Shown: positions 1 through 64,000 of the stretch, in pieces
Layout of the letters: every line of letters begins with the position of its first letter
Numbering within the stretch: the stretch's first letter is position 1
Program-made: the position numbers and the translations under genes
The notes under the pieces: generated by a model
What the model saw: the letters and a program-made list of their open reading frames with translations, nothing else
What the model was told of the DNA's origin: nothing
The model's database searches: none
Source of the DNA: a virus
Direction: 5' to 3' (one strand)
DNA length: 64,000 nt
Virus record (IMG/VR): IMGVR_UViG_3300022752_005671
Coordinates: 123,070 to 187,069 of that record

Positions 1-1
1 A

Positions 2-2140
2 CCAACTACTGAATTTAGAAAAGCATTTGGAGCATATGATACAAGATTCTCGTCTCCAAAAACTTCTTATTTCATTTCTCAACCTTTCGGAACAACAGAA
101 TATGATTTGTTCCAAATTGAGTCTCTTGATGATGGAGCTTATGCTAATAGCCTCTATAAGGTTTCTATTTCAAATCTTAAAGTTTCTGAAAATGAAGCTT
201 ATGAATATGGAACATTCAACGTTCAAATTCGCGATTGGAACGATACCGACATCAATCCTTCTGTCATCGAAGAATTTGTAAATTGTTCATTAGATCCTGA
301 TTCAGATAACTACATCGGAAAAGTTATTGGTGATCGTAAGGTAACTTACGATTTTGATCAAGATATAGTTTCTGAAAGAAGAATTATCACGAGTGGTAAG
401 TATGATAACGTTTCAAAGTACGTTAGAGTTGTCATTTCTCAAGATGTTGAAGATAAGAAAGTTCCTGCTAAATCACTACCATTCGGATTTAGAGGTCCAG
501 AACTTTTGAAGACTAATGATGCTTTAACTGATGGAGCCACAAGCGCAAAGAGATTAGCTGGAGTGTTTAGCGTTGACGCTGTAGGAATTCTATCACAATC
601 AATTCTTCCACCGGTTCCATTTAGATTTAAGGTTACAAAAGGACCGATGACGTCTCCTGCTTGGGACGGTGATCCAGGACCTCAAGAAGTAGCTTCTCCT
701 CAATTCTATTGGGGCGTCAAATTTGAAAGAAATGATGTTCCACTTAACGTAAACCTTTCTGAAGTAAAAAATTCGCTTCTAGAGAGCTATACAAAATTTG
801 CAGGTATCAAAAAGCTTGATGTTCTTGTAACTGGATCTGGAGCAGATACATTTAACAACAACAAGTTCTCATTGTCTAAGGTTGCATTCTCTGCTGGAAC
901 GATTGCTGGATTAACAGGAACCGTTCGATCTCACATGAAAGAAGCAGCTTATATCAGAAATGCAAAAGTTGATCCAACAGCATATACGATAAATGATCCT
1001 ACTCTAGGAAACAGAATAACATTTGCATCTCTGCTATCAAACGGAGAACCTTATGAGTTCAACAAATATTCATCATTTGCTAAATTCACGACATTTATGC
1101 AAGGCGGATTTGATGGATTAAACATTCTAGACCCTGCAGCGTCAAGAATGAATGATAAGGCAACATCATTTGAAACTCCTCTTGGCGGAGCTTCATCAAC
1201 ATTTGTATCACCTGGAATGTTGACAAACCTTGCCGGCGTTGGTGTTGATAACAACGCCGTCAATTCTTACATAACTGCAGTTGATGTTATGACAGATCCT
1301 CTTCAAGTTAATGTCAACTTGTTAGCACTTCCTGGTATCCGTGAAGATTACATCACAAATTACACTGCAAAGAAAGTTCGTGATTATGGCCTTTCAATGT
1401 ACGTAATGGATCTTCCAAATTATGATGATAATGATGGTAGAATTTATGATGATTCAACAAATAGAATTAACATAGAAAACACCGCCGCGACATTTGAAGC
1501 AAGATCATTCGACAACAACTACGTTGCTGCTTACTTCCCAAATGTTTACGTAAATGATGAAACTAACAAACGTTATGTTAAAGTTCCTTCATCAGTTGCT
1601 GCTTTAGGAGCTTTAGGATTCAATGACAGAGTTGCATATCCATGGTTTGCACCAGCAGGATTTAATAGAGCAGCTCTAGATTTCGTCAACAACGTTGAAG
1701 TTAGATTGAATGTTTCTGATAGAGATAGACTTTATGATGCTAGAATCAATCCGATTGCAACATTCCCACGATTGGGATTTGTGATTTACGGACAAAAGAC
1801 TCTTCAAATAAGAAAGTCTGCTCTTGATAGAGTCAACGTTCGTAGACTTCTTCTTGAAGTTAAGAGATTAATCATTAACATTGCAAATAGAATCGTGTTT
1901 GAACAAAACACCCCCGCCGTTAGAAACAAGTTTGTTGCTGATTCAGTTCTTCAATTAGGACTTATTCAAGCGCAAGCTGGTATCGAGGCATACCAAGTTG
2001 TGATGAATGAAACAAACAATACGCAAGAAGACGTCGATCTAAACAGATTGAACGGTAGAATCGTTGTTGTTCCAACTAGAGCAATAGAATTCATTGCAAT
2101 TGACTTTATTGTCACAAATGCAGGAGTTCAGTTCGTTTGA
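2..2140 (+). CDS. Tail sheath protein, paralogue A (5' end outside window)
   Basis: Contractile tail sheath subunit, which polymerises around the tail tube. The frame is open to the left edge, so the N-terminus is missing; the Met at 107 is internal because residues before it (KAFGAYDTRF...) align with the middle of the two downstream sheath genes. Shared landmarks with those paralogues are the MQGGFDG segment near 1097, the LLALPGIRE segment near 1320, the YPWFAPAGFNR block near 1640, and the C-terminal block GQKTLQIRKSALDRVNVRRL near 1790, which is typical of myoviral sheath C-terminal domains. It is shorter in its middle than paralogues B and C. Followed after 57 bases by paralogue B. Codon use is rich in C/G-ending codons, as expected for an abundant virion protein. 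Confidence 0.9.
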   Translation, partial: PTTEFRKAFGAYDTRFSSPKTSYFISQPFGTTEYDLFQIESLDDGAYANSLYKVSISNLKVSENEAYEYGTFNVQIRDWNDTDINPSVIEEFVNCSLDPDSDNYIGKVIGDRKVTYDFDQDIVSERRIITSGKYDNVSKYVRVVISQDVEDKKVPAKSLPFGFRGPELLKTNDALTDGATSAKRLAGVFSVDAVGILSQSILPPVPFRFKVTKGPMTSPAWDGDPGPQEVASPQFYWGVKFERNDVPLNVNLSEVKNSLLESYTKFAGIKKLDVLVTGSGADTFNNNKFSLSKVAFSAGTIAGLTGTVRSHMKEAAYIRNAKVDPTAYTINDPTLGNRITFASLLSNGEPYEFNKYSSFAKFTTFMQGGFDGLNILDPAASRMNDKATSFETPLGGASSTFVSPGMLTNLAGVGVDNNAVNSYITAVDVMTDPLQVNVNLLALPGIREDYITNYTAKKVRDYGLSMYVMDLPNYDDNDGRIYDDSTNRINIENTAATFEARSFDNNYVAAYFPNVYVNDETNKRYVKVPSSVAALGALGFNDRVAYPWFAPAGFNRAALDFVNNVEVRLNVSDRDRLYDARINPIATFPRLGFVIYGQKTLQIRKSALDRVNVRRLLLEVKRLIINIANRIVFEQNTPAVRNKFVADSVLQLGLIQAQAGIEAYQVVMNETNNTQEDVDLNRLNGRIVVVPTRAIEFIAIDFIVTNAGVQFV

Positions 2141-2197
2141 TCTAAAAATTCTTATGTAATTTGATACTTATCAAGCAAGTTGTAGGAGCGAAAATAA

Positions 2198-5100
2198 ATG
2201 GCACAGCTCAAATTCGGAAGCGCAGGAGTAACGACAAGAGAAATTGATTTAACAGGACCCGTTTCGGCGTCTCCTTCAGGTGTTCCTGCAGGGATAATTG
2301 GAACATCAGTTAAAGGACCGGCATTCGTTCCTTTAACATACGGTACATTGAGCGATTTCTTTGCAAAGTTTGGTGAAAGTGATTCTAAGAAATTTGGACC
2401 GATGGCGGTAGCAGAATGGATGAAGAGAGCTACTTCCGTAACTTACCTTAGAGTTTTAGGCGTAGGTGATGGAAAGAAAAGAGTAGCTAGCGGCCAATCT
2501 GCAGGTGACGTAACAAATTCTGGATTTACTGTTGGTGAACAACTTCCTTCTTCCAATGGAACGTTATCATCTAACACATATGCAAATTCTGAAGGCGTTT
2601 TAGGAAGAACATACTTCTTGGGATGCTTCATGTCAGAATCTGCAGGATCTAACGTCTTTAACGCAGCTGGATTACAAGGAACAGGAAGCGTTAATGGAAT
2701 TGGATTGAACACTGCTGTGCCAATTGTTCGAGGAATTTTAATGGCTCCATCTGGAGTTATTTTAAGATTATCAGCTTCTGCTGTAGGGTTGGATTCAAGC
2801 AAGCCTTCTTCAACTTTGGTCGGAAATGATGAATCTGCAAAAGGAACATCTTTAGGTTCTCTTGTCTTAGGATCAGGAACATCCGCAAAACAAGAATTTA
2901 CCATTTTGCTAAATGGACATAAGGGAACAGACTCTTCATATCCAAATGTTCTTACTGCTTCTTTCGATGTGACTGCAGCAAATTACATCAGCAAAGTTTT
3001 AAATACTGATCCTTATAAGATTCAACAAGCTGGTCATTATCTTGCTGCACACTGGGATATTCATCCAACTTTAGCAGTGGTAACTGGCGTAGGCGTAGTA
3101 TCTGCAGTACCAGTTAATCAAAGCGAAAGATCAGCATTCTTGTTAACTTCATCATTATCAAGAAATGTTGGATCTTCTACTGTTCCTAACTATGAAGGAT
3201 TTAGAGATAGATTCTCTAATGGTAAATCGCCTTGGGTCGTATCACAAAAGTTTGGTGGATCTCAAGTAAACTTATTCAAACTTCATTCATTGGATGCAGG
3301 AGCTGGAATCTCTAATAAGTTTAAGATTTCTATTTATAATATTGTTCCTTCATCAGATCCATTAAACAAATATGGTTCATTTAGCTTAGCTGTAAGAAGC
3401 CTAACTGACACAGACATTGATCAAAAAGTTCTTGAGCGTTGGGAAGGACTTAACCTAGATCCTTCATCTGATAGATACATCGGCAAGGTCATTGGAGACG
3501 TTAATGCTTATTATGACTTTGATAGAGATGATGCAGCTCAAAAGCTTGTCATTGAAGGAAATTATGAACTAAGATCTAGATACATTAGAGTTGAAGTATC
3601 AACCGCAGTTGCTGAACAAGCTGTTGATCCAACAGCTCTTCCAATGGGATTTAGAGGAATTTCTCACTTAGTTACGTCAGGTTCAGCTCCTCTTGCCTCA
3701 CTAGGCGGAGTAGATGCATCTGCATTATCTAATTCTACATTTACAAGAAACACCGTTGAACCTCCTCTTCCATTTAGAAATCATTTAAATGACGGAACCG
3801 GCCAACAAACTCAAGTAAATTCAAGATATCACTGGGGAGCTAAGTTTGAACACATTACAAGCTTAACAGAACAAAACAGTTCAGTTCTTCAAGATAAGTC
3901 TTTCAACAGCTTTACGAAACATTTCCCAGGACATTCAACATCTAATGTCAATTTTGTGGTTGGTGATAATTCTGGTGTAGCTGATACAGCACAAAATGGT
4001 ATCATTGATGCAGACAGGTTCTGCGGCAATTTATTCACATTAGAAAACATCAAGATCACGACTGGATCCAACGGAACAGTCGCTCAAAATGATGATTGGA
4101 AATATGCATCTTATGTCAGAAATGGTAACATAGTTGCAGATGACGTAGCAAAGACTCGTGCTGTTCAAGTCAGTGATCTTTCTAATTCTCAAAATCGTAA
4201 ATTCCTTAAGTTCTCATTCATTATGCAAGGCGGATTTGATGGTGTTAACATTTTTGATAAGGATGAATCAGAGATTAATAACGCAGCAGTAGTTGCGGAT
4301 ATGGATGATGCTAACAGAGGAAGATCATCAGGTCCAAACGTATCTGCATACGTCAAGGCTCTTGAAGTGATGAAGAACACAACCAATGTTGACATCCAAC
4401 TCTTAGCAATTCCAGGAATTCGTGCACCAATTGTTACAGATGAAGCAATAAGAGCAACAGAAGAACGTTTCGATGCACTTTATATCATGGACATTGAACA
4501 AGTTGACAAGGATGGAAATCTTATCAATATCACTTCAAACGTCAAGCCATCCGTCACGGAGACAGTTGCACAACACAAGGCAAGAAACCTTAATACATCA
4601 TTTGCTGCATCTTACTTCCCAGACGTATTAATTAAGGATCCTTCACTTCAAACTAACTCAGTCATTGTTCCACCATCCGTCGTCGTGATGGGAGCATTGG
4701 CATTGAATGACGCCTTAGGATATCCATGGTTTGCACCAGCAGGATTAACAAGAGGAGAACTTCCATCAACGTTAGAGACAAGCATTCAGCTTAAGGATGC
4801 AGATCTTGATTCTCTATATGATGAAGACATCAACCCTCTATATGCTCCTGCAACTGCAACCCGCGGAGGAACAAATCCAAAGGGAGGAGTTGTTGTGTGG
4901 GGACAGAAGACGATGCTTCAATCAGCATCTGCGCTTGATAGAATCAACGTAAGACGTCTTCTCATTGATATTCGCCGTCAAGTTCGTGAGATTGCTCAAA
5001 CAATCATCTTCGAACCAAACCGCGAGGCAACTCTTGCAAGATTCACCGCAGCAGTCACTCCAAGACTTCAAAGAATTCAAGCTCTTGCTGGACTTGAGAG

Positions 5101-5251
5101 ATTCCGCGTTATCATCGACTCTTCTACGACAACGCAACAAGACGTCGAGAATAACACAGTTCGTGGTAAGATCTTCTTACAACCCACCAAGACGATTGAG
5201 TTCGTTTCATTGGACTTCGTTGTGGCCAACAACCTTCAACAAGTACAATGA
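2198..5251 (+). CDS. Tail sheath protein, paralogue B (probable major sheath)
   Basis: Complete 1017-residue tail sheath protein, much longer than T4 gp18 (659 residues), implying inserted surface domains. The start is supported by the ribosome site TAGGAG about 10 bases upstream. The N-terminus (GVTTREIDLTG, then IIGTSVKGPAFVP) is the usual sheath N-terminal domain. The C-terminal part has MQGGFDGVNIF (about residue 670), LLAIPGIRAP (about 730), YPWFAPAGLTRGEL (about 845) and WGQKTML...DRINVRRLLIDIRR (about 900-925). Residues 135-205 are almost identical to paralogue C. Codon use is biased to AAG, TTC and CTT codons, unlike the AT-ending codons of paralogue C, so this is probably the highly expressed copy. 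A terminator follows. Confidence 0.93.
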   Translation: MAQLKFGSAGVTTREIDLTGPVSASPSGVPAGIIGTSVKGPAFVPLTYGTLSDFFAKFGESDSKKFGPMAVAEWMKRATSVTYLRVLGVGDGKKRVASGQSAGDVTNSGFTVGEQLPSSNGTLSSNTYANSEGVLGRTYFLGCFMSESAGSNVFNAAGLQGTGSVNGIGLNTAVPIVRGILMAPSGVILRLSASAVGLDSSKPSSTLVGNDESAKGTSLGSLVLGSGTSAKQEFTILLNGHKGTDSSYPNVLTASFDVTAANYISKVLNTDPYKIQQAGHYLAAHWDIHPTLAVVTGVGVVSAVPVNQSERSAFLLTSSLSRNVGSSTVPNYEGFRDRFSNGKSPWVVSQKFGGSQVNLFKLHSLDAGAGISNKFKISIYNIVPSSDPLNKYGSFSLAVRSLTDTDIDQKVLERWEGLNLDPSSDRYIGKVIGDVNAYYDFDRDDAAQKLVIEGNYELRSRYIRVEVSTAVAEQAVDPTALPMGFRGISHLVTSGSAPLASLGGVDASALSNSTFTRNTVEPPLPFRNHLNDGTGQQTQVNSRYHWGAKFEHITSLTEQNSSVLQDKSFNSFTKHFPGHSTSNVNFVVGDNSGVADTAQNGIIDADRFCGNLFTLENIKITTGSNGTVAQNDDWKYASYVRNGNIVADDVAKTRAVQVSDLSNSQNRKFLKFSFIMQGGFDGVNIFDKDESEINNAAVVADMDDANRGRSSGPNVSAYVKALEVMKNTTNVDIQLLAIPGIRAPIVTDEAIRATEERFDALYIMDIEQVDKDGNLINITSNVKPSVTETVAQHKARNLNTSFAASYFPDVLIKDPSLQTNSVIVPPSVVVMGALALNDALGYPWFAPAGLTRGELPSTLETSIQLKDADLDSLYDEDINPLYAPATATRGGTNPKGGVVVWGQKTMLQSASALDRINVRRLLIDIRRQVREIAQTIIFEPNREATLARFTAAVTPRLQRIQALAGLERFRVIIDSSTTTQQDVENNTVRGKIFLQPTKTIEFVSLDFVVANNLQQVQ

Positions 5252-5305
5252 AAATAATTGATAAAAATGTTTGATATATTCAAGCATTTTAATATCAAAT
5301 AATTT

Positions 5306-5337
5306 TTAAGGGCTTCTTATGAGGCCCTTAATTTTTT
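5306..5337 (+). terminator. Intrinsic terminator after sheath B
   Basis: The inverted repeat TTAAGGGC (5306-5313) and GCCCTTAA (5324-5331) encloses a 10-base loop and is followed by six T residues. It sits 55 bases downstream of the sheath B stop and separates it from sheath C. Confidence 0.85.
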
Positions 5338-5403
5338 GTTTTGAAATCTTGGTTATATAGATTAAAAAGCAACATAGTTATGAACCAAGAGAAGTTTATT
5401 TAA

Positions 5404-8400
5404 ATGTCGCAAGTCAAGTATAATAGCCCAGGAGTTACTGTTAATGATGCCGGAGTAATTCCTAGATTAAATAGAAATATAATTTCAACTCCTACTGTTA
5501 TTGTAGGGACTTCTCATATGGGTCCTGCATACGTTCCTGAAGGATTTTCTAAAACCGTTGAATTTCAAGATCTGTTCGGGATTCCTAATATTTCTGGGTC
5601 TATAGTTTCTTCTGATAAACGTTTTACTGATTATGGAGCGTTGGCTGTTCAAGAATGTATAAACAATGGATCTTCTGCAACATTTATTAGAGTTTTAGGA
5701 GCAGGTAATTGTAAAAAAAGAATTGAAACAGGGACGACTGCAGGAGATGTAGTAAACGCTGGATTTACTGTTGGAGAAGAACAACCAGATCAAGCAAACT
5801 TTTCTGGATCTCTTAGTAAAAATCCATACGCAAATGAAGGTGGCGTTTTAGGAAGAACATACTTCTTAGGCTGTTTCATGTCTGAATCAGCAGGTTCGAA
5901 CGTTTTTAATGCCGCGGGCCTACAAGGAACAGGAAGCGTTAACGGCATAGGGATTAATACTTCAGTTCCGATTATTAGAGGTATTTTAATGGCTCCATCA
6001 GGAGTTATTTTAAGGTTATCTTCATCTGCGGTTGCATATGATTCTTCAGGACCTTCTTCTACACAAATCGCTTCTGAAACTTCAGCAAAAGGAACTACAA
6101 TAGGTTCTATCGATCTACTTTCAGCCGGCGACAAATCTCAACAATTTATTATGTTGTTAAACGGCCACAAAGGTTCTGATGATTATCCGAATGTTATAAC
6201 TGCATCTCTAGATATGCAATCTCCATTTTATATAACTAGAGTTTTTAACATGACTGCTTCTTTGATACAAAGGGCAGGACATTATTTAGCTTCTCATTGG
6301 GATATACATCCAGCAGTCGCTACGTTAACAGGGGTCGGTGTAGTGAGCTCCGGCGCAGGAGCGCCGAGCGATTCTTCAAGGGTATTTTCAACTGAAAGAT
6401 CTGTATTTTTATTAACGTCTTCTTTACAGAGAGACGTTGGGTCTTCTACTGTTCCAAATTTTGAAGGATTTAGAGATAGATTTTCTCATGCATCAACTCC
6501 ATGGATTATTTCTCAAAAAATTCATGGAAAGTACGTTAATTTATTTAAATTACATTCATTACATGATGGAGAACAACACAAAAATTATAAGATTGTAATT
6601 CATGATATAACCCCACCATCAGATGAAAAATCTTCAAGATTTGGGACTTTTAGTATTTCTATCAGAGATATTAATGATTTTGATGAAACTTCAAAATCAT
6701 TGCAAACATTTGCTAACGTAGACTTAAACCCATCTTCAGATATGTTTATTTCAAAAGTGATAGGAGATATTAACAAATATTTTGATTTTGACAGACCAGA
6801 TGATGATCAAAGACTGGTCGTAGAAGGAAATTATCCAAATAATTCCGTATATGTTAGGGTTGAAGTATCTGATGAAGTATTAAACAATAAAATTAGTAAT
6901 AATACTCTTCCGATGGGATTTAGAGGGATATCTCACATTGTAACGTCAGGTTCATCAGTATTGGCACCACTAGGAGGCCAAGATTCTTCAGCTTTATTAA
7001 ATTCTTATTTTTTACGAAATTTAGTAACCCCTCCTTTGCCTCTCTGTAATAATATTTTTGTTGTTAACAATTCAAAAAAAGAACCTTCGTCTAACAGAAG
7101 GTGGGGAATAAAGTTCGATCATATAATCAATCAAGAGAAACAAAATAATTTTAAGCATATTGATGAATCAATTCTTAGTTTTATAAAACATTATCCATCT
7201 CATTCTACGGTGAACGTTAATTTTTCAGTTTCTAATAACCATGGGACTTCTGATACGCCTCAGCTTGGAATAATAGATGCTGATAGATTTTGTAACAATC
7301 TTTTTACTCTAGAAAATATAAAAGTTTTGACAGGATCGATTAACGATTCCAATAACACGATAACAGATAATTGGCAATACGCGAGTTATGTTAGAGACGG
7401 TAACATATCAATTAATGACAGCGAGAAGACTAGAAGAGTCAGTGTAGATGATTTAAAAAATCCAATCAATAGAACATTTTTATCATTTCAAACGATGTTA
7501 TGCGGCGGTTTTGATGGAACAAATATCTTTGATTTAAATGAATCTAATTTCACGAATTTAGCAGTAATTGCAGATATGAATGATCAAAAAAGAGGAAAGC
7601 AATCCGCTTCAACAACGGCTGCTTACTTAAAAGTTTTAGAAATGCTAAGAAGTCCTACAGTGACTGACATGCAAATCTTAGCAATACCCGGAATACGATC
7701 TCCTGCAGTTACGGATGAAGCCATTGACGTTGCAGAAAGCAGAATGGACTGTTTGTACATATTGGACATCGAACAAATTGGTAAAAATGATGAACAAGTG
7801 CAAATTTCTGAAATCATTGCATACGATGAACAGTTTAAACCAGACTTACAAAAAACGATTAGAAATTTTGATGATAGAGCATTAAATACTTCTTATGCAG
7901 CAGGATATTATCCAGATGTTGAATTAGAAATTGATGCACCGACATATAAAATTAATTCAATTATCGTACCTCCCTCAGTCGCAGTTGTAGGAGGATTAGC
8001 GGCAAATGATTCTTTAGGAAATGTATGGTTTTCTCCATCTGGAAACTCTAGAGGATCTTTAAGAAAAGTTATCTCGACAACAGTTTCTTTAAGTAAATCA
8101 GATATAGATTCTTTGTATAAAAGCAACATTAACTTTTTATACGCTCCTTCTAACGTCGGAGGTCAAGGAACTGGAGTTATTATAGGAGGACAAAAAACAT
8201 TAAATAGATCAAGTTCTTCTTTGTCTAGAGTTAACGTAAGAAGATTATTAATTGATATCAGGAGCCGTGTAAGAAACGTTGCTTTGAACATATTGTTTGA
8301 TTCAGATAGAGAAACAGCGACAGCTAGATTCATATCAGACGTTTCAGTAATTCTTCAACGAATATCTTCTGCATCTGGATTAGATGATTTTAAAGTAGAG

Positions 8401-8529
8401 GTTGATTCTTCTCAAAATGACATTGATAATCAAACTTTTAAAGGTAGAATCTACATTAGACCAAAAAAATCTATTGATTATCTGTCATTAGATTTTATAG
8501 TGTCAAATAACCTGCAATCAGAAATTTAA
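5404..8529 (+). CDS. Tail sheath protein, paralogue C
   Basis: 1041-residue tail sheath paralogue, co-linear with paralogue B. It shares the N-terminal GVTVNDAG/IVGTSHMGPAYVP region, a nearly identical block around residues 140-210 (GRTYFLGCFMSESAGSN), and the C-terminal GGQKTLNRSSSSLSRVNVRR segment. It has its own terminator-isolated transcription start region; an inverted repeat CTTGGTT (5348-5354)/AACCAAG (5383-5389) lies in the leader. Codon use is strongly AT-ending (AAA, TTT, ATT), in contrast to A and B, suggesting lower expression or a separate evolutionary history. It may form a minor sheath or collar ring, or be an alternative sheath; that is inference. It ends tail-to-tail with the - strand endonuclease gene, overlapping by 4 bases. 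Confidence 0.92.
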   Translation: MSQVKYNSPGVTVNDAGVIPRLNRNIISTPTVIVGTSHMGPAYVPEGFSKTVEFQDLFGIPNISGSIVSSDKRFTDYGALAVQECINNGSSATFIRVLGAGNCKKRIETGTTAGDVVNAGFTVGEEQPDQANFSGSLSKNPYANEGGVLGRTYFLGCFMSESAGSNVFNAAGLQGTGSVNGIGINTSVPIIRGILMAPSGVILRLSSSAVAYDSSGPSSTQIASETSAKGTTIGSIDLLSAGDKSQQFIMLLNGHKGSDDYPNVITASLDMQSPFYITRVFNMTASLIQRAGHYLASHWDIHPAVATLTGVGVVSSGAGAPSDSSRVFSTERSVFLLTSSLQRDVGSSTVPNFEGFRDRFSHASTPWIISQKIHGKYVNLFKLHSLHDGEQHKNYKIVIHDITPPSDEKSSRFGTFSISIRDINDFDETSKSLQTFANVDLNPSSDMFISKVIGDINKYFDFDRPDDDQRLVVEGNYPNNSVYVRVEVSDEVLNNKISNNTLPMGFRGISHIVTSGSSVLAPLGGQDSSALLNSYFLRNLVTPPLPLCNNIFVVNNSKKEPSSNRRWGIKFDHIINQEKQNNFKHIDESILSFIKHYPSHSTVNVNFSVSNNHGTSDTPQLGIIDADRFCNNLFTLENIKVLTGSINDSNNTITDNWQYASYVRDGNISINDSEKTRRVSVDDLKNPINRTFLSFQTMLCGGFDGTNIFDLNESNFTNLAVIADMNDQKRGKQSASTTAAYLKVLEMLRSPTVTDMQILAIPGIRSPAVTDEAIDVAESRMDCLYILDIEQIGKNDEQVQISEIIAYDEQFKPDLQKTIRNFDDRALNTSYAAGYYPDVELEIDAPTYKINSIIVPPSVAVVGGLAANDSLGNVWFSPSGNSRGSLRKVISTTVSLSKSDIDSLYKSNINFLYAPSNVGGQGTGVIIGGQKTLNRSSSSLSRVNVRRLLIDIRSRVRNVALNILFDSDRETATARFISDVSVILQRISSASGLDDFKVEVDSSQNDIDNQTFKGRIYIRPKKSIDYLSLDFIVSNNLQSEI

Positions 8530-10184
8530 ATATCTAATTCAAAAACTAGGTTTCCGCAGCCCCAAATTTTTACAACCCCAGCTGCATCTGCGATTTGAGC
8601 TTCAGTCAATCCTTCTGAAGAGTCTGCCTTAAATTTAAATCGGTTGTATCTATTTTCAAAATCCGTCCACCAGAATCGAGGAGGAGTGACTGAAATTTCT
8701 TTAAATCCGGCATATTTATATCCTTCCCCTGCTCCTCCCCATCGTTTATCAACGTATGTTACAATTTTTTTGTGACCTTTTTGCTTGGACCAAGATTTAG
8801 CGTGGTTTATTAATTTTGTTAATCCGCCTGGAACGTTATAGTTCAATTTTGGACAACACCTTGCAATTTCAATACCTTCATATTTTTTATGAAACGGACG
8901 CCTTACTGAAATTGCATACACAATTTCTCCTGAATAATCAATTAATCCCCAAGCAGTAATTGAAGGAACATCTCCATCAGCATGGTTTTCTTCAAAAAAA
9001 GATTTTCTTTCTTTTCTTGATAATTCTCGAACATCACATTTTCTTGCGTATTCTTTTTTAAAAGAAATTCCTAATCTTGAAAGAATCATCGATTTTATGA
9101 CGTTTTGTTTATCTCTCCATTCGTCCTCAAAAACGTGAACCAACTTTATTCCTGCAGCTTCTGAACTTAAAGTTTTATTGTTGTGATATCCTTGAGTTTT
9201 ATTGACATGGCTGTGCCAATACAACCCGTTGTATTCTACAGCAAACTTTTTATCTTCAACTACAATATCAAGTTCTAATCCTCCCAGCGTTTTTCTTACA
9301 TTTCTTACTACATTAAACCCTAATGATTCTATCCACCGTGCAACCTCTTCTTGGGCTGCAGATCCTCCTGGAGAACAATGATAACAGTGACCGCGTTGAA
9401 GACTACGCAACGAACCTTGGAATTGTTTACTGCATTTATTACATTCAACAACGATGATTTTTTGTGCGTCATTGATGTAATTCTCAAGACCGCTAACGAT
9501 TTTAAGTTGACCTGTATTTTCTATTCTACACCTTATTTCTTCATGACTTAATCTCTTTAGATGATCCAACCTATCCCTGATTTGTTTCTGTTTCATCTTC
9601 AATGAAACTTTTTGCGATAACAATTGGATTCTATCATCTGTGTCTTTGCTAAGTCCTTTGGCCCAAGGAATGATTTCGCCGGATGCAAATTTATTCTTCA
9701 AGTTTTCTTTCACGGAAGCCATCCTAGGATCGGATTCAGCAGTTAATCCTTTATTCCAAGATTGAATTTTTCCTTCGTCAAAACTAGTTTTTCTTCCAAT
9801 CGACGTTTTGATTGCTCTGTTTTCAATTCTTCGATCGGAATTTTTTGTTAATCCTCTCGCCCAACCTGGTTTTCCCTTTAATGACTCTGATCTTTTCTTT
9901 GCAGTTTCTGATGCCCTAATAGGATCCATAACTTTATAAATCGACCCGTTGTGTCCGTTGATAACTTGAGAGTATCCTTTCCACCATCCAATCCATTTTG
10001 TTTGTTTCCCACATCCACATAGACACATTCTAGGACCTTCATTTAATTGATCCCATAATTCCTGTGTTGTAATTTTATGAATTACTTTAAGATGATCCTC
10101 AAATGACGTGAGCCTCTTCGATTCAAAATTGTCACACAACGGACACTTTACGATCCTCAAATTTGTTTTTTTATCAACAGCCAT
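8526..10184 (-). CDS. Homing endonuclease, Vsr-like (EDxHD) with zinc fingers and NUMOD3-like repeats
   Basis: 552-residue putative homing endonuclease, antisense to its neighbours and wedged between a sheath gene and the tail tube gene. The N-terminus carries a C2H2-like finger (CPLC...H...H) and a CLCGCG cluster. Residues about 100-190 hold repeated NUMOD3-like modules (WARGLTKNSDRR, WNKGLTAESDPR, WAKGLSKDTDDR), which are DNA-binding elements of homing nucleases. A CNKC...CYHC zinc ribbon follows at about 250-270. The nuclease core reads LELDIVV, then VEYNGLYWHSH, then HVFEDEWRDK, matching the Vsr-like family described with split inteins in environmental phages. Its likely role is to cut intein- or intron-less alleles and spread its own gene. 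Specificity is unknown. Recent insertion is suggested by strand and position. Confidence 0.85.
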   Translation of the reverse strand: MAVDKKTNLRIVKCPLCDNFESKRLTSFEDHLKVIHKITTQELWDQLNEGPRMCLCGCGKQTKWIGWWKGYSQVINGHNGSIYKVMDPIRASETAKKRSESLKGKPGWARGLTKNSDRRIENRAIKTSIGRKTSFDEGKIQSWNKGLTAESDPRMASVKENLKNKFASGEIIPWAKGLSKDTDDRIQLLSQKVSLKMKQKQIRDRLDHLKRLSHEEIRCRIENTGQLKIVSGLENYINDAQKIIVVECNKCSKQFQGSLRSLQRGHCYHCSPGGSAAQEEVARWIESLGFNVVRNVRKTLGGLELDIVVEDKKFAVEYNGLYWHSHVNKTQGYHNNKTLSSEAAGIKLVHVFEDEWRDKQNVIKSMILSRLGISFKKEYARKCDVRELSRKERKSFFEENHADGDVPSITAWGLIDYSGEIVYAISVRRPFHKKYEGIEIARCCPKLNYNVPGGLTKLINHAKSWSKQKGHKKIVTYVDKRWGGAGEGYKYAGFKEISVTPPRFWWTDFENRYNRFKFKADSSEGLTEAQIADAAGVVKIWGCGNLVFELDI

Positions 10185-10306
10185 GCGTTCTTGAGCTTCC
10201 CTGCTACCCTAATATATCTACAAGTGGGAAAAAACTTTAGAAAAAATAGCATCAGTTTTCTTATAAGAATATTTATCAATACTCATCCTCATAGGAGATA
10301 ATCACA

Positions 10307-10795
10307 ATGGCTGAGACATTAGACGTTACATCAATGATTCCAAATAAATTCGAGCCAAAGCGTAAGAACCGTTGGGTTCTCATGATCGAAGGCATCGATG
10401 CTTACATCATCAAGACAGCAGCTCGTCCTCAAGTTACGACCGAAGAAGTTGTAATTCCTTTCATCAATTCAACTCGTTATCTCGCTGGCAAGACAACCTT
10501 CAGCGAAATGAGCGTGACGCTTCATGATCCAATCGCTCCATCCGGTGCGCAACAGGTCATGGAGTGGATTCGTCTCCACTTTGAATCAGTTTCTGGTCGT
10601 TCAGGTTATGCAGATTTCTATAAGCGCGACATCCAACTTAAGATGCTTGATCCAGTAGGAACTGTTGTCGAATTATGGGACATCAAGGGTGCATTTATCA
10701 AAGATGCAAACTTCAACGAAGTTACATACGAAGATGGAAATCCAGTTGAAATTACTCTATCTCTTCGTTATGATAACTGCGTTTTGCAATACTGA
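10307..10795 (+). CDS. Tail tube protein
   Basis: 162-residue tail tube subunit (T4 gp19-like), whose stacked rings form the DNA channel inside the sheath. Size, the motif FEPKRKNRWVLMIEG near the N-terminus, the middle LHDPIAPSGAQQVMEW segment and the C-terminal beta-rich EDGNPVEITLSLRYDNC match this family. The start is backed by a strong AGGAGATAA ribosome site. It has C/G-ending codons typical of the abundant virion genes here and is followed by a strong terminator. The order sheath, tube, chaperone, tape measure is the usual myoviral order once the endonuclease is disregarded. Confidence 0.9.
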   Translation: MAETLDVTSMIPNKFEPKRKNRWVLMIEGIDAYIIKTAARPQVTTEEVVIPFINSTRYLAGKTTFSEMSVTLHDPIAPSGAQQVMEWIRLHFESVSGRSGYADFYKRDIQLKMLDPVGTVVELWDIKGAFIKDANFNEVTYEDGNPVEITLSLRYDNCVLQY

Positions 10796-10817
10796 TTTAT
10801 TCAAATTCAAAACCCAG

Positions 10818-10848
10818 AAGGCTTGCAATTTTGTTGCAGGCCTTTTTT
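10818..10848 (+). terminator. Intrinsic terminator after tail tube gene
   Basis: An 11-bp stem (AAGGCTTGCAA at 10818-10828 with TTGCAGGCCTT at 10834-10844, one G-U pair) has a 5-base TTTTG loop and runs directly into a T tract ending at 10848. Twenty-three bases after the tube stop codon. Confidence 0.9.
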
Positions 10849-10881
10849 ATTTATAACTTTATGTTTTCTAACATAAAAAGG

Positions 10882-10910
10882 TTTACTTTTTTGTGCAATG
10901 ATTACATAAT
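10882..10910 (+). promoter_or_regulatory. Putative sigma70-type promoter
   Basis: TTTACT (10882-10887) and CATAAT (10905-10910) are spaced by exactly 17 bases, between the tail-tube terminator and the start of the gp26-like gene at 10934. The match to the consensus is 4/6 and 5/6. A phage-specific late promoter could instead be used. Confidence 0.45.
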
Positions 10911-10933
10911 GTAAGCAGATCATTAGGAGATTT

Positions 10934-11800
10934 ATGTCAGACCAGAGAGAAATCAAGAATTCAGTTTTTACCCCCAACACACCTGGTGGAGTTGATCCAC
11001 GAATTACAACTATGTCACAAGCTGAAGCTGTAAAAACTGAGTTTGGTCTTGATATTCCAGCTGAGTTAGTTCCGCTTCCTTCCAACGGAAAGGTTTATCC
11101 TCCAACTTCAACTCTTCATGGTAGAGAGACAGTAGAGATTCGCCCCATGACTGCTAGAGAGGAAGACATTTTGACCAGCAGAGCTCTTTTAAAGAAAGGA
11201 ACTGTTGTAACCGAGTTAATTAAGTCTTGTCTCGTTGACAAATCAATTAACACCTTGGATCTTCTTGCTGGGGATAGAAACGCATTAATGGTCGCAGTCA
11301 GAATCACTGGATACGGTGCAGAGTACACTGCTGAAACTTCTTGCGGAGAATGTGAAGCAAAGAGTCAACAGATGTTCAATCTCGCAGAGTTGCCAATTAA
11401 ACGTCTTGAAATTGATCCTGTCGCCGAAGGTCAAAATTTGTTTGAGTTTGTTCTTCCTCACACAAAGAAGAAAGTAAGATTCAAGTTTACTACTGGAAGA
11501 GATGAAGAAGAACTTTCAGCAACTCAAGAGAAGCAAAAGAAGCTTGGCCTAAAGACAGACACAACAGTTACTACAGCATTGCAACAAGCGATCGTGTCTG
11601 TCGACGGAATAGAGGATAGAGGAAAGATCAATAATTTCATCAAGATGATGCCAGCTAGAGATTCTTTGTCTCTTAGAAATTATATTCGACAAAATGAACC
11701 AGGATTAACCATGAAGCAAGAGATGACATGTCCAGAGTGCGGTCACTCTGAGGAGGTGAATATGCCACTCGGAGTTAGCTTTCTTTGGCCTTCATCCTGA
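10934..11800 (+). CDS. T4 gp26-like baseplate/tail assembly protein
   Basis: 288 residues, related to the T4 gp26-like family of baseplate hub assembly proteins. Recognisable features are LPSNGKVYPP near residue 55, the MTAREEDILTSRALLKKG segment near 75-95, a CGEC pair in the middle, and a CPECG zinc-binding pair near the C-terminus, ending in the FLWPSS tail. A good ribosome site (TTAGGAGATTT) precedes the ATG. It lies directly before the tape measure gene, where tail assembly chaperones are encoded in most long-tailed phages. Its 3' end overlaps a second open frame (11760-12053), and an internal AGGAGGTGA at 11751-11759 suggests frameshifting or coupled re-initiation. Role in tail-tip or tape-measure assembly is inferred. 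Confidence 0.75.
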   Translation: MSDQREIKNSVFTPNTPGGVDPRITTMSQAEAVKTEFGLDIPAELVPLPSNGKVYPPTSTLHGRETVEIRPMTAREEDILTSRALLKKGTVVTELIKSCLVDKSINTLDLLAGDRNALMVAVRITGYGAEYTAETSCGECEAKSQQMFNLAELPIKRLEIDPVAEGQNLFEFVLPHTKKKVRFKFTTGRDEEELSATQEKQKKLGLKTDTTVTTALQQAIVSVDGIEDRGKINNFIKMMPARDSLSLRNYIRQNEPGLTMKQEMTCPECGHSEEVNMPLGVSFLWPSS

Positions 11801-12053
11801 AAATAAAGCAGATATAATTTTAGAGCCTATCTTTTTGCTTATGTATTATGGAGGCTTTTCATATAAAGAAGCCTATAATATGCCTGTTTCTCATAAGCAA
11901 TGGTTCATACAAAGAATAAGTCGAGAACTATCTAGAACCAGAGAAGAAGGACATACACAATCAAGAGCGCTTCATGATAATCCACCTGACGTAAGGGCAT
12001 TATCAGGACATGCTCGAACAGAAACACCCTCCAGGCTCAGGAGATTTTCTTGA
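11760..12053 (+). CDS. Tail assembly chaperone-like extension (probable frameshift product or gp51-like protein)
   Basis: This frame is open from 11760, overlaps the end of the gp26-like gene by 41 bases, and has no ATG or GTG before 11841. The only early start is a TTG at 11835 without a ribosome site. The overlap region itself encodes plausible protein (AFFGLHPENKADIILEPIFL) that continues into YYGGFSYKEAYNMPVSHKQW, a pattern seen in small chaperone-like proteins next to tape measure genes. The protein is therefore probably made either by a +1/-2 ribosomal frameshift from the upstream gene or from an unusual start. The Shine-Dalgarno-like AGGAGGTGA at 11751 sits at the right place to stimulate either. 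The C-terminus is charged and Arg-rich. Confidence 0.6.
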   Translation: MCHSELAFFGLHPENKADIILEPIFLLMYYGGFSYKEAYNMPVSHKQWFIQRISRELSRTREEGHTQSRALHDNPPDVRALSGHARTETPSRLRRFS

Positions 12054-12104
12054 CTTATTTTAATTAATTTGGCATATCTTCTTTTCTATTGTGTAGATAT
12101 ATGC

Positions 12105-12410
12105 ATGGTGAACTGCAAGAAGAATTTAAAAATTTATCTTAATGATCTTGGGGTAAATTTGAACTCTCAAAAATCATTATTTGAATCAATCGCTTATTGG
12201 ATGTCGAATGATGAAGCTACCAATATTGAATTTGTTGGAACGGATGAACAAATTACCGTAATAAAAAACGCAATCCTTGAAACAAAACGTTTTCAAGATG
12301 CTCTCTTTAATGAAAACGCAACATTAGAAAATGTTTTTGATAAATTGCGATCAAAACACTTGGCTGCAAATTCTTTTTCTATTTCTTTCGGCATGAAGTG
12401 GGTCTTTTGA
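12105..12410 (+). CDS. Hypothetical protein in tail module
   Basis: About 101 residues from ATG 12105; a longer TTG start at 12069 exists but adds a hydrophobic stretch with no ribosome site. Not recognised. The protein is mixed alpha/beta in appearance, begins NCKKNLKIYLNDLGV and ends with the aromatic tail FGMKWVF. It lies between the chaperone-like frame and the tape measure gene with only 15 bases to the latter, so a role in tail initiation or assembly is plausible but unproven. Confidence 0.6.
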   Translation: MVNCKKNLKIYLNDLGVNLNSQKSLFESIAYWMSNDEATNIEFVGTDEQITVIKNAILETKRFQDALFNENATLENVFDKLRSKHLAANSFSISFGMKWVF

Positions 12411-12425
12411 CTTAGGTGATGTTAA

Positions 12426-15400
12426 ATGGCTACTGAAGATACTAAAAAACCTAAAGGATCATCTAAAAGCGCAAAAGAAGCCCAAGAGCTTACAGGAATT
12501 TTTGCAGACCTTGCGAAAAGCATGGAGTCTTTTTCCCAGCAAAGCTCAGCAAGTTTGTCGATGTTAGATGAATCGATGAAAAAGTTTTCTGATACAGGAA
12601 AACAAGCATTAGAACAATTTGTTGAAAATTCATTAAAGGTAGCAGAAAACCTTGATGAAGTAAATTCATCTTCTAATTCAAGTTCTCAAGGAATTGGAAA
12701 ATTGACAGATTCGATGAAGAATCTCGCAAAAGCTGAAGAAAAAGCTAGCAAAGAAGCTGGATTTAAAAAAGGCGACGGTAAAAATAACATCTTTGAGCAA
12801 ATGGGCAAATCATCGAAGGTCGCCAAGGCAGGAATTTTAGCTTTAAGCGGAGCATTTAGTGTATTAGGAAAAGCAGTAAAAGGAATTGGCGCGATTTTTG
12901 GAACTGTGTTTAATGTCATCAAGTCCGTTTTTGGCTTCATAAAATCGATGATTGGTGGCATCATCGGTTTTATGGGTGACATGCTTGACGGATTGATTGA
13001 AGAATCAGAAAAAGTTCGTGAAATATCTCTTGAACAAGCTAGATCCTTAGAAAAAGTTAAAGAAACATTCGGCGATACGACCTCCGGTATTGGAGCGTCA
13101 ATGAAAAAGCTAGTTCAAGGTTCATTTAAATATTTTTCTCCTACGGGAACAAAAAGCATATTCAGCAGTTTTTCAGAAGCAGGAGAATATACATTAAGTT
13201 TGCTTAACGCAAGTGCTGAAGCTTCAACTAAATTGATCGATCAATTAGACACAGATCAAATGATCATTTTTAGTAAAGCATTTGGACAAACACCACAAGA
13301 TTTTGAAGCCATGCAAATGGCGGCAATAGCGACGGGCGAGTCAATAGCCGAAATGTATACTGACGCTACAAAGTATGCTAAAGGATTTGCACAAGCTTAT
13401 AGACTTGATGAAAAAGTATTAAAAAAGAATTTCAACGCTGCGTTGAAAGACGTGAAGCATTTTGCTAATGTTTCCAGAAAAGAAATGATGGAAGCAGCTG
13501 TTTATGCGAACAAGCTCGGCGTCTCATTAGAAAAAATAACTGGTGTATTAGACGCGTTTGATACATTCGAAGATGCAGCGAACAATGTTTCTAAATTATC
13601 TCAAGCATTCGGGGTCAATTTAGACACGATGGAGTTATTAAAAGCAAAAACCCCAGCAGAAGCATTAGATCAAATAAAACAAGCTTTTAATGCAGCAGGT
13701 AAATCAGCTGCAGATATGAATCGTCAGGAACTTTCCTTGTTGGCTTCTACTTTAAAAATGGATGAAGCTACTGTTAGGGCCACGTTATCTTCTGAGAATC
13801 AAGGTGCTGCTCTTGAAGACATTCAACAATCAGGAGCAAACATGGAAAAGCAAATGTTGAGTACTCAACAAGCCATGTCAGATTCCTTGAAAGAAATTGC
13901 GTATGATTTAAGAAAGAGCGGCAGAGAAGCAAAAGGATTTTTTGCGACGTTCATTGATGGAATAACTGCAGGTATCTTTGAATCTTCTTCTTTAAGAACA
14001 ATTCTTGGTAATTTAGCACAAACGTTAGAGGTAATTTTCCAAGCTGGTAAGAGACTTGGAGGCATGATAGTTTCTTCTTTTCCTGGCTTGAAAAAAATGC
14101 TAGATAGCGTTGCTAGCTTGCTCGACCCATCCAAAATGGAACAAACTCTATCAGGAATTAACAAGTCTTTTGGCAAATTCTTTAATTCTTTAAAAAATGG
14201 AACTGGAGATACAAGAAATTTATTCGCAGATTTATTCAGCGACATAAAATCTTATTTTAATTCTCAAGGAGCAGCCGGCCGCGGATTATTGAGCGGATTA
14301 TCAGAATTTTGGAACGCAATAAGTCAAATCATTTCAACTGCTATTTTAGGTTTAGGAGATTTGATAGCCAATGGATTATCATATATCGCTGATTTTCTAG
14401 AAGGGAAAAGAAAATTACCTACAGGAAAAAATATTCGTGATGCTGCTGGAAAAGGTTTGCAAGATATCAGTAAAGAAATTGAATCTTCTCCAATTGCTAT
14501 AGCTGCGTCAAAATCTTTTGACAAGATAGCTGAACAATTTGGCAGAGTTTGGAAACCTATTAAAGAAGAATTGAAGAAAGCATTAAAAGAAGCATTCGAA
14601 TGGATGATAAATTACCTTAAAGAGCATAAAGGTGAACTGTTGATGGCTTTCGGCATGGCATCAGGACCATCGCTTTTGGGTAAAGCAGGATCTGCTTATT
14701 CAATGTATAAAGGTTATAAGCAAGCAAAGCAAATTAATGAATTGACACAAATGGTCAAAGCAAGCCAAACTGCTTCTCAGGCAGCTCAAGCAGCTCAAGC
14801 AGCTCAAGCAGCTCAGTCTACAGCCGCGGCGCAGGCAGACAAATTGTTTGCTCTTAAGCCTCTTCCTCCGCCTCCTGGGGGATATTCTCCCGCGTTTTTG
14901 TCCCCTGCCGCACCGAGTGCCGTTACCTCAGCCGCGCCGGGCGCGGCTGCCGCTACAACGGGAGGCCTTTCCGCATTTTCTACATCGTTTGGAGGTATGG
15001 CTTTAACCGGCGGCGCAGCTGTAGCAGCTGTTGCCGGCGCCGGCGCAGCGGCCATGGCGGGCATCGCCCTCGCGGCAGATCAATATTCAAAATTGTCTGC
15101 TGAACTTGAAGAAGCAGAAAAACAAAGAAAAGGATTCGAAGATCAAATAGCTGAAATGGTCGAAGACGCAGACCCGCAGCGCCTTATGAATCAGTTTGGG
15201 TTGAAAAAGGACGGAGATGGATACAAATTTGATGACATTAGTATAGAAGAAAAGAAAGCTATATATGAAAGAATCTATGGAAAAAGTTTGTATATTTCCG
15301 ATGATGATTTAAAGAAACTTGAAGCGCATCTTGCTGGTCAAGCAGCTCTTGCTAGAGATAAACAAAAATTAAATCAAGAAACACAAAAAAAATTAATTGA

Positions 15401-16820
15401 AGAACAAAAGAAGAAAGAACGAGAATTAAAACGACTAGCACAAGAGAAAGAACAAGAATCAGAATATGATGCTTTTATGGAATCAATAGGAGCAGGAAAG
15501 GGAAAGAAAGTTAACATCTTGACCTTTAAAGAAAAGATCAAAGAAATTGATTCTATAGCAAAGCAAGTTACAGGTGGAGCAGCAAAATTACAAGAAAATT
15601 TCAATACCATAAGAGAACATCTTTCTAAGATGAATTTTGATCTTTTTGGAGGAACGAAAGAAGAATCCAAAGACAAACGTAAGTCGATGAAAGCTGCTCT
15701 TCAAACAATGTTGAATTTAAAAGGCTTCATTATTACTATGGGAGACATTGCAACAGAATCAGACGTTGCGGCGAAGAAACTTACAAAGTTTGGCGATGTA
15801 AACGAAGAAGGATCTGTTGCTGCCAATATAAAATCATTGGCTGGAAAACAAAAAGATGTCATTGAAACGATAACAAAAGCATTCGTCGTCGAAGAAAAAG
15901 ACATGTACGCTTCTGAAAAAGGGAAAATGTCTGGAGCTGAAGCGTTCAAACAAAGAGCTGCGTGGGCTAAAGAAACAGTCGAAGAGAGTGAAAAGACTTT
16001 TCAAACTTTGTTTGCCCTACGCGACTCTGTAATAAAATTAGGCGATGATAAGATGAAGATAACATCTGCGCAGGAGCAGGCAGCCACCAACACCATTAAT
16101 AGTTTTAAGATTCCTCTCACGACTTTGTATACGGGTATCGGTAGTCAATTTGGCGCCGATGCGCTTCAAAAAGATCAAAAAAATGTGCTAGAACCAGTAA
16201 AAAATTCTTTGGAATATGCTGTAGATACTGTTAAGGACATTGTCGAAAATTATACAGCAGTAGGCACTGCGTTGACTGGATTTAATGATAGATTAACCAT
16301 AGACGGAGTTGAAGGTCTTGCTGGGTCATTACAAACATTATTTGAGCACATAGGAACCGGGGCTTCTAAAATAGATTTAAGTGCCGTCGATAGGTTTACA
16401 CAAAGTTATACTCCTGCGTTTAACAAACTAGAAGATTTCATAAAAACGATGAATGACAAGCTTTCTGGCGTTGTTAAATTAAAAGAAAACATCAAATCGA
16501 TACAAGATTTACGCGCCGAGATTGATAAAGCGATGCAATCTACATATGAAGAGAAGCGTGTAACCGTCACACCCGGTGCGCTCGGCGGCATCGTCGCCAC
16601 ACCGGCAACCGTAAATCCACCTACGATAAACAGCGGAGGAACTCAAATAACATTAAAGTTTGATATCGTCATGGATTCTGAAAAGCTTGATTCCGCAATC
16701 AATGCAAGAGATAATTCTGTCCTTATCCAAACCATGAATCTAGCATTCAAGTCATCACCAATTACGCCAGCTACTAGTGTTGCCTTTGCAGGAAAAACGC
16801 CAACCGTTATAAAACAATGA
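12426..16820 (+). CDS. Tail tape measure protein
   Basis: 1464-residue tape measure protein that sets tail length and is ejected through the tube during infection. Features are long helical heptad-rich segments, a hydrophobic Gly-rich region at about residues 135-190 (GIGAIFGTVFNVIKSVFGF and onward), further amphipathic helices around 520-760, an Ala-Gln tandem repeat and an Ala/Pro/Gly-rich linker at about 785-885, then a Lys/Glu-rich coiled coil at about 900-1020. At about 1.5 angstrom per residue the length predicts a tail near 220 nm. The ribosome site is TAGGTGATG. The GC-rich linker codons (14820-15080) are unlike the rest of the gene. T4 gp29 has the same role but is only 590 residues. 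Confidence 0.85.
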   Translation: MATEDTKKPKGSSKSAKEAQELTGIFADLAKSMESFSQQSSASLSMLDESMKKFSDTGKQALEQFVENSLKVAENLDEVNSSSNSSSQGIGKLTDSMKNLAKAEEKASKEAGFKKGDGKNNIFEQMGKSSKVAKAGILALSGAFSVLGKAVKGIGAIFGTVFNVIKSVFGFIKSMIGGIIGFMGDMLDGLIEESEKVREISLEQARSLEKVKETFGDTTSGIGASMKKLVQGSFKYFSPTGTKSIFSSFSEAGEYTLSLLNASAEASTKLIDQLDTDQMIIFSKAFGQTPQDFEAMQMAAIATGESIAEMYTDATKYAKGFAQAYRLDEKVLKKNFNAALKDVKHFANVSRKEMMEAAVYANKLGVSLEKITGVLDAFDTFEDAANNVSKLSQAFGVNLDTMELLKAKTPAEALDQIKQAFNAAGKSAADMNRQELSLLASTLKMDEATVRATLSSENQGAALEDIQQSGANMEKQMLSTQQAMSDSLKEIAYDLRKSGREAKGFFATFIDGITAGIFESSSLRTILGNLAQTLEVIFQAGKRLGGMIVSSFPGLKKMLDSVASLLDPSKMEQTLSGINKSFGKFFNSLKNGTGDTRNLFADLFSDIKSYFNSQGAAGRGLLSGLSEFWNAISQIISTAILGLGDLIANGLSYIADFLEGKRKLPTGKNIRDAAGKGLQDISKEIESSPIAIAASKSFDKIAEQFGRVWKPIKEELKKALKEAFEWMINYLKEHKGELLMAFGMASGPSLLGKAGSAYSMYKGYKQAKQINELTQMVKASQTASQAAQAAQAAQAAQSTAAAQADKLFALKPLPPPPGGYSPAFLSPAAPSAVTSAAPGAAAATTGGLSAFSTSFGGMALTGGAAVAAVAGAGAAAMAGIALAADQYSKLSAELEEAEKQRKGFEDQIAEMVEDADPQRLMNQFGLKKDGDGYKFDDISIEEKKAIYERIYGKSLYISDDDLKKLEAHLAGQAALARDKQKLNQETQKKLIEEQKKKERELKRLAQEKEQESEYDAFMESIGAGKGKKVNILTFKEKIKEIDSIAKQVTGGAAKLQENFNTIREHLSKMNFDLFGGTKEESKDKRKSMKAALQTMLNLKGFIITMGDIATESDVAAKKLTKFGDVNEEGSVAANIKSLAGKQKDVIETITKAFVVEEKDMYASEKGKMSGAEAFKQRAAWAKETVEESEKTFQTLFALRDSVIKLGDDKMKITSAQEQAATNTINSFKIPLTTLYTGIGSQFGADALQKDQKNVLEPVKNSLEYAVDTVKDIVENYTAVGTALTGFNDRLTIDGVEGLAGSLQTLFEHIGTGASKIDLSAVDRFTQSYTPAFNKLEDFIKTMNDKLSGVVKLKENIKSIQDLRAEIDKAMQSTYEEKRVTVTPGALGGIVATPATVNPPTINSGGTQITLKFDIVMDSEKLDSAINARDNSVLIQTMNLAFKSSPITPATSVAFAGKTPTVIKQ
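14781..14816 (+). repeat. Four 9-bp tandem repeats inside tape measure gene
   Basis: GCAGCTCAA is repeated three times and followed by one GCAGCTCAG, encoding (Ala-Ala-Gln)4. The repeat is in frame, so copy-number change by slippage would alter tape measure length by 3 residues per unit. Confidence 0.9.
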
Positions 16821-16835
16821 TATAAATTAAAGATA

Positions 16836-17123
16836 ATGAAAACACCGACCAAACAAGAATATTTTAAAATTTTACGTTCTAATCCCGAGTATCTTTCTTT
16901 ATTAAAAAAAATTCCAGAAGCTCATGAAAGAAAGAAGACTATTAATATCGTAGAGTATGTTGCTGGAAATATATACGATGCATTGATTATGATGAATGCT
17001 TCGTCAAAGCAAAATCCTGAAATTTTGGATAAAATATCAGAGGCTTTGAAAACAGGTGATGGCATAATTAAAGAAAACGATGGTAATCCTGTCGTTCAAA
17101 ATCAAGATAAAAAAGAAAAGTGA
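16836..17123 (+). CDS. Hypothetical small tail-module protein
   Basis: 95 residues, not recognised. It is predicted to be mostly helical, with a basic N-terminal half (KTPTKQEYFKILRSNPEYL) and an acidic/polar Lys-rich C-terminus. It lies between the tape measure and the giant baseplate gene, with 15- and 7-base gaps, so it is co-transcribed with tail genes. A small assembly factor or baseplate component is possible; no motif supports a specific function. Confidence 0.65.
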   Translation: MKTPTKQEYFKILRSNPEYLSLLKKIPEAHERKKTINIVEYVAGNIYDALIMMNASSKQNPEILDKISEALKTGDGIIKENDGNPVVQNQDKKEK

Positions 17124-17130
17124 GATTTAA

Positions 17131-20100
17131 ATGTCAGGGACCAAAACAGGAAATAAAGGATTTGTAAATCCGACTGATGGTAAAGTTTATACCGTTGATC
17201 CTGTTTTGAACGGAGAAGACGGCATAAATTCAGATCCAAAGACTTATGATCCCGGTGACATGACTGTCGATAAAAGTGTAAAAGACATCGGCAAAAAAAC
17301 CAAAATAACCTTAGGAACTTATCTTTCAAAAGCCACAAAGGGAGAAGTTGATCCATATACCAACGTTCCTAACAAATATTCGATTGATCCATCGTCATCG
17401 TCAACGCTTCCTCTGTCATTGACAGACAATGGGTACCCCACACCTCCCTCCCCCACTGAAAATTCTGAAAAATTTGCAGGCAATTTACCATCATCATTTT
17501 CCCAAGATTTTGCCTCGTTAAACCAGGATGGCCAGAAGATAAAGAAAGGGTTGTCATCTGTTGACGTACCAGATGGGCATACATTATTGTCTCAAGCTCA
17601 TGGCGTAAGTTCTCCTGTATCATCATATCAAAATCTTGCTTTCTCTCCTCAGCACAGGACTTCTTTCGTTTCTTTTTCAGACTTTAAGTCTCCACCAAAA
17701 AAACTTAATGTATCATTAATAAACCTGCCGAATGAATACTTTAAGAAACCGAATGAAGAAGCCGTCATTCCAGATCTTTTGTCTTTAGATTTAAAAAAAG
17801 CTGTTCAAAAAGTATCAACATTGACGAATGGAGTTGATTTAGAATCACCCGGCGCAAAGAATGTTTATCCAGTTTCAGTTCCTGTTCCTGAAGCTTTTAA
17901 CTTCGAAAATTTAGCATCGTTAACGACTGCAGAAGGAAAGTATCCTGCTCCATTGACAGTACCGACAGGGCAGAATAAAGATATTTTTACAGAGAACCCA
18001 GGAAAATCTACATCGGATACATTTGCCGCGGCAACTTCTAAAGTAGATAAAATAACCACATTAATATCAAAAGGTAAAAAGCCTGAAATAGAAAATTCTA
18101 TTTTATTAGATGGAAATAGATTATTTTTTAAAGCAATTAGTGTCGACTCAAATACTAAAATTGTAAGCCTCGAAGGTCCACTAAAAAATTACACAGAAGA
18201 GGCATTAAAACCGCAGTATAGAACTTCGCAGTTCGTTCCTTCTAATACTGACATATTATCGCCCGGGCCATTTGATCCTTCGTTATTAGATTATTCTAAC
18301 ACAACATTTACAAAACCAGGCGATTCAACAAACGTAAACAGTTTAAACATTAAAAAGCAATTGAAAGATATTTTTTCTATTGCAGGAAGCTTAACAACAA
18401 AAAACTTTTATCCTGTTTCTGTAACTGCGCTTCCATCAATAACGAGCATTAAAGTAAGCGATAGCGAGAGCGCGCCTCTTACAACACCGAATAATCAAAA
18501 TGCTTCGATTTTTTCTAACGACTTAACTTCAGGTTACAGCTATAGCAAAAATTGGCCGTTATTATGGAATGTTATCCCTGCTGAGTCATTTAAAAAAGGT
18601 AAATCAAAAGGCAAAGATGATGCAGCAACAGGAAACAATTTAGTTTCTAAAGAACAGCTTGACAAGCAAGGCAGCACAATTCGTGTTTATCAAGCTTGGT
18701 CGACGGAACCTCAGTACAGAAAATCCTTTGTAAACTTTTCTGACTTTAAAACCCCGCCGAAGACTCTTGATATTTCTCTTATAAATCTTCCGAATGAATT
18801 CTTTAAGAAACCAGACGAAGAAGCCGTCGTTCCTGGCCTTTTAACTTTAGATTTAAAAACTGCTGTTCAAAAAGCAGCAACATTAACTGGCGGTACAGAT
18901 CAAGAATCTCCTGGATTAAAAAACAAGTATTCTATCATCATAAAAGATTTTAAATTAGATGATCTTTTTTCTATAACCACGAATGGATATCCGTCTCCGC
19001 TGACAATCGCTGATTCAAACGAGAAATTTGATAATAATTTACCTTCATCATTTTCTGAAAGATTTAGTAGCGTTTCTTCTCTTCTAAAAAAAGGAAAAAA
19101 AGAGACGGGTATTGCAGATGGTAATGATCTGCTGAAAAATACGATAACTACGGATAAGTTCGGATTCACAAAATTAAACATCGTTTTGCAACCTTATTTT
19201 GAAAAAGTTGCACAAACTAATTTCTTTTATCCAGATATTTCAAACTCAGGTTTATCTAAAGACACTAATCAAGTTTCTTTTTTAGAAAAAGAAATTAACG
19301 TATTATCTCCTACTCCAAATTTTTTCCCCAAGATCAACATCGTAAAAACTTTAGGAAAATACTACGGAAATCCTGGAGACATTATAGAAAAAGATCCTGT
19401 TACGTTAGCAGAATTACGTAATAAACCTGCTGAAATAACTCAACAAAATCAATATGCCGTTTCTCCTCCACCTTCGGGGATATTCGGAAATTTCCTGACG
19501 CCGATAAGCAACCCAGACACGAAACTGCCGATTCCTTTAAGCGATGCTGGAAAAGGAAGCTTCATCTCTAGAGACTTAATTAAACCTTTATCCAAAGATC
19601 CAAGCGTCGAAAACTTTTCAAAAGGGAAAGAAACCCCTGGCTCTTTTGAAGAATCAGCACCCGGTGTTCCTAAAGTTTATAACGGAAATACTCTTCTCGC
19701 AAAAGGAATACCAGGTTCAGACGCAGAAGCGGCAAAGATTGCTGCATCAGGTCAAGTCGTCGGTATGCAGATAACCCCTGGAATTGATCCTGCTAATCCT
19801 CTTTACAATTATGTCGGAGGTAGAGGTTCTTCTATCCTTGAAATAGGAAATAATAGATTTTTGAGAGGAAATCGACCTGCGTCTCAATTTAACGTTGCAT
19901 TGAAGCTTTCAGATGGTCGTGCAGTTTCACATTTAAAAATGGCTCAGGTTGGAACGGGCCTATTGCAACGAGCCGCAGCAGAAATTCCAGCATGGACAGC
20001 CGATAAATTTAATCCAACAGGCATTGAAGCCTCGATCGGATCGATCATTCCTTCGGTCGCTCAGCTTGGAATATTAAAGGTTGACAACGCTCTTCTTGAA

Positions 20101-22413
20101 GCAAAAGATGTTCTTGAATCTTTGACTGGAGTATCTCAATCTGGAGATATTTCGCAAGAAGAAGATTCCATTCCTGGTTCTTCATTAACGTCTATTGCTC
20201 CGCTGGACGGACAATCATGGGGAACTTTCACAACTCCTGATGAAATGTTCGGTACACCAAGCGTGGGATTTACTATATTGTTTTTCCTCCTTATGCTTGC
20301 AGTTATTGTCGCGGCATCAATTTTAGGCTCGCCTCCTAAAACTGCCGTCGACGTTCAAGAATCTAAAAGAAAAGCATCTAGAACTCCTAGTGGTGAACTT
20401 GTTTTAGGAAGTTATAGACTTGACCAAGGATCTTTTATCGTTGAAAATGCAATGGGAATTCGCGCGACGAACAATCCTTTTTCAAGGTGTTTATCAGTCG
20501 GGTTGAAGGCGTTCTTTTTAGGAGTTTCAAATGCAAACATCAGCGACGACGACTTGGCTCTAGGAGTTTTAGGCATAGGAGTAGCTGGTTTGATAGGTGA
20601 TGGATCAAAGATAGGAGCTAGCCTCGTCGTAATGAGAACGATAATACGCTCTGGTTTAGTCGTGGCTCAACGAATTGAACAAATATTGAAATCATCACCA
20701 GATCCTGCTTTAGCAGCAGCACAAATCGCATTGAGCGTGTTCAGCTTATTTAAATCTTCTAAACTTGTCGGAGCAATAAACACTTTTTCTCAACTAGGGG
20801 ACGTGATAATAGACAGGCAAGAGGCAATCAAAGATGGAGTTTTAGCTTCTCTCACAACTGATAGGTCTAGCGTCGTGCCGTTACCGGATTCTTTGGATCC
20901 AGGAAAAGCCAATTCGACTGTGATAAAAAACAGATTGTCTTATTTCGATCCAAAAAAAGGTTTCATTTTCAATTCAGAGCTTGCTTGGGCATCAAAAAGA
21001 GCTCCTTCTTTATATCTCATACCTACATCTATTTTAGGATTGCAAAACTTTTCAAATACGAAGCCTAATGGTAGCTCTTTACAAGCATTTGCAGGTGCCG
21101 CAAAATTGTCTTTAGCAGGTAAAGACGACAAGTCTTATGCAACAAAAGTTTATAATTCTACGATCGACGGAAGGATTTCTAACGACGTTAGAGTGTTGTT
21201 AGAAAACAAGTTAGATGCCGAATATGTTCCGTTTTATTTTCATGACGTAAGAACAAATGAAATAGTTTCTTTCCACGCGTTTTTACAAAGTTTAGGTGAT
21301 AATTTCTCAGTATCTTATGAATCAGTGGAAGGATTTGGTAGAGTAGAACCAGTAAAGATTTATAAAGGAACTCAAAGAAAAATTGATTTTAGCTTTACAA
21401 TAGCTGCAACTAGTAAAGATGACTTTGATCACATGTGGTTTAAAATCAACAAATTAGTCACATTGGCATATCCTCAATACACATCAGGAAGAACCCTTGT
21501 TGGTGAAAACTTTCAATTCAAGGCTCCATTCAGTCAAATGATAGGAGCATCGCCGTTGGTTAGATTACGTTTAGGAGATTTGTTCCACTCTAATTATTCA
21601 AGATTTGCGCTGGCAAGATTGTTCGGCGCCACGGATGGAAACATGTCTATTCCCAAAGTTGACGAGCCCGCCACCGCCGTCGATTTAACTGCAGGTATTT
21701 GGGGGGGAAATGATGAACAAAAAAAGAAAGCAGCAAAATGGGCAGCAGCGCTACAATATTTTGATCCTGGAACTTCGAATGATGAAGGTAATGCAACTCA
21801 ACATTTTATAGATAAAACTGTAGTCATTAAGCAAAAATGCATCGAAGGTGAAGCAGATCTTATAGCTGCTGGATTAACAGACGCCAAACAAGTAGTTGAA
21901 GCAAGAATTGCTACCGCAGTTAATGGAATTTATCTTGTTGACATTAAATTTAAAAAAGGAGCGCCAGCTCAATCATCTAGTCCCGGAGACGTCGAATCTG
22001 CTGCAGTAAGTGAAGAAACTGGTGAATTTAAACAAAAACGATACACTAGACAAGCTTTCGAAAGGTTAACAGATAAATCGCTTCAAGAACTTGTTGGAGG
22101 TGACGCTCCGGTACCAGATCCAGAAGGTGCCCTTAACGCTCTTGTAGACTTTATGAATCCTGATAAAAACGTAATTGTTAAATCGTTCGAATCGGCTGGA
22201 GGTAAGGGGCTGGCTGGTGTGATTGAGTCTATGAGTTTTGACTGGTATTCTGGTACGACATGGGAAGTTGAACCTGGGTCAGTTGCACCGAAAATGTGTA
22301 AAGTAACAGTTTCATTCTCACCGATCCATGATATCACTCCTGGAATTGATAGCAAGGGATATAATAGATCTCCTATTTATCCTGTCGGTAACGCGATGAA
22401 TGGTAGGACATAA
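17131..22413 (+). CDS. Giant baseplate structural protein (tail tube cap-like C-terminal region) with N-terminal repeats and a TM segment
   Basis: 1760 residues. The C-terminal third (about residues 1360-1500) contains VPFYFHDVRTNEIVSFHAFL, FSFTIAATSKDDFDHMWFK, LAYPQYTSGRT and SPLVRLRLGDLFHSNYSRF, a pattern resembling T4 gp48/gp54-type baseplate tube-cap proteins. The first 700 residues are low in complexity and Pro/Ser/Lys-rich and contain at least three degenerate repeats (starting near residues 175, 363 and 529) of the form (H/Y)R(T/K)S-F followed by LNPNE(Y/F)FKKP-like text in two of them. Residues about 1045-1069 form a strongly hydrophobic helix (GFTILFFLLMLAVIVAASIL), unusual in a baseplate protein. 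A middle region near 1110-1260 is also helical and hydrophobic. Function in the baseplate is inferred from the C-terminal similarity and gene order. Confidence 0.7.
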   Translation: MSGTKTGNKGFVNPTDGKVYTVDPVLNGEDGINSDPKTYDPGDMTVDKSVKDIGKKTKITLGTYLSKATKGEVDPYTNVPNKYSIDPSSSSTLPLSLTDNGYPTPPSPTENSEKFAGNLPSSFSQDFASLNQDGQKIKKGLSSVDVPDGHTLLSQAHGVSSPVSSYQNLAFSPQHRTSFVSFSDFKSPPKKLNVSLINLPNEYFKKPNEEAVIPDLLSLDLKKAVQKVSTLTNGVDLESPGAKNVYPVSVPVPEAFNFENLASLTTAEGKYPAPLTVPTGQNKDIFTENPGKSTSDTFAAATSKVDKITTLISKGKKPEIENSILLDGNRLFFKAISVDSNTKIVSLEGPLKNYTEEALKPQYRTSQFVPSNTDILSPGPFDPSLLDYSNTTFTKPGDSTNVNSLNIKKQLKDIFSIAGSLTTKNFYPVSVTALPSITSIKVSDSESAPLTTPNNQNASIFSNDLTSGYSYSKNWPLLWNVIPAESFKKGKSKGKDDAATGNNLVSKEQLDKQGSTIRVYQAWSTEPQYRKSFVNFSDFKTPPKTLDISLINLPNEFFKKPDEEAVVPGLLTLDLKTAVQKAATLTGGTDQESPGLKNKYSIIIKDFKLDDLFSITTNGYPSPLTIADSNEKFDNNLPSSFSERFSSVSSLLKKGKKETGIADGNDLLKNTITTDKFGFTKLNIVLQPYFEKVAQTNFFYPDISNSGLSKDTNQVSFLEKEINVLSPTPNFFPKINIVKTLGKYYGNPGDIIEKDPVTLAELRNKPAEITQQNQYAVSPPPSGIFGNFLTPISNPDTKLPIPLSDAGKGSFISRDLIKPLSKDPSVENFSKGKETPGSFEESAPGVPKVYNGNTLLAKGIPGSDAEAAKIAASGQVVGMQITPGIDPANPLYNYVGGRGSSILEIGNNRFLRGNRPASQFNVALKLSDGRAVSHLKMAQVGTGLLQRAAAEIPAWTADKFNPTGIEASIGSIIPSVAQLGILKVDNALLEAKDVLESLTGVSQSGDISQEEDSIPGSSLTSIAPLDGQSWGTFTTPDEMFGTPSVGFTILFFLLMLAVIVAASILGSPPKTAVDVQESKRKASRTPSGELVLGSYRLDQGSFIVENAMGIRATNNPFSRCLSVGLKAFFLGVSNANISDDDLALGVLGIGVAGLIGDGSKIGASLVVMRTIIRSGLVVAQRIEQILKSSPDPALAAAQIALSVFSLFKSSKLVGAINTFSQLGDVIIDRQEAIKDGVLASLTTDRSSVVPLPDSLDPGKANSTVIKNRLSYFDPKKGFIFNSELAWASKRAPSLYLIPTSILGLQNFSNTKPNGSSLQAFAGAAKLSLAGKDDKSYATKVYNSTIDGRISNDVRVLLENKLDAEYVPFYFHDVRTNEIVSFHAFLQSLGDNFSVSYESVEGFGRVEPVKIYKGTQRKIDFSFTIAATSKDDFDHMWFKINKLVTLAYPQYTSGRTLVGENFQFKAPFSQMIGASPLVRLRLGDLFHSNYSRFALARLFGATDGNMSIPKVDEPATAVDLTAGIWGGNDEQKKKAAKWAAALQYFDPGTSNDEGNATQHFIDKTVVIKQKCIEGEADLIAAGLTDAKQVVEARIATAVNGIYLVDIKFKKGAPAQSSSPGDVESAAVSEETGEFKQKRYTRQAFERLTDKSLQELVGGDAPVPDPEGALNALVDFMNPDKNVIVKSFESAGGKGLAGVIESMSFDWYSGTTWEVEPGSVAPKMCKVTVSFSPIHDITPGIDSKGYNRSPIYPVGNAMNGRT

Positions 22414-22415
22414 AC

Positions 22416-22715
22416 ATGGCAGCATTTAGTCGATACAGGACCTCTCCGAAACTTGGATTTAGCTTTCAGTATGGAACGTATAGAGGAATTGCTGCAGTAA
22501 GAAATGCAGTTGCCGCTGGGCTAATTCCAATAAATCAAACAATAACGTTGGCAGAAAATCAACGATTGGATCAGCTTGCTGCAATATATTACAAAGATGC
22601 AAGATTTTGGTGGGTTCTTGCCGCGGCGTCTGACATCGGGTGGGGCTTGCAAGTTCCTCCTGGGACAATAATAAACATTCCTGATATTAACGCTGTCGCA
22701 GCAATAGTTGCATAA
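22416..22715 (+). CDS. LysM-like baseplate protein (T4 gp53/tail protein X-like)
   Basis: 99 residues. The segment LAENQRLDQLAAIYYKDARFWWVLAA... ending in VPPGTIINIPD is a LysM-type fold characteristic of small phage baseplate proteins such as T4 gp53 and P2 gpX, which bind peptidoglycan or join wedge to hub. It starts 2 bases after the previous stop and is followed after 9 bases by the large hub-like gene, so it belongs to the baseplate operon. Confidence 0.78.
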   Translation: MAAFSRYRTSPKLGFSFQYGTYRGIAAVRNAVAAGLIPINQTITLAENQRLDQLAAIYYKDARFWWVLAAASDIGWGLQVPPGTIINIPDINAVAAIVA

Positions 22716-22724
22716 TAAACGTTT

Positions 22725-25700
22725 ATGAAAAAGCTTGATGAAATCTTAGGTCCTAAAAAATCTTTACAAGATTTATACACGGATTTTAAAACGTCAGATG
22801 AAATTGCTCTAGAAAATTTTGAATCCAATAATCCTGGTGAAGACAGGAGCAAATATGCTTCAATAAAAAATTTGCTATTCCCTAGATCACCGGACGGAAT
22901 ACTTTCCGGAGAAAACTTATGGAAAAAAATTCAAGAGTTAGCAACACCAACTGGTGATGAAGACGATGATGCAAATGCTCAATTTATTGCAAGCAAAATT
23001 AGACTTTATCATTATGGTGGACACAGCGTCGATGGTGATTCTAAAGGAAGTCCAGAAGCAGCAAAGGAAATTTCTGAATTTTATAAAGCCCGCGGAGGAA
23101 GACCATCTGCATATAATTGTGCCCAAGCAAACGGATTTGAACATGTCGATGATCCTTTAACCGAAATAATTAAAAGAGCAGTTTCTGAAGTTTTAAATGG
23201 GCTTGGTGAAGAAGCATATATGAAGTCTGCAGTGACCATGATTTTGGTCGATGAACCATCCATAGACTTAAAAATTAGAAATGCTGGTATAACATCTACA
23301 TTCATCAATTACATGCCAGGAATCATGGCTTCTCAAATGGTTCCATTCTTGGATGTTAGGTTTTCTTTGCAAAGAAATGGTTCTGGAAATCTCGGGCAGA
23401 CAACAATGACGCCTATAAAATTTTTATTAGGTGCACAAGACGTTCCAATAGAAGGAGCTAAAGAAGCGACTCGATACATTTATGATGCTTATACTGCGAA
23501 GAAATTTAAACAACAAATACAAACTAGCATGGGAGATATTGAAGAAAACATAGCGAGAGCTCAAAAAGCTAATGCCGGAGGAAAAGCAGTTCAGGCTAAT
23601 AATCCACAAAAAAATAAAACTAAACCTACAGCTGAGATTAAACAATTTTCTGAACAAATTACAACAACCGGAATGGAAATGTTTTTAATGCCACAAACTT
23701 TGATCAATATGGATTATGATCAAGAAACAGTTCCAAGATACAATCCAGTTTTAAATGCGACTCTTCCATTCGGAACAATACTTTCTTTTACAATAAACGT
23801 TACTTCAGCTGGCCACGGCGTTTTTTCATACAAAACTGGAACTTTAACGTTAAAGATTTTTGATCGATCTCGTTTAGTAGAAATTGCTGATTTTTTAAAT
23901 CCAAAGTTGTATGGAAAAGCCACATTATGGATGACGTATGGATGGAGAGCTCCTCATCAATCCAACGGAGACGATAGAAATGAATATCTAGCGATGATCA
24001 ACGAAAATATGTTGAAAAGAGAAGCTTATGGAATATCAAATTCTTCAATTTCAATTGGAGATGATGGAACTGCAACTGTAACGCTACAGTTGTTTATGAA
24101 ATTTTCTAATGAACTTTCTCAAGCTACTCCGACTCTAGGCTCCGCACAATTTGAAATTGAACAAACAAAAATTGAAAGCAAGATGGCGGAAATTAAATTA
24201 ATAGCTCAAAAGTTGGGTTTAGGATCCACAGACGTTGCAGAAATTAGAGGTGGTATGGTCATCGGCGCAGCGCTGAATGGAACTATTCCAACAGGAGATC
24301 CTGCAGTATTGAGACAAGAACTTCTAACCATCTCAAATGGATTTTCAAATCAAACAGATCCAGACGTAACAAAGTTTCTACAATTAGCTGGAGAACTTTA
24401 TTCCATCGCTCAAGGTTCGAACAAAGCCTCCGGCGCTTCTGCTTTAGATACTGCTGCGCAACAAACGACTGAAAACAGATTTGACGTTATAAAAGGAGGA
24501 AATGATCTTGATGTTTGGTCTGTTCCACACGGCAATGGAAACGATAAATTTAAAGATGATGAAACGGAAAACGGATTCGTTCATCCTTTACAAAAAATGC
24601 AAAAACTTTTGTCGGACAGAAACATAACGTATACTAGAGATGGGCGTCAATTAACAGACAATACATTCGGCGGTTTCGGAACGATTTCTTTTGCAAGGTT
24701 AATCGCAACCTATTTAGCGACAACAGCACTTACGATTCAAAACAATGCTGTCGTAGTAGATGAATATCAAATCATCTTTTATAAACTTAATGATCTCGCA
24801 GGTCCTGTCGCAGGAATAAACATAGGAGAGTTTCCTATTGATATGTCAAGATTACTGAAAGCATATTCAGAAGCAATCGTAAAACAAAAAGGCGAAAATA
24901 TGACTTTCTTAAATTTTTTAGAGATTGTCAGAGGGTCTCAAATTAACAATCAGAGACATCACGCTTACGGATTCAGCGATTTGTATGACGCAGAAGGAAA
25001 ATTAAACAACCAGCAAGGAACTGCATCGTCTAATTTATTACAAAGGCAGCTACAAAATCAAGGATTAGGAGGAAGCTTTGTTCTACCTTCTATAGATTTC
25101 TATGTAGAAACAGTAAATTCTTCTGAAGACAATTCTGTGACGGATTTATTAACAACGTTTGAAGTTTCATCAGTGTTTTCTACAAAAGGATATACTCCCG
25201 AAGGATTTAAAAAAATTCTTAGAATTCACATTTATGATAAAGCAACAATTCCTCATAAAGCTGCATCTAGCATATTAAAAAGTGCCGTTGAAGGTTCGTA
25301 TGTAGAAATTGATAATGCGTACATGAGAAAAATTAGATCCCAAGCCGATGCTGCAATTCAAGAGATTAATGATAAAGAAAGACAAATCTCTGAAAGAAAT
25401 AAAAAAGTTGGAGAACTTACAGATCCTAAATCAAAAAAATTTACTGCTAGCGAAGTAAAAATAAATGAAGATAATGTTACTTTTACAGTAGCTGATAAAC
25501 CATACACGGCAAAAACTCGTCAAATTAGTTTTGAAGATGGAAAAGGCCGTCCTCGTTTCGAGCTGGCTAAAAGAGAAATATCTAGCCTTGTTCCGACAAT
25601 AACAATTGGAACAAATGGAACTACGATTAAAAGCGTAAATTATGGTTCAGAACAAGACGCAAAGCTTGCAACCATCATGATGCTAAGAAACAGTGATGGC

Positions 25701-26072
25701 TCTGAAAATACGTCTTCTCCAAATGGAAGTTCTTCTGGCGACCTGCCCCTTAGGGTCATACCCGGATCATTATCCATTACGACCTTAGGTTGTCCGTTAC
25801 TTGAATACATGCAACAATTTTTTATAGATCTTGGAACAGGAACGACAATTGATAATTTATACAACATAACAAGTTTAACTCACAATATTTCTCCTGGAAA
25901 TTTCACGTCAGATGTAAAGTTCACATTCGCTGATGCTTATGGAAAGTACGAAAGCCCGCAAGACGCCACCACTAAACTTACTGCAGATGTTCAAAGAATT
26001 GCTAAACAAGCTAAAGAAGCAACAGAAGCTAAGGCCCGCGCTGGACAAGGATCCGCCCCGGCTAAAAAATAA
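22725..26072 (+). CDS. Large baseplate hub-like protein
   Basis: 1115 residues. Recognisable parts are an internal beta-rich segment with GTILSFTINVTSAGHGVFSY and LTLKIFDRSRLVEIADFL (about residues 345-385), YGKATLWMTYGWRAP (about 395-410), and a C-terminal hub-like domain with RVIPGSLSITTLGCPLL, FFIDLGTGTTIDNLYNITSL and FTFADAYGKYESP, as found in gp27-type hub proteins. A Lys/Gln-rich coiled coil lies at about 880-920. It would form the central hub between spike and tube. It is several times longer than T4 gp27 (391 residues), suggesting added domains. Last gene of the tail module. Confidence 0.65.
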   Translation: MKKLDEILGPKKSLQDLYTDFKTSDEIALENFESNNPGEDRSKYASIKNLLFPRSPDGILSGENLWKKIQELATPTGDEDDDANAQFIASKIRLYHYGGHSVDGDSKGSPEAAKEISEFYKARGGRPSAYNCAQANGFEHVDDPLTEIIKRAVSEVLNGLGEEAYMKSAVTMILVDEPSIDLKIRNAGITSTFINYMPGIMASQMVPFLDVRFSLQRNGSGNLGQTTMTPIKFLLGAQDVPIEGAKEATRYIYDAYTAKKFKQQIQTSMGDIEENIARAQKANAGGKAVQANNPQKNKTKPTAEIKQFSEQITTTGMEMFLMPQTLINMDYDQETVPRYNPVLNATLPFGTILSFTINVTSAGHGVFSYKTGTLTLKIFDRSRLVEIADFLNPKLYGKATLWMTYGWRAPHQSNGDDRNEYLAMINENMLKREAYGISNSSISIGDDGTATVTLQLFMKFSNELSQATPTLGSAQFEIEQTKIESKMAEIKLIAQKLGLGSTDVAEIRGGMVIGAALNGTIPTGDPAVLRQELLTISNGFSNQTDPDVTKFLQLAGELYSIAQGSNKASGASALDTAAQQTTENRFDVIKGGNDLDVWSVPHGNGNDKFKDDETENGFVHPLQKMQKLLSDRNITYTRDGRQLTDNTFGGFGTISFARLIATYLATTALTIQNNAVVVDEYQIIFYKLNDLAGPVAGINIGEFPIDMSRLLKAYSEAIVKQKGENMTFLNFLEIVRGSQINNQRHHAYGFSDLYDAEGKLNNQQGTASSNLLQRQLQNQGLGGSFVLPSIDFYVETVNSSEDNSVTDLLTTFEVSSVFSTKGYTPEGFKKILRIHIYDKATIPHKAASSILKSAVEGSYVEIDNAYMRKIRSQADAAIQEINDKERQISERNKKVGELTDPKSKKFTASEVKINEDNVTFTVADKPYTAKTRQISFEDGKGRPRFELAKREISSLVPTITIGTNGTTIKSVNYGSEQDAKLATIMMLRNSDGSENTSSPNGSSSGDLPLRVIPGSLSITTLGCPLLEYMQQFFIDLGTGTTIDNLYNITSLTHNISPGNFTSDVKFTFADAYGKYESPQDATTKLTADVQRIAKQAKEATEAKARAGQGSAPAKK

Positions 26073-26126
26073 AAATTACGTTGAATCTTTCTTTGTTTCT
26101 GTTTTTATGTAAATTTTTTTTGCTTG

Positions 26127-26136
26127 TTGTTATGAT
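26127..26136 (+). promoter_or_regulatory. Possible extended -10 promoter element
   Basis: TGTTATGAT near 26128-26136 fits an extended -10 (TGnTATRAT) upstream of the ATG at 26145, at the junction between tail and replication modules. The distance to the ATG is very short (leaderless or near-leaderless mRNA), and no -35 is visible, so this is weak. Confidence 0.2.
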
Positions 26137-26144
26137 CCATCATA

Positions 26145-27335
26145 ATGAATGTCATTATAGGATCTAATCTTTTAGGATCCAAGAAAAATCTATCGTTATC
26201 TACTGACGGGGTTTCATGGGTAGAAAAAATCCAAAATGATTCTTGGTGTCTGTCAGGAGAGATCAAACAAGATCACGATTTTTGTTTGGACACAGTGAGC
26301 CGACTGAATCACATGCCACCGTCTCCTACGGTTCATGAAAAATATAAAAAGTCCATGCATTCATTGATGGAAGGTAATCCTCCTTGGTCAATGATTCTTC
26401 CTAAACAAGAATATAAAAAGTTTTTTGATGACATCATCAATTACTCCAAAGAACTAAAAAATGCAGAAACAGATTACTATCTAAATGCGTGGGTTCCTGG
26501 AAATAAAATTTTAAACATGATTAAACCAGCCAAAACAGATGCTGGAAAGATCAATGACATCGTTTCAACTTCTGCAGTAAATTCTCATGTCGTTGAAACT
26601 TTTCGTCCTCGATCAGGAGGATATGCTTTTCCCGTAACGTATGATCGGTTTGGAACAGTTACTGGTCGCCTTGTCGTTTCGTCTGGGCCGAGCATTCTGT
26701 TGTTAAAGAAGAATTACAGGAACATCTTAAAGCCTTCATTTCCAGATGGAAAAATTGTATCATTGGATTTTTCTTCTTTAGAAGCAAGAATCTTATTGTA
26801 TGAATCAGGCAACGATTGTTCTGAACCTGATTTATATCAGATGCTTTCGAACAAATTCGGCGGAATGTCAAGGGAGATGGTGAAAGCAGCAGTTCTCGCT
26901 GTTCTGTACGGATCTTCAAAATCAGCTGTCGCCCTTCACCTTGGAACATCTGAAGAAAAGATTGCAAAATTGATTGTTCAAATTGAAGATTACATCAGTA
27001 CAAAGTCTTTATTAAAAAGATTAAAACAAGAACACAAAACGACTGGATTCATCAAAAACAGATTTGGAAGAAAAATTCCTGTTGATCGAATGCAAGACAA
27101 CATATTCATCAACTATTATGCTCAAAGCACAGGCGTTGACGTATCATTGATGGGATTTTCAAATATCATGGATGTTTTAGGAATTGAAGGTATAAGACCA
27201 ATATTTGTTCTTCACGACGCGTTGATTCTTGACGTCCACCCAGATAGACTTGCTGATGTATCCAACGTTTCAAAAACAAAGGTTCATGGGTATGATCAGG
27301 AATTTCCAATAAAATTCGAAGAAATTTCGATGTAA
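26145..27335 (+). CDS. Short family A DNA polymerase-like protein (polymerase domain only)
   Basis: 396 residues with the family A polymerase signature and no 3'-5' exonuclease domain. Visible parts are the TGRL motif (about residue 171), motif A LDFSSLEARI with catalytic D208, motif B REMVKAAVLAVLYG starting at 243, and motif C LHDAL at 356-360. In motif C the usual His-Asp-Glu is His-Asp-Ala: the essential Asp (D358) is kept and the Glu is replaced. The first 150 residues are not recognised. Because the phage also encodes a DnaE-type polymerase, this one may do gap filling, primer replacement or repair. It opens the replication module. Length is well below T7 gp5 (704) or Pol I. Confidence 0.82.
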   Translation: MNVIIGSNLLGSKKNLSLSTDGVSWVEKIQNDSWCLSGEIKQDHDFCLDTVSRLNHMPPSPTVHEKYKKSMHSLMEGNPPWSMILPKQEYKKFFDDIINYSKELKNAETDYYLNAWVPGNKILNMIKPAKTDAGKINDIVSTSAVNSHVVETFRPRSGGYAFPVTYDRFGTVTGRLVVSSGPSILLLKKNYRNILKPSFPDGKIVSLDFSSLEARILLYESGNDCSEPDLYQMLSNKFGGMSREMVKAAVLAVLYGSSKSAVALHLGTSEEKIAKLIVQIEDYISTKSLLKRLKQEHKTTGFIKNRFGRKIPVDRMQDNIFINYYAQSTGVDVSLMGFSNIMDVLGIEGIRPIFVLHDALILDVHPDRLADVSNVSKTKVHGYDQEFPIKFEEISM

Positions 27336-27376
27336 AAACTTGTACAGAAATTTAAAAAGAATTACGATATGTCATT

Positions 27377-27961
27377 ATGTCATTAACACCTGAAGATATT
27401 GCTGCGAATTTTGATAAGTTTCGTTCTCTTTGCGAGAAGCTTGGTGATCGATCAGAAGCTGCATTGGCAATGGTTGATCATCTAGGCGAACGATTGGCGG
27501 TTTGTCCTGCTTCAAGTCGAAAAGATTTTCATGCAGCATTTCCTGGTGGGTTGGTTGATCATTCTCTTCGTGTTCTTTCCAATGCGATGAAACTTTGTAA
27601 AGCTTTCGGTTGGGAAGTTCAAAAAGATTCACTCATCATTGGTTGTCTCTTCCACGACCTAGGTAAGGTAGGCGACCATGAAAAGGACTACTACGTCCCG
27701 CAGGATTCAGATTGGCACCGCGAGAAGCTTGGCGAGATGTATAAGCATAATAAGGACATGCAATACATGACAGTTCCAGATCGAGGGGTCTGGTTATGTC
27801 AATATTTTGGGTTGAAGTTGACGCAAGCGGAATGGTTGGCAATCAAGCTGAATGATGGTCAGTATGATGATACAAATGCTCCGTATAAGATGAAAGAGCC
27901 AAAATTAGCTGACATCGTTCACATGGCTGATGTTATCTCTACGAAGCAAGAAAAAGAGTGA
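27377..27961 (+). CDS. HD-domain phosphohydrolase
   Basis: 194 residues. HD-superfamily metal-binding residues are visible: H in GGLVDHSLRV (about residue 56), HD in CLFHDLGKVGDHEK (about 93-94), H in EMYKHNKD, and D in LADIVHMADVIS near the C-terminus. Such phage HD proteins act on nucleotides or nucleotide signals; the substrate cannot be told. It lies between the polymerase and the SSB gene. Codon use is of the better-expressed type. Confidence 0.8.
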   Translation: MSLTPEDIAANFDKFRSLCEKLGDRSEAALAMVDHLGERLAVCPASSRKDFHAAFPGGLVDHSLRVLSNAMKLCKAFGWEVQKDSLIIGCLFHDLGKVGDHEKDYYVPQDSDWHREKLGEMYKHNKDMQYMTVPDRGVWLCQYFGLKLTQAEWLAIKLNDGQYDDTNAPYKMKEPKLADIVHMADVISTKQEKE

Positions 27962-27980
27962 TCTGCATACTTAATTGATC

Positions 27981-28265
27981 ATGGATTCAAACTTTAGAGA
28001 TTACGTCAGATTAATAATACAAGAAATTTTATCTGAGAATCCGCGAACTGCTTCGCAACTTGTTTCTGATCCAAAAAAATCAGACGTTAAGTCCAAGCAC
28101 AAAGAGGATGAGGACTTGGAAAAGGAAATTGAAGAGTTCAGCAGCGTTGCTGGAGGATCTATCCAGGGATTTACACTTCCTTTGGGGATGAGCCCAGATA
28201 TGCCCGTTGCAGGTTCTAAAAAGCGCAAGAAAAATCCAAAGCGCAAGAACCCAAGTTGGGTGTGA
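27981..28265 (+). CDS. Small leader-family protein with basic C-terminus
   Basis: 94 residues from ATG 27981. The N-terminus (DSNFRDYVRLIIQEILSE) resembles the shared amphipathic leader (hydrophobic-hydrophobic-x-Glu) found on several other small proteins in this window. The middle is acidic and Lys/Glu-rich, and the C-terminus (KKRKKNPKRKNPSW) is strongly basic, compatible with nucleic-acid binding. Function unknown; a capsid-targeted DNA-associated protein is one possibility. Confidence 0.6.
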   Translation: MDSNFRDYVRLIIQEILSENPRTASQLVSDPKKSDVKSKHKEDEDLEKEIEEFSSVAGGSIQGFTLPLGMSPDMPVAGSKKRKKNPKRKNPSWV

Positions 28266-28301
28266 ATAAAAGCGTTGAACACAAAATAAAGTTTGTGGTA
28301 G

Positions 28302-28377
28302 GGTAATCATTACCTGCAATCAAGCAGGGTAGTATTCCTGCCACAGGTACGGAATAGGAAAAGGAAAAGGAAAAAAT
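28302..28377 (+). promoter_or_regulatory. Structured 5' leader of the SSB gene (possible autogenous operator)
   Basis: Within 80 bases upstream of the SSB start lie three adjacent inverted repeats: GGTAA/TTACC (28302-28314), CCTGC/GCAGG (28313-28328) and CCTG/CAGG (28337-28347). The first two share bases and are mutually exclusive or could form a pseudoknot. A purine-only run with AGGAAA repeats leads to the ATG. T4 gp32 represses its own translation by binding a 5' pseudoknot plus an unstructured stretch; the layout here is similar, but regulation is inferred. Confidence 0.45.
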
Positions 28378-28380
28378 ATT

Positions 28381-29217
28381 ATGGCAATCGATCTAGAAGC
28401 AATTAAGCGTCGCGTAGCAGAGCTCAGTGGTGTCAAGAAGACTTCTTCAGTCCAACTTTGGAAGCCAAGTCTAGGAGAGCACAAGGTAAGATGTCTTCCG
28501 TGGAAGAATTCACCAGATGGTCAACCATTTGCTGAACGATGGTTTTATTACATCGGTGAAAACGCAGGAATTCTCGCTCCAAATCAGTTTGGTAAGCCAG
28601 ATCCAATTAATGATTTGATTCGTAAGCTGTACAGCAGCGGTAAACCAGATGATCGCGTTCTTGCCAAGAAGCTAGCTCCAAAGATGCGATGCTATGCTCC
28701 TGTCATCGTCCGCGGTGAAGAAGACAAGGGTGTTCAGGTTTGGGCATTCGGCAAACTAGTTTATCAACGAATGCTTGGATTCTTCCTTGATGAGGAGGTT
28801 GGTGATATCCTTTCTCCGACAGAAGGTTTCGATCTAAAGGTCTCCATTACTAAGCAACCAGGTAAGCAATTTAATGACACAACAGTTGATCCTGCGCGCA
28901 GGCCATCAAAACTTCATGAGGACTCAAAGACGATGGAACAATGGCTAAATTCAATTCCAAACATTGACGATATGTATCGTCTCAAGTCGACCCAGGAAAT
29001 TGAAACAGTTCTTAATAATTGGTTGAATGGTGGATCAACTGCTGATGCAACGCCCGAAATGTCCAGAGGCGTTGCAACGACGGATGCGCTAGATGACCTC
29101 GTCGCAGAGGTTAAATCATCTGACGCAAAGACAACTGCCAAGAAGTCAAAGAAAGATGATGATGGAAAAAAGCAATCTCTTGATGATGCATTTGCAGATT
29201 TGATGAATGATGATTGA
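28381..29217 (+). CDS. Single-stranded DNA-binding protein, gp32-like
   Basis: 278-residue SSB of the T4 gp32 type, which coats ssDNA during replication and recombination. The core VQLWKPSLGEHKVRCLPW, the ERWFYYIGE segment and a central OB-fold region match the family. A flexible Lys/Asp-rich region follows, and the acidic tail (DDAFADLMNDD) is the usual site that recruits replication partners. The zinc-binding cysteines of T4 gp32 are not evident. Strong codon bias and the AGGAAAAGGAAAAGG purine leader suggest high expression. Confidence 0.85.
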   Translation: MAIDLEAIKRRVAELSGVKKTSSVQLWKPSLGEHKVRCLPWKNSPDGQPFAERWFYYIGENAGILAPNQFGKPDPINDLIRKLYSSGKPDDRVLAKKLAPKMRCYAPVIVRGEEDKGVQVWAFGKLVYQRMLGFFLDEEVGDILSPTEGFDLKVSITKQPGKQFNDTTVDPARRPSKLHEDSKTMEQWLNSIPNIDDMYRLKSTQEIETVLNNWLNGGSTADATPEMSRGVATTDALDDLVAEVKSSDAKTTAKKSKKDDDGKKQSLDDAFADLMNDD

Positions 29218-29234
29218 TGTAGAGATTTAGAATG

Positions 29235-29269
29235 CAAACGCCAGGAATCGACAAGGTTTCTGGCGTTTG
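29235..29269 (+). other. Strong hairpin between SSB and recombinase genes
   Basis: A 10-bp perfect stem, CAAACGCCAG (29235-29244) with CTGGCGTTTG (29260-29269), around a 15-base loop, 17 bases after the SSB stop. There is no T tract, so it is more likely a 3' mRNA stabiliser, processing site or partial attenuator than a complete terminator. Confidence 0.55.
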
Positions 29270-29306
29270 TACTATCTGCGTGTTTAAGGAGATAATAACA
29301 AGACAT

Positions 29307-30500
29307 ATGGCAAAGAATAGACTAGAAGAAACGACTACGCATAAGAAGAGCGACGTTGATAATATGATGAAGGAATTAATTTCTTCTATCAATAAAGAAT
29401 ATGGAACTCGCATCGCATATAACTTGTCAGAAATGGATGCTCCTACTGTTGTAAAAAGGTGGATCGACACAGGTTCTATTCAATTGAACTATGCGATTCG
29501 TAATGAACTCGGCGGAGGATATCCAGAAGGTAGAATCATCGAGATTTCTGGATTACCTTCTTCAGGCAAATCTCATCTAGCTTATCATGCTGCAGCAGTT
29601 GCCCAAAAGATGGGAGGATTAGTCGTTTATATCGATACAGAAAATGCTACGCCTGTGCAAAAGCTTGCTGACATGGGAATTGACGTTCGTAAACGATTTG
29701 TCTACTGCGATTCTCACTGCACTGAAGAGGTCTTTTCTATCATCGAGTCTACAATTCTCAAGGCGAAGCAAGTTTTAGAAAAGAACATTCCCATTCTGGT
29801 TATTTGGGATTCTGTCGCAGCTACTTCACCAAAGGCAGAACTCGATGGTGAATATGAACAAAATTCTATCGGCCTGCAGGCTCGAGCTATCTCCAAAGGT
29901 ATGCGTAAGATTACCGGCGTCATTGGTCAGAACAATGTAACCTTATTATGCCTCAATCAAATTCGTGATAATATCGGAGTACTTCACGGAGATCCTCTAA
30001 CAACACCAGGAGGACGTGCAATTCCCTTCCACTCTTCTGTTCGAATTCGTCTTGGAAGCGGAAATCAAGTCAAGGATAAGAACGGCATGCCAATCGGTAT
30101 CCATACAACGGTTACAATTAAGAAGAACAAAGTTGCTCCACCTTTCCGTAAGTGCGAATTTGACATAATTTTCGGTAAAGGTATCGTCGAAGATGAATAT
30201 CTCTTTGATGAAGTTCGATCCCACTGCAAGGAGTCAGGTCCGGTAAAGAGAAGAGGACATACGATCAATATCTCTGGAGAAGGTGCATGGAAAGAATTGA
30301 GCGTCGTCAATGAAAAGACAGGCGAGGTTGTGGTAGAAAAGAAGTTCTATAAGTCTGAGTTTGGAAACTTAATGAGAGACGATATTCACGGGCCATTTAT
30401 CATGGAGGCAATTGATTCAGCTTTGACATTGACTTCAGGACCGGCAACTCCAACAGAGGGTGATGATAACGTTTCAGATGATGGAGGATCAGATGAGTGA
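29307..30500 (+). CDS. RecA/UvsX-like recombinase
   Basis: 397 residues from ATG 29307, chosen over an upstream ATG at 29232 because AAGGAGATAATAAC directly precedes it and the upstream codons lie in a hairpin. Strand-exchange ATPase for recombination-dependent replication and repair. Walker A is GLPSSGKS (residues 82-89), Walker B is ILVIWDSVAA, loop 1/2 region includes LLCLNQIRDNIGV and TPGGRAIPFHSSVRIRL. The acidic C-terminal tail is typical. It overlaps dUTPase by 8 bases, indicating translational coupling, and follows the SSB with which it would cooperate. Confidence 0.92.
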   Translation: MAKNRLEETTTHKKSDVDNMMKELISSINKEYGTRIAYNLSEMDAPTVVKRWIDTGSIQLNYAIRNELGGGYPEGRIIEISGLPSSGKSHLAYHAAAVAQKMGGLVVYIDTENATPVQKLADMGIDVRKRFVYCDSHCTEEVFSIIESTILKAKQVLEKNIPILVIWDSVAATSPKAELDGEYEQNSIGLQARAISKGMRKITGVIGQNNVTLLCLNQIRDNIGVLHGDPLTTPGGRAIPFHSSVRIRLGSGNQVKDKNGMPIGIHTTVTIKKNKVAPPFRKCEFDIIFGKGIVEDEYLFDEVRSHCKESGPVKRRGHTINISGEGAWKELSVVNEKTGEVVVEKKFYKSEFGNLMRDDIHGPFIMEAIDSALTLTSGPATPTEGDDNVSDDGGSDE

Positions 30501-30942
30501 AAGACCAACAAATCCAATTTGGATCAAAGTTTTGACCGATGATGATTCATTAATTCCTGCGTATCAGACTCAAGGATCAGCAGCGTGCGATTTAAGATCT
30601 ACCGATGAAGTCACATTGCCTCCTGGTTCTAGAGTAATCATTGGAACAGGCATTAAGTTAGAAATCCCACGAGGGTTTGGAGCCATGGTGTGTTCTAGAT
30701 CTGGAATGGCTGCAAAGAACGGCATTCAGGTTCTTAATGCTCCAGGGATCATTGACACAGACTACAGAGGAGAAGTAAAAGTAATTCTTCATAACGCAGG
30801 CAAGGAAGAATTTATTATTAAAAAAGGAGATAGGGTTGCACAACTTTTATTTTTCCCAATTTTTCAAGCAATCTTTCAGAAGGCTACAGAAGTTTCAGAG
30901 ACGCATAGAGGTGAGGGCGGATTTGGAAGCACTGGAGTTTGA
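30493..30942 (+). CDS. dut: dUTPase (trimeric type)
   Basis: 149 residues from ATG 30493, which overlaps the recombinase stop and follows a GGAGG ribosome site. It hydrolyses dUTP to dUMP, preventing uracil incorporation and supplying thymidylate synthesis. All five motifs of trimeric dUTPases are visible: SAACDLRS, CSRSGMA, GIIDTDYRGE, KGDRVAQLLF, and the C-terminal P-loop-like RGEGGFGSTG. Confidence 0.95.
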   Translation: MSERPTNPIWIKVLTDDDSLIPAYQTQGSAACDLRSTDEVTLPPGSRVIIGTGIKLEIPRGFGAMVCSRSGMAAKNGIQVLNAPGIIDTDYRGEVKVILHNAGKEEFIIKKGDRVAQLLFFPIFQAIFQKATEVSETHRGEGGFGSTGV

Positions 30943-31904
30943 GTTTGAATCCTGATCATCCAATTTTGATAATTGATGCGCAGAATCTTTTTTTACGAAG
31001 TTGGGCTGCGTATCCAACAATGAACAAGAACGGGGAACCGATGGGTGGATGCATCGGTTTCCTAAAATCTTTTCAACGAATCGTTCGTGAGATTCAACCT
31101 TCTTGTGTGTATATTGCATGGGAAGGTGGAGGATCTAGACGAAGAAGAAATCTTTATTCAGAATACAAACTGGGGCGTAGGCCTGAAAAACTGAACCGAT
31201 TCTATGGTGACGATATTCCTGACTCAGAAGAGAACAAAAAACATCAGTTGATAACTCTTCTTGGAATGTTAAAATTTGTTCCTGTTTGTCAAATCTACGT
31301 TTCCGACTGTGAAGGTGACGACATCGTAGCTCATCTATGCGAAGGTCCTCTTCGTAACGATGATAAGATCATCGTCTCTTCAGATAAAGACATGTATCAA
31401 TTGCTTGATGACGACACGAAGATTTACAGTCTTCATAAGAAAAAGATCGTCACAGCGGAAGAAATTTTTGAAGAATTTAGAATCAAAACAAAAAATTTTG
31501 CAATAGCAAAAGCAATTTGTGGAGATCCTGGTGACAATGTTCCTGGAGTAAAAGGTATTGGATTTAAAAAGGTTGCATCAAAAATACCAATTCTTGGAAG
31601 CGATCATGAACTAATTTTGCAAGAAGTTTTTGACTTTTGTCAATCCAAAATTGATGAGTCGATTATTTATCGTCGCATTATGGACAGCAAGGATGACATC
31701 AGAAGAAATTGGAAATTAGTTCATCTAGATGGAAGCATGCTGTCAGCAGATCAAGTTTCAAAGGTGCGACATGTTATCGATACATTCGTACCCAGGATGG
31801 ATAGGATGGGATTGATTCGAGCACTAGTTAAAGAAGGTATCGAAGGTTTCGATGTTGAAGGTTTCTTTTACGACCTCAGCTCTTTAATCGCTATTCAACA
31901 CTGA
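30939..31904 (+). CDS. 5'-3' flap exonuclease (FEN/RNase H-like)
   Basis: About 321 residues starting at a TTG that overlaps the dUTPase stop (TTGA). Structure-specific 5' nuclease that removes RNA primers and flaps, like T4 RNase H or the Pol I 5' nuclease domain. Metal-binding acidic residues appear in LIIDAQNLFLR, SDCEGDDIVA and SSDKDMYQLL, and the helix-three-turn-helix DNA-binding motif is GDPGDNVPGVKGIG (about residue 203). Since the family A polymerase here lacks such a domain, the two could act together. Confidence 0.9.
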   Translation: MSLNPDHPILIIDAQNLFLRSWAAYPTMNKNGEPMGGCIGFLKSFQRIVREIQPSCVYIAWEGGGSRRRRNLYSEYKLGRRPEKLNRFYGDDIPDSEENKKHQLITLLGMLKFVPVCQIYVSDCEGDDIVAHLCEGPLRNDDKIIVSSDKDMYQLLDDDTKIYSLHKKKIVTAEEIFEEFRIKTKNFAIAKAICGDPGDNVPGVKGIGFKKVASKIPILGSDHELILQEVFDFCQSKIDESIIYRRIMDSKDDIRRNWKLVHLDGSMLSADQVSKVRHVIDTFVPRMDRMGLIRALVKEGIEGFDVEGFFYDLSSLIAIQH

Positions 31905-31913
31905 TTTTTATTT

Positions 31914-33335
31914 ATGACTACACAAAATACCACTCCGACATTCGGCACTTATGGCAAATCTTTTCAAGAAAAGATCATGCAAGCGTTGTTGACTGATTGG
32001 AAGTTTGCCGAACAGATGACGGAAGTATTTGATTCAAATTACTTTGAGTTGAAGTACTTACAGTTTTTATCAGATCGTTATTTTTCTTATTCAAAAAAGT
32101 ATAAAGTTTTCCCAACTTTGCAATTGCTTGTTACGATCATTAGAGAAGATCTTAAGATTGGTACTGATGTCATTCTTCGAGATCAAATCATCGATTACCT
32201 TCAAAGGATGAAGAGCAACCCAGATCCTGGAGATCTTCAGTTTGTCCGCGAAAAATCTCTAGATTTTTGTCGTAAGCAGGCTCTGAAAGCAGCATTAGAA
32301 AATGCGGTTGATCAGATGCAAGCAGACAAATATGAGTCGATTGTAGAATCAATTAAGAAAGCCGTCCAAGTTGGAACAGCTCCATCTGTAGGCCACGACT
32401 TCTTTAATGAGATGGATGCACGATTCACTAGACTTAAGCGTGATACAATTCCAACAGGCATTCCAGAGCTTGACAAAAAAGAACTATTAAATGGTGGATC
32501 AGGAAAGGGAGAACTTCTTTGCGTCGTCGGCGGCTCTGGTTCTGGTAAGTCTCACTTCCTTACGATGATTGGTGCTAATGCTCTTAGAAACGGAAAGAAT
32601 GTTCTTCATTATACCTTTGAGCTATCTGAAACAGCAGTCGGAATCAGATATGATTCAAACCTATGTGATGTTGATTCAAATGAAGTAATGGATCGTAAGG
32701 ATGAAGTAAAGTCATTCTATGAATCAAATAAAAACTTAGGAAGACTTTTTATCAAGGAGTATCCGACGAACACTGCTTCAATCTTTACGATTAGATCGCA
32801 CGTAGAACGTTTAGATCTTAAAGGATTTAAACCAGACATCATCATCATCGATTATGCAGACATCATGAGATCAACGAGACAATTTGACTCTTTGCGGCAT
32901 GAGCTTAAGCTTGTTTACGAAGAACTGCGCGGATTAGCAATGGAATACGGAATTCCAATCTGGACTGCTTCACAATCAAATAAAGAAGGTGCTAATGCAG
33001 AAGTCATTGATATGACGAACATGTCAGAAGCATATGGCAAGGCAATGATTTGTGATTTTATTATCTCTGTGTCTCGTCGTTCGCATGAAAAGGCTAACGG
33101 ATGGGGTAGGTTATATGTCGCGAAGAATCGTGCAGGCCGCGATGGATTAATTTTCCCAGCAAAGATTAACACTGCAAGAAGTCAATTCGAGATCGTCGGC
33201 GCCGCAGACGTTCCTGATGCGGCAACTGTTTCTGATGATGAAGCTCAAAAAAGAGCATTAAGAGCCAAATGGCAAGAATTAAAGAAAGAATTTTCGACAC
33301 AAAAGCCAAACAATTTGGAAGCCAGCGTTATATAA
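31914..33335 (+). CDS. Replicative DNA helicase (DnaB/gp41 family)
   Basis: 473-residue hexameric helicase that unwinds the fork. The N-terminal helical domain has the family-like pattern (FQEKIMQALLTDWKFAEQM). The RecA-like core has Walker A GGSGSGKS (206-213), Walker B IIIIDYADIM, and the motif TASQSNKEG followed by VAKNRAGRDG. Helicases of this family in environmental phages are a known home of split inteins; this copy is uninterrupted. Confidence 0.92.
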   Translation: MTTQNTTPTFGTYGKSFQEKIMQALLTDWKFAEQMTEVFDSNYFELKYLQFLSDRYFSYSKKYKVFPTLQLLVTIIREDLKIGTDVILRDQIIDYLQRMKSNPDPGDLQFVREKSLDFCRKQALKAALENAVDQMQADKYESIVESIKKAVQVGTAPSVGHDFFNEMDARFTRLKRDTIPTGIPELDKKELLNGGSGKGELLCVVGGSGSGKSHFLTMIGANALRNGKNVLHYTFELSETAVGIRYDSNLCDVDSNEVMDRKDEVKSFYESNKNLGRLFIKEYPTNTASIFTIRSHVERLDLKGFKPDIIIIDYADIMRSTRQFDSLRHELKLVYEELRGLAMEYGIPIWTASQSNKEGANAEVIDMTNMSEAYGKAMICDFIISVSRRSHEKANGWGRLYVAKNRAGRDGLIFPAKINTARSQFEIVGAADVPDAATVSDDEAQKRALRAKWQELKKEFSTQKPNNLEASVI

Positions 33336-33361
33336 TTAAATTTCCCCACTGAGAGACCAAT

Positions 33362-35941
33362 ATGACTTACACACGTGATGAAGCATACAAGGCATCTTTA
33401 AAGTACTTTAATGGTGACGAATTAGCAGCAAGCGTATTTTGCGATAAATATGCTTTGAGAAATCCTGGAGGTGGATTGTTAGAACTCACTCCATCGGATA
33501 TGCATCGAAGATTAGCTCGTGAGTTTGCTAGAATTGAAGCAAAGTATCCAAATCCTCTTTCTGAGAAAGAGATCTTTTGCCTTCTTGCTGACGTTGAACA
33601 CATCGACATTTCACAACGCGCCGCGATGTCTATTGAGGAACTTGCTAAGGAATCTCGTGGCTTAGGTCCAGTCGTACCCCAAGGTTCTCCAATGTCTGCG
33701 ATCGGAAATGAATTTCAGTATCAGTCGTTATCGAACTGTTTCGTGATTCAGTCTCCTTATGATTCTTACGCAGGAATTCTTAAGGCTGATCAGGAACAAG
33801 CTCAAATCATGAAACGCAGAGGCGGGGTTGGTTTTGACATCTCTACCATTCGACCAAAGGGTATTGTTACTGCGAATGCTGCCCGCACCACTGATGGCAT
33901 CGGCGTCTTTATGGAGAGATTCTCTAACACTTGCCGCGAGGTTGCACAAGGGGGCCGTAGAGGTGCTTTAATGTTAACGATTGATGTTCATCATCCAGAA
34001 ATTAGAACATTCGTTAACATTAAAAGAGACCTTAAGAAGGTGACTGGAGCAAATATTTCCATCCGCCTTACTGATGAATTCATGCAGGCGGTGAAGGACG
34101 GAAGCAAAGTTCAGTTACGGTTTCCTGTTGAGAAGGATGCAAAACACTCAGTCGAAGAAATGGTCGATGCCAAACAACTTTGGCACGAGATCATCGAGGC
34201 AGCATGGGCTTCAGCTGAACCTGGTCTACTTTTTTGGGATACAGTTAAACGAATGACTCCAACAGAAGCATACGCAAGCGTTGGATATGGTTCAACTTCT
34301 ACAAACCCGTGCGGGGAGATTGTTCTATCACCCTATGACTCTTGTCGGTTGCTTCTTGTCAACCTCTACAAGTTTGTCAAGAATCCATTCACGTCAGCTG
34401 CCGCTTATGATAACGAAAAATTCAAAGATGTTGTGGTTAAGGCCCAACGTCTTATGGATGATCTCATTGATCTAGAGATTGAAGCTGTCGATAAGATTAT
34501 TTCAAAGATTAAAAACGATCCTGAACCAGAAGAAGTAAAGCAATCTGAACTCAATCTATGGAAAAAGATTAAAGAAGCAGCTTTAGGTGGTCGTAGAACT
34601 GGATTAGGTATAACTGCTCTCGGCGATACCTTAGCAGCCATGGGATTTGTTTATGGGTCCAAACATTCTATTCAAATGACGGAGTCTCTATATAAGTCCC
34701 TTGCTGTTTCCTCTTATCGTTCAACAATAACAATGGCTGAAGAACGCGGAGCTTTCCCTGTCTTCTCGCACAAGCTCGAGGCGGAACATCCATTTATCAA
34801 ACAAATCCTAGAAGCAAATCCTGAGCTTGTCAAGGACTACAAGAAACATGGCCGTCGTAACATCGCGATTACCACAACAGCGCCGGCAGGTTCTGTCTCT
34901 GTTCTTACACAAACAACATCTGGTATTGAACCGGCATTCATGTTGTTTTATAAACGTCGTAAGAAGGTTAATGGTGATGATCCATCTGCAAGAGTCGACT
35001 TTATTGATCCCCTCGGTGATAAGTGGCAGGAGTACACCGTCTATCACCATGCCTTTAAGAAGTGGATGGAGGTAAATCATAAGACCGAGGAAAACGTTAC
35101 GGAATCTCCATACCATGGTGGTACTGCAAACGAGATCGATTGGGTTGCCAAGGTTGATCTACAGGCCGCGGCACAAAAGTGGATCTGCCATTCAATCTCT
35201 AACACAACAAACATTCCAAACTCAACTTCGGTTGATGTTGTCAAGGACATCTACATGAGAGGTTGGGAGACTGGATGCAAGGGCGTTACCATTTATCGTG
35301 ATGGTTGCCGAACCGGCGTTCTTGTTGCAGAGACATCGAAGGTAGAAACTAAGAATGTTGATGGTCAACCGGAGACATTGGTAGAAAGCCACGCACCAAA
35401 GCGTCCTAAGGAATTAACGTGCGATATTCATAGAATTAACGTGAGGTCAGGAAGCGACAACGAGTCATATCTCGTTCTTGTCGGCAAACTTGAAGATAAA
35501 CCTTATGAGATCTTCTGCGGACTATCACAACATGTTGAGGTTCCAAAGAAAGCCAAAACAGGTACTCTCATTAAGAATGGTAAGAAGGATGGTGTAGCGA
35601 CCTATAATCTCCAGATTCCAATCGGAGATGACGATCATCTTCTTTTTAAGGATGTTGTCGAGCTTTTTTCTAATCCAAACCATGGAGCAATGACGAGGAC
35701 ACTTTCTCTTGCTCTTCGTCACGGAGTACCAGTTCAATATGTCGTTGAACAGTTACAAAAGGACAAGCATAGCGGATTGCAGTCTTTTTCGAAGGCAATT
35801 GCTAGAGTTCTTAAAACATACATTCCAGACGGAACTAAATCGCAATCTGATAAGATTTGTGGATCTTGTGGTCTTGAAGGTATTGTCTATAAGGAAGGGT
35901 GTGCAACTTGTAATTCTTGCGGATGGAGTAAGTGCGGGTAA
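33362..35941 (+). CDS. nrdJ: Ribonucleotide reductase, class II-like (NrdJ type)
   Basis: 859 residues. It reduces ribonucleotides to deoxyribonucleotides. Active-site features are SLSNCFVIQSP (N-terminal radical-site Cys), STNPCGEIVL (NPCGE motif), and TTAPAGSVS in the substrate-binding barrel. The C-terminus ends in a zinc-ribbon CGSCG...CATCNSCG, carrying the redox-active cysteines usual for adenosylcobalamin-dependent reductases. No separate small-subunit (NrdB) gene is adjacent, consistent with class II. The phage therefore probably relies on host or environmental cobalamin. Uninterrupted by inteins, although NrdJ is a known intein host in related phages. Confidence 0.88.
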   Translation: MTYTRDEAYKASLKYFNGDELAASVFCDKYALRNPGGGLLELTPSDMHRRLAREFARIEAKYPNPLSEKEIFCLLADVEHIDISQRAAMSIEELAKESRGLGPVVPQGSPMSAIGNEFQYQSLSNCFVIQSPYDSYAGILKADQEQAQIMKRRGGVGFDISTIRPKGIVTANAARTTDGIGVFMERFSNTCREVAQGGRRGALMLTIDVHHPEIRTFVNIKRDLKKVTGANISIRLTDEFMQAVKDGSKVQLRFPVEKDAKHSVEEMVDAKQLWHEIIEAAWASAEPGLLFWDTVKRMTPTEAYASVGYGSTSTNPCGEIVLSPYDSCRLLLVNLYKFVKNPFTSAAAYDNEKFKDVVVKAQRLMDDLIDLEIEAVDKIISKIKNDPEPEEVKQSELNLWKKIKEAALGGRRTGLGITALGDTLAAMGFVYGSKHSIQMTESLYKSLAVSSYRSTITMAEERGAFPVFSHKLEAEHPFIKQILEANPELVKDYKKHGRRNIAITTTAPAGSVSVLTQTTSGIEPAFMLFYKRRKKVNGDDPSARVDFIDPLGDKWQEYTVYHHAFKKWMEVNHKTEENVTESPYHGGTANEIDWVAKVDLQAAAQKWICHSISNTTNIPNSTSVDVVKDIYMRGWETGCKGVTIYRDGCRTGVLVAETSKVETKNVDGQPETLVESHAPKRPKELTCDIHRINVRSGSDNESYLVLVGKLEDKPYEIFCGLSQHVEVPKKAKTGTLIKNGKKDGVATYNLQIPIGDDDHLLFKDVVELFSNPNHGAMTRTLSLALRHGVPVQYVVEQLQKDKHSGLQSFSKAIARVLKTYIPDGTKSQSDKICGSCGLEGIVYKEGCATCNSCGWSKCG

Positions 35942-35953
35942 TATTTAGTTTTT

Positions 35954-36280
35954 ATGAAAATAAAAGTAAAAGATCTTAAAAGATTAATCAGAGAAAGTTA
36001 TGCGCGCGAAATTCCTCAATATGTTGTTGATGAAATTTACGTCGCAGCTTCAAGATTAGATCCAAAAAAAGCTGGTAAATATTGTAAAGATCAGTTAGAA
36101 CATTATTTTAAGATGCATATTAATTCTACTTCTTCAAACCCAGCTGATATGAGAGCCAAGATCATTAAAATGCATAATGTTCTATCAAACATGGAAGAAG
36201 AGATTAAAGAATTAAAAAACGTTAAAGAAGAATTGAAAGAAATTATTGATCAAAACATTAGACGTTTCTTGTTCATTTAA
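35954..36280 (+). CDS. Leader-family helical protein
   Basis: 108 residues. The N-terminus KIKVKDLKRLIRESYARE is the shared leader (Leu-Lys-x-Leu-Ile-x-Glu). The rest is predicted helical, and the last third is a coiled coil rich in Glu/Lys (EEIKELKNVKEELKEIID). No enzymatic motif. It lies 12 bases after the RNR gene. Confidence 0.65.
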   Translation: MKIKVKDLKRLIRESYAREIPQYVVDEIYVAASRLDPKKAGKYCKDQLEHYFKMHINSTSSNPADMRAKIIKMHNVLSNMEEEIKELKNVKEELKEIIDQNIRRFLFI

Positions 36281-36321
36281 TTCTTGTGTTCAATCAAAAT
36301 AGTACATAGTAATATAGCCTC

Positions 36322-36981
36322 ATGCCTTCTCAACCCAATAAAGTTGAACTAATTGGTTATTACGGTTCTGATGAAACTCATGCTCTTTCTGCTTGGACTT
36401 CAACGTCAAGAGATTTGACTGAGGATAAGAAAGAAAGAATTCCAAAGCTCCTAAAGATGTTGGCTGAAAATTCTCATGAAACTCCCTTCGAAAAGAGTTC
36501 ACTGCATTTTTTGGTTACATCTGACGTGAGCGCCCACATCCACCTCCTCAAACATCGAATCGGCGTTTCAATCAACGCCGAATCTGCGCGATACAAGGAA
36601 CTAAAGGAAGACAAGTATTATGTTCCCACGGATTGGCCAGCGGAAGAAAAAGAGCTCTACATCGAACACATGGAATCCAGTCTACAGAAGTACCACTCAA
36701 CGTTGGAGAGGCTGGTTCAAAAGGGGATGAGTAGAAAGCGCGCCAAAGAATCTGCACGTCTCTACCTTCCTTATGGAAATCAGATCACGGCTGATGTTAT
36801 GTTTAATTTCCGTAGTTTTGTTCATTTTCTAAGGTTAAGATATTCTGAACATGCTCAAGTTGAAATTAGAGACATTGCAAAACAAATGTTGGATTTAGTT
36901 CATTCAACTGGATCTTTTAATCATACGATGGAAGCATTTGGATTGACGGTTGAAGGAAACCTGAGAGGGCCTTTCACATGA
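36322..36981 (+). CDS. thyX: Flavin-dependent thymidylate synthase
   Basis: 219 residues. Makes dTMP from dUMP using FAD and methylene-tetrahydrofolate. The ThyX motif is present as KHRIGVSINAESARY (about residues 76-90), with the first Arg of the consensus RHR replaced by Lys. Other family parts are HETPFEKSSLHFLV near residue 53 and FNFRSFVHFLRLRYSEHAQ near the C-terminus. The gene overlaps the following kinase by ATGA. A ThyA-fold enzyme also occurs at 57704, so ThyX is probably the true dTMP source. Confidence 0.93.
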   Translation: MPSQPNKVELIGYYGSDETHALSAWTSTSRDLTEDKKERIPKLLKMLAENSHETPFEKSSLHFLVTSDVSAHIHLLKHRIGVSINAESARYKELKEDKYYVPTDWPAEEKELYIEHMESSLQKYHSTLERLVQKGMSRKRAKESARLYLPYGNQITADVMFNFRSFVHFLRLRYSEHAQVEIRDIAKQMLDLVHSTGSFNHTMEAFGLTVEGNLRGPFT

Positions 36982-37571
36982 GTAAGATAATCGTAATTGA
37001 AGGTCCAGATAGAGTGGGTAAACAGACTCAAACTCGTCTATTAAAAAGAAAACTTGGAGAACGAGGATTTTCTTCAATTGTTATTGAAGTACCAATTAAA
37101 TCTGCAGTAACATATCCAATCATTTATTGGATGCTTCAAAATGGCACGGCAAAAAAGTTTCCAAAAATCTTTCAATGGTTTCAATACATGAATAGAAAGA
37201 TTTTTCAAATGTTTAAATTGCCTCGTCTTGAGGAGGATTACGATTGCATCATAATGGATAGATGGAGTTTATCTACCATCGTATATGGTGCAGCAGAAGG
37301 TGTTCCTCTAGAATATACGATAAAGTTGGCTAGAAAATTGAGAGAACCTGACCACACGATCATTCTTCATGGAAATTCTTACGTTCATGAAGCAGAAGAT
37401 TCATATGAAGCAGATTCTGAACTTCAAAAAAATGTTAGAATCGAGTATTCAAAATGGGCAGCGAACAATCCAAATACGACCACACTTATTGATTGTAGAC
37501 AGGAAAAAAAAGTAATTTCAAAGAAAATTAGAGATGTTTTATATAAAAAAGGAATTTTAGAAAGACCTTAA
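36978..37571 (+). CDS. Thymidylate/deoxynucleotide kinase
   Basis: 197 residues. P-loop kinase that phosphorylates dTMP or another dNMP. The P-loop is EGPDRVGKQTQ near the N-terminus, the DRW motif (IIMDRWSLST) follows at about residue 93, and an Arg-rich lid-like KLARKLREPDH occurs at about 115. It is translationally coupled to thyX, which fits a dTMP-to-dTDP step. It differs clearly from the second P-loop kinase at 52430, so the two may have different dNMP substrates. Confidence 0.85.
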   Translation: MSKIIVIEGPDRVGKQTQTRLLKRKLGERGFSSIVIEVPIKSAVTYPIIYWMLQNGTAKKFPKIFQWFQYMNRKIFQMFKLPRLEEDYDCIIMDRWSLSTIVYGAAEGVPLEYTIKLARKLREPDHTIILHGNSYVHEAEDSYEADSELQKNVRIEYSKWAANNPNTTTLIDCRQEKKVISKKIRDVLYKKGILERP

Positions 37572-37625
37572 TTTTATAATACAAATAGTTTTTTTTATGT
37601 ATGATTTAACTAATTTAGAGGTGTT

Positions 37626-37889
37626 ATGAACTATAAAATTTCTGATTCAGTTGCGATGCGATTCATTCAAATCTTTCAAGAGGCAATTCTTATGGGAGTT
37701 GATGGCGCAGACCTTATGCGACAAGTTCGTCTAACTGTAGATGAGTCGACTCCTGACACATTAACTTTGCATCCCGAATATGAGAAGATGGTCGAAGCTC
37801 AACACAAGAAATATCTAGAAGATGCAGAAAAGCTAAAGTCTCAATCTGAAACTTTACCTAACGTTCCAAAGTTAATTTTTGAAAATTAA
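37626..37889 (+). CDS. Hypothetical conserved-type small protein
   Basis: 87 residues with a good ribosome site (TTAGAGGTGTT). Not recognised with confidence. It has a helical N-terminal part (DSVAMRFIQIFQEAILMGVDG), then a VDESTPDTLTLHPEYEKM segment and a Lys/Glu-rich helix. Similar small proteins occur between nucleotide-metabolism genes of T4-like phages, but no function can be assigned. Confidence 0.65.
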   Translation: MNYKISDSVAMRFIQIFQEAILMGVDGADLMRQVRLTVDESTPDTLTLHPEYEKMVEAQHKKYLEDAEKLKSQSETLPNVPKLIFEN

Positions 37890-37896
37890 TGTAAAG

Positions 37897-37971
37897 ATGA
37901 AATTTGCGTTATTTGTGATATTGTTTTCTATCATCATCATTATGAAGGCTTCAAACACGAAGGACTATTGA
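37897..37971 (+). CDS. Possible 24-residue membrane peptide
   Basis: Short frame MKFALFVILFSIIIIMKASN... with one hydrophobic segment of about 15 residues. Its TGA stop overlaps the ATG of the next gene (TGATG), which would couple translation. The upstream TAAAG is a poor ribosome site. Could be a true small membrane protein or chance. Confidence 0.3.
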   Translation: MKFALFVILFSIIIIMKASNTKDY

Positions 37972-38336
37972 TGGATAAGCTTCAAGAAATGTGGGATCAA
38001 CAAAAACAATTTATGGATTTGTTGCGAGAGCAACGCGACTTTCCTCCATTTCCAGTTGATCCAACCTCTAAGTCTGGTCAAAAACTTCTTAAAGGAATTA
38101 CGCATGAATGTATGCATGAACTTTTTGAAGCGAACCAGACATTAAAGAATTCAAAGGATCATCGTGCGACTGATGTAAAAGAGTTTGATAGAGAGCATTA
38201 TGTTGAAGAGCTAGTTGATGCCCTTCATTATTTTTTTGAAATTGCAATTCTTAGCGGTATAACTTTAAATGAACTTCATAATTCATACATGAAAAAAGGT
38301 AAAACTAACGTAGATAGAATTAAAAACGGATATTGA
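37971..38336 (+). CDS. All-alpha NTP pyrophosphatase (MazG/dUTPase-2/dCTPase-like)
   Basis: 121 residues. The family pattern is clear: ECMHELFEANQTLKN (metal-binding ExxxE), then HYVEELVDALHYFFE (ExxD) and a Lys-rich C-terminus YMKKGKTNVDRI. These enzymes cleave dNTPs to dNMPs; members include dimeric dUTPase and T4 dCTPase (gp56). As a trimeric dUTPase is already encoded, a dCTPase-type role that would feed dCMP to a hydroxymethylase is attractive but unproven. The start at 37971 is preceded by AAGGA. Confidence 0.8.
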   Translation: MDKLQEMWDQQKQFMDLLREQRDFPPFPVDPTSKSGQKLLKGITHECMHELFEANQTLKNSKDHRATDVKEFDREHYVEELVDALHYFFEIAILSGITLNELHNSYMKKGKTNVDRIKNGY

Positions 38337-38445
38337 TAAAAAAAATACTTTTACCCCTTTTCAAAAATTTAATGATGTTTATCATGTCTCCGTAACGATG
38401 GAATGCAACAAATCCATCGACTTTTATAAAAAAGGAGATAGAAAA

Positions 38446-38805
38446 ATGTTGACTAGATACTATGATAGTATTCGCACGCCTGTGTTTAGTTTATTTGATC
38501 CGTTTAAAGTTTTTAATGATTTTGAAACGTCAAGTCTTCAATCTAGATTAGACTCTATTGATGAAGAAGGAATTAAAGTTGAACTTCCAGGTGTTAAAGC
38601 CGCCGACGTTGACGTAACTGTAGAAGGTAGAACTTTAAAAGTTTCAGGTAAATCTAGGCACGGAAAAGAATTTAGCTATGTTTATAATTTGAGATCGACA
38701 GTAGACGAATCAGGAATTATCGCGAAACTTGAGGACGGTCTCTTGTCAATCTCTTTGCCAAAGAAAAAAGAGAGTTCTGCAAGAAAAATTCAAGTTTCTG
38801 GTTAA
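38446..38805 (+). CDS. Small heat-shock protein Hsp20
   Basis: 119 residues from ATG 38446, chosen because AAAAGGAGATAG precedes it. Alpha-crystallin domain holdase: GIKVELPGVKAADVDV (beta strands), LKVSGKSRHGKEF, and the C-terminal LEDGLLSISLPKK signature. An I-x-V tail (KIQVSG) fits the oligomerisation motif. Hsp20 genes are common in T4-like cyanophages and may protect virion assembly. It is followed by a strong terminator. Confidence 0.9.
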   Translation: MLTRYYDSIRTPVFSLFDPFKVFNDFETSSLQSRLDSIDEEGIKVELPGVKAADVDVTVEGRTLKVSGKSRHGKEFSYVYNLRSTVDESGIIAKLEDGLLSISLPKKKESSARKIQVSG

Positions 38806-38827
38806 AGGTTGTTTTTTAGTTGATGCT

Positions 38828-38862
38828 AAAGGTTCGATAAAAAATCGAGCCTTTTTGTTTTT
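38828..38862 (+). terminator. Intrinsic terminator after hsp20
   Basis: An 11-bp stem (AAAGGTTCGAT 38828-38838 with ATCGAGCCTTT 38844-38854, one G-U pair) has a 5-A loop and is followed by a T-rich tract. Confidence 0.92.
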
Positions 38863-38868
38863 GTGGCA

Positions 38869-38874
38869 TATAAT
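38869..38874 (+). promoter_or_regulatory. Possible -10 box
   Basis: A perfect TATAAT between the hsp20 terminator and the gene at 38901. No convincing -35 at 16-18 bases. Similar TATAAT boxes without a -35 precede 39489 (39451-39456) and 45589 (45565-45570), which would fit activator-dependent middle promoters. Confidence 0.35.
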
Positions 38875-38900
38875 TAATCGTATCAATTTGGAGACATATT

Positions 38901-39425
38901 ATGAAAATAACTGAATCTAAGCTACGCGAAATAATCAAAGAAGAATACCTCAGAGTAACACCAGTCATGCCAGGCGAGATTATGTCTGAAGCCCGCGCGA
39001 TGTACTTGGCAGAAGAAATTGTAAATGAGGGATTTTTTGGTAATGTTTTAGCAGGAATTAAAGGAGCAATTAAAGGAGTAGGTGCAGCAGGAGCTAAAGC
39101 TGGCGAAAAAGCCGCTGGAGCTGCTTCAAGTGTTGGTGGACAGCTTGCTGCAGCTGCTCAAAAATTGACTGCTCCAATCGCTGCTGCAGGAAAAGATGCA
39201 GCCGCAGCAATCAAGGACATTAAAGATGCCGGTGTTAAAGCAGCAGCTGTTGCAGCATCAAATTCGATTAAATCTTCATTAGAAAAAGAAGTAAAAAATC
39301 AAGTCGCTTTGATTATTCAAAAAGAAGTTGCATCTGGAAAAGATGAAGCTGCTGCAAAGGCAGAAGCTGAAGCAGTCGTAGCAAATGCTTTAGCAGCCGC
39401 TCTTATGGGAATTGGCGGAGCTTGA
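38901..39425 (+). CDS. Leader-family protein with Ala-rich amphipathic body
   Basis: 174 residues. The N-terminus KITESKLREIIKEEYLR is a clear copy of the shared leader. After EEIVNEGFFGNV the body is an almost continuous Ala/Gly/Lys-rich helix (residues about 55-130), reminiscent of histone H1-like or apolipoprotein-like sequences, then a helix with Glu/Lys and an Ala-rich C-terminus. The text VNEGFF matches VREGFF in the 46644 protein, so leader and body share a junction. A DNA-associated or membrane-associated virion protein is possible; function unknown. Confidence 0.7.
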   Translation: MKITESKLREIIKEEYLRVTPVMPGEIMSEARAMYLAEEIVNEGFFGNVLAGIKGAIKGVGAAGAKAGEKAAGAASSVGGQLAAAAQKLTAPIAAAGKDAAAAIKDIKDAGVKAAAVAASNSIKSSLEKEVKNQVALIIQKEVASGKDEAAAKAEAEAVVANALAAALMGIGGA

Positions 39426-39488
39426 TTAACCAATTTGAACTTTATCCTTGTATAATACTTTAACATTATATAAAATGTTGAATGTTAT

Positions 39489-39926
39489 ATGACTGAAGAT
39501 GAAGATAAAGTTCTTTGCGAAAAATATCCAAAGATATTCAAAAACAGAAACGGATCCATACAAGAAACCTGCATGGCATGGGGTTTTGAATGTGGATCCG
39601 GATGGTTTGATATAATCGATATTTTATGTCATGAAATCCAGAACCATGTAGACTGGAAATCAAAAGATTTACCGGAAGAAGAAAAAGAATTTTTTCAAGT
39701 AGTAGCCACTCAGGTTAAAGAGAAGTTTGGCACTCTTCGATTCTATTATGGAGGTGGAGATGATGTCGTCGAAGGCATGGTTTCGATGGCTGAGTCAATG
39801 TCACATCGAATTTGCGAAGAATGTGGATGTCCTGGAGATCCTCGAAAGGGATCATGGATAAAAACTCTTTGCGACAAGTGCGATGACGAAAGAAAGACAA
39901 AGACAGGGGTGATTCGATGCGTTTAG
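39489..39926 (+). CDS. Hypothetical zinc-finger phage protein
   Basis: 145 residues. Contains GSGWFDIIDILCHEI near residue 36, QVKEKFGTLRFYY near 74, and a CEECGCPGD...W.KTLCDKC zinc-binding C-terminus. This arrangement recurs in uncharacterised phage and bacterial proteins; function unknown. It overlaps the following phosphoesterase gene by 10 bases, so the two are co-translated. Confidence 0.75.
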   Translation: MTEDEDKVLCEKYPKIFKNRNGSIQETCMAWGFECGSGWFDIIDILCHEIQNHVDWKSKDLPEEEKEFFQVVATQVKEKFGTLRFYYGGGDDVVEGMVSMAESMSHRICEECGCPGDPRKGSWIKTLCDKCDDERKTKTGVIRCV

Positions 39927-40750
39927 CTTGGATGACCGATATTCATCTTGACATGGCTGGAGATATTTTTAATAAAATATTGTCAATGTCAAGATCCAGT
40001 CATGAGGCTGATGCATTATTGATCACTGGCGACATATCAGTTTCTAATACGCTAACGCAGCATTTGTCTGCTCTTGAAATTGGTTTTAATAAACCAATTT
40101 ATTTTGTTCTTGGAAATCACGACTATTATGGGTCAAATATAATGACCGTAAGAAAAAATGTTGTGAACTATTGTAACTCTTCATCTTTTTTAAGATATAT
40201 GACTTCTATTCCTTACGTCAAGTTGGAAGAAGGAACATACTTGATCGGACATGACGGATGGTATGACGCTCAAAATGGAAATCCGTACAGCGATTCTTTG
40301 TTGATGAATGATTGGATTCAAATTTCTGATTACAATGCAGCGTTAAGATCTTCATTTGGTGGAAAGACTTTAAATAAAAACGTTATCATTAATATTTCAC
40401 AAAAGCTTGCACAATTATCTGCAAATCATGTTGCAAATTCTATTAAGTCTATTATTAAAGAAAGTGAACACATCATCGTAATGACGCATGTTCCTCCATT
40501 TAAAGAGACTTTTAATGCATCTGAAAAATATAAAGGTATGTCTTCTACGGAAATTATGCCGTGGTATACATCTAAGATCATGGGAGATACTTTATTAGCT
40601 GCAGCAAAAACATATCCGCACGTCAAGTTTACAGTATTATCTGGACACGTTCATAGTTATTATGACAACGATTTGCTAAATAACTTAAACGTTAAAGTCG
40701 GAAAAGCCGTTTACGGAAATCCTCAGTTAGCAAGTTTGATATCGGTTTAA
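39917..40750 (+). CDS. Calcineurin-like metallophosphoesterase
   Basis: 277 residues. All binuclear-metal motifs are visible in order: TDIHLD (residue 7 onward), ITGDIS (about 36), GNHDYYG (about 66), MTHVPP (about 190) and SGHVHSYYD (about 240). It hydrolyses phosphodiester or phosphomonoester bonds; the substrate is unknown (nucleotide, RNA end or protein). Translationally coupled to the zinc-finger gene before it. Confidence 0.88.
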   Translation: MRLAWMTDIHLDMAGDIFNKILSMSRSSHEADALLITGDISVSNTLTQHLSALEIGFNKPIYFVLGNHDYYGSNIMTVRKNVVNYCNSSSFLRYMTSIPYVKLEEGTYLIGHDGWYDAQNGNPYSDSLLMNDWIQISDYNAALRSSFGGKTLNKNVIINISQKLAQLSANHVANSIKSIIKESEHIIVMTHVPPFKETFNASEKYKGMSSTEIMPWYTSKIMGDTLLAAAKTYPHVKFTVLSGHVHSYYDNDLLNNLNVKVGKAVYGNPQLASLISV

Positions 40751-40767
40751 TTATTAGGAGGCGACCC

Positions 40768-41298
40768 ATGAAAAGATCGCTGCTTTTAAATTCAAATGGT
40801 GAACCTCTTCAGTTTATTACTGAAGTTAGGGCAATTAAACTTATGTTAAGTGGTCGAGCTGATCCTCAAACAGGATCTACTGGAGAACTTTCATACTGGA
40901 ATGATGAGTATCAAACTTGTTCAAGTAGTTTCAAATTGCCAGCTATTTTAAGATTGAAAAATTATATCGTTCGTAAAATCGACAGAAAGCCTGCTCGTTT
41001 TCAAAAAAAAGTATTATTCAATAGAGATTCATGGTGCTGTCAATATTGTGGTATAGAATTAAGCTATTCTTCCGTGACTGTAGATCATGTAATTCCTGTA
41101 TGTAAAGGTGGCCCAACAACCTGGTTCAACTGCGTTACTGCATGTAAAAATTGCAATAGAAGAAAAGGTGGAAAAACCCTTGAAGAAACCGGTATGCGCC
41201 TTTCAAAAAGACCTGTTGAACCATCAGCATTACATTTTTGGGATTTATCTAAGTCAACTGCGTGGCACGAAGATTGGTCTATATTCGTCAATACATAG
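40768..41298 (+). CDS. HNH endonuclease
   Basis: 176 residues, with a good AGGAGGCGA ribosome site. The HNH core is CQYCG, then VTVDHVIPVCKGGPTTWFNC, then CKNCNRRKGG, giving the His-Asn-His/Asn pattern plus two zinc CxxC knuckles. The N-terminus RSLLLNSNGEPLQFITEVRAI is like the family of stand-alone HNH proteins found in bacteria and phages. It could be a homing, packaging or host-DNA-degrading nuclease. Confidence 0.85.
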   Translation: MKRSLLLNSNGEPLQFITEVRAIKLMLSGRADPQTGSTGELSYWNDEYQTCSSSFKLPAILRLKNYIVRKIDRKPARFQKKVLFNRDSWCCQYCGIELSYSSVTVDHVIPVCKGGPTTWFNCVTACKNCNRRKGGKTLEETGMRLSKRPVEPSALHFWDLSKSTAWHEDWSIFVNT

Positions 41299-41362
41299 TT
41301 ATTAACTTACATTTACAAAAACTGCGTTTGAACAGAATAGTTATGCTAGGAGTTTTTTACAC

Positions 41363-42415
41363 ATGCGTTTGAAATTATCTGATCTACAGAAAGTTGTCAA
41401 AGAAACCTTGCAAGAAAAGAGCCATACAGAAGCGTTTTGCAATGAGATTAAGAAAGTTTTTGGTCCTTCTGTCGTAGTCAATGACAATCTAGAATCTTTG
41501 GCTGAAGCCGCGAACGAGCGTTTAGATGTTATTGAATATATGGGGAGAGAGACCGTAAACTTTTCTCGTAAAGTTGCATTGGCTATGTCAACGCATGAAT
41601 CTCCTGAAGTAAGAAAATTAGTCGCAAGAGTTCTTCCAGAAAATGCATCTACAATTTTGCTTTTTGATCCTGCTGCTAACGTTCGTCTTGCTGCAGCAAA
41701 AAAAGCAAAGAAAGAAGTTTTAGAAGAAGCAGTAAAGAAGTTTCCAAAAGATACTGCTCTTCAAGATTTATTCGAAGAAAAGAAAAAAGAAAAAGTTTCT
41801 GCTGTTGAAGCAGCTGCTGGACATGACAATGAAGACATGTTGAGTGATAATTGGTATGAAGGTGTAGCCCGTAAATTAATTCAAGATTATGCTAGATCTT
41901 TAGATACAACATGGCAAACATCTGCAGTTAAACAATTTTGCTCATCAGTAAGAGCTACGACAAGAGTTCCAGTTGATCCAATAAAATTAATGGACAAAAT
42001 GTCAGAACTATTAAAGAAACATGATGATGCAAGAGAAGAATATCTCGAGTTGAAAGAAAATGCTCAATTTCAAACGACTATTTCTCAAGATGTAGTTGAT
42101 GATATGATGTGCGAAAGTTTATCGCCACAATTGTTCATAGAACGTTGTGATGATGTTTTTGGTATAAAGTATTCTGAGCTTCCTAGAGCAATTATGAAAT
42201 TTAAGATTGAAGAAGGAACGAAGGTAAGAAAAATACCAGTTTCTTGTACACTTCCTCATGGCAAAGCGCCTAGAAGAATTGACGAGTTAGCTTTAGATTC
42301 TTATGTAAAACATTGGAACGATAAACAAAAGCTGAACGGTGAGCCTTTTGTTATTAGCTGGACTTCTCATCCTGATTCGGCAAACAAAGTTACATTTAAA
42401 GTTGAGCTTAAATAA
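41363..42415 (+). CDS. Leader-family protein, 350 residues
   Basis: The N-terminus RLKLSDLQKVVKETLQEK fits the shared leader. Residues about 70-130 resemble helical HEAT-like or leucine-rich-variant repeats (STHESPEVRKLVARVLPENA..., FDPAANVRLAAAKKAKKE). A Lys/Glu hinge follows and then an unrelated alpha/beta C-terminal region (about residues 160-350). Not otherwise recognised. It overlaps the Dps-like gene by one base (TAATG), linking the two in translation. Confidence 0.65.
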   Translation: MRLKLSDLQKVVKETLQEKSHTEAFCNEIKKVFGPSVVVNDNLESLAEAANERLDVIEYMGRETVNFSRKVALAMSTHESPEVRKLVARVLPENASTILLFDPAANVRLAAAKKAKKEVLEEAVKKFPKDTALQDLFEEKKKEKVSAVEAAAGHDNEDMLSDNWYEGVARKLIQDYARSLDTTWQTSAVKQFCSSVRATTRVPVDPIKLMDKMSELLKKHDDAREEYLELKENAQFQTTISQDVVDDMMCESLSPQLFIERCDDVFGIKYSELPRAIMKFKIEEGTKVRKIPVSCTLPHGKAPRRIDELALDSYVKHWNDKQKLNGEPFVISWTSHPDSANKVTFKVELK

Positions 42416-42975
42416 TGAAAAAAAAGAAATTATCAGAATCCATGGAAATGGTTCTTACAGTTGAACCAAACTTAACAGTAATGACAGATAATATGATTGC
42501 TGAATGGGGAGGTTCTTCATATGCTCCTCTTTCTGTCATTTTAGTGCATCTCAAGTATTTGTATGCGCTTCATCAAAATCATCATTGGACTGCAATGGGA
42601 GATCCTTATTATGGAGATCATTTGTTGTTTCAAAGACTATATGGAAATATAGTTCAAGAAATTGATGGAATCGCTGAAAAAGCAATTGGATTAGGCTCTA
42701 TATCAAACGTAGATTTACAACTTGTAAATTCTCAAGTTCTTAAGCTTATTTGTGGCCAAGGATCCGTGACAATGATTCCTCAATCAACTGACCTTGCGAA
42801 GAAGTCATTGATGGCAGAATTGAATTTTATTAAAGTCATTGATCACGTTATGGTATGTCTTAAAGAGCTTGGTCTTCTCACACACGGACTTTCAAATATG
42901 CTCGAAGGTATTGCCGACGTACACGAAAGTCATGTTTATTTATTAAAGCAAAGGATTTCAAAATCTTTAATCTGA
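42415..42975 (+). CDS. Dps-like ferritin-fold protein
   Basis: 186 residues. Dps proteins bind DNA and store iron, protecting DNA from peroxide. The helix LKYLYALHQNHHWTAMGD and the following YGNIVQEIDGIAEKAIGLG match the Dps ferroxidase region. Putative ligands H57, H69, D84 and E88 have the same spacing (12, 15, 4) as H51, H63, D78 and E82 of E. coli Dps. The C-terminal helix NMLEGIADVHESHVYLLKQRI also fits. It lies between two leader-family genes and may be part of the virion or act in the infected cell. Confidence 0.78.
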   Translation: MKKKKLSESMEMVLTVEPNLTVMTDNMIAEWGGSSYAPLSVILVHLKYLYALHQNHHWTAMGDPYYGDHLLFQRLYGNIVQEIDGIAEKAIGLGSISNVDLQLVNSQVLKLICGQGSVTMIPQSTDLAKKSLMAELNFIKVIDHVMVCLKELGLLTHGLSNMLEGIADVHESHVYLLKQRISKSLI

Positions 42976-42988
42976 AAGAAAATATTAT

Positions 42989-43528
42989 ATGAAGTTAACA
43001 GCTACAAAATTAAAGCAAATTATAGCAGAAGAAATAAAGGCTGCTGTTCAACAAAAGAAAACCATTTCAGAAGCCATGTCTCCTATCACTTCTGATGAAG
43101 TTGAAGCTTGGAAAAGCGGCGATTGGGGATATGTTTCTGGTGATCAAGATAGAATGATGGATGACGGCGACGATCCAGAGAGATTTTTACATGGAGAAGA
43201 TCCTCATGATGATGAAGGATCAATGGTAAAATCTCGTTTGTATTCAATGAAACAAATGAGTGCCGACCTCTGCAGCTTATTAAATCCAGAAGACCAGCTT
43301 CCTGGTTGGGTTCAAGATCATATTTCAGTTGCTCATGAAAATATGCAACAAGTTCATGGATATCTAATGGGAAAACAACATGCCGTTGAACATGAAATGT
43401 CTTCTGGCGACGTTGTTGAATCCAAGAGCCGATTGAATGAATCTCACAATCGAATCACAAAAGAAGAAATGAATGCTTGGATGCGTGGTGATTGGGGATT
43501 TAATTCCGAAGATTCTTCAAACGATTAA
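42989..43528 (+). CDS. Leader-family acidic protein with WGDWG-type repeats
   Basis: 179 residues. The leader is KLTATKLKQIIAEEIKAAV. Two copies of a 20-residue unit, ITSDEVEAWKSGDWGYVSGD (about 32-51) and ITKEEMNAWMRGDWGFNSED (about 154-173), flank a helical middle with LPGWVQDHISVAHENMQQVHGYLMG, a segment type seen in head-related phage proteins. Acidic overall. Function unknown; the leader and the head-like segment suggest a capsid-interior protein. Confidence 0.68.
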   Translation: MKLTATKLKQIIAEEIKAAVQQKKTISEAMSPITSDEVEAWKSGDWGYVSGDQDRMMDDGDDPERFLHGEDPHDDEGSMVKSRLYSMKQMSADLCSLLNPEDQLPGWVQDHISVAHENMQQVHGYLMGKQHAVEHEMSSGDVVESKSRLNESHNRITKEEMNAWMRGDWGFNSEDSSND

Positions 43529-43569
43529 TATTGTTTGTAAATTCAATAATATAAAGATATTATCAAAGC

Positions 43570-44649
43570 ATGCAACGAACGCTTTGTTTTGATGATGTTC
43601 TTTTGGTTCCCCAATATTCAGAGATTGAGTCTAGAAAAAATGTTGACGTGTCTGTTTCGGGATTTGATGATCTTGATGCAGCGCTGACAAAATTGCATTC
43701 GACTCTAAAATGCCCTATCGTCGGATCACCGATGGATACGGTCATTAGTCCTGAAGTAGCTAGCGTTTTGGAAGACTTTGGCGGATTCGGGGTTTTACAT
43801 CGATATTGCACAATTCAAGATTCAGTAAAAATGTTCAAGGAAACGCTTGAAAAGTGTCCTGGACATCCTTTGCCGAATATCATGGTTGCAATTGGTGCGA
43901 CGGGAGATTATCTTGAGCGTGCTACTGCTTTATACGAATCTGGATGTAGAGCATTTTGCATTGATGTTGCACATGGCCATCATTCATCTGTAAAAAACGC
44001 ATTAAAAGAATTACGTCTTAAATTTGGAGATGAAGTTCATTTAATGTCAGGCAACGTTGCAACTCTAGATGCATTTAATGATCTTGCTGATTGGGGCTCT
44101 AACTCCATAAGAGTTGGTGTGGGTGGTGGAAGCATGTGTTCAACTAGAATTCGAACTGGTCATGGTATTCCAACTTTACAATCTTTGATGGATTGTGCAA
44201 AATCGGATCGTGACGTTTTTATTGTAGCAGATGGTGGAATTAGAAATTCAGGGGATGCTGTTAAAGCTTTGGCTGCAGGTGCAGATATGATTATGCTAGG
44301 ATCTATTTTGGCAGGACATGATGAATGTCCTGGCGATCTTGTAGATTCTCATGGATTGACGTATAAGTCATCGCAACCTATTGGCGTTCCACTTTTTAAG
44401 AAATTTAGAGGAATGGCTTCACGAGAAGCTCAACTTCAATGGAGAGGTAGAGTTTCTGTCGTCGAGGGAGAAAGTACTATGATTCCTTACAAAGGATCTG
44501 TAGCAAACACATTGACAGATTTGCTTGAAGGAATTAAATCAGGAATATCTTATTCAGGTGCTAGAACGATTAGAGAACTTAGAGCAAAGGCTAAGTTTGT
44601 CACAGTGACAGCACAAGGGGTCCGAGAAAATGGACCCCATGGTAAATGA
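43570..44649 (+). CDS. IMP dehydrogenase/GMP reductase family protein (no CBS domain)
   Basis: 359 residues with a TIM-barrel of the IMPDH/GMPR family. The catalytic cysteine is C190 in GGGSMCSTR, preceded by the phosphate-binding VGVGGG, and [21 protein letters not shown] is the second phosphate loop. The N-terminus [14 protein letters not shown] is canonical. CBS domains are missing, making it GMPR-sized; substrate (IMP or GMP) cannot be decided. It would shift the purine pool during infection. IMPDH is another known split-intein host in environmental phages, but this gene is intact. Confidence 0.88.
44617..44638 (+). other. GC-rich hairpin at 3' end of IMPDH/GMPR gene
   Basis: GGGGTCC (44617-44623) and GGACCCC (44632-44638) form a 7-bp stem with an 8-base loop just inside the stop codon. 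A weaker GATTTA/TAAATC pair around a T run lies at 44654-44676 between the convergent genes. Together they could end transcription from either side. Confidence 0.45.
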
Positions 44650-44675
44650 ATCTGATTTAGAAGTATTTTTTTAAA

Positions 44676-45221
44676 TCACTTTTCGCTCGGCCATTTGCCT
44701 GTTGCTTTATGCATCATCCATGCCGCGGCCGCAGCTGGATCTTCTGCCCAGCTAGAAACTTTTTTCATTTTTTGAGCAAACGTTTTTGTTCCTTTAAGAA
44801 TCTTTTTTGCAGTCTCTTTTGAAGGACCTTTATTTTCTGCCTCACTCATTCCGCATTCACAAGCGGCTTCGCTCATTCCACATTCACCGCAGGTAGAACC
44901 TTCTTCAACTTCATTTAATCCGCAAGAACAAGGCGCATCAAGTTGAACCGGCATCATTCCGCATGTTGGACATACGTTCTTCATATCACATTGGCATTGA
45001 GAAGCTGGAAGTCCGCAACCTTCGCAAGTTTTTTCTTGTTCAGCTTCTGGACATCCACATTTTCCATCAATTGACATCATTCCGCAGGACGGACAAATAT
45101 CTCCTAGATCATCTTCATGCATGTCTCTAACCCCGACAGCGCCAACGGTTGTAATTCCAGGAACTTTTCCAATAGGTTCACCGAACATTTCTAATATTGT
45201 TTTTTCTAGATTATTTTTCAT
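44676..45221 (-). CDS. Cys-rich multi-zinc-ribbon protein
   Basis: 181 residues from the internal Met at 45221; a longer start at 45257 would overlap the divergent gene. Four tandem modules of the form CxxCGx(6-9)CxC are visible (CPSCGMMSIDGKCGC, CEGCGLPASQCQC, CPTCGMMPVQLDAPCSC, CGECGMSEAACEC), which could bind zinc or act as a metallothionein-like sink. The C-terminus is a basic helical region. One of only three - strand genes in the window. Function unknown; the Dps-like and SOD-like genes give a metal/redox context. Confidence 0.7.
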   Translation of the reverse strand: MKNNLEKTILEMFGEPIGKVPGITTVGAVGVRDMHEDDLGDICPSCGMMSIDGKCGCPEAEQEKTCEGCGLPASQCQCDMKNVCPTCGMMPVQLDAPCSCGLNEVEEGSTCGECGMSEAACECGMSEAENKGPSKETAKKILKGTKTFAQKMKKVSSWAEDPAAAAAWMMHKATGKWPSEK

Positions 45222-45256
45222 GGAATTAAGTATCATCAATACATAGATTATACTCA

Positions 45257-45562
45257 ATGGAATCTATTATTGTTACCACGAACGTGTTGTTGTATGGCAC
45301 GGCTTTTATTCTAGGCTTTATTGTAGGTAGAATAACTGGAAAGCCTGATTTAAGCGACCCAAGAATAGATCCGAAGGGTTCATTTTTTAAACCTGAGATT
45401 CGACAAAAAAAAGCAGTAGAGATTGATGAGAAGAAATTTGTTACGACAGTCTCGACTGATTCTTTGAAGAAAAAAGGAAAAGATTTGGGAACCCAAACTA
45501 TCGTCGATGATGACGTAAGCGCTTCTGCTTCGAAATTGGCGATGTTAAAGAAAAACAAATAG
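45257..45562 (+). CDS. Single-span membrane protein
   Basis: 101 residues. The N-terminus has one transmembrane helix (VLLYGTAFILGFIVGRITG) followed by a basic/polar cytoplasmic tail of about 75 residues. No signal-peptide cleavage site. It is 26 bases upstream of the actin-like gene, so it could be a membrane anchor for that filament; this is inferred only from proximity. Confidence 0.65.
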   Translation: MESIIVTTNVLLYGTAFILGFIVGRITGKPDLSDPRIDPKGSFFKPEIRQKKAVEIDEKKFVTTVSTDSLKKKGKDLGTQTIVDDDVSASASKLAMLKKNK

Positions 45563-45588
45563 TGTATAATTCAATTAGGAGATAAGAC

Positions 45589-46593
45589 ATGGCTAAAGGA
45601 TTAGATGTAGGAACATCATTCATCGTTCTCGCAGAAGAAGGAACGAAAGGGAAAGTTACATATAAAGATTTTCGAGATGCATTTTATGTCATCAAGCCTA
45701 CGACCCCCATTGCTACGAAAATGATTGAAAAGGGTCTGGCAGGAAAAGTATTCGTCAAGGACGCTGACGGTTCTTTCATCATCCTTGGTAAGGATGCCAT
45801 TGAGAAGGCCGTAGAGAGAAATGATTCTGCAAAGCGTCCCATGTATAAGGGAGTTGTATCATCAAAGGAGAAGGATGCACGTAGAATTTTGACCTATATC
45901 CTTAAAGAAGTTGCTGGTACACCTTCTGAGGCAGGAGAAAAATTGGTATTTTGCGTTCCAGCGCAGCCTGTAGATCAGGAAGATGAGGACTTCGACGTTG
46001 GATACCATGAGGACGTTATAGTCAAACTCCTCACCGAAGTTGGTTATTCTGCGAGAGCTATCAATGAAGCAGAAGCTCTTTGCTACTCTGAATTAGAAAA
46101 GGATGACTACACCGGCGTCGCTCTATCATGGGGAGCAGGCATGGTCAACGTTTGCGTTATGTTGAATGGTGAACCTGTCGTTACATTCTCAACAACGAAA
46201 TCAGGAGATTGGGTAGATCGTATGGCTGCTGTCGCAACAGGCGAAGCTGATTCTATCGTTCAGGCAGAAAAGGAACAAGGCGACTTTACGGTTGGCCAAC
46301 CGAACGATAATCAGGTTCTAGCAGCTGTTGCTTCTTACTATGATCGTCTTATTGACTACACAACGAAGCAACTTGCCTCAGCAATGGATGGGCATAAGTC
46401 GATTCCAAAGTTTAAAGATCCTCTTCCGGTGGTTGTTGCTGGTGGAACTTCAAAAGCCAAGGGATTCGTAGACCTATTCGCAAAGAAACTGGAAGAGAAT
46501 GGCTTCCCTCTACCGGTCAAGGAAGTCCGCCATGCAGCAGACCCGCTGCACGCCGTCGCCCGTGGATGCCTCATCGCTGCACAAATTATGTGA
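45589..46593 (+). CDS. Actin-like ATPase (ParM/MreB/Hsp70-superfamily fold)
   Basis: 334 residues with an AGGAGATAA ribosome site. The five-motif actin fold can be traced: phosphate-1 GLDVGTSFIVLA at the N-terminus, connect-1 region INEAEALCYSE (about 150), phosphate-2 LSWGAGMVNVCVML (about 180), and the adenosine motif VVVAGGTSKAKGF (about 285). Codons are of the well-expressed type. It may form filaments for DNA or virion positioning, as in plasmid ParM or phage-encoded cytoskeletons. Polymerisation is not shown by sequence. Confidence 0.8.
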   Translation: MAKGLDVGTSFIVLAEEGTKGKVTYKDFRDAFYVIKPTTPIATKMIEKGLAGKVFVKDADGSFIILGKDAIEKAVERNDSAKRPMYKGVVSSKEKDARRILTYILKEVAGTPSEAGEKLVFCVPAQPVDQEDEDFDVGYHEDVIVKLLTEVGYSARAINEAEALCYSELEKDDYTGVALSWGAGMVNVCVMLNGEPVVTFSTTKSGDWVDRMAAVATGEADSIVQAEKEQGDFTVGQPNDNQVLAAVASYYDRLIDYTTKQLASAMDGHKSIPKFKDPLPVVVAGGTSKAKGFVDLFAKKLEENGFPLPVKEVRHAADPLHAVARGCLIAAQIM

Positions 46594-46643
46594 CTCGATA
46601 TAAAAATGCTTTTTTTTGTAATACTTAAAATACGTGAGGTTTT

Positions 46644-47369
46644 ATGAAGATAACAACGAGCCAGCTTCGAAGAATCATTAGAGAAGAAGTTGAACAAGAG
46701 AAGTTAAGAAGAACAATCAGAGAATCAATTCGTCAAGAGCTGGTTCGTGAAGGGTTCTTTGATAGAGTAAAAGACGTATTTGGTGCCGGAGTGATGAAAG
46801 ATTTTCCTAAACTTCTTGCTGGTGTGCGAACATTGACATCAACTGCAGCCACGCATGGTCCAAATTTGGAAAACCCTCAATATGCTTCTGATTTCTTAGG
46901 AAAAGCAATACATGAATCCGAGTTCGGTGTCGTAAACGTACCCGGAAACAAAGGAAAGGGTTTTGTTCTTTCTAAGATATTCGACGACCAAGGAAATCTT
47001 ATAGACAAGGATTTAAACAAAAAATTGCTTGATTTAGGGAAGCAATATGAAAATAAAAAACTAGACAGAGAAAAATTTGAGAGAAAGGTTTATGATCTAG
47101 TCGGAATAGTTACAACAAGATGGAGCGAATTTGCAGACTTTGCAAAAGATTTGGTTGCTGCGTGTAAAGCAAAAGCAGACAAGCAAAAAAAAGATTCTGA
47201 TGATGCATATGAACAAGGTCAGAAGGAAAAAGCTGCAAGATCAGCAGAAGATCGTGATCTCCGCATGAAAGTTGCTAGGAAGCTTGGTTTAGACCAGGAT
47301 GACCCGAGAGTCGATCAAGAAATGAACCGCATCCGCGGCCGCGTGGATCGCCCGTGGACCGAAGCGTAG
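46644..47369 (+). CDS. Leader-family protein with EGFF junction
   Basis: 241 residues. The leader KITTSQLRRIIREEVEQEK is followed by a second similar stretch (LRRTIRESIRQELV) and REGFFDRV, matching NEGFFGNV in the 38901 protein. The rest is mixed helical, with a highly charged Lys/Arg/Glu C-terminal part (about 165-241). Function unknown. A strong terminator follows. Confidence 0.68.
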   Translation: MKITTSQLRRIIREEVEQEKLRRTIRESIRQELVREGFFDRVKDVFGAGVMKDFPKLLAGVRTLTSTAATHGPNLENPQYASDFLGKAIHESEFGVVNVPGNKGKGFVLSKIFDDQGNLIDKDLNKKLLDLGKQYENKKLDREKFERKVYDLVGIVTTRWSEFADFAKDLVAACKAKADKQKKDSDDAYEQGQKEKAARSAEDRDLRMKVARKLGLDQDDPRVDQEMNRIRGRVDRPWTEA

Positions 47370-47409
47370 ATCTTTCGTAAGCCTTTTAATAAAAACATCT
47401 GAGAACATT

Positions 47410-47430
47410 AAAAGCTCCGGAGCTTTTTCT
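47410..47430 (+). terminator. Intrinsic terminator before dnaE
   Basis: Perfect palindrome AAAAGCTCCGGAGCTTTT (47410-47427) gives a 7-bp stem with CCGG loop, followed by TTCTTTT. Forty bases after the stop of the leader-family gene. Confidence 0.88.
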
Positions 47431-47474
47431 TTTGGTGTAAAGATCGTTCGACATGGGTTAGATTATGAAGAACC

Positions 47475-49279
47475 ATGTCAAACAACTACACAGGAGGACC
47501 CAAGAATCCCGTGCGAGTGCCTAACCGATTTGTCGGCATGCATTCGCATAGCGGATTCTCGTAACGACCTTTGATGGACTCGACTACCCTCAGGAACACA
47601 TCGATTACGTCTTAGAAAATGGAATGGACGCATGGTCGCTAACTGACCATGGACATATGAACGGATTCTGCCATGCATATCTTCATGCAGAAAAGATGAA
47701 GAAATCAGGTAAGAATTTTAAGTTCATTCCTGGCTGCGAAATGTATGTCCATCCTGATCTGAAACAGTGGCAGATTGATCTTGAAAAGTCAAAGGAGAAA
47801 CCGATCAAGGACGAATCCATCATCACGCCGATCACTGCTGTCGTCGACGGAAACGACGAGACGACCGATCTGGGAACAGATGAAGCATCATTGACTATCG
47901 AAAACGAAGATGAGACCAAGTCAGGCAAGTACAACGATCCTGTCAAACGCAGGCATCATTTGGTTGTCCTACCAAAAACTTCAATTGGTCTACAAAGGTT
48001 ATTTCATCTAGTTTCTCGAGGTTATTTGGAGGGTTTCTACAGGTTCCCAAGAGTGGATTATGGGATGTTGAAGGAAGCGGCTAAGGACGGGCATCTAATG
48101 GTTAGCACTGCATGCCTTGGCGGAGCCCTTAGTTATGATGTCTTTTCAAAGCTTCAAAAGATTAAGTTTGACGATCTGAAGCATCAACTTCTTGAAGATG
48201 ATTCATTGTTGGAATCCGTCTTGCTTGAGATGGGCAACACCTATGATAAGCTTGCTGATGCAGTAGGTAGAGACAATGTGACTTTGGAGCTACAATTCAA
48301 TAAGCTTCCAGCACAACACCTTGTCAATCGTGCTCTGATCGAATTTGCAAGACGAAACTCTTTGACGAATCGGTTGGTTGTTACTTGCGATTCGCACTAT
48401 TCTCGTCCTGATAACTGGAAGGAGCGTGAAATCTACAAGAAGCTCGGATGGCTTAACTATCAAAACTTCGATCCGAACATGCTTCCGAAGTCCAAGGATG
48501 ATCTTAAGTGCGAACTCTATCCGAAGAACGCAACACAGGTTTGGGATTCGTATCGATCAACGACAGAAGGCATGGATTTCTATGATGATGATCTAATTTG
48601 TGAAGCCATTGAACGTACTCATGACATCGTCCACAATGAGTTAGGTGACATCCATCCCGGTAAGGAGATGAAGCTGCCTTCATATGTGATTCCAGAAGGA
48701 TCAACTGAAGATAAGGCTCTTGTTGAAGCCTGTAAGAAGGGATTAATCTGGCGTGGGTTGGACGGCAAAACTGATTATATCGAACGCGTCAAGTATGAAC
48801 TATCAATCATTCGTGGAAAGAAGTTCTCTAGGTACTTCCTCACGATGAAGGCAATCATGGACCTTGCTCGTGAACACATGCTGATTGGTCCGGGCCGCGG
48901 ATCTGCAGCTGGTTCTCTTGTTGCATACGTTCTTGGCGTGACAAACCTAGATCCTGTAGAGTATGACCTTTCATTTGAACGGTTTCTCAATCCTCATAGA
49001 TGTTTGAATCCAGAAACTTTAGTAAAAACTGAAAAAAGTTTTAAAAAAATCAAAGATTTAGAAATTGGTGACTTAGTAGTCGGAGGATCTGGATCATTAA
49101 AGAAAGTTAATAACAGGTTTGTTTCAAAAGCAAAAAGAGTTTATCGATTTACGACTGACGAAGGATGCATTGAGTGTTCGGAAAATCATCTATGGATTGT
49201 TATCCGCAATGATAAAAAAATTGAAGTTCAAGCTAAGGAAATTTTGATTACAGATGAATTATTATCTATCGTTAAATAA
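47475..49279 (+). CDS. dnaE: DNA polymerase III alpha subunit, N-terminal part fused to N-intein; apparent frameshift in PHP domain
   Basis: N-terminal half of a bacterial-type replicative polymerase. ATG 47475 opens a frame giving PNRFVGMHSHSGFS, the first PHP metal-binding motif, and stops at TAA 47562. The remaining PHP continues in another frame (TTFDGLDYPQEHIDYVL from 47567, then LTDHGHMNG, GCEMYV, TCDSHY). The frame then runs to 49279. The palm has GPGRGSAAGSLVAY and FERFLNPHR (48984-49000). Just where the catalytic PDID motif should follow, the sequence changes to an intein starting at Cys 49001. The break may be a sequencing error, a programmed frameshift or a 5-base bypass. The terminator upstream and a weak ribosome site precede the start. 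Confidence 0.85.
49001..49276 (+). other. Split intein, N-terminal half (92 residues)
   Basis: Begins with nucleophile Cys (CLNPETLVKTEK, block A), continues with IKDLEIGDLVVG, and contains the block B-like ECSENHLWIV with its His. It ends with a stop at 49277-49279 rather than entering an endonuclease domain, as expected of a split intein half. Codons are more AT-ending than in the flanking extein. Confidence 0.9.
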
Positions 49280-49287
49280 TTATCTGC

Positions 49288-50223
49288 ATGAAGAGAATTG
49301 AGAAAACTTGTGAATATTGCAAAAAGATTTTTTATGTAGAATACGTTGTTAACGGATCTGGTTCTGCAGGTTCAGCAAGAAAGAAATACTGCAGTGTAAA
49401 ATGCAAAAAAGCCTGGTACAAAATTCCTGAAAACGGATCTAAACAAAAAGTTGAATGCAAGATATGCGGTAAAGAATTTTATCTTCCACATTCACAAGCA
49501 AAAAACCGTGTGACATGCTCAAAAAAATGTTATGCAAAGCACATATCATCTGTCAACACACGGCATGCAAAAATTCAAAAACAATGCAATAACTGTCATA
49601 AACATTTTGAGATAAATGAAAATAGTACTCAAAAATTTTGTTCTCCTGATTGTTTTTCAAAAAGTCTTTATGATAGAAAAGATGTTTTTTGCGAAGTTTG
49701 CAACTCTAAACTAACAGTAAAAAAATCTGCAACGACTCGTTTTTGTAATAAAATTTGCTCAAGAAAAGGTCAATCATTAGGATTAATAAAGTCTCATACA
49801 AATGGAAGAACAGGGTGGAGGGTTGACATACAAGATTCTCCTTATTTTAAAAGTTCTCTTGAAGCAGATTACGCAAGGTATTGCATTTATCTAAACATTC
49901 GTTTTGAATATGAAAAAAAAGTTTTTGAAACAGAAGTAAACGGGAAGAAACGATTTTATACCCCCGATTTTTATTTACCAGATTCAGATGAATTTATCGA
50001 ATTAAAAGGTGTTCGAGAAAGTGAAAATCTATTCTCAAAAAAGTTAAATTCAAATTCAGCGGCTAGAGAAAGTTTAAATTCTACAAACACAAAAATAAAA
50101 GTTGTATACATGAACGATTTTTATTCAATGTTGAGATCATCTGATCTCTATGATAAAATCCCAAATTTAGAAAATAAAGATTATGGAAGAACAGCTCATC
50201 TCATTAAAACGCACAAAGATTAA
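49288..50223 (+). CDS. Free-standing homing endonuclease, PD-(D/E)XK type with four zinc knuckles
   Basis: 311 residues. Four Cys-rich knuckles in tandem (CEYC...CSVKC, CKICG...CSKKC, CNNCH...CSPDC, CEVC...CNKIC; residues about 8-155) resemble FCS-type zinc fingers. The C-terminal nuclease domain has SLEADYARY (Glu), YTPDFYLPD (Asp) and FIELKG (ExK), which fit PD-(D/E)XK. It sits between the two intein halves and would mobilise the cassette by cutting uninterrupted dnaE. It starts 8 bases after the N-part stop and overlaps the C-part start by 41 bases. It is not of the Vsr-like type used by the 8526 gene. Confidence 0.82.
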   Translation: MKRIEKTCEYCKKIFYVEYVVNGSGSAGSARKKYCSVKCKKAWYKIPENGSKQKVECKICGKEFYLPHSQAKNRVTCSKKCYAKHISSVNTRHAKIQKQCNNCHKHFEINENSTQKFCSPDCFSKSLYDRKDVFCEVCNSKLTVKKSATTRFCNKICSRKGQSLGLIKSHTNGRTGWRVDIQDSPYFKSSLEADYARYCIYLNIRFEYEKKVFETEVNGKKRFYTPDFYLPDSDEFIELKGVRESENLFSKKLNSNSAARESLNSTNTKIKVVYMNDFYSMLRSSDLYDKIPNLENKDYGRTAHLIKTHKD

Positions 50224-50338
50224 TTCAATTGAGATCGTTGATCTAGAAGATGAAATCGAATTAATTGACATCGAAGTTGACGATGATCACACATTTTTTG
50301 TTTCAGACAAAAATGAAGAATGGTTGTTAACTCATAAT
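50183..50338 (+). other. Split intein, C-terminal half (52 residues)
   Basis: Contains the block F-like segment IDIEVDDDHTFFVSD and block G WLLTHN followed by +1 Ser of the C-extein. The terminal Asn and preceding His are the residues that drive succinimide formation. With the N-half it makes a mini-intein of 144 residues, a typical size. Confidence 0.9.
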
Positions 50339-52420
50339 TCAGGTGCCCCTGATATCGATTCTGATATTTCTGATCGAGACAAGCTTATTGAACTTCTACG
50401 TGAGAACTTTGGTAATAATAACGTCATTCCGATTTCCAACTACAACACATTTAAGTTGAAGAGCCTTATTAAGGACATTGCTCGCTTCTATAACATTCCA
50501 TTCGAAGAAGTTAATGCTGCTCTAGCACCAGTTGAGGATGATGTTAAGAAAGAAGTCTTCAAGCCTGGTGTCGATAAGAACCTTTTCGTGTTGACGTATG
50601 AAGACGCGATGAAGTATTCTAAGTCCATGCAAGATTTCGTTGCTGCACATCCTGAAGTTGCAGAACCCATTGAGATTCTTTTCAAGCAGAATCGTTCCTT
50701 AGGTCGCCACGCCGGTGGCGTTATCGTGTCTGAAGACATTGCTGAACGTATGCCACTCATCCTAGCAAAGGGAGAGCCTCAGACCCCTTGGGTCGAGGGC
50801 ATGCACTACAAGCATCTTGAGGAGTTTGGGTGGATCAAGTTTGATCTACTCGGTCTCGAAACGTTACGCATCATCGAACGTTGCATTTACTTAATCCTAC
50901 AACGACGTGAAGGTGTTTCCAATCCGACATTTCAAGACATCAAGGCATGGTTCGACAAGAACATGGATCCAAAGAACATTGATCTTAATGATCAACGGGT
51001 CTATGAGTACGTCTACCATGAAGGGCGTTTTGCCGGCGTCTTCCAATGTACTCAACCAGGTGCTCAGCGACTCTTCACCAAGGCGAAGCCGCGCAGCATC
51101 ATCGATATTGCTACTTTGACCTCAATCTATCGCCCAGGTCCACTGGCAGCGAACGTCGATAAGATCTATATTGGTGCCAAGAATGAACCTGAAAAGATTG
51201 ATTATCAGCATCCTCTCATTAAGAAGGTGCTTGAACCGACATACGGTTGCATTATTTTCCAGGAGCAAACCATGAAACTTTGCTCAGTCGTGGCGGGATT
51301 CCCTGAGGCAGAGACGGATACAATTCGTCGCAACATCATGAAACGTTCAGCATCTAAGAAGGACGCAGCGGCCGCTGACGCGAAGAAAGCAAAAGAAGAT
51401 TTTGTCGCCGGAGCAATGAAGAATGGCGTACCCAATCATGTTGCTGATGAACTATATGAAAAGATCCTCTTTTTCTCAGGTTACGGGTTTAACGCATCTC
51501 ACGCCGTGTCATATGCTATCGATTCTTACTATTGTGCATGGCTCCTTACTTACTTTGAAGAGGAATGGTTATGCGCATATCTCGAATCGATGTCAGGAAA
51601 CGATGAGAAGCGAGCAAAGGCTTTCTCAGAGGTAAAGGCTCTTGGATACAAGATCGTCAATATTGATGTCAATTATGCGACGAAGAGTTGGACGATTCTT
51701 GAAGGCAAGCGATTTATGCCAAGCTTCCTTTCATGTAAGGGTGTCGGTGAAGCCGCTGTAGATGAAATCATCGAAAATCGTCCATATAAATCCGTGGAGG
51801 ATATGCTGTGGAATGAGGATGGTACCTGGAAGCATTCCAAGTTTAATAAACGCGCGCTTGAAGCCTTGATAGGAATCAAGGCGTTTGATTCGTTAGACTG
51901 TATCGGTATGGACCGAACATTCGCTAGTTATAAACAGATGCACCAGATCTTGATCGATCACAACAATGAAATCAAGAAGCATACGAAGAAGAATCCCCTT
52001 GCAGGAATGGAGGCATTCCGTAACTTTCTCATTGAAACGAAGGATGAGCCTGAATGGACTCGAGCAGAGATGGTTGATAATAGCATTAAATATCTTGGAT
52101 CATTTAATGCGGCGATGCTGATGCCCGATGATATTCTTAGAAAGTTAGAGACTAAAGGTGTTAAGTCAGTCGACGATCTTTCTGAAAGCGACATCTATTG
52201 GTTTATCGTTTCAGATACAAAACCCAAAAAGACTAAAACAGGAAAGAACTATTTGCTTTTGACCATCACCGGTCTCGGTGGACAAAATCATAGATTGTTT
52301 TGTTGGGGATGGGATGGAAACAGAGAAATTCCAAAATACAGCGTATGCCTCTCAGAAATCACAGTCGATGGATACGGTAATAAAACTTTCATGAGTAAGA
52401 TTAAAGTTTTGGATTCATGA
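50183..52420 (+). CDS. dnaE: DNA polymerase III alpha subunit, C-terminal part preceded by C-intein
   Basis: 745 residues. Residues 1-52 are the C-intein and the polymerase starts at Ser53 (SGAPDIDSDISD), which carries the first two catalytic aspartates. FDLLGLETL at about 221 holds the third. The finger region SGYGFNASHAVSYAI (about 435) is intact; this is the equivalent of the cyanobacterial DnaE intein site, so the insertion here is at another position. The C-terminal part includes helix-hairpin-helix-like GVGEAAVDEII and an OB-type segment before the end. After protein splicing it would join the N-part to give a full alpha subunit. ATG 50183 lies inside the end of the endonuclease gene. 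Confidence 0.9.
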   Translation: MEEQLISLKRTKINSIEIVDLEDEIELIDIEVDDDHTFFVSDKNEEWLLTHNSGAPDIDSDISDRDKLIELLRENFGNNNVIPISNYNTFKLKSLIKDIARFYNIPFEEVNAALAPVEDDVKKEVFKPGVDKNLFVLTYEDAMKYSKSMQDFVAAHPEVAEPIEILFKQNRSLGRHAGGVIVSEDIAERMPLILAKGEPQTPWVEGMHYKHLEEFGWIKFDLLGLETLRIIERCIYLILQRREGVSNPTFQDIKAWFDKNMDPKNIDLNDQRVYEYVYHEGRFAGVFQCTQPGAQRLFTKAKPRSIIDIATLTSIYRPGPLAANVDKIYIGAKNEPEKIDYQHPLIKKVLEPTYGCIIFQEQTMKLCSVVAGFPEAETDTIRRNIMKRSASKKDAAAADAKKAKEDFVAGAMKNGVPNHVADELYEKILFFSGYGFNASHAVSYAIDSYYCAWLLTYFEEEWLCAYLESMSGNDEKRAKAFSEVKALGYKIVNIDVNYATKSWTILEGKRFMPSFLSCKGVGEAAVDEIIENRPYKSVEDMLWNEDGTWKHSKFNKRALEALIGIKAFDSLDCIGMDRTFASYKQMHQILIDHNNEIKKHTKKNPLAGMEAFRNFLIETKDEPEWTRAEMVDNSIKYLGSFNAAMLMPDDILRKLETKGVKSVDDLSESDIYWFIVSDTKPKKTKTGKNYLLLTITGLGGQNHRLFCWGWDGNREIPKYSVCLSEITVDGYGNKTFMSKIKVLDS

Positions 52421-52429
52421 GGTACTATT

Positions 52430-52954
52430 ATGGGTATGGTCATTTTATTTGATGGCTCAGACAAGGTCGGTAAGACCGAAATGGCCAAAGAATTATCAAG
52501 AAGATTGAATATTCCTTATTTTAAGAATGAATCTGAATGGAACGCTTTTTCAAACGATCCTTCATATTTTAAAAATGCTTTACGATACGGAGATCCATAT
52601 TTTTATAATTTTCTCAAAAAAACTGGAACTTCGACAATTTTAGATCGTTCATATCCATCTGAATGGGTTTATTCTAAAGTTTATGATCGACAAACCGATG
52701 ATGAAGCGTTAAATTACATTGATTCTTTGGCTTCATCCATTGGAGTAAAAATCATCATTCCTTATAGGACTTCGTATGAAGGTTTTCATGATGATATGCA
52801 TGATATTGATTCTCGACAAATGCAAATAATTTCTGACAAATATGCGGATTTTATAAAATGGACGAAGTGCGAAACTCTGCATCTATGTGTAGATTCTGAA
52901 AACCTTGATTGGGAAATGCAAACCATTCTAGAATTTATTAATAAAAAAGGATAG
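52430..52954 (+). CDS. P-loop deoxynucleotide kinase (thymidylate kinase-like)
   Basis: 174 residues. P-loop FDGSDKVGKTEMAKEL near the N-terminus and the DR(S/H) motif STILDRSYPSEWVYSKVYDR at about 75 place it among dNMP or deoxynucleoside kinases. Substrate unknown. Its position between dnaE and a glycosyltransferase, and the presence of another dTMP-type kinase at 36978, allow a role like T4 gp1, which phosphorylates hydroxymethyl-dCMP; this is inference. Two bases separate it from the glycosyltransferase gene. Confidence 0.82.
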   Translation: MGMVILFDGSDKVGKTEMAKELSRRLNIPYFKNESEWNAFSNDPSYFKNALRYGDPYFYNFLKKTGTSTILDRSYPSEWVYSKVYDRQTDDEALNYIDSLASSIGVKIIIPYRTSYEGFHDDMHDIDSRQMQIISDKYADFIKWTKCETLHLCVDSENLDWEMQTILEFINKKG

Positions 52955-52955
52955 T

Positions 52956-53981
52956 ATGAAAATAGGAATCAGTTATTGGGGATTTTGTGAGTCATTTGAA
53001 TCATCAAAAGAGGCCAAAACGCCGGATGGTCATCGTTACGGTAGGCCCATTATGGTTGATTCTTTAATTAGCAGAGGTCATGAGGTATACGCGCTACAAC
53101 AAAAACGAGAAGCAATTTCATACCCTGGGTTGAAGTATGATGAAGGGTTTCCTGATTTGGATGTCTTATTTGTTGAATGGCGTTGGAAAACTTATAAAAA
53201 TTCTGGACCAGATAAATTTGAGCCAGACTTTGATCGACAATTTGCGTTGTTGTCAAAGTATCATGGTAAAATCCCTGTTGTGATTTGGGATTGTGATTAC
53301 AAAGTTACTCATGTCGATGAGATGATGTGGTCAGAGGCCATCATCGCTGATCCAGCATTTGAACCAAGACACCTTAGTAGAAAAAGAGAAAGATTGATGT
53401 TTTGGACGGACTGGAAAAAGTTGATGTCAGTTAATTCAACTTCATTTGAATACGGATATATTGGTAACAATTATGAAAGACCTCAAGCTTTTGAGAGATA
53501 TTATTCGTTACCTTCCGCAGGATTACGCGCTTTAGGTATTCAAACGACTGTCCACGGGAATTGGATGGAAGTGTCTCCTGAAAGGGAATCTCCTAAAATC
53601 TTAATTTCTTCTCATACGAATGTTGCTTTTGCTCCACGATTAAATTTTTATGAATCGATGAAGCGTTTAAATTCTTTTATTTGCACGTCTCATATTACAA
53701 AGCCAGAATATGCTCAACGAGGGTTCGCATCTCCTCGTTATGTTGAGAATATTGTTAGCAACGTCCCAGCTCTTGTTCCTCAAGAGTTCTTAAAATCCGA
53801 TTTGCTTGGGAAAGATTGGATCGTTGGTGGATCTGGATCTGTCGTAGAAAAAGTTAAATTAATTTCTTCCATGACAATCGAAGAAAGAACAGCTCTAATT
53901 TTAGAACAAGAAAATAATTTAAAGTCAAGCGGTGTATTTTCTATTGATGGTGTTGTAGATTTTCTAGAGTCACTTAAGTGA
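52956..53981 (+). CDS. Putative GT-B glycosyltransferase
   Basis: 341 residues. The N-terminal half has a Rossmann-like start (MKIGISYWGF) and a VFVEWRWK/VVIWDCDYK pattern. The C-terminal half has GYIGNNYERPQAFERYY (about residue 168), VHGNWMEVSP, then a RYVENIVSNVPALVPQEF segment (about 265), resembling the sugar-nucleotide-binding half of GT-B enzymes. The layout recalls T4 DNA beta-glucosyltransferase, but identity would be low. It is followed by a sugar epimerase in the same operon. Target could be hydroxymethylated DNA or a surface glycan. Confidence 0.6.
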   Translation: MKIGISYWGFCESFESSKEAKTPDGHRYGRPIMVDSLISRGHEVYALQQKREAISYPGLKYDEGFPDLDVLFVEWRWKTYKNSGPDKFEPDFDRQFALLSKYHGKIPVVIWDCDYKVTHVDEMMWSEAIIADPAFEPRHLSRKRERLMFWTDWKKLMSVNSTSFEYGYIGNNYERPQAFERYYSLPSAGLRALGIQTTVHGNWMEVSPERESPKILISSHTNVAFAPRLNFYESMKRLNSFICTSHITKPEYAQRGFASPRYVENIVSNVPALVPQEFLKSDLLGKDWIVGGSGSVVEKVKLISSMTIEERTALILEQENNLKSSGVFSIDGVVDFLESLK

Positions 53982-53988
53982 GGAAAAG

Positions 53989-54978
53989 ATGAAAGTATTA
54001 ATTACAGGTGTTGCAGGTCTTCTCGGCGCGAATTTTTCTCGATATCTTTTGCAAAAAGGATACAAGGTTGTAGGAATCGACGACCTTAGCGGAGGATATG
54101 CGGATTCAGTTCATAAAGACGTAACATTTTATGAACAAGATCTTTGGGATAGAGTTGCAGTTGAGAATATTTTTTCATCTGAAAAGCCTGATTACGTCTT
54201 TCATTTTGCAGCATATGCCGCCGAAGGATTGAGCCCATTTATCAGAAATTACAATTATACAAACAACGTTCTTTCTTCTGCAAACGTAATCAATGCATGC
54301 GTAAATAACAACGTAAAGAAAGTGATTTTTACTTCATCAATGGCTGTATATGGTGTAGGAAAACCGCCGTTTACAGAAGATCAGCTACCAACACCAGAAG
54401 ATCCATATGGAATTGCAAAGTATGCAGTTGAAATGGATTTAAAACTTGCACATGAGATGTTTGGTCTGAGATATAGCATTGTTCGACCCCACAACGTGGT
54501 CGGCATTTATCAAAACATTTGGGATCGATACAGAAATGTCATTGGCATTTGGATTCGCAAAGCCATGAATAATGAACCTCTATCTATTTTTGGCGATGGA
54601 ACTCAAGTTAGAGCATTCTCTGATATTAAGTTTTATATGGAGCCTTTTGAGAAGCTCATGACATCTTATGACGGAGAAATCTTTAATATTGGCGCAGACA
54701 AATATTACACGATTAATGAAGCTGCAGATGTAGTAATTGACGTAGCAAAAGAATTAGGGATTAATGCAAAGAAAGTTCATTTAGAAAAGAGAAATGAAGT
54801 TCATACAGCTTATTGCGATCATACCAAAGCTCATAATCTTTTAGGATTTAATGATCAAACAGATCTTCGAGAAACAGTTTTGAAAATGTTTAAGTGGGCG
54901 TTAGAACAACCAAATCGCCCTACAAAAACGATGGACTACGAAATTGAGAAAAACATGTATTCATTCTGGAAGAAATGA
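53989..54978 (+). CDS. NAD-dependent nucleotide-sugar epimerase/dehydratase I
   Basis: 329 residues, SDR extended family. The nucleotide-binding motif GVAGLLGANF (residues 7-16), FHFAAYAAE, the catalytic SSMAVYG Ser and YGIAK Tyr/Lys, and RPHNVVG are in order. Good AGGAAAAG ribosome site. Likely 4-epimerisation of a UDP- or GDP-sugar. A second enzyme of the same superfamily follows at 56740. Confidence 0.88.
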   Translation: MKVLITGVAGLLGANFSRYLLQKGYKVVGIDDLSGGYADSVHKDVTFYEQDLWDRVAVENIFSSEKPDYVFHFAAYAAEGLSPFIRNYNYTNNVLSSANVINACVNNNVKKVIFTSSMAVYGVGKPPFTEDQLPTPEDPYGIAKYAVEMDLKLAHEMFGLRYSIVRPHNVVGIYQNIWDRYRNVIGIWIRKAMNNEPLSIFGDGTQVRAFSDIKFYMEPFEKLMTSYDGEIFNIGADKYYTINEAADVVIDVAKELGINAKKVHLEKRNEVHTAYCDHTKAHNLLGFNDQTDLRETVLKMFKWALEQPNRPTKTMDYEIEKNMYSFWKK

Positions 54979-54981
54979 CTT

Positions 54982-55764
54982 ATGACAAGTACATCATTGA
55001 CATTTCCTGAGAAAATTTCTGATAGAGAAAAATTTATTTTTGATCAAGTTATGTCAGGAAACTTTGAAGCTTCTTGGTCATCACTTGAATACGCTGTTTC
55101 AGGAAAAAAAGTTAAATTAAACGTGATGTCCGACGCTCTAAAGGTCGGAGGCATTAGAGTGAATGTTTCAGCTACTTTGCAGCAGCAGTTAGCTGACATT
55201 TTTGATGCATCATTACTAACTGCACAAGTTGCTGATTTAATGTATGTTAATGCAAATCATGTTTTAAATCCATCTCCGCAGACAATTTCAACGACTGTCG
55301 CTTCCATGATTTCTCATGATAGTAAAGTCACTAAACAATTGGGCACATATTCAAATGGGATTGTTTCAACTGTTGGAAAACATTGGATTTTGGACAAAAA
55401 GATAGATCAATCTCCAAACCGCGCTTGTAATTATGGATGGCATTTTACTGGATCTAGCTTTCAAGGAATAAATGGATTTCCTTGCGCTTCAACATTTAAA
55501 AGTGTAAACGGGAAACAAGCTAAGGTTATTCAACCTAACGCAGTAGCCCATGATTCAAGGCATAGCGATTACTCACAAATTTGTCAACTGGTTTCACAGC
55601 AATGTTGGATTGATAATGTAGAATATAGATTTTCTGATATTCTTCAAAATCCTTCTTTTTGTGATCTCATCAACCATAATGGAGTTTTGAAAAACATTAG
55701 ACAACCTGGGGTTCAAAAAGTATCAGGACAAATTGTTTTATTTCCAGTCGTAATTACTTCTTGA
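54982..55764 (+). CDS. Hypothetical protein (VGKHW/HDSRHSDYSQ family)
   Basis: 260 residues. Not assigned to a function. It has VGGIRVNVSATLQQQLADI, STVGKHWILDKK (about 128), NRACNYGWHFTG (about 147), NAVAHDSRHSDYSQICQLV (about 190) and RQPGVQKVSGQI, with several conserved-looking His/Asp residues that could bind metal. Proteins with similar text occur in phages and bacteria as uncharacterised proteins. It starts 3 bases after the epimerase stop. Confidence 0.6.
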   Translation: MTSTSLTFPEKISDREKFIFDQVMSGNFEASWSSLEYAVSGKKVKLNVMSDALKVGGIRVNVSATLQQQLADIFDASLLTAQVADLMYVNANHVLNPSPQTISTTVASMISHDSKVTKQLGTYSNGIVSTVGKHWILDKKIDQSPNRACNYGWHFTGSSFQGINGFPCASTFKSVNGKQAKVIQPNAVAHDSRHSDYSQICQLVSQQCWIDNVEYRFSDILQNPSFCDLINHNGVLKNIRQPGVQKVSGQIVLFPVVITS

Positions 55765-55771
55765 GGTTAAC

Positions 55772-55981
55772 ATGCCGACTTACGAATATCAATGTGAAGC
55801 TTGCAAACATTTATTGGAAACCTTTCAATCAATAAAAGATGATCCTTTGACTACTTGCCCCAATTGTAATTCAGAGACAATGAAACGCTTAATTTCTGCA
55901 GGTGGAGGTTTTACTTTGAAAGGTGGAGGTTGGTATAAAGATCTTTACGCTTCAAATAAGTCTTCTATTTCTTCTGAATAG
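55772..55981 (+). CDS. FmdB-family zinc ribbon protein
   Basis: 69 residues. PTYEYQCEACKHLLETFQSI, then CPNCNS, then LISAGGGFTLKGGGWYKD is the standard FmdB zinc-ribbon pattern. Possible regulator or zinc-binding adaptor. Its end overlaps the convergent gene by 17 bases. Confidence 0.88.
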   Translation: MPTYEYQCEACKHLLETFQSIKDDPLTTCPNCNSETMKRLISAGGGFTLKGGGWYKDLYASNKSSISSE

Positions 55982-56690
55982 AAGGTTGTTTTTTTGTGAT
56001 GTTCCTACTTGTTCTAGCTGCAACATGACTTGGCTTTATTAAGTTATGCTCATCTTCATTTTGTTTTGATTCAAATGTAGGTTTAATTTCGCCGGTTTCA
56101 CAATTTAAAATTATATTATATCCCCCATGTGCAAGCGTAAGAGGAGCTTTTATTGTAGATAGATAATCATATCTTGCTTCATTTATCATTTCTTTATCAA
56201 ACCAAGGATCTAGAACAAAATTTGAAACGCTAACGTTTTTTCCATTGATGTTTATTTCATAAGAGCTATTTTCTACTGGATCGCAAACTTCAACTGCAAC
56301 AAAAGTTTCGTCCCCTCTGTGCGACCAGAGATTTATAAAAGGATTATAAAAAGTTTCAAGAATTTCATGAGAAAGAACGACAGAAACCGACCTAGTTCCA
56401 GTTAAAATTGTTCCTCCATTGTTTAGGATAGGATTTACAAACACTCTACCCCAAACTTTTCCATCAGGATCTTGCGAATGATAACCTAATGCAGTAGCGT
56501 GATCGCTATCATCCATTATGACCATCGGAAATCCATCATTGCCATCAATTTTTATTTCCCATTCAATCCTTCCAAGAAGCGGAGCAGCATGATCTTTTAA
56601 TTGAACTCTGCAAGCTTCAACCATTAGTTCTAAATCTTCTTTTGATATCTTAGATGATTTGTTTATTACGTTGAATGTTTTCATTATCAT
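55965..56690 (-). CDS. Hypothetical protein with SHExxE motif (possible metalloprotease-like)
   Basis: About 242 residues from ATG 56690 (MIMKTFNV...); upstream codons to 56936 overlap the divergent epimerase gene and are unlikely to be used. The core SVVLSHEILETFYNPFINLW (about residue 100-120) has a His-Glu pair as in zinc peptidases, followed by VEVCDPVEN and VSNFVLDPWFD. The second metal His of a classic HExxH is absent (HEILE). Family members with this pattern are of unknown function. Antisense to its neighbours, placed between two sugar-modification blocks. The C-terminus is basic. Confidence 0.6.
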   Translation of the reverse strand: MIMKTFNVINKSSKISKEDLELMVEACRVQLKDHAAPLLGRIEWEIKIDGNDGFPMVIMDDSDHATALGYHSQDPDGKVWGRVFVNPILNNGGTILTGTRSVSVVLSHEILETFYNPFINLWSHRGDETFVAVEVCDPVENSSYEININGKNVSVSNFVLDPWFDKEMINEARYDYLSTIKAPLTLAHGGYNIILNCETGEIKPTFESKQNEDEHNLIKPSHVAARTSRNITKKQPSIQKK

Positions 56691-56739
56691 AATTAATGAA
56701 CTTTTTATGTTTGCGCAGTAATATTTTATTGAAGTTTTT

Positions 56740-57702
56740 ATGAAAAAAGTTTTATTAACAGGCGCCGCAGGTTTTATAGGAAGCAATATTGCTCGTAAAT
56801 TGGAAGAATTAAATTTTGATTTTGATATTGTGGATGATTTGTCAAATGGGTTTATTGAGTTTTTGCCTGAAAACATCAAATCAAAATTGATTCTTGACGA
56901 TTTTTCTTCCGAAGCAATCTTAGAAAAGATACACAATAAAGAGTATGATTATGTAATGCACATCGCTGCTGTTCCAAGAGTAAGTTACTCTGTAGAGTAT
57001 CCCATAAAAACAAATGATATCAACGTTTCAAAGACTTTAAGGTTGATTGAAGCTTGTAAGAATAATGTAAAGAGAATAGTTTTTGCATCGTCGTCATCAG
57101 TTTATGGAAATACTGATGTACTTCCCACAACAATTTCACAAAATAAAAACCCTCAATCTCCATATGCTTTACAAAAATCAATCATAGAAGATTATCTAAG
57201 ACTGTATAGCTCTTTATACGGATTAGATTCAGTTTGCCTTAGGTTTTTTAACGTCTTTGGACCAAATCAACTTGGGGGTTCTCCTTATGCAACAGTCGTT
57301 GGATCTTGGCTCACTGCAATCAAAAGTGGAACCTCAATGAGATCAGACGGAGATGGAACACAGTCTAGAGATATGTGTTACGTAGACAACGTCGTTGATG
57401 CATGCATCAAAGGAATTCAAGTCGATCATGCTTTGAAAGCAGAATGTTTAAATATTGCATGTGGAGACAGGACAACAAATAAAGAAATTCTTCAATACCT
57501 TTTGACCAAATATCCAAATGCTAAGTACCATGATGCACCATGGAGACCAGGAGATGTCATGCATACTCTTGCAGACATTTCAAAAACAGAGGAAATTTTA
57601 GGATACAAACCGTTGGTGAGATTTTGGGAAGGTCTAGATTTAACCATAAAGTGGTATGAAGAAAATTGGGATATGATTAAAACTTTGATTCTTAAGGCAT
57701 AA
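56740..57702 (+). CDS. NAD-dependent nucleotide-sugar epimerase/dehydratase II
   Basis: 320 residues, extended SDR. TGAAGFIGSNIARKL at residues 7-21, HIAAVPRVSYSVEYP (about 75), catalytic SSSSVYG and YALQK, RFFNVFGPNQ, and the C-terminal YKPLVRFWEGL are typical of UDP-glucose/GlcNAc 4-epimerases (WbpP-like). Two distinct epimerases within 4 kb suggests the phage makes or modifies a specific sugar nucleotide. Confidence 0.88.
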   Translation: MKKVLLTGAAGFIGSNIARKLEELNFDFDIVDDLSNGFIEFLPENIKSKLILDDFSSEAILEKIHNKEYDYVMHIAAVPRVSYSVEYPIKTNDINVSKTLRLIEACKNNVKRIVFASSSSVYGNTDVLPTTISQNKNPQSPYALQKSIIEDYLRLYSSLYGLDSVCLRFFNVFGPNQLGGSPYATVVGSWLTAIKSGTSMRSDGDGTQSRDMCYVDNVVDACIKGIQVDHALKAECLNIACGDRTTNKEILQYLLTKYPNAKYHDAPWRPGDVMHTLADISKTEEILGYKPLVRFWEGLDLTIKWYEENWDMIKTLILKA

Positions 57703-57703
57703 T

Positions 57704-58705
57704 ATGAAAGCATATAATAACTTCACAGAAGCTTATGTTGACATCATAAAAGATGTCTATTCTAATCCAGAATTTACTTCATCACCTAGAGGTATGAAGG
57801 TTAAAGAAATTTTAGGATATCAATTTAAAATTCTAAATCCTAGAAACAGAATTCCTTATGTTCCTGGTAGAGATTTATCAGTTCATTACATGATTGCTGA
57901 ACTTTTATGGTATTTGAGTGGAAATAATTCCACTGAATGGATTAGCAATTATTCTGCGTTTTGGTCTAAAATTTCTGATGACGGTAGCACAGCTAATAGC
58001 GCTTATGGTGCAAGAATTTTTAAACCTCATGATAGAATTGCATCGACAATCAAGCAAGATTGGACGCAATGGGATTATGTTATCAATGAACTAAAATTTG
58101 ATCCTGATTCAAGACGTGCAGTTGTTCATATTCGTTCCCCACAAGATTCATTGTTAGCACAGCTTGATGTTCCATGTACATTATCATTACAGTTTTTCTT
58201 GCGAAATGATAAAGTACACATGGTTGTTTCTATGAGATCTTCAGATGTAATTCTTGGTTTGGCTTATGACGTACCAGCTTTTACTATTTTTCAAGAACTG
58301 CTCGCTGTTCAACTAACAGAAGAATTAGGTCGTCCAATAGGTCTAGGATCTTATACACACCTCAGCGCATCTCTCCATGTGTACGAGAGGCATTTTAAAA
58401 TGGTCGAAAAAATACTTGATGAAGATATGAAGCAAGATTATCGAAACATTCCTGAGATGCCTCTGATGCCTAGTGATCTTCCTCTTGAGGATCTAATGGC
58501 TGTTGAAAAAGATCTAAGAAAATCTAAAACTTCAAGTTCTTTGATCAAAACTATAGAGAATTTTGGTTTTTCTAATGACTATTGGAAAGATTGGTGTAAA
58601 GTTTTGGCATCTCACAAAGCACTGAAATTAGATGATCAAAAAACGTCAAATGATCTTCTTTCATCAACAATTTTTGAAGGGTATAGGTATTTTACGAAGC
58701 CATGA
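57704..58705 (+). CDS. ThyA-fold pyrimidine hydroxymethylase (dCMP hydroxymethylase-like)
   Basis: 333 residues with the thymidylate synthase fold. Catalytic Cys is C158 in LDVPCTLSLQFF. RSSDVILGLAYDVPAF follows, with D189 exactly 31 residues after the Cys. In thymidylate synthases this site is Asn (E. coli C146/N177); in T4 dCMP hydroxymethylase it is Asp (C148/D179). The Asp selects cytosine, so 5-hydroxymethyl-dCMP is the likely product. dTMP would then come from ThyX. The gene is coupled (ATGA) to thymidine kinase. Not every ThyA-like protein with Asp is characterised, so the substrate stays a prediction. Confidence 0.75.
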   Translation: MKAYNNFTEAYVDIIKDVYSNPEFTSSPRGMKVKEILGYQFKILNPRNRIPYVPGRDLSVHYMIAELLWYLSGNNSTEWISNYSAFWSKISDDGSTANSAYGARIFKPHDRIASTIKQDWTQWDYVINELKFDPDSRRAVVHIRSPQDSLLAQLDVPCTLSLQFFLRNDKVHMVVSMRSSDVILGLAYDVPAFTIFQELLAVQLTEELGRPIGLGSYTHLSASLHVYERHFKMVEKILDEDMKQDYRNIPEMPLMPSDLPLEDLMAVEKDLRKSKTSSSLIKTIENFGFSNDYWKDWCKVLASHKALKLDDQKTSNDLLSSTIFEGYRYFTKP

Positions 58706-59280
58706 CCACAACATTTACTGTATTTTGCGGGCCGATGTTTTCTGCAAAAACTACTTCTTTATTATCTGTTCTTGATAGATTCAAGTATCAAGGTAAAAAG
58801 ATTGCTGTTTTTAAACCGAAGTTAGATGACAGGTATAGCGAATCTGACGTTTCTACTCATGGGGGATGGAAAATGCCGGCAATTTGCGTAAAGTTAGGAA
58901 CTGATATCTTAGAGCATCTTGCTAATATGGAAGAAAACCCTCAAGTAATTGCTGTTGATGAAGCCTTTATGATACCAGGAGTAGCAGATGTATTGGTTTG
59001 GTTATATAGAAGTGGGTATTCAGTTGTGGTTTCTAGCTTGGATTTATCTGCAACTGGAAAACCATTCTTAGAAGTTGAAAAAATGTTGCCTTGGGCAACG
59101 AAGGTAGAAAAATTAAGCGCAGTTTGTACAGTATGTAATAAAGACGCTTTTTACACGTATAAGAAACAAACAGGTGGAGATGAAATAGAAGTTGGAGGAA
59201 ATGAACTATATGAGCCGAGATGCTCTCGTTGCCATCCTTCAATCTTAAATCGAGATGGAGTTTATTCTACAAGAGGTTGA
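58702..59280 (+). CDS. tdk: Thymidine kinase (type II)
   Basis: 192 residues. P-loop FCGPMFSAKTTSLL (Ala in place of the usual Gly), Asp-Glu of VIAVDEAFMIPG, and the zinc-binding CTVC...CSRCH pairs are diagnostic of type II thymidine kinases. It salvages thymidine to dTMP. Start overlaps the hydroxymethylase stop. Confidence 0.92.
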   Translation: MTTTFTVFCGPMFSAKTTSLLSVLDRFKYQGKKIAVFKPKLDDRYSESDVSTHGGWKMPAICVKLGTDILEHLANMEENPQVIAVDEAFMIPGVADVLVWLYRSGYSVVVSSLDLSATGKPFLEVEKMLPWATKVEKLSAVCTVCNKDAFYTYKKQTGGDEIEVGGNELYEPRCSRCHPSILNRDGVYSTRG

Positions 59281-59282
59281 TT

Positions 59283-59759
59283 ATGTCAAATTCTTTGGAT
59301 CGACATGTAAAAAAGTTGTCAGTTTTTATGAAAATGTGTAATGAATTATCTTCATTGTCATATGACGACAAATACAAAGTTGCTTCAATCATAATCACTA
59401 AAGACTATAGAGAAGTATGCGCAATAGGATATAACGGAGGATATAAGGGAGGTCCTAATAAGAGATCTTCTTTAGACCATGGTAAATCTGGTTTTCTTCA
59501 CGCGGAAGAAAATGCATTGTTTCATTTATGCAAACCATATGAATTAAGAAATGATCTTTTAATGTTATGCACACATAAACCATGTTCGATGTGTGCAAGG
59601 AGGATTGTTAATAGTGGGATCAAGGATATTGTGTATTATGCTGATTATACTGATGCAGAAGCCGCTACCGATCATATTTTTGAGATCACTGGAACTTCTT
59701 GCACTAAATTTGATGATATTTTGCAAAACCCAGCTGCTATCATGAATATTCGAGCGTGA
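59283..59759 (+). CDS. dCMP deaminase family protein
   Basis: 158 residues from ATG 59283. Zinc-deaminase motifs are FLHAEENALF (HAE) and HKPCSMCARRI (PCxxC). The N-terminal SYDDKYKVASIIITKD and the SSLDHGKSGF region are typical of phage and T4 dCMP deaminases. It converts dCMP to dUMP for the thymidylate pathway. Located right after thymidine kinase. Confidence 0.88.
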   Translation: MSNSLDRHVKKLSVFMKMCNELSSLSYDDKYKVASIIITKDYREVCAIGYNGGYKGGPNKRSSLDHGKSGFLHAEENALFHLCKPYELRNDLLMLCTHKPCSMCARRIVNSGIKDIVYYADYTDAEAATDHIFEITGTSCTKFDDILQNPAAIMNIRA

Positions 59760-59787
59760 TCGATAATTACTTAGACATGGAGATAAC

Positions 59788-60159
59788 ATGAAGCAAAAGC
59801 TTACTGGAAATTACATTATCAATCTTATGAGAGAAGAATGGCAAAAAAAAGTTAATTCTTTACTCTCAGAAACTCCCTCGCAAAAGAAAAAGCCACGAGG
59901 GTTAAAGATGCAAGTCGACGTCGATGGAGATGGAAGTAAAGAGAACGTGATTGATGTTGGTTTGAAGGTACAAAAAAAGATGCCAGATGACAAACGCATA
60001 AATGTTAAAGGTGACCCCACTTCTGGATTAGTTTATACTGTAGTTTCAGTGAACGATCAGGATAAAACGATTACTTTAAGCAGACCAGATTCTGGTAACG
60101 GCGAGAAAACAATAGTTATAACAAAACAAGCTTTTGAGAACGAATATCAAAGAAAGTGA
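59788..60159 (+). CDS. Leader-like small beta-rich protein
   Basis: 123 residues. The N-terminus KQKLTGNYIINLMREEWQKK is a divergent form of the shared leader. The body is beta-rich, and GLVYTVVSVNDQDKTITLSRPD near residue 75-97 resembles a KOW/SH3-like strand pattern. Function unknown. It overlaps nothing but stands 10 bases before the SOD-like gene. Confidence 0.6.
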   Translation: MKQKLTGNYIINLMREEWQKKVNSLLSETPSQKKKPRGLKMQVDVDGDGSKENVIDVGLKVQKKMPDDKRINVKGDPTSGLVYTVVSVNDQDKTITLSRPDSGNGEKTIVITKQAFENEYQRK

Positions 60160-60169
60160 TGATGCTATC

Positions 60170-60898
60170 ATGAACATTAAATCTTTAGGCGTAGACTTAG
60201 ATAATATCCTCAAGGATGCAGTAAAAAATTCAATTAAAGCACAAACTAAAGAATTGCCTACTGCTGAAAAACTAGATGAAGCTTATGTTGCTGAGCCTAA
60301 GGTTTTTAAGCAAGTTTCTGAATTTTCTACTCAAAAAACAAAAGACGCACATGACACCTTATATAAAGGATATGTCGAATCTTTAAACAAAATTTCCGCA
60401 GAGCTAGATTCTGCAGATCGAAATGCAGCTGATTCTAAACATTCTCAATATCGTTCTTTAAAACTCGATGAAGTTTATAATTTAAATGCGACATGGCTTC
60501 ATGAGCTATATTTTGCAAATGCATTTGATCCTCACTCTGAAATCACCATGGATTCATTATCCTATATGAGACTTGAAAGAGATTTCGGAACGTTTGAAGA
60601 TTGGCAAAAAGATTTCATGGCTTGCGCATTATCTTCAGGGAGTGGATGGGCCGTGTGCGGATATCATCTCTTTTTGCAAAGATACGTCAATACTGTAGTT
60701 AGCCACCACAGCGGAGACGTCATGCTTGGATTATATCCAGTTATCGTTGTTGACATGTGGGAACATGCTTATTATAGAGATTACTTGAATGACAAAAAGA
60801 GTCATCTTGTGGCAAGAATGAGAGAATTTGATTGGGATGTGATTGAGGAAAGAGTAAAGAAAGCTGAGTTAATTTCTCAAGCCATAAAGGTGAAGTGA
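60170..60898 (+). CDS. Iron/manganese superoxide dismutase-like protein
   Basis: 242 residues from ATG 60170. The C-terminal domain is SOD-like: WQKDFMACALSSGSGWAVC, then VDMWEHAYYRDYLNDKK and DWDVIEERV. The four metal ligands are present at H61 (AHDTLYKGYV), H111 (WLHELYF), D195 and H199 (DMWEHAYY), with spacing close to that of Fe/Mn SODs (D to H exactly 4). The second His of the helix-1 HxxxH is Tyr, as seen in divergent members. No signal peptide. The first 40 residues are extra and helical. It would dismutate superoxide; activity is inferred from the ligands. Confidence 0.78.
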   Translation: MNIKSLGVDLDNILKDAVKNSIKAQTKELPTAEKLDEAYVAEPKVFKQVSEFSTQKTKDAHDTLYKGYVESLNKISAELDSADRNAADSKHSQYRSLKLDEVYNLNATWLHELYFANAFDPHSEITMDSLSYMRLERDFGTFEDWQKDFMACALSSGSGWAVCGYHLFLQRYVNTVVSHHSGDVMLGLYPVIVVDMWEHAYYRDYLNDKKSHLVARMREFDWDVIEERVKKAELISQAIKVK

Positions 60899-61446
60899 TG
60901 AATCGTAAATTAAACGTATCACAATTAAAGAAGATTATTCGTGAGCAAGTAAAATTATTGGTTGAAGGAGACAAGAAAGAATTAAAAGATTCTTTAGACC
61001 AACAAGTCGATGATCTTCTTATATCTTATGAATCAGAAGCAAAAACTAAAAAAAATGAAGGGTTAGATTTCAGGATGATGACCCGCAGGTTTTTATCATC
61101 TTCAACAACACAATTGCTTGAAGCAGACGAAGATAAAGGATCTGATAAGGAAAAAGAAGAAAAAAAGAAATTGAAGATGGAAGATATCGACGTCGAGGAA
61201 TTTGCTGGCAGCGTTTCAAGGTTGATAGACAATTACGACTCTTTATTAGAAGTTAGAAATACGTTGGCAAGAAGAGCTGTTAATTTTTTGATTGAAAATT
61301 ATGAGCAAGATGTTGTTAATGAATTTAAGAACGTTTTAGAAGATTCTTATGATATTACAATTGGAAAATCAAAAATAGAAATTGAAGATGAAAAATTTGA
61401 AGCACCACTTGCAGATAGAGCTGGAGGTTCAGGAGGTGGTGCTTGA
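60898..61446 (+). CDS. Leader-family acidic protein
   Basis: 182 residues. The leader is NRKLNVSQLKKIIREQVKLL. A charged helical region follows with Lys/Glu-rich EDKGSDKEKEEKKKLK (about residue 78-95), then a helical MEDIDVEEFAGSVSRL section and a Gly-rich C-terminus. ATG overlaps the SOD stop (TGATG), so both are probably translated together. Function unknown. Confidence 0.65.
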   Translation: MNRKLNVSQLKKIIREQVKLLVEGDKKELKDSLDQQVDDLLISYESEAKTKKNEGLDFRMMTRRFLSSSTTQLLEADEDKGSDKEKEEKKKLKMEDIDVEEFAGSVSRLIDNYDSLLEVRNTLARRAVNFLIENYEQDVVNEFKNVLEDSYDITIGKSKIEIEDEKFEAPLADRAGGSGGGA

Positions 61447-61745
61447 TTAGAACTGATATTTTGCATGATAAAAAATGTATTCATATTAAATTGACAAAAG
61501 ACGTTCATTTAAAATTAAGAGAAAAGTTATTTCAATATCAATTGTCGATGCAATCTATCTTTGACGAATTTGCAAGGCTTGTAATTGAAGATGAAAAATC
61601 TGCAATTAAAGTTTTAGAAGATCTTGCATTAAAAAGAGCTCGTGAGCAAATTGAAAAACCTATAAAAAAGTCTACTTCATATAATCGAGATAGCATAAAT
61701 GAACTAGATCATAATACGTTGTATAATATGATCAACGATGACTGA
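61443..61745 (+). CDS. Small protein, possible ribbon-helix-helix
   Basis: 100 residues from a TTG that overlaps the previous stop. KKCIHIKLTKDVHLKLREKL followed by a helix (SMQSIFDEFARLVIED) could be a strand-helix-helix DNA-binding fold like Arc/MetJ; the evidence is modest. The remainder is charged. Overlaps the next gene by 8 bases. Confidence 0.55.
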   Translation: MIRTDILHDKKCIHIKLTKDVHLKLREKLFQYQLSMQSIFDEFARLVIEDEKSAIKVLEDLALKRAREQIEKPIKKSTSYNRDSINELDHNTLYNMINDD

Positions 61746-62049
61746 CGAAAAAGAAACTAGCAAACCTAAGATGAAATTGTTTGACTATATTTTTGAGTCA
61801 TCGATTAAATCATCAAAAACTATCTTAAACATAGTTAATGAACTTATTTTATTATCTCAAGACGTTCGCTCTTTAAGAGACACGATTTTAACTTTATCTA
61901 AAGTTCTACAAACTCACCAAGCCATTATAGAAGATATATGTAAAGTTCTTGAAAGTGCAGCTGAACATGTAGAAAAGCAAGAACAAAAACTAGAAAATAG
62001 TTTCTCAGTTTCTTTAACTAAAGATCCAAAAAAAGATAAACCTAATTGA
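61738..62049 (+). CDS. Coiled-coil hypothetical protein
   Basis: 103 residues. Heptad-like helix from about residue 25 to 85 (ILLSQDVRSLRDTILTLSKV...), then a Lys/Asp-rich tail. No membrane segment. Third in a run of small overlapping genes leading into the membrane-protein cassette. Function unknown. Confidence 0.55.
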   Translation: MTDEKETSKPKMKLFDYIFESSIKSSKTILNIVNELILLSQDVRSLRDTILTLSKVLQTHQAIIEDICKVLESAAEHVEKQEQKLENSFSVSLTKDPKKDKPN

Positions 62050-62050
62050 T

Positions 62051-62440
62051 ATGATCTGGAATAAAATTATAAATTTAGCAAAAAAATATTGGCAATACAT
62101 TCTTTTGTTTTTTGGAGCAATTTTTACGTTTATTTTGTTTAGAAAAAAAGATTCTCCTGTTGATGATCAAACTCAGTCAAGAAAAGACAAGGATAAGCAA
62201 TTAGACGTCATTGATGATGTGAGAAAAGAAGAGAGAAAAGAGCATGATAATGCCGATAAAAAGCTAAAAGAAGGATTAGAGATTGTAGAAAAACAATATC
62301 AAGAACAAAAAAAAGAACTTGACGAAAAGAAAAAGCAAGAAGTAAAAAATGTTCTTGAAAAATATAAAGATGATCCAACAGGGCTTGCAAAAAAGTTGTC
62401 AGAGGTAACAGGATTCAAGATTATAATGCCAGATGAGTGA
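62051..62440 (+). CDS. Membrane-anchored coiled-coil protein (spanin-like topology)
   Basis: 129 residues. One N-terminal transmembrane helix (YILLFFGAIFTFILF), then a long Lys/Glu coiled coil to residue about 115. This is the topology of inner-membrane spanins, but no diagnostic motif exists. It is followed within 6 bases by a signal-peptide protein, as Rz/Rz1 pairs often are. Confidence 0.5.
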   Translation: MIWNKIINLAKKYWQYILLFFGAIFTFILFRKKDSPVDDQTQSRKDKDKQLDVIDDVRKEERKEHDNADKKLKEGLEIVEKQYQEQKKELDEKKKQEVKNVLEKYKDDPTGLAKKLSEVTGFKIIMPDE

Positions 62441-62446
62441 GAGTTT

Positions 62447-63007
62447 ATGAAAAATAAATTAATCCAATTAATTACTTTATTCTCGATAACGTTATCTTCT
62501 ATCACTTTTGCAAGTGAACGAACGATTAGTCCAGAGCCAGACGACCTAGAAGGTCCTATTACAACGACCACAATATTCCCTCCTATACCAGAAATTCCTA
62601 AATCAGAGCCAGATGTTGGTGAAGCAATCTCTCCAATGAGAAAAGGACAAATTGCTCCATTCACTGGATTGTTGTTGTCTCCTGCTGCTGTAGCATCCGT
62701 CATGACTGATTTAGAAACTAAAGACGAATTGATAAGATTAGAAGTTGAACGTGCGACTTCTAGACTTAAATTAAATCATGAACATGAAATGACTATTTTG
62801 AGAATTAGATCAGAGTCTGATTCTAAAATAGATAAATTACGAATTGAAGAACAAAGGAAAGACATCGATAGAATAGATGCTCAATTAAAAAAAGAAAGAG
62901 AGAGCAGGCCTGATCCTTTAGTTTGGGCATCAATAGGGTTGGGGGCCGGCGTCGTTTTGTCAACGTTAACTGCTGCTATAATTGCTGCTGTTTCTAACGT
63001 TAACTAA
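62447..63007 (+). CDS. Secreted/membrane protein with coiled coil (possible lysis accessory)
   Basis: 186 residues. N-terminal signal peptide (KNKLIQLITLFSITLSSITFA, cleavage likely after FA), Pro-rich stretch, the KGQIAPFTGLLLSPAAVASV motif (a pattern that recurs in phage lysis-related proteins), a long charged coiled coil (about 95-155) and a C-terminal transmembrane helix (IGLGAGVVLSTLTAAIIAAV). Together with the genes before and after it makes a plausible lysis cassette. No endolysin is seen in this window. Confidence 0.55.
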   Translation: MKNKLIQLITLFSITLSSITFASERTISPEPDDLEGPITTTTIFPPIPEIPKSEPDVGEAISPMRKGQIAPFTGLLLSPAAVASVMTDLETKDELIRLEVERATSRLKLNHEHEMTILRIRSESDSKIDKLRIEEQRKDIDRIDAQLKKERESRPDPLVWASIGLGAGVVLSTLTAAIIAAVSNVN

Positions 63008-63038
63008 TAAATAAGCTTGTCAATCATAAAGGTGAATT

Positions 63039-63437
63039 ATGCCAAGAAAAGCGCAAGAAAACAAAAAAGTTATACCAACAGAACAACCTGTCGAACAAGC
63101 AACAGAACAAGTAAAAAAAATTGAAGAAGCTAAAGATCACAAACATTCTGAAGCAAAGCATGATAAAGATGTTAAACGTGGATCTAAAGTTCCATGGTGG
63201 TGGATGAGAAATGATAAAGGCGCTCAATCTGTTTCGGTGACATTTGCTTCAATATCATTTTTAGTAACGACAGTAATTTATTTAGGATCAGCATTTGAGA
63301 AAATCGGTTCAGTTACTTTACGCCCATTCGATGTGTCTGCAGCCATGGCGTATTTCATTCCAGCATTATCATTATACTTTGGTAGAAGGCTTACTGATGC
63401 AAAGTATAATGTTTCTCAAAAAAATGACATTGCTTAA
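63039..63437 (+). CDS. Two-span membrane protein, holin-like
   Basis: 132 residues. The first about 55 residues are highly charged and soluble, then WWWM and two transmembrane helices (SVTFASISFLVTTVIYLGSAF and AAMAYFIPALSLYFG) with a short basic loop and tail. This is compatible with a class II-like holin or other small membrane protein; the long charged N-terminus is unusual for a holin. Good GGTGAATT ribosome site. Confidence 0.5.
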   Translation: MPRKAQENKKVIPTEQPVEQATEQVKKIEEAKDHKHSEAKHDKDVKRGSKVPWWWMRNDKGAQSVSVTFASISFLVTTVIYLGSAFEKIGSVTLRPFDVSAAMAYFIPALSLYFGRRLTDAKYNVSQKNDIA

Positions 63438-63458
63438 TAATATTTATCGACATTCAAC

Positions 63459-64000
63459 ATGCGTCAAGTATTAATAACAGAATCATCATTAAGAGAATTA
63501 CTAAAAGAAATGATGGATTCAGAATCCCCAATTAATGTAAATCCAGTCGTGGATCCTTCAGCTGCGGAAACAGATCCTTCAAATATAAATTTTTTGCCAT
63601 CAAATAAGGCAGAACTTATGTCTGCTCTTAGGGTTTTAGTAAATTCAATCGATGATGAAGTTGCAGCCGACATCTACGTCACTGTTCAAGACGCTATGAA
63701 AGAAAAGGAAGACGAAATGAAGAACTCAAATGTTGAAGAATCAATCCGCACTATTGTTAGAAAAATGCTATTAGAAGCACAAAATGATCTTGAAGATGAA
63801 GATGTTCCTATGCCTCCTGTGAAAAAAATACCAGCAGGGGTTCATGGTTCAGAATACATGCAAAGATTTGAAAAAGCAAAGAGCGGACTACAAAAAACTC
63901 TTTCTACTTTGAGAGACGATGAAGAATTTGTTAGCTCAGATGAACCAGAAGAAGGTCGTTCTCGCAAAAATGTAATGATGTCTGACGTCGGCGGAGCGTC
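63459..64000 (+). CDS. Leader-family protein (3' end outside window)
   Basis: At least 180 residues, open to the right edge. The leader is RQVLITESSLRELLKEMMDSE. A second leader-like helix, NVEESIRTIVRKMLLEAQ, occurs at about residue 88-105. The rest is acidic, with DDEEFVSSDEPEEG near the end. The start was chosen at ATG 63459, since no nearer upstream start is visible; no clear ribosome site. Function unknown. Confidence 0.65.
   Translation, partial: MRQVLITESSLRELLKEMMDSESPINVNPVVDPSAAETDPSNINFLPSNKAELMSALRVLVNSIDDEVAADIYVTVQDAMKEKEDEMKNSNVEESIRTIVRKMLLEAQNDLEDEDVPMPPVKKIPAGVHGSEYMQRFEKAKSGLQKTLSTLRDDEEFVSSDEPEEGRSRKNVMMSDVGGA

Follow-up and report, generated by a model that had tools for sequence, protein, structure and literature searches.

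Two mobile-element scars in one phage dnaE gene, quite likely repaired after transcription by trans-splicing and programmed bypassing

Fractured genes with split inteins (gp41-1, NrdA, IMPDH and others) were reportedly described by Dassa et al. in 2009. The split inteins of cyanobacterial DnaE (Ssp, Npu) have unlinked halves, with no endonuclease between them. Among phage polymerases, the PolB of phage MIJ3 has been described as a fractured-gene case (PMC6892783). Natural ribosome bypassing, according to a 2016 review, comes down essentially to T4 gene 60 and the mitochondria of one yeast, with a Streptomyces phage terminase as a probable addition (PMC5009743). The hallmarks of T4 gene 60 are a 5' stem-loop that serves as a motor, a stop codon after the take-off codon, and a landing codon that matches the take-off codon, both being GGA (PMC5009743). 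Here we describe a dnaE gene of a large uncultured phage that resembles both kinds of system. It lies in a 64,000-nt stretch of viral DNA (IMG/VR record IMGVR_UViG_3300022752_005671, positions 123,070 to 187,069), which as a whole we call the window. We consider it quite likely that this dnaE bears two scars of mobile elements, each of them mended after transcription, one by protein trans-splicing and the other by programmed bypass; splicing and bypassing are what we infer from the sequence patterns set out below. The parts of the gene are listed in Table 1.

Table 1. Parts of the dnaE locus, in window coordinates
Feature	Position	Strand	Remarks
dnaE 5' segment, frame 0 (MSNNYTGGPKNPVRVPNRFVGMHSHSGFS)	47475..47561	+	PHP-domain HxH metal motif; frame conserved in recoded relatives
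RNA stem-loop GAAUCCCGUGCGAGUGCC...GGCAUGCAUUCGCAUAGCGGAUUC	47503..47559	+	3' arm ends on first base of take-off codon
Putative take-off codon UCG (Ser)	47559..47561	+	Every recoded locus has UCN just ahead of the stop
UAA + CG	47562..47566	+	5 nt extra relative to intact dnaE
Putative landing codon ACG	47564..47566	+	Skip of 5 nt would give consensus GFS-TFDG
DnaE N-extein, later part	47567..49000	+	PHP domain (PHP, E 4e-16) and N-terminal polymerase domain (DNA_pol3_alpha, E 1e-28), Pfam-type matches; ends FLNPHR
N-intein (IN), 92 aa, and stop	49001..49279	+	Intein_splicing E 0.006; Hint_2 E 0.014
Free-standing endonuclease gene	49288..50223	+	Four Zn-knuckle-like Cys groups and PD-(D/E)XK nuclease
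C-intein (IC), 52 aa	50183..50338	+	ATG at 50183; ends EWLLTHN
DnaE C-extein	50339..52420	+	Begins SGAPDIDSD; catalytic Asp motifs PDIDSD, KFDLLG; domain matches DNA_pol3_finger E 1e-36, HHH_6 E 4e-10

The sequence-only reading of this DNA had treated 47475-49279 as a single gene part. The intein end of that part stands, but the single open frame does not: the frame that begins at 47475 reads MSNNYTGGPKNPVRVPNRFVGMHSHSGFS and ends at TAA (47562-47564), and the PHP domain resumes in another frame from ACC at 47567, a net frame change of -1 (mod 3). This break lies inside the PHP domain and had been overlooked. The segment upstream of it varies among recoded relatives with 12 of the 26 variable columns at third codon positions. 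A group I intron was considered and rejected, there being merely 5 extra nt and no Rfam match; Rfam placed no family at the break, its sole match being a chance one outside the element.

The combination of stem, UCN codon and stop is found in the window and 23 further contigs, 24 in total. The presumed hop is 5 nt in the window and 5, 7, 9, 10, 11 or 42 nt across the family (42 nt in two relatives), and in all recoded elements hopping would restore the consensus FS-x-[FYM]DG. In each of the 11 element types the assumed landing codon shares two of three bases with the take-off codon, and in 7 of the 11 it is UCN. Take-off and landing pairs in the relatives include UCC/UCU and UCG/UCA, both serine, and the pair in the window is UCG/ACG; the window's ACG pairs with tRNA-Ser at two of three positions, which counts against the bypass reading.

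The stem lies within coding sequence and runs up to the stop codon in all recoded cases. Its minimum free energy in the window, -28.6 kcal/mol, is lower than that of 500 of 500 synonymous shuffles. Folded in windows of 84 nt (windows of 60 nt under-called elements with longer arms), 17 distinct recoded stems range from -28.3 to -37.8 kcal/mol; the values of 48 intact ends lie between -2.7 and -22.9, and the two ranges are fully separate. The paired positions covary with a score of 0.330, a value reached by none of 500 shuffles and compared with 0.02-0.15 for slid versions of the stem. In L033 and L008 the gap itself holds a hairpin of 12 bp, and the 5 nt of the window are too short for any gap stem-loop. 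Elsewhere in the L033 genome only one further half-copy of the gap-hairpin sequence was found, so the hairpin is not a dispersed repeat there.

These features suggest how the break may be read. Translation would proceed as far as UCG and halt at UAA, where codon and anticodon would come apart. On emerging from the mRNA exit channel the stem would zip up again and pull the mRNA back, moving the ribosome forward by 5 nt; the peptidyl-tRNA-Ser would then pair anew with the near-matched ACG, giving a product ...HSHSGFS-TFDGLDY.... Like T4 gene 60 and mobA, the locus has a 5' stem-loop and a stop right after the take-off codon (UCG UAA, 47559-47564; PMC5009743), and a homing endonuclease adjoins the gene of a phage replication enzyme, here in relatives (PMC5009743, PMC2988022). 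The landing codon resembles the take-off codon as in T4 gene 60, but without the identity seen there. Other differences from gene 60 are the gap, 5-11 nt (42 nt in two relatives) rather than 50, the serine take-off codon, and the lack in the window of a take-off stem-loop, the stem here abutting the take-off codon. Unlike mobA, which is an HNH nuclease, the nuclease here is endonuclease-I-like, and the pattern recurs in 24 contigs. The byps of Magnusiomyces capitatus mitochondria are similar in being short non-coding inserts that are bypassed with imperfect take-off and landing matches allowed (PMC5009743); the present elements differ from them in belonging to a phage gene, in their strong upstream RNA structure and in their nuclease linkage.

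A programmed -1 (or +2) frameshift, or plain readthrough of the stop, is an unlikely substitute for bypassing. The 5-nt hop makes a -1 or +2 shift formally possible in the window, and in L155, L157-L162 and L168 the frames before and after the break are identical, so that readthrough could join them. However, the site has no slippery heptamer, a single event would have to cover shifts of all the lengths given above, L163 and L167 carry two tandem stops, and in L124 a stop in the new frame stands directly before the inferred landing codon, whereas hopping alone would yield the consensus throughout. It is very unlikely that translation terminates at UAA and re-initiates, giving a 29-aa peptide and a shortened DnaE that may assemble non-covalently. 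UAACG does look like an overlapping stop-start, and a Met at 47624 is a possible start; but ACG is a very weak start codon, and the UCU, GCU and UUG elements share no start codon at that place. Moreover, the HxH motif upstream is kept, and translational coupling gives no reason to expect a stem that ends in the take-off codon.

The second interruption of dnaE is the one that had been noticed from sequence alone, as an insert at 49001-50338 that splits FLNPHR from SGAPDID and consists of a 92-residue N-intein with a stop, a separate endonuclease gene and a 52-residue C-intein ending WLLTHN. All of these parts were recovered. IN (CLNPETLVK...LLSIVK; coding 49001-49276, stop 49277-49279) directly follows ...FERFLNPHR, and the first 41 nt of the IC frame are shared with the 3' end of the nuclease ORF. 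The rejoined halves match the uninterrupted DnaE of L041 and others, as expected of one conserved enzyme in two parts, and other relatives fix the insertion point exactly through their empty sites (FLNPSR/QGAPDIDSD in L033 and L042; FMNPAR/QGYPDIDSD in L009, L010, L041 and L043). The same fracture, with a nuclease 92-94% identical, occurs in six further contigs and is thus not due to chance. FLNPHR/S is one of several such sites, since DnaE is fractured at no fewer than four others in the same phage group. A second, intact dnaE that would make these parts pseudogenes was not found in the 187-kb record, which is possibly incomplete, and dN/dS is 0.01-0.1 in every part where it could be calculated, so all parts of the fractured gene are under purifying selection. 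No close cultured relative of the window DnaE was found in the phage collection, the best match having about 30% identity.

The residues for splicing are in place: Cys1, S-x-x-H in block B (ECSENH), DHTF and ...THN/Ser+1. The Pfam matches of the split halves are weak (Table 1), and the intein family match comes from a relative, L038, which has a contiguous intein at the same site that matches gp41-1 intein structures (phmmer E 1.8e-5) and is 46% identical to IN and 54% to IC. An AlphaFold model of the L038 intein alone had a pLDDT of 36 and was discarded as useless. The splicing residues, both intein halves, the nuclease ORF between them and the contiguous intein support the split-intein reading; by this anatomy the fractured dnaE belongs to the known kind of fractured genes, as had been proposed, and trans-splicing is predicted. 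IN and IC would associate the two polypeptides and trans-splice, leaving FLNPHR-SGAPDIDSD. That the halves instead stay unspliced as a non-covalent two-subunit polymerase, like the split NrdA of phage Aeh1, is highly improbable. Split phage enzymes can indeed work without splicing (PMC2988022), but here purifying selection (dN/dS 0.05-0.10) preserves both halves of the intein together with every splicing residue, and an unsplit mini-intein occupies the same site in a relative.

As in described fractured genes, a split intein divides a conserved replication enzyme, and a free-standing endonuclease gene lies between the halves; among solved inteins the nearest relative is gp41-1. The locus differs from the fractured genes named above in its host gene, DnaE, in its site, FLNPxR/(S) before PDID, in its T7-endonuclease-I-like nuclease with four Zn knuckles, and in that a single site can be seen empty, with a mini-intein, and split without a nuclease. 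It shares a split intein in DnaE with the cyanobacteria, but the insertion site is different, as the sequence-only reading had held: the equivalent of the conserved cyanobacterial site, near GFNxSH, reads GYGFNASH and is uninterrupted in the window.

The nuclease between the halves (311 aa, with its own start and stop) had been called a PD-(D/E)XK enzyme with four zinc knuckles rather than a Vsr-like one, and this description agrees with the matches found. Its 16 Cys fall into four CxxC...CxxxC groups, and it shows the pattern E192/D227/E238-x-K240. It matches Pfam Phage_endo_I at E 9e-5, under the model's curated cut-off, and PDB 1m0d at E 8e-4; no match to DUF559 (Vsr-type) was obtained. These matches make it T7-endonuclease-I-like. 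It shares the catalytic pattern E...PD...ExK with T7 endonuclease I and I-Bth0305I-type enzymes, from which it differs by an added N-terminal array of four Zn knuckles. An AlphaFold-type model is moderate (pLDDT 63.5), and a Foldseek search with it returned nothing at E<=0.001; its top matches, among them TnsA, Bax1 and I-Bth0305I, are mostly PD-(D/E)XK nucleases and lend weak support only. The nuclease has a dN/dS of 0.07-0.09 and was absent from the annotated phage genomes searched. DUF559-type nucleases occupy other dnaE fracture sites, in L033 and L132.

The FLNPHR/S site is found in four states among relatives: empty, with an unsplit mini-intein (L038), split without an evident nuclease (L129), and fractured. 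It is occupied in L008 and empty in the close relative L033, which has a nearly identical 3' flank. With a dS of 0.30-0.72, against 1.10 to saturated for the flanks, the insert is far less diverged than its surroundings, which marks it as mobile relative to them. Through the nuclease, the complete insert would spread to co-infecting relatives that have the site empty; we infer such homing, and likewise immunity, from this pattern.

A nuclease is also linked to the bypass element. Among loci found through dnaE, a stand-alone nuclease lies just upstream of the gene in 8 of 12 recoded loci and 1 of 46 intact ones; it is not beside dnaE in the window. Six contigs have it upstream of an apparently intact dnaE, so it is not always paired with bypass. 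Annotated phage genomes gave partial matches only, and a scan of bacterial and archaeal genomes gave none. In the relatives the bypass element lies immediately 3' of the gene for this nuclease; its probable role is to mark or protect the nuclease's target in dnaE. The linked nuclease resembles T7 endonuclease I, which acts on branched DNA, and the inverted repeat might for that reason act as DNA, as a cruciform or a binding site for an endonuclease-I-like nuclease. This is very improbable: several pairs are kept as G-U (10-48, 13-45, 15-43, 16-42, 24-35, 26-33), a pairing that forms in RNA only, the stem always ends at the stop, and the reading of dnaE would be left without explanation. That the 5' break is an artefact of sequencing or belongs to a decaying pseudogene can be practically dismissed: an indel in one metagenomic contig would give the same picture, but UCGUAACGAC is identical in six contigs, the architecture recurs in 24 contigs, which rules out the error, the stems covary, and the N-extein downstream has a dN/dS of 0.03-0.05, all of which already contradict that reading.

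It is likely that a recurrent mobile cassette in phage dnaE combines an endonuclease-I-like homing nuclease with a compact module for ribosome bypass, whose stem, closing right behind the P-site codon, would push the ribosome 5-11 nt past the stop to a near-matched landing codon. This would be a widespread class of natural bypass, which in the window coexists with protein trans-splicing in one replication gene. If this is true, phage dnaE would offer a comparative system, with natural variation in the length of the stem, its distance from the P site, the gap length and the codon match, all of them open to simple reporter assays. It would also support the view that homing nucleases move in company with bypass inserts. 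At the fracture site, the empty state, the mini-intein and the split forms with and without a nuclease can be set side by side, a comparison relevant to the origin of split inteins, and the split intein of the window is a new candidate for protein ligation.

The dnaE gene of the window is broken in two places. The sequence-only reading had placed a fracture at 47475-52420, and its layout proved exact to the base: a 1,338-nt insert breaks DnaE between an Arg codon ending at 49000 and a Ser codon starting at 50339 (see the table). The N-part carries PHP and DNA_pol3_alpha domains, the C-part the remainder of the polymerase domain, a finger domain and HHH_6 (Pfam). The gene has both catalytic Asp motifs, PDIDSD and KFDLLG. 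A second DnaE match, which the reading had set against its own proposal in the form of an intact copy, was not found in the 187-kb record, which may be incomplete; no PolB was found in the searched record either. The PolA-like ORF spans only part of DNA_pol_A, coexists with DnaE, and is also found in the three other genomes checked. The end of the N-intein and the start of the C-intein look similar, as if the fracture had duplicated a few residues. The break in the window's dnaE adds a new case to the fractured genes.

Features of the window and of related dnaE loci
Feature	Locus	Position	Description
PolA-like ORF	window	26145-27335	396 aa
IMP dehydrogenase gene	window	43570-44649	E 2e-86; uninterrupted
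Volactin-like actin homologue	window	45589-46593	Pfam PF25216, E 6e-67
N-intein	window, dnaE insert		92 residues, then stop
N-intein end	window	49250-49279	DELLSIVK
Nuclease ORF	window, dnaE insert		311 aa, between intein halves
C-intein	window, dnaE insert		52 residues, ends THN
C-intein start	window	50183-50212	EEQLISLKR
Intein halves at the window's site	L134	7281-10996	3.3 kb apart
STA/CLGG fracture	L033	2092-4100	
YG/CIIFQEQ fracture	L042	3900-5000	also L043, L116
GPGRG/C fracture	L129	7162-8577	
GFNKS/SHA fracture	L114, L132, L139		near cyanobacterial DnaE site
12-bp hairpin insert with stop	L033	2080-2135	loop inverted relative to L008
12-bp hairpin insert with stop	L008	2325-2380	loop inverted relative to L033
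Take-off codon and stop	L040		UCU UAG
Take-off codon and stop	L114		UCG UAG
Take-off codon and stop	L124		UCC UAA
Take-off codon and stop	L129/L152		UCC UGA
Take-off codon and stop	L149, L150		UCG UAA
Take-off codon and stops	L163		UCA UAA UAA
Take-off codon and stops	L134/L167		UCC UAA UAA
Take-off codon and stop	L155		UCG UAG
Take-off codon and stop	L157-L162, L168		UCC UAG

A viral-contig search yielded 43 loci; related contigs carry L-numbers here. The window's fracture recurs in six other contigs, with nucleases 92-94% identical. At exactly this site L038 has an unsplit 135-aa intein that matches gp41-1 intein structures (E 1.8e-5); L129 has split halves in overlapping ORFs with no nuclease evident between them, and L134 has several small ORFs between its halves, three of which were tested and gave no Pfam match and no recognised nuclease. 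The uninterrupted relatives whose search had been proposed do exist: the site is empty (FLNPSR/QG or FMNPAR/QG) in L033, L042, L009, L010, L041 and L043, and the 3' flanks of L008 (occupied) and L033 (empty) are almost identical. When the window is compared with L004 or L008, dS of the exteins, the DnaE parts on either side of the insert, ranges from 1.10 to saturated, far exceeding that of the intein halves and nuclease (0.30-0.72); transfer of the insert between these phages is therefore later than the gene split. Since dN/dS is 0.01-0.10 in every calculable segment of these comparisons, no part of the insert resembles a pseudogene.

The nuclease had been read as PD-(D/E)XK with four zinc knuckles and not Vsr-like. 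This class holds because its 16 Cys form four CxxC/CxxxC groups, its C-terminal domain (E192, PD227, E238-x-K240) resembles T7 endonuclease I (Pfam E 9e-5, under the curated cut-off; PDB sequence 1m0d, E 8e-4), and the top fold matches of a moderate structure model (pLDDT 63.5), none of them significant, are mostly PD-(D/E)XK nucleases, with I-Bth0305I, a homing nuclease, among them. Four further dnaE fracture sites in the group each have a long ORF, mostly a recognisable nuclease, between intein halves. Other fracture sites in L033 and L132 carry nucleases of the DUF559 (Vsr-related) type.

The second break, at the 5' end of the N-part, was overlooked in the earlier account of dnaE. The frame from ATG 47475 reads MSNNYTGGPKNPVRVPNRFVGMHSHSGFS and stops at TAA 47562, and the PHP domain resumes in a different frame (TFDGLDYPQEH...). 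Unbroken relatives (L042, L004) read continuously through HSHSGFSTFDG; the window carries five extra nt, TAACG. Sequencing error is ruled out, because the identical break is shared by L055, L043, L009, L010 and L038, which differ elsewhere. The same layout of stem, UCN Ser codon (the putative take-off) and stop occurs with different sequence in other dnaE genes of relatives, so that recoded 5' ends total 24 contigs, window included. A related form, HAHS(UCG)-UAA-12-bp hairpin-AAUAAUA-UCA-GGA, lies one motif further 5' in L033 and L008; its insert is 42 nt, landing codon counted. Ser codons flank this insert, and its hairpin loop is exactly inverted between these close relatives.

Folding of the 84 nt before the stop gave a long stem in 17/17 distinct recoded ends, its 3' arm ending 1-4 nt 5' of the stop and so within or beside the take-off codon. 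The MFE is -28.3 to -37.8 kcal/mol in these 17 and -2.7 to -22.9 in 48 intact ends, with no overlap (Mann-Whitney p 6e-10, nominal as the sequences are related). With 60-nt windows, eight elements give better folds than virtually all of 500 synonymous recodings. Across nine ungapped sequences, 85.9% of cells are paired and nine pairs have changed on both sides; the covariation score, 0.330, was reached in 0/500 shuffles, with slid versions at 0.02-0.15. When 607 stop-preceding sites of the window were compared, the dnaE element was the joint strongest upstream hairpin; the tied one, going by its location and form, is taken to be an intergenic terminator.

Landing codons, where reading would resume, were fixed by requiring the restored consensus FS-x-[FYM]DG. 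The resulting hops of 5, 7, 9, 10, 11 or 42 nt span three frames. The inferred landing codon shares two of three bases with the take-off in 11/11 element types (nominal chance 1e-9) and belongs to the UCN Ser codons in 7/11 (1e-6), both uncorrected for relatedness. Judged on its own sequence alone, the window element, with a UCG/ACG pair and a hop of 5 nt, could formally be a -1 or +2 shift. Tandem double stops (L163, L167) and an in-frame stop just 5' of the landing codon in L124 speak against readthrough and against a simple frameshift.

In T4 gene 60, a stop follows the take-off codon and the landing codon is matched (PMC5009743). A 5' stem-loop completing on ribosome exit pulls the mRNA and starts the slide (Atkins and colleagues, PMC5009743). 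In the elements here a long stem has its base at the P-site codon. The lower stem could re-form only if the mRNA moved out by several nt, which would fit hops of 5-11 nt. Take-off and landing codons are not identical here, as they strictly are in T4, and we therefore call the dnaE elements bypass-like in their likely mechanism and outside the T4 element family proper. No earlier description of such an element was found in the open-licence papers searched, and to our knowledge bypass in phage dnaE has not been described before.

The neighbourhood of dnaE includes the Volactin-like actin homologue, conserved in relatives. The name of that family derives from haloarchaeal proteins. IMP dehydrogenase, uninterrupted in the window, is among the known hosts of such fractures. 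In most recoded loci a stand-alone zinc-knuckle, endonuclease-I-like nuclease gene, distantly related to the intein nuclease (~43% over 72 aa), lies directly 5' of dnaE, ending ~20 nt ahead of the element in L114 and L124; it is absent there in the window, L040, L033 and L008. In a search with the nuclease family, 25 of the examined loci had dnaE immediately downstream of it. When the count is restricted to loci that were retrieved via dnaE, the nuclease is upstream in 8/12 recoded and 1/46 intact loci (Fisher p 2e-6). The arrangement recalls T4, where mobA accompanies the gene 60 insert; that insert has been suggested to have protected against the mobA nuclease (2016 review, PMC5009743). In six contigs (L151, L153, L156, L164, L165, L169) the stand-alone nuclease precedes an apparently intact dnaE with a variant PHP motif, e.g., HGHSDFSPYDG, and these are possibly resistant variants of the target.

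Follow-up and report, generated by a model that had tools for sequence, protein, structure and literature searches.

The window analysed here, the final 64 kb of a 187-kb virus record, encodes an Fe/Mn-type superoxide dismutase (SOD) with an N-terminal leader that its cellular counterparts lack. The combination of fold, leader, conserved motif and accompanying head genes makes it probable that this is a capsid-targeted SOD, processed by an S77 protease and carried in the head, where it would dismutate superoxide for the packaged DNA and/or the new host. The features of the gene and its direct neighbours are listed in Table 1.

Table 1. Features of the SOD gene and flanking genes, in window coordinates; counts refer to 69 distinct phage homologues.
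Feature	Position	Strand	Remark
Fe/Mn superoxide dismutase with N-terminal leader	60170..60898	+	242 aa, ATG start
Leader, residues 1-37, predicted helix 10-27	60170..60280	+	absent from cellular SODs
Predicted prohead-protease site, L35-D36-E37/A38	60272..60283	+	motif in place in 69/69; MCP propeptides of this clade have a similar end
SOD domain, residues 38-242	60281..60895	+	part of the model matched by solved SODs, starting at about residue 38
Metal ligand His61	60350..60352	+	kept in 65/69
Metal ligand His111	60500..60502	+	kept in 65/69
Water-coordinating C-terminal His180 (SodFM3/4-type)	60707..60709	+	61/69; residue class from PMC10172142
Metal ligand Asp195 (Val193 at D-2)	60752..60754	+	Asp in 68/69; Val at D-2 in 67/69
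Metal ligand His199	60764..60766	+	kept in 64/69
Upstream leader-type gene (MREEW...LLSE)	59788..60159	+	adjoins SOD in most related phages
Downstream leader-type gene (LKKIIREQ...LLVE/G; DSLDQQVD family)	60898..61446	+	adjoins SOD in most related phages

The Pfam profile Sod_Fe_C (PF02777) matched the protein with 72 bits against a cut-off of 20.9 (E=4e-20), and the profile of the N-terminal hairpin, Sod_Fe_N (PF00081), gave 21 bits, which is under its cut-off of 27 (E=5e-4). The top solved relative among PDB sequences was the SOD of Aquifex pyrophilus (E=3e-30). An AF2 model computed from an alignment of 77 sequences reached a pLDDT of 91.9 and a pTM of 0.80; a single-sequence run (pLDDT 42) was set aside. 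In a fold search the best match of the model was the Aquifex FeSOD (PDB 1coj), with a Z score of 26.5 and an rmsd of 1.5 Å over 203 residues, and a match this close implies that the four predicted metal ligands cluster. An earlier note on this DNA had described a SOD-like phage protein with active-site residues and had proposed structure prediction as a check. The prediction recovered the SOD fold, and the sequence, the profile match, the alignment-based model and the fold search now all back that description. The gene encodes a real member of the Fe/Mn SOD family, and catalysis is likely. The phage protein found no SOD match in PHROGs; the only clear matches in BFVD were two SODs from uncultured Caudovirales phages.

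All four ligands named earlier (H61, H111, D195 and H199) and the DMWEHAYY motif are present in the open reading frame, and the ligands are invariant in 18 close orthologues. The claim of near-standard ligand spacing holds with one reservation: the distance from the ligand His to the gateway Tyr is 7 residues, compared to 8 in the Aquifex SOD, and a gapless alignment of the two proteins shifts His61 by one residue. The 7-residue spacing is common to the phage SOD and its cellular relatives, and His61 is missing only in homologues that have lost other ligands too. For these reasons we argue that His61 is the ligand despite the register shift.

SodFM4 enzymes are described as having a C-terminal water-coordinating His while the C-terminal His of the HXXXHH motif is lost, and Val at D-2 has been linked mainly with Fe preference (PMC10172142). 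In the phage SOD the second His of HXXXHH is absent, with H61-DTL-YK in its place; this feature, His180 and Val at D-2 agree in fitting a SodFM4-like enzyme. The Aquifex FeSOD was taken as SodFM4-like from its residues. The phage SOD resembles SodFM4-type SODs, represented by the Aquifex enzyme and by relatives from Patescibacteria and Armatimonadota, in fold, the four ligands, the C-terminal His and the lack of the HXXXHH double His, whereas it differs from them by the added leader and cleavage site, by Ala/Gly/Ser at position 107, by Trp/His197 and by the replacement of the interface residue Glu198 by Gln in 20/69 homologues, a change of apparently single origin in the tree.

The leader ends in a conserved sequence. 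A motif [LIV]-x-E-[AGS] was found in all 69 distinct phage homologues, the Glu always being 24 residues ahead of the ligand His61. Over these proteins the four motif positions have entropies of 0.84 (L), 2.45 (x, any of nine residues), 0.00 (E) and 1.00 bits (A/S/G), and each of the 16 positions from −18 to −3 before the Glu has at least 3.2 bits. No other column block contains the motif in more than 13/69 proteins, and by chance alone ca. 9% of proteins would be expected to match somewhere within 38 residues. The extension preceding the cut position, which is 37 residues in the window SOD, varies from 10 to 61 residues and is usually 21-42, with the qualification that one short extension among the 69 may reflect a mis-called start. 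Cellular relatives have neither leader nor motif and start at approximately the equivalent of the residue following it. In the AF2 model the leader is a helix (residues 10-27) followed by a low-confidence linker. The alignment of solved SODs with the model begins at residues 34-40, in the case of 1coj at 38, which is the predicted P1' Ala, so cleavage would leave a standard SOD. The leader of the window SOD is of the LRxIIREE type. In a related contig (L021) the SOD leader reads RELEKVIRETL...LKEAY and is of the same type as the leaders of its own neighbours. As read from the sequence, the leader-end motif is the signature of the T4 gp21 (Peptidase_S77) prohead protease.

A prohead protease of the Peptidase_S77 family is encoded in the same record (record position 101243-101878, E=7e-27). 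The record also codes for a T4-type portal protein (gp20) and for the major capsid protein (MCP) gp23, and with these three genes the phage is T4-like; by its capsid protein it is closest to uncultured, Microcystis and Flavobacterium phages. The protease was found in 20 of the 22 SOD-bearing IMG/VR contigs tested, and the two contigs without it, of 108 and 129 kb, are among the shorter ones and possibly incomplete. Furthermore, the propeptide of the MCP, a known gp21 substrate, in the clade ends in [LI][KR]E/[SAT], the slash marking the cut, with Glu in 62/62 rows. In T4, internal proteins enter the core via a capsid-targeting sequence (PMC9958956), which is processed by gp21 at sites such as ITE-6 of Alt (PMC9958956, PMC5694885). 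The phage SOD is like T4 IPI-III and Alt in having an N-terminal propeptide that ends in (L/I)xE, and in occurring with an S77 protease and T4-like head genes. It differs in that the payload is a metalloenzyme and in that the leader, 37 residues here, is longer than the T4 head-protein propeptides of 10-20 residues (PMC5694885).

The placement between two leader-family genes proposed earlier proved right, and the SOD itself is also leader-bearing. In relatives the usual cassette consists of a MREEW...LxE gene ahead of the SOD gene and an LxxLIxEE...LLxE...DSLDxQID gene behind it; the flanking leader proteins have LxE, often without A/G/S next, a point that counts against the proposed head targeting. 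Many short genes at 35954-47369 and 59788-63998 share an LRxIIREE-type N-terminal leader, often followed by LxE, and they probably represent a family of head-internal proteins. In leader-type proteins other than SOD the motif occurred at residues 12-60 in 26/57 cases, a count that can include matches within the leader core, versus 254/1571 other proteins. At residues 60-108 the numbers were 11/57 and 214/1571, which is near background. The enrichment is real but partial, and the case therefore rests on the SOD family itself.

From these features we infer packaging, cleavage, catalysis and place of action of the SOD as follows. The leader would dock the protein into the prohead core, like the capsid-targeting sequence of T4 internal proteins, and the S77 prohead protease would cut after Glu37 (LDE/A). 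The resulting SOD of standard length would stay among the packaged DNA, where it most likely dismutates superoxide, and may protect the packaged genome and/or, once ejected, the newly infected cell. A folded SOD oligomer would be wide for the tail tube, and its ejection in the folded state is therefore less likely. A location in the virion was one of the roles offered in the earlier note; it gains strong indirect support from the S77-type motif at the domain boundary in 69/69 homologues and from the S77 genes of the phages that carry them. The other role offered there, superoxide detoxification inside the infected cell, may apply as well.

If the protein instead were an ordinary auxiliary metabolic SOD acting in the cytoplasm of the infected cell, its N-terminal extension would be a species-specific tail or an oligomerization element. 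The active site is complete in most homologues, the nucleotide-metabolism genes for TK and dCMP deaminase lie upstream of the SOD gene, and Vibrio phage 2.275.O has a SOD without leader, all of which would suit such a role; that the SOD of 2.275.O is leaderless in a phage with an S77 protease also counts against the head-targeted reading. However, a mere tail is not expected to keep [LIV]xE[AGS], with x free, at the domain boundary in 69/69 proteins while the rest of the extension varies, and the cassette with leader genes also counts against this explanation, which we consider unlikely.

The preferred reading of a packaged, active SOD has also to be weighed against the SOD fold serving inside the head or core as a protein without enzymatic function, in which metal binding would be a relic or contribute to stability. 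Five homologues (L067, L074, L078, L080 and L086) lack one to four ligands but still have the SOD fold, the leader and the cleavage motif, which means that not every homologue needs catalysis. Three of them (L074, L078 and L086) carry H61R, H111R and H199G together with E180, the ligands being gone jointly with leader and cleavage motif kept. In the tree the five lie within one subclade among ligand-keeping relatives; judged by eye it suggests about three ligand losses within this subclade, whereas an automated count that gave a single origin for the ligand-lacking SODs ignores unlabelled rows. It is possible that the fold serves structurally in this subclade. For the family as a whole a non-enzymatic role appears improbable, more so than the cytoplasmic one, since His199 (64/69), His180 (61/69) and Val at D-2 (67/69) are retained and the ligands mostly vanish together, as expected if catalysis was selected for until it was given up.

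The view of phage SODs as uncommon stands for deposited phages and fails for environmental ones. By tblastn a SOD was found in 24 of 50,697 deposited phage records, none of them more than 60% identical, and several of the 24 look bacterial. The match in MW462191, labeled as a phage, was rejected as probably a bacterial contig given the bacterial genes around it. In contrast, 215 IMG/VR loci code for a SOD relative, on contigs of up to 369 kb (80 of the loci were retrieved), which extends the gene to environmental jumbo T4-like phages. In a tree of SOD domains the 69 phage SODs form one clade (support 97/95) on a long branch, apart from the SODs of PA5oct and Vibrio phage 2.275.O. The clade is separate from, and beside, Patescibacteria/Armatimonadota relatives in this tree, which was built without the reference SodFM1-5 set. 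Four SODs of 307-333 aa (L063, L076, L085 and L087) have a Pro/Ala-rich C-terminal extension and branch close to the base of the phage clade when the tree is midpoint-rooted. The SOD cassette also occurs on a 306-kb contig (L089) that was binned in a Methylococcaceae MAG and is probably a phage contig.

Virion-associated SODs have a precedent in chloroviruses. The Cu/Zn SOD A245R of PBCV-1 was reported to be packaged in the virion, and cells infected with PBCV-1 contained less superoxide than those infected with virus lacking the SOD gene (PMC7019647). Like the phage enzyme A245R is virus-encoded, and it differs by its unrelated Cu/Zn fold and its eukaryotic virus. To our knowledge, A245R has no prohead-protease leader. 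Closer in type are the SODs of the PA5oct group and of Vibrio phage 2.275.O, which are likewise Fe/Mn enzymes in S77-carrying phages, although they share only ca. 25% identity or less with the window SOD and occupy a separate tree branch. As opposed to the leaderless SOD of 2.275.O, that of PA5oct has a short leader ending in IAE/A; its sequence reads MNDSIKKYISIAE followed by A at the predicted cut. An MS note in the PA5oct SOD record is a weak hint of presence in the virion. These MS notes are no proof of location, as the soluble enzymes ribonucleotide reductase, thymidylate synthase and ligase are noted alike.

SODs were already annotated in some phages, and the head-targeting appears to be new. 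A search of open-licence papers on SOD in combination with prohead protease or virion gave no title or abstract describing a head-targeted phage SOD, and neither phages nor viruses are mentioned in the main text of a large survey of SodFM enzymes (PMC10172142). The phage SOD is a known enzyme family joined to a known packaging device. If the proposed role is correct, widespread environmental jumbo phages carry an antioxidant enzyme ready for use inside their particles, which would be the prokaryotic equivalent of the SOD that chloroviruses package, and superoxide would exert a concrete selection pressure either on the phage particles or on the earliest minutes of infection. The protein would then also be a naturally occurring enzyme payload whose head-loading tag can be read, and leader plus [LIV]xE/[AGS] would provide a rule to predict other head-internal proteins in uncultured phages.

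A Dps-family protein is encoded at window position 42415-42975 between leader-type genes (PDB Dps matches with E of about 1e-6). It starts with MKKKKLSE/S, and [LI]SES occurs near the start in 7/8 relatives. Dps consumes the H2O2 that SOD makes, and this protein may be a second packaged antioxidant. A wider proposal, which we put forward tentatively and hold to be somewhat doubtful, is that large T4-like phages package an antioxidant kit of S77-processed SOD and possibly a short-leader Dps, which would guard the DNA or be ejected, with the SOD being metal-free and structural in some lineages. The window also encodes an HSP20 small heat-shock protein (38398-38805, E=7e-12), and the SOD gene of PA5oct likewise lies near an Hsp20 gene. 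Finally, a Volactin, an archaeal-type actin homologue (PF25216, E=6e-67), is encoded at 45589-46593 of this T4-like phage.
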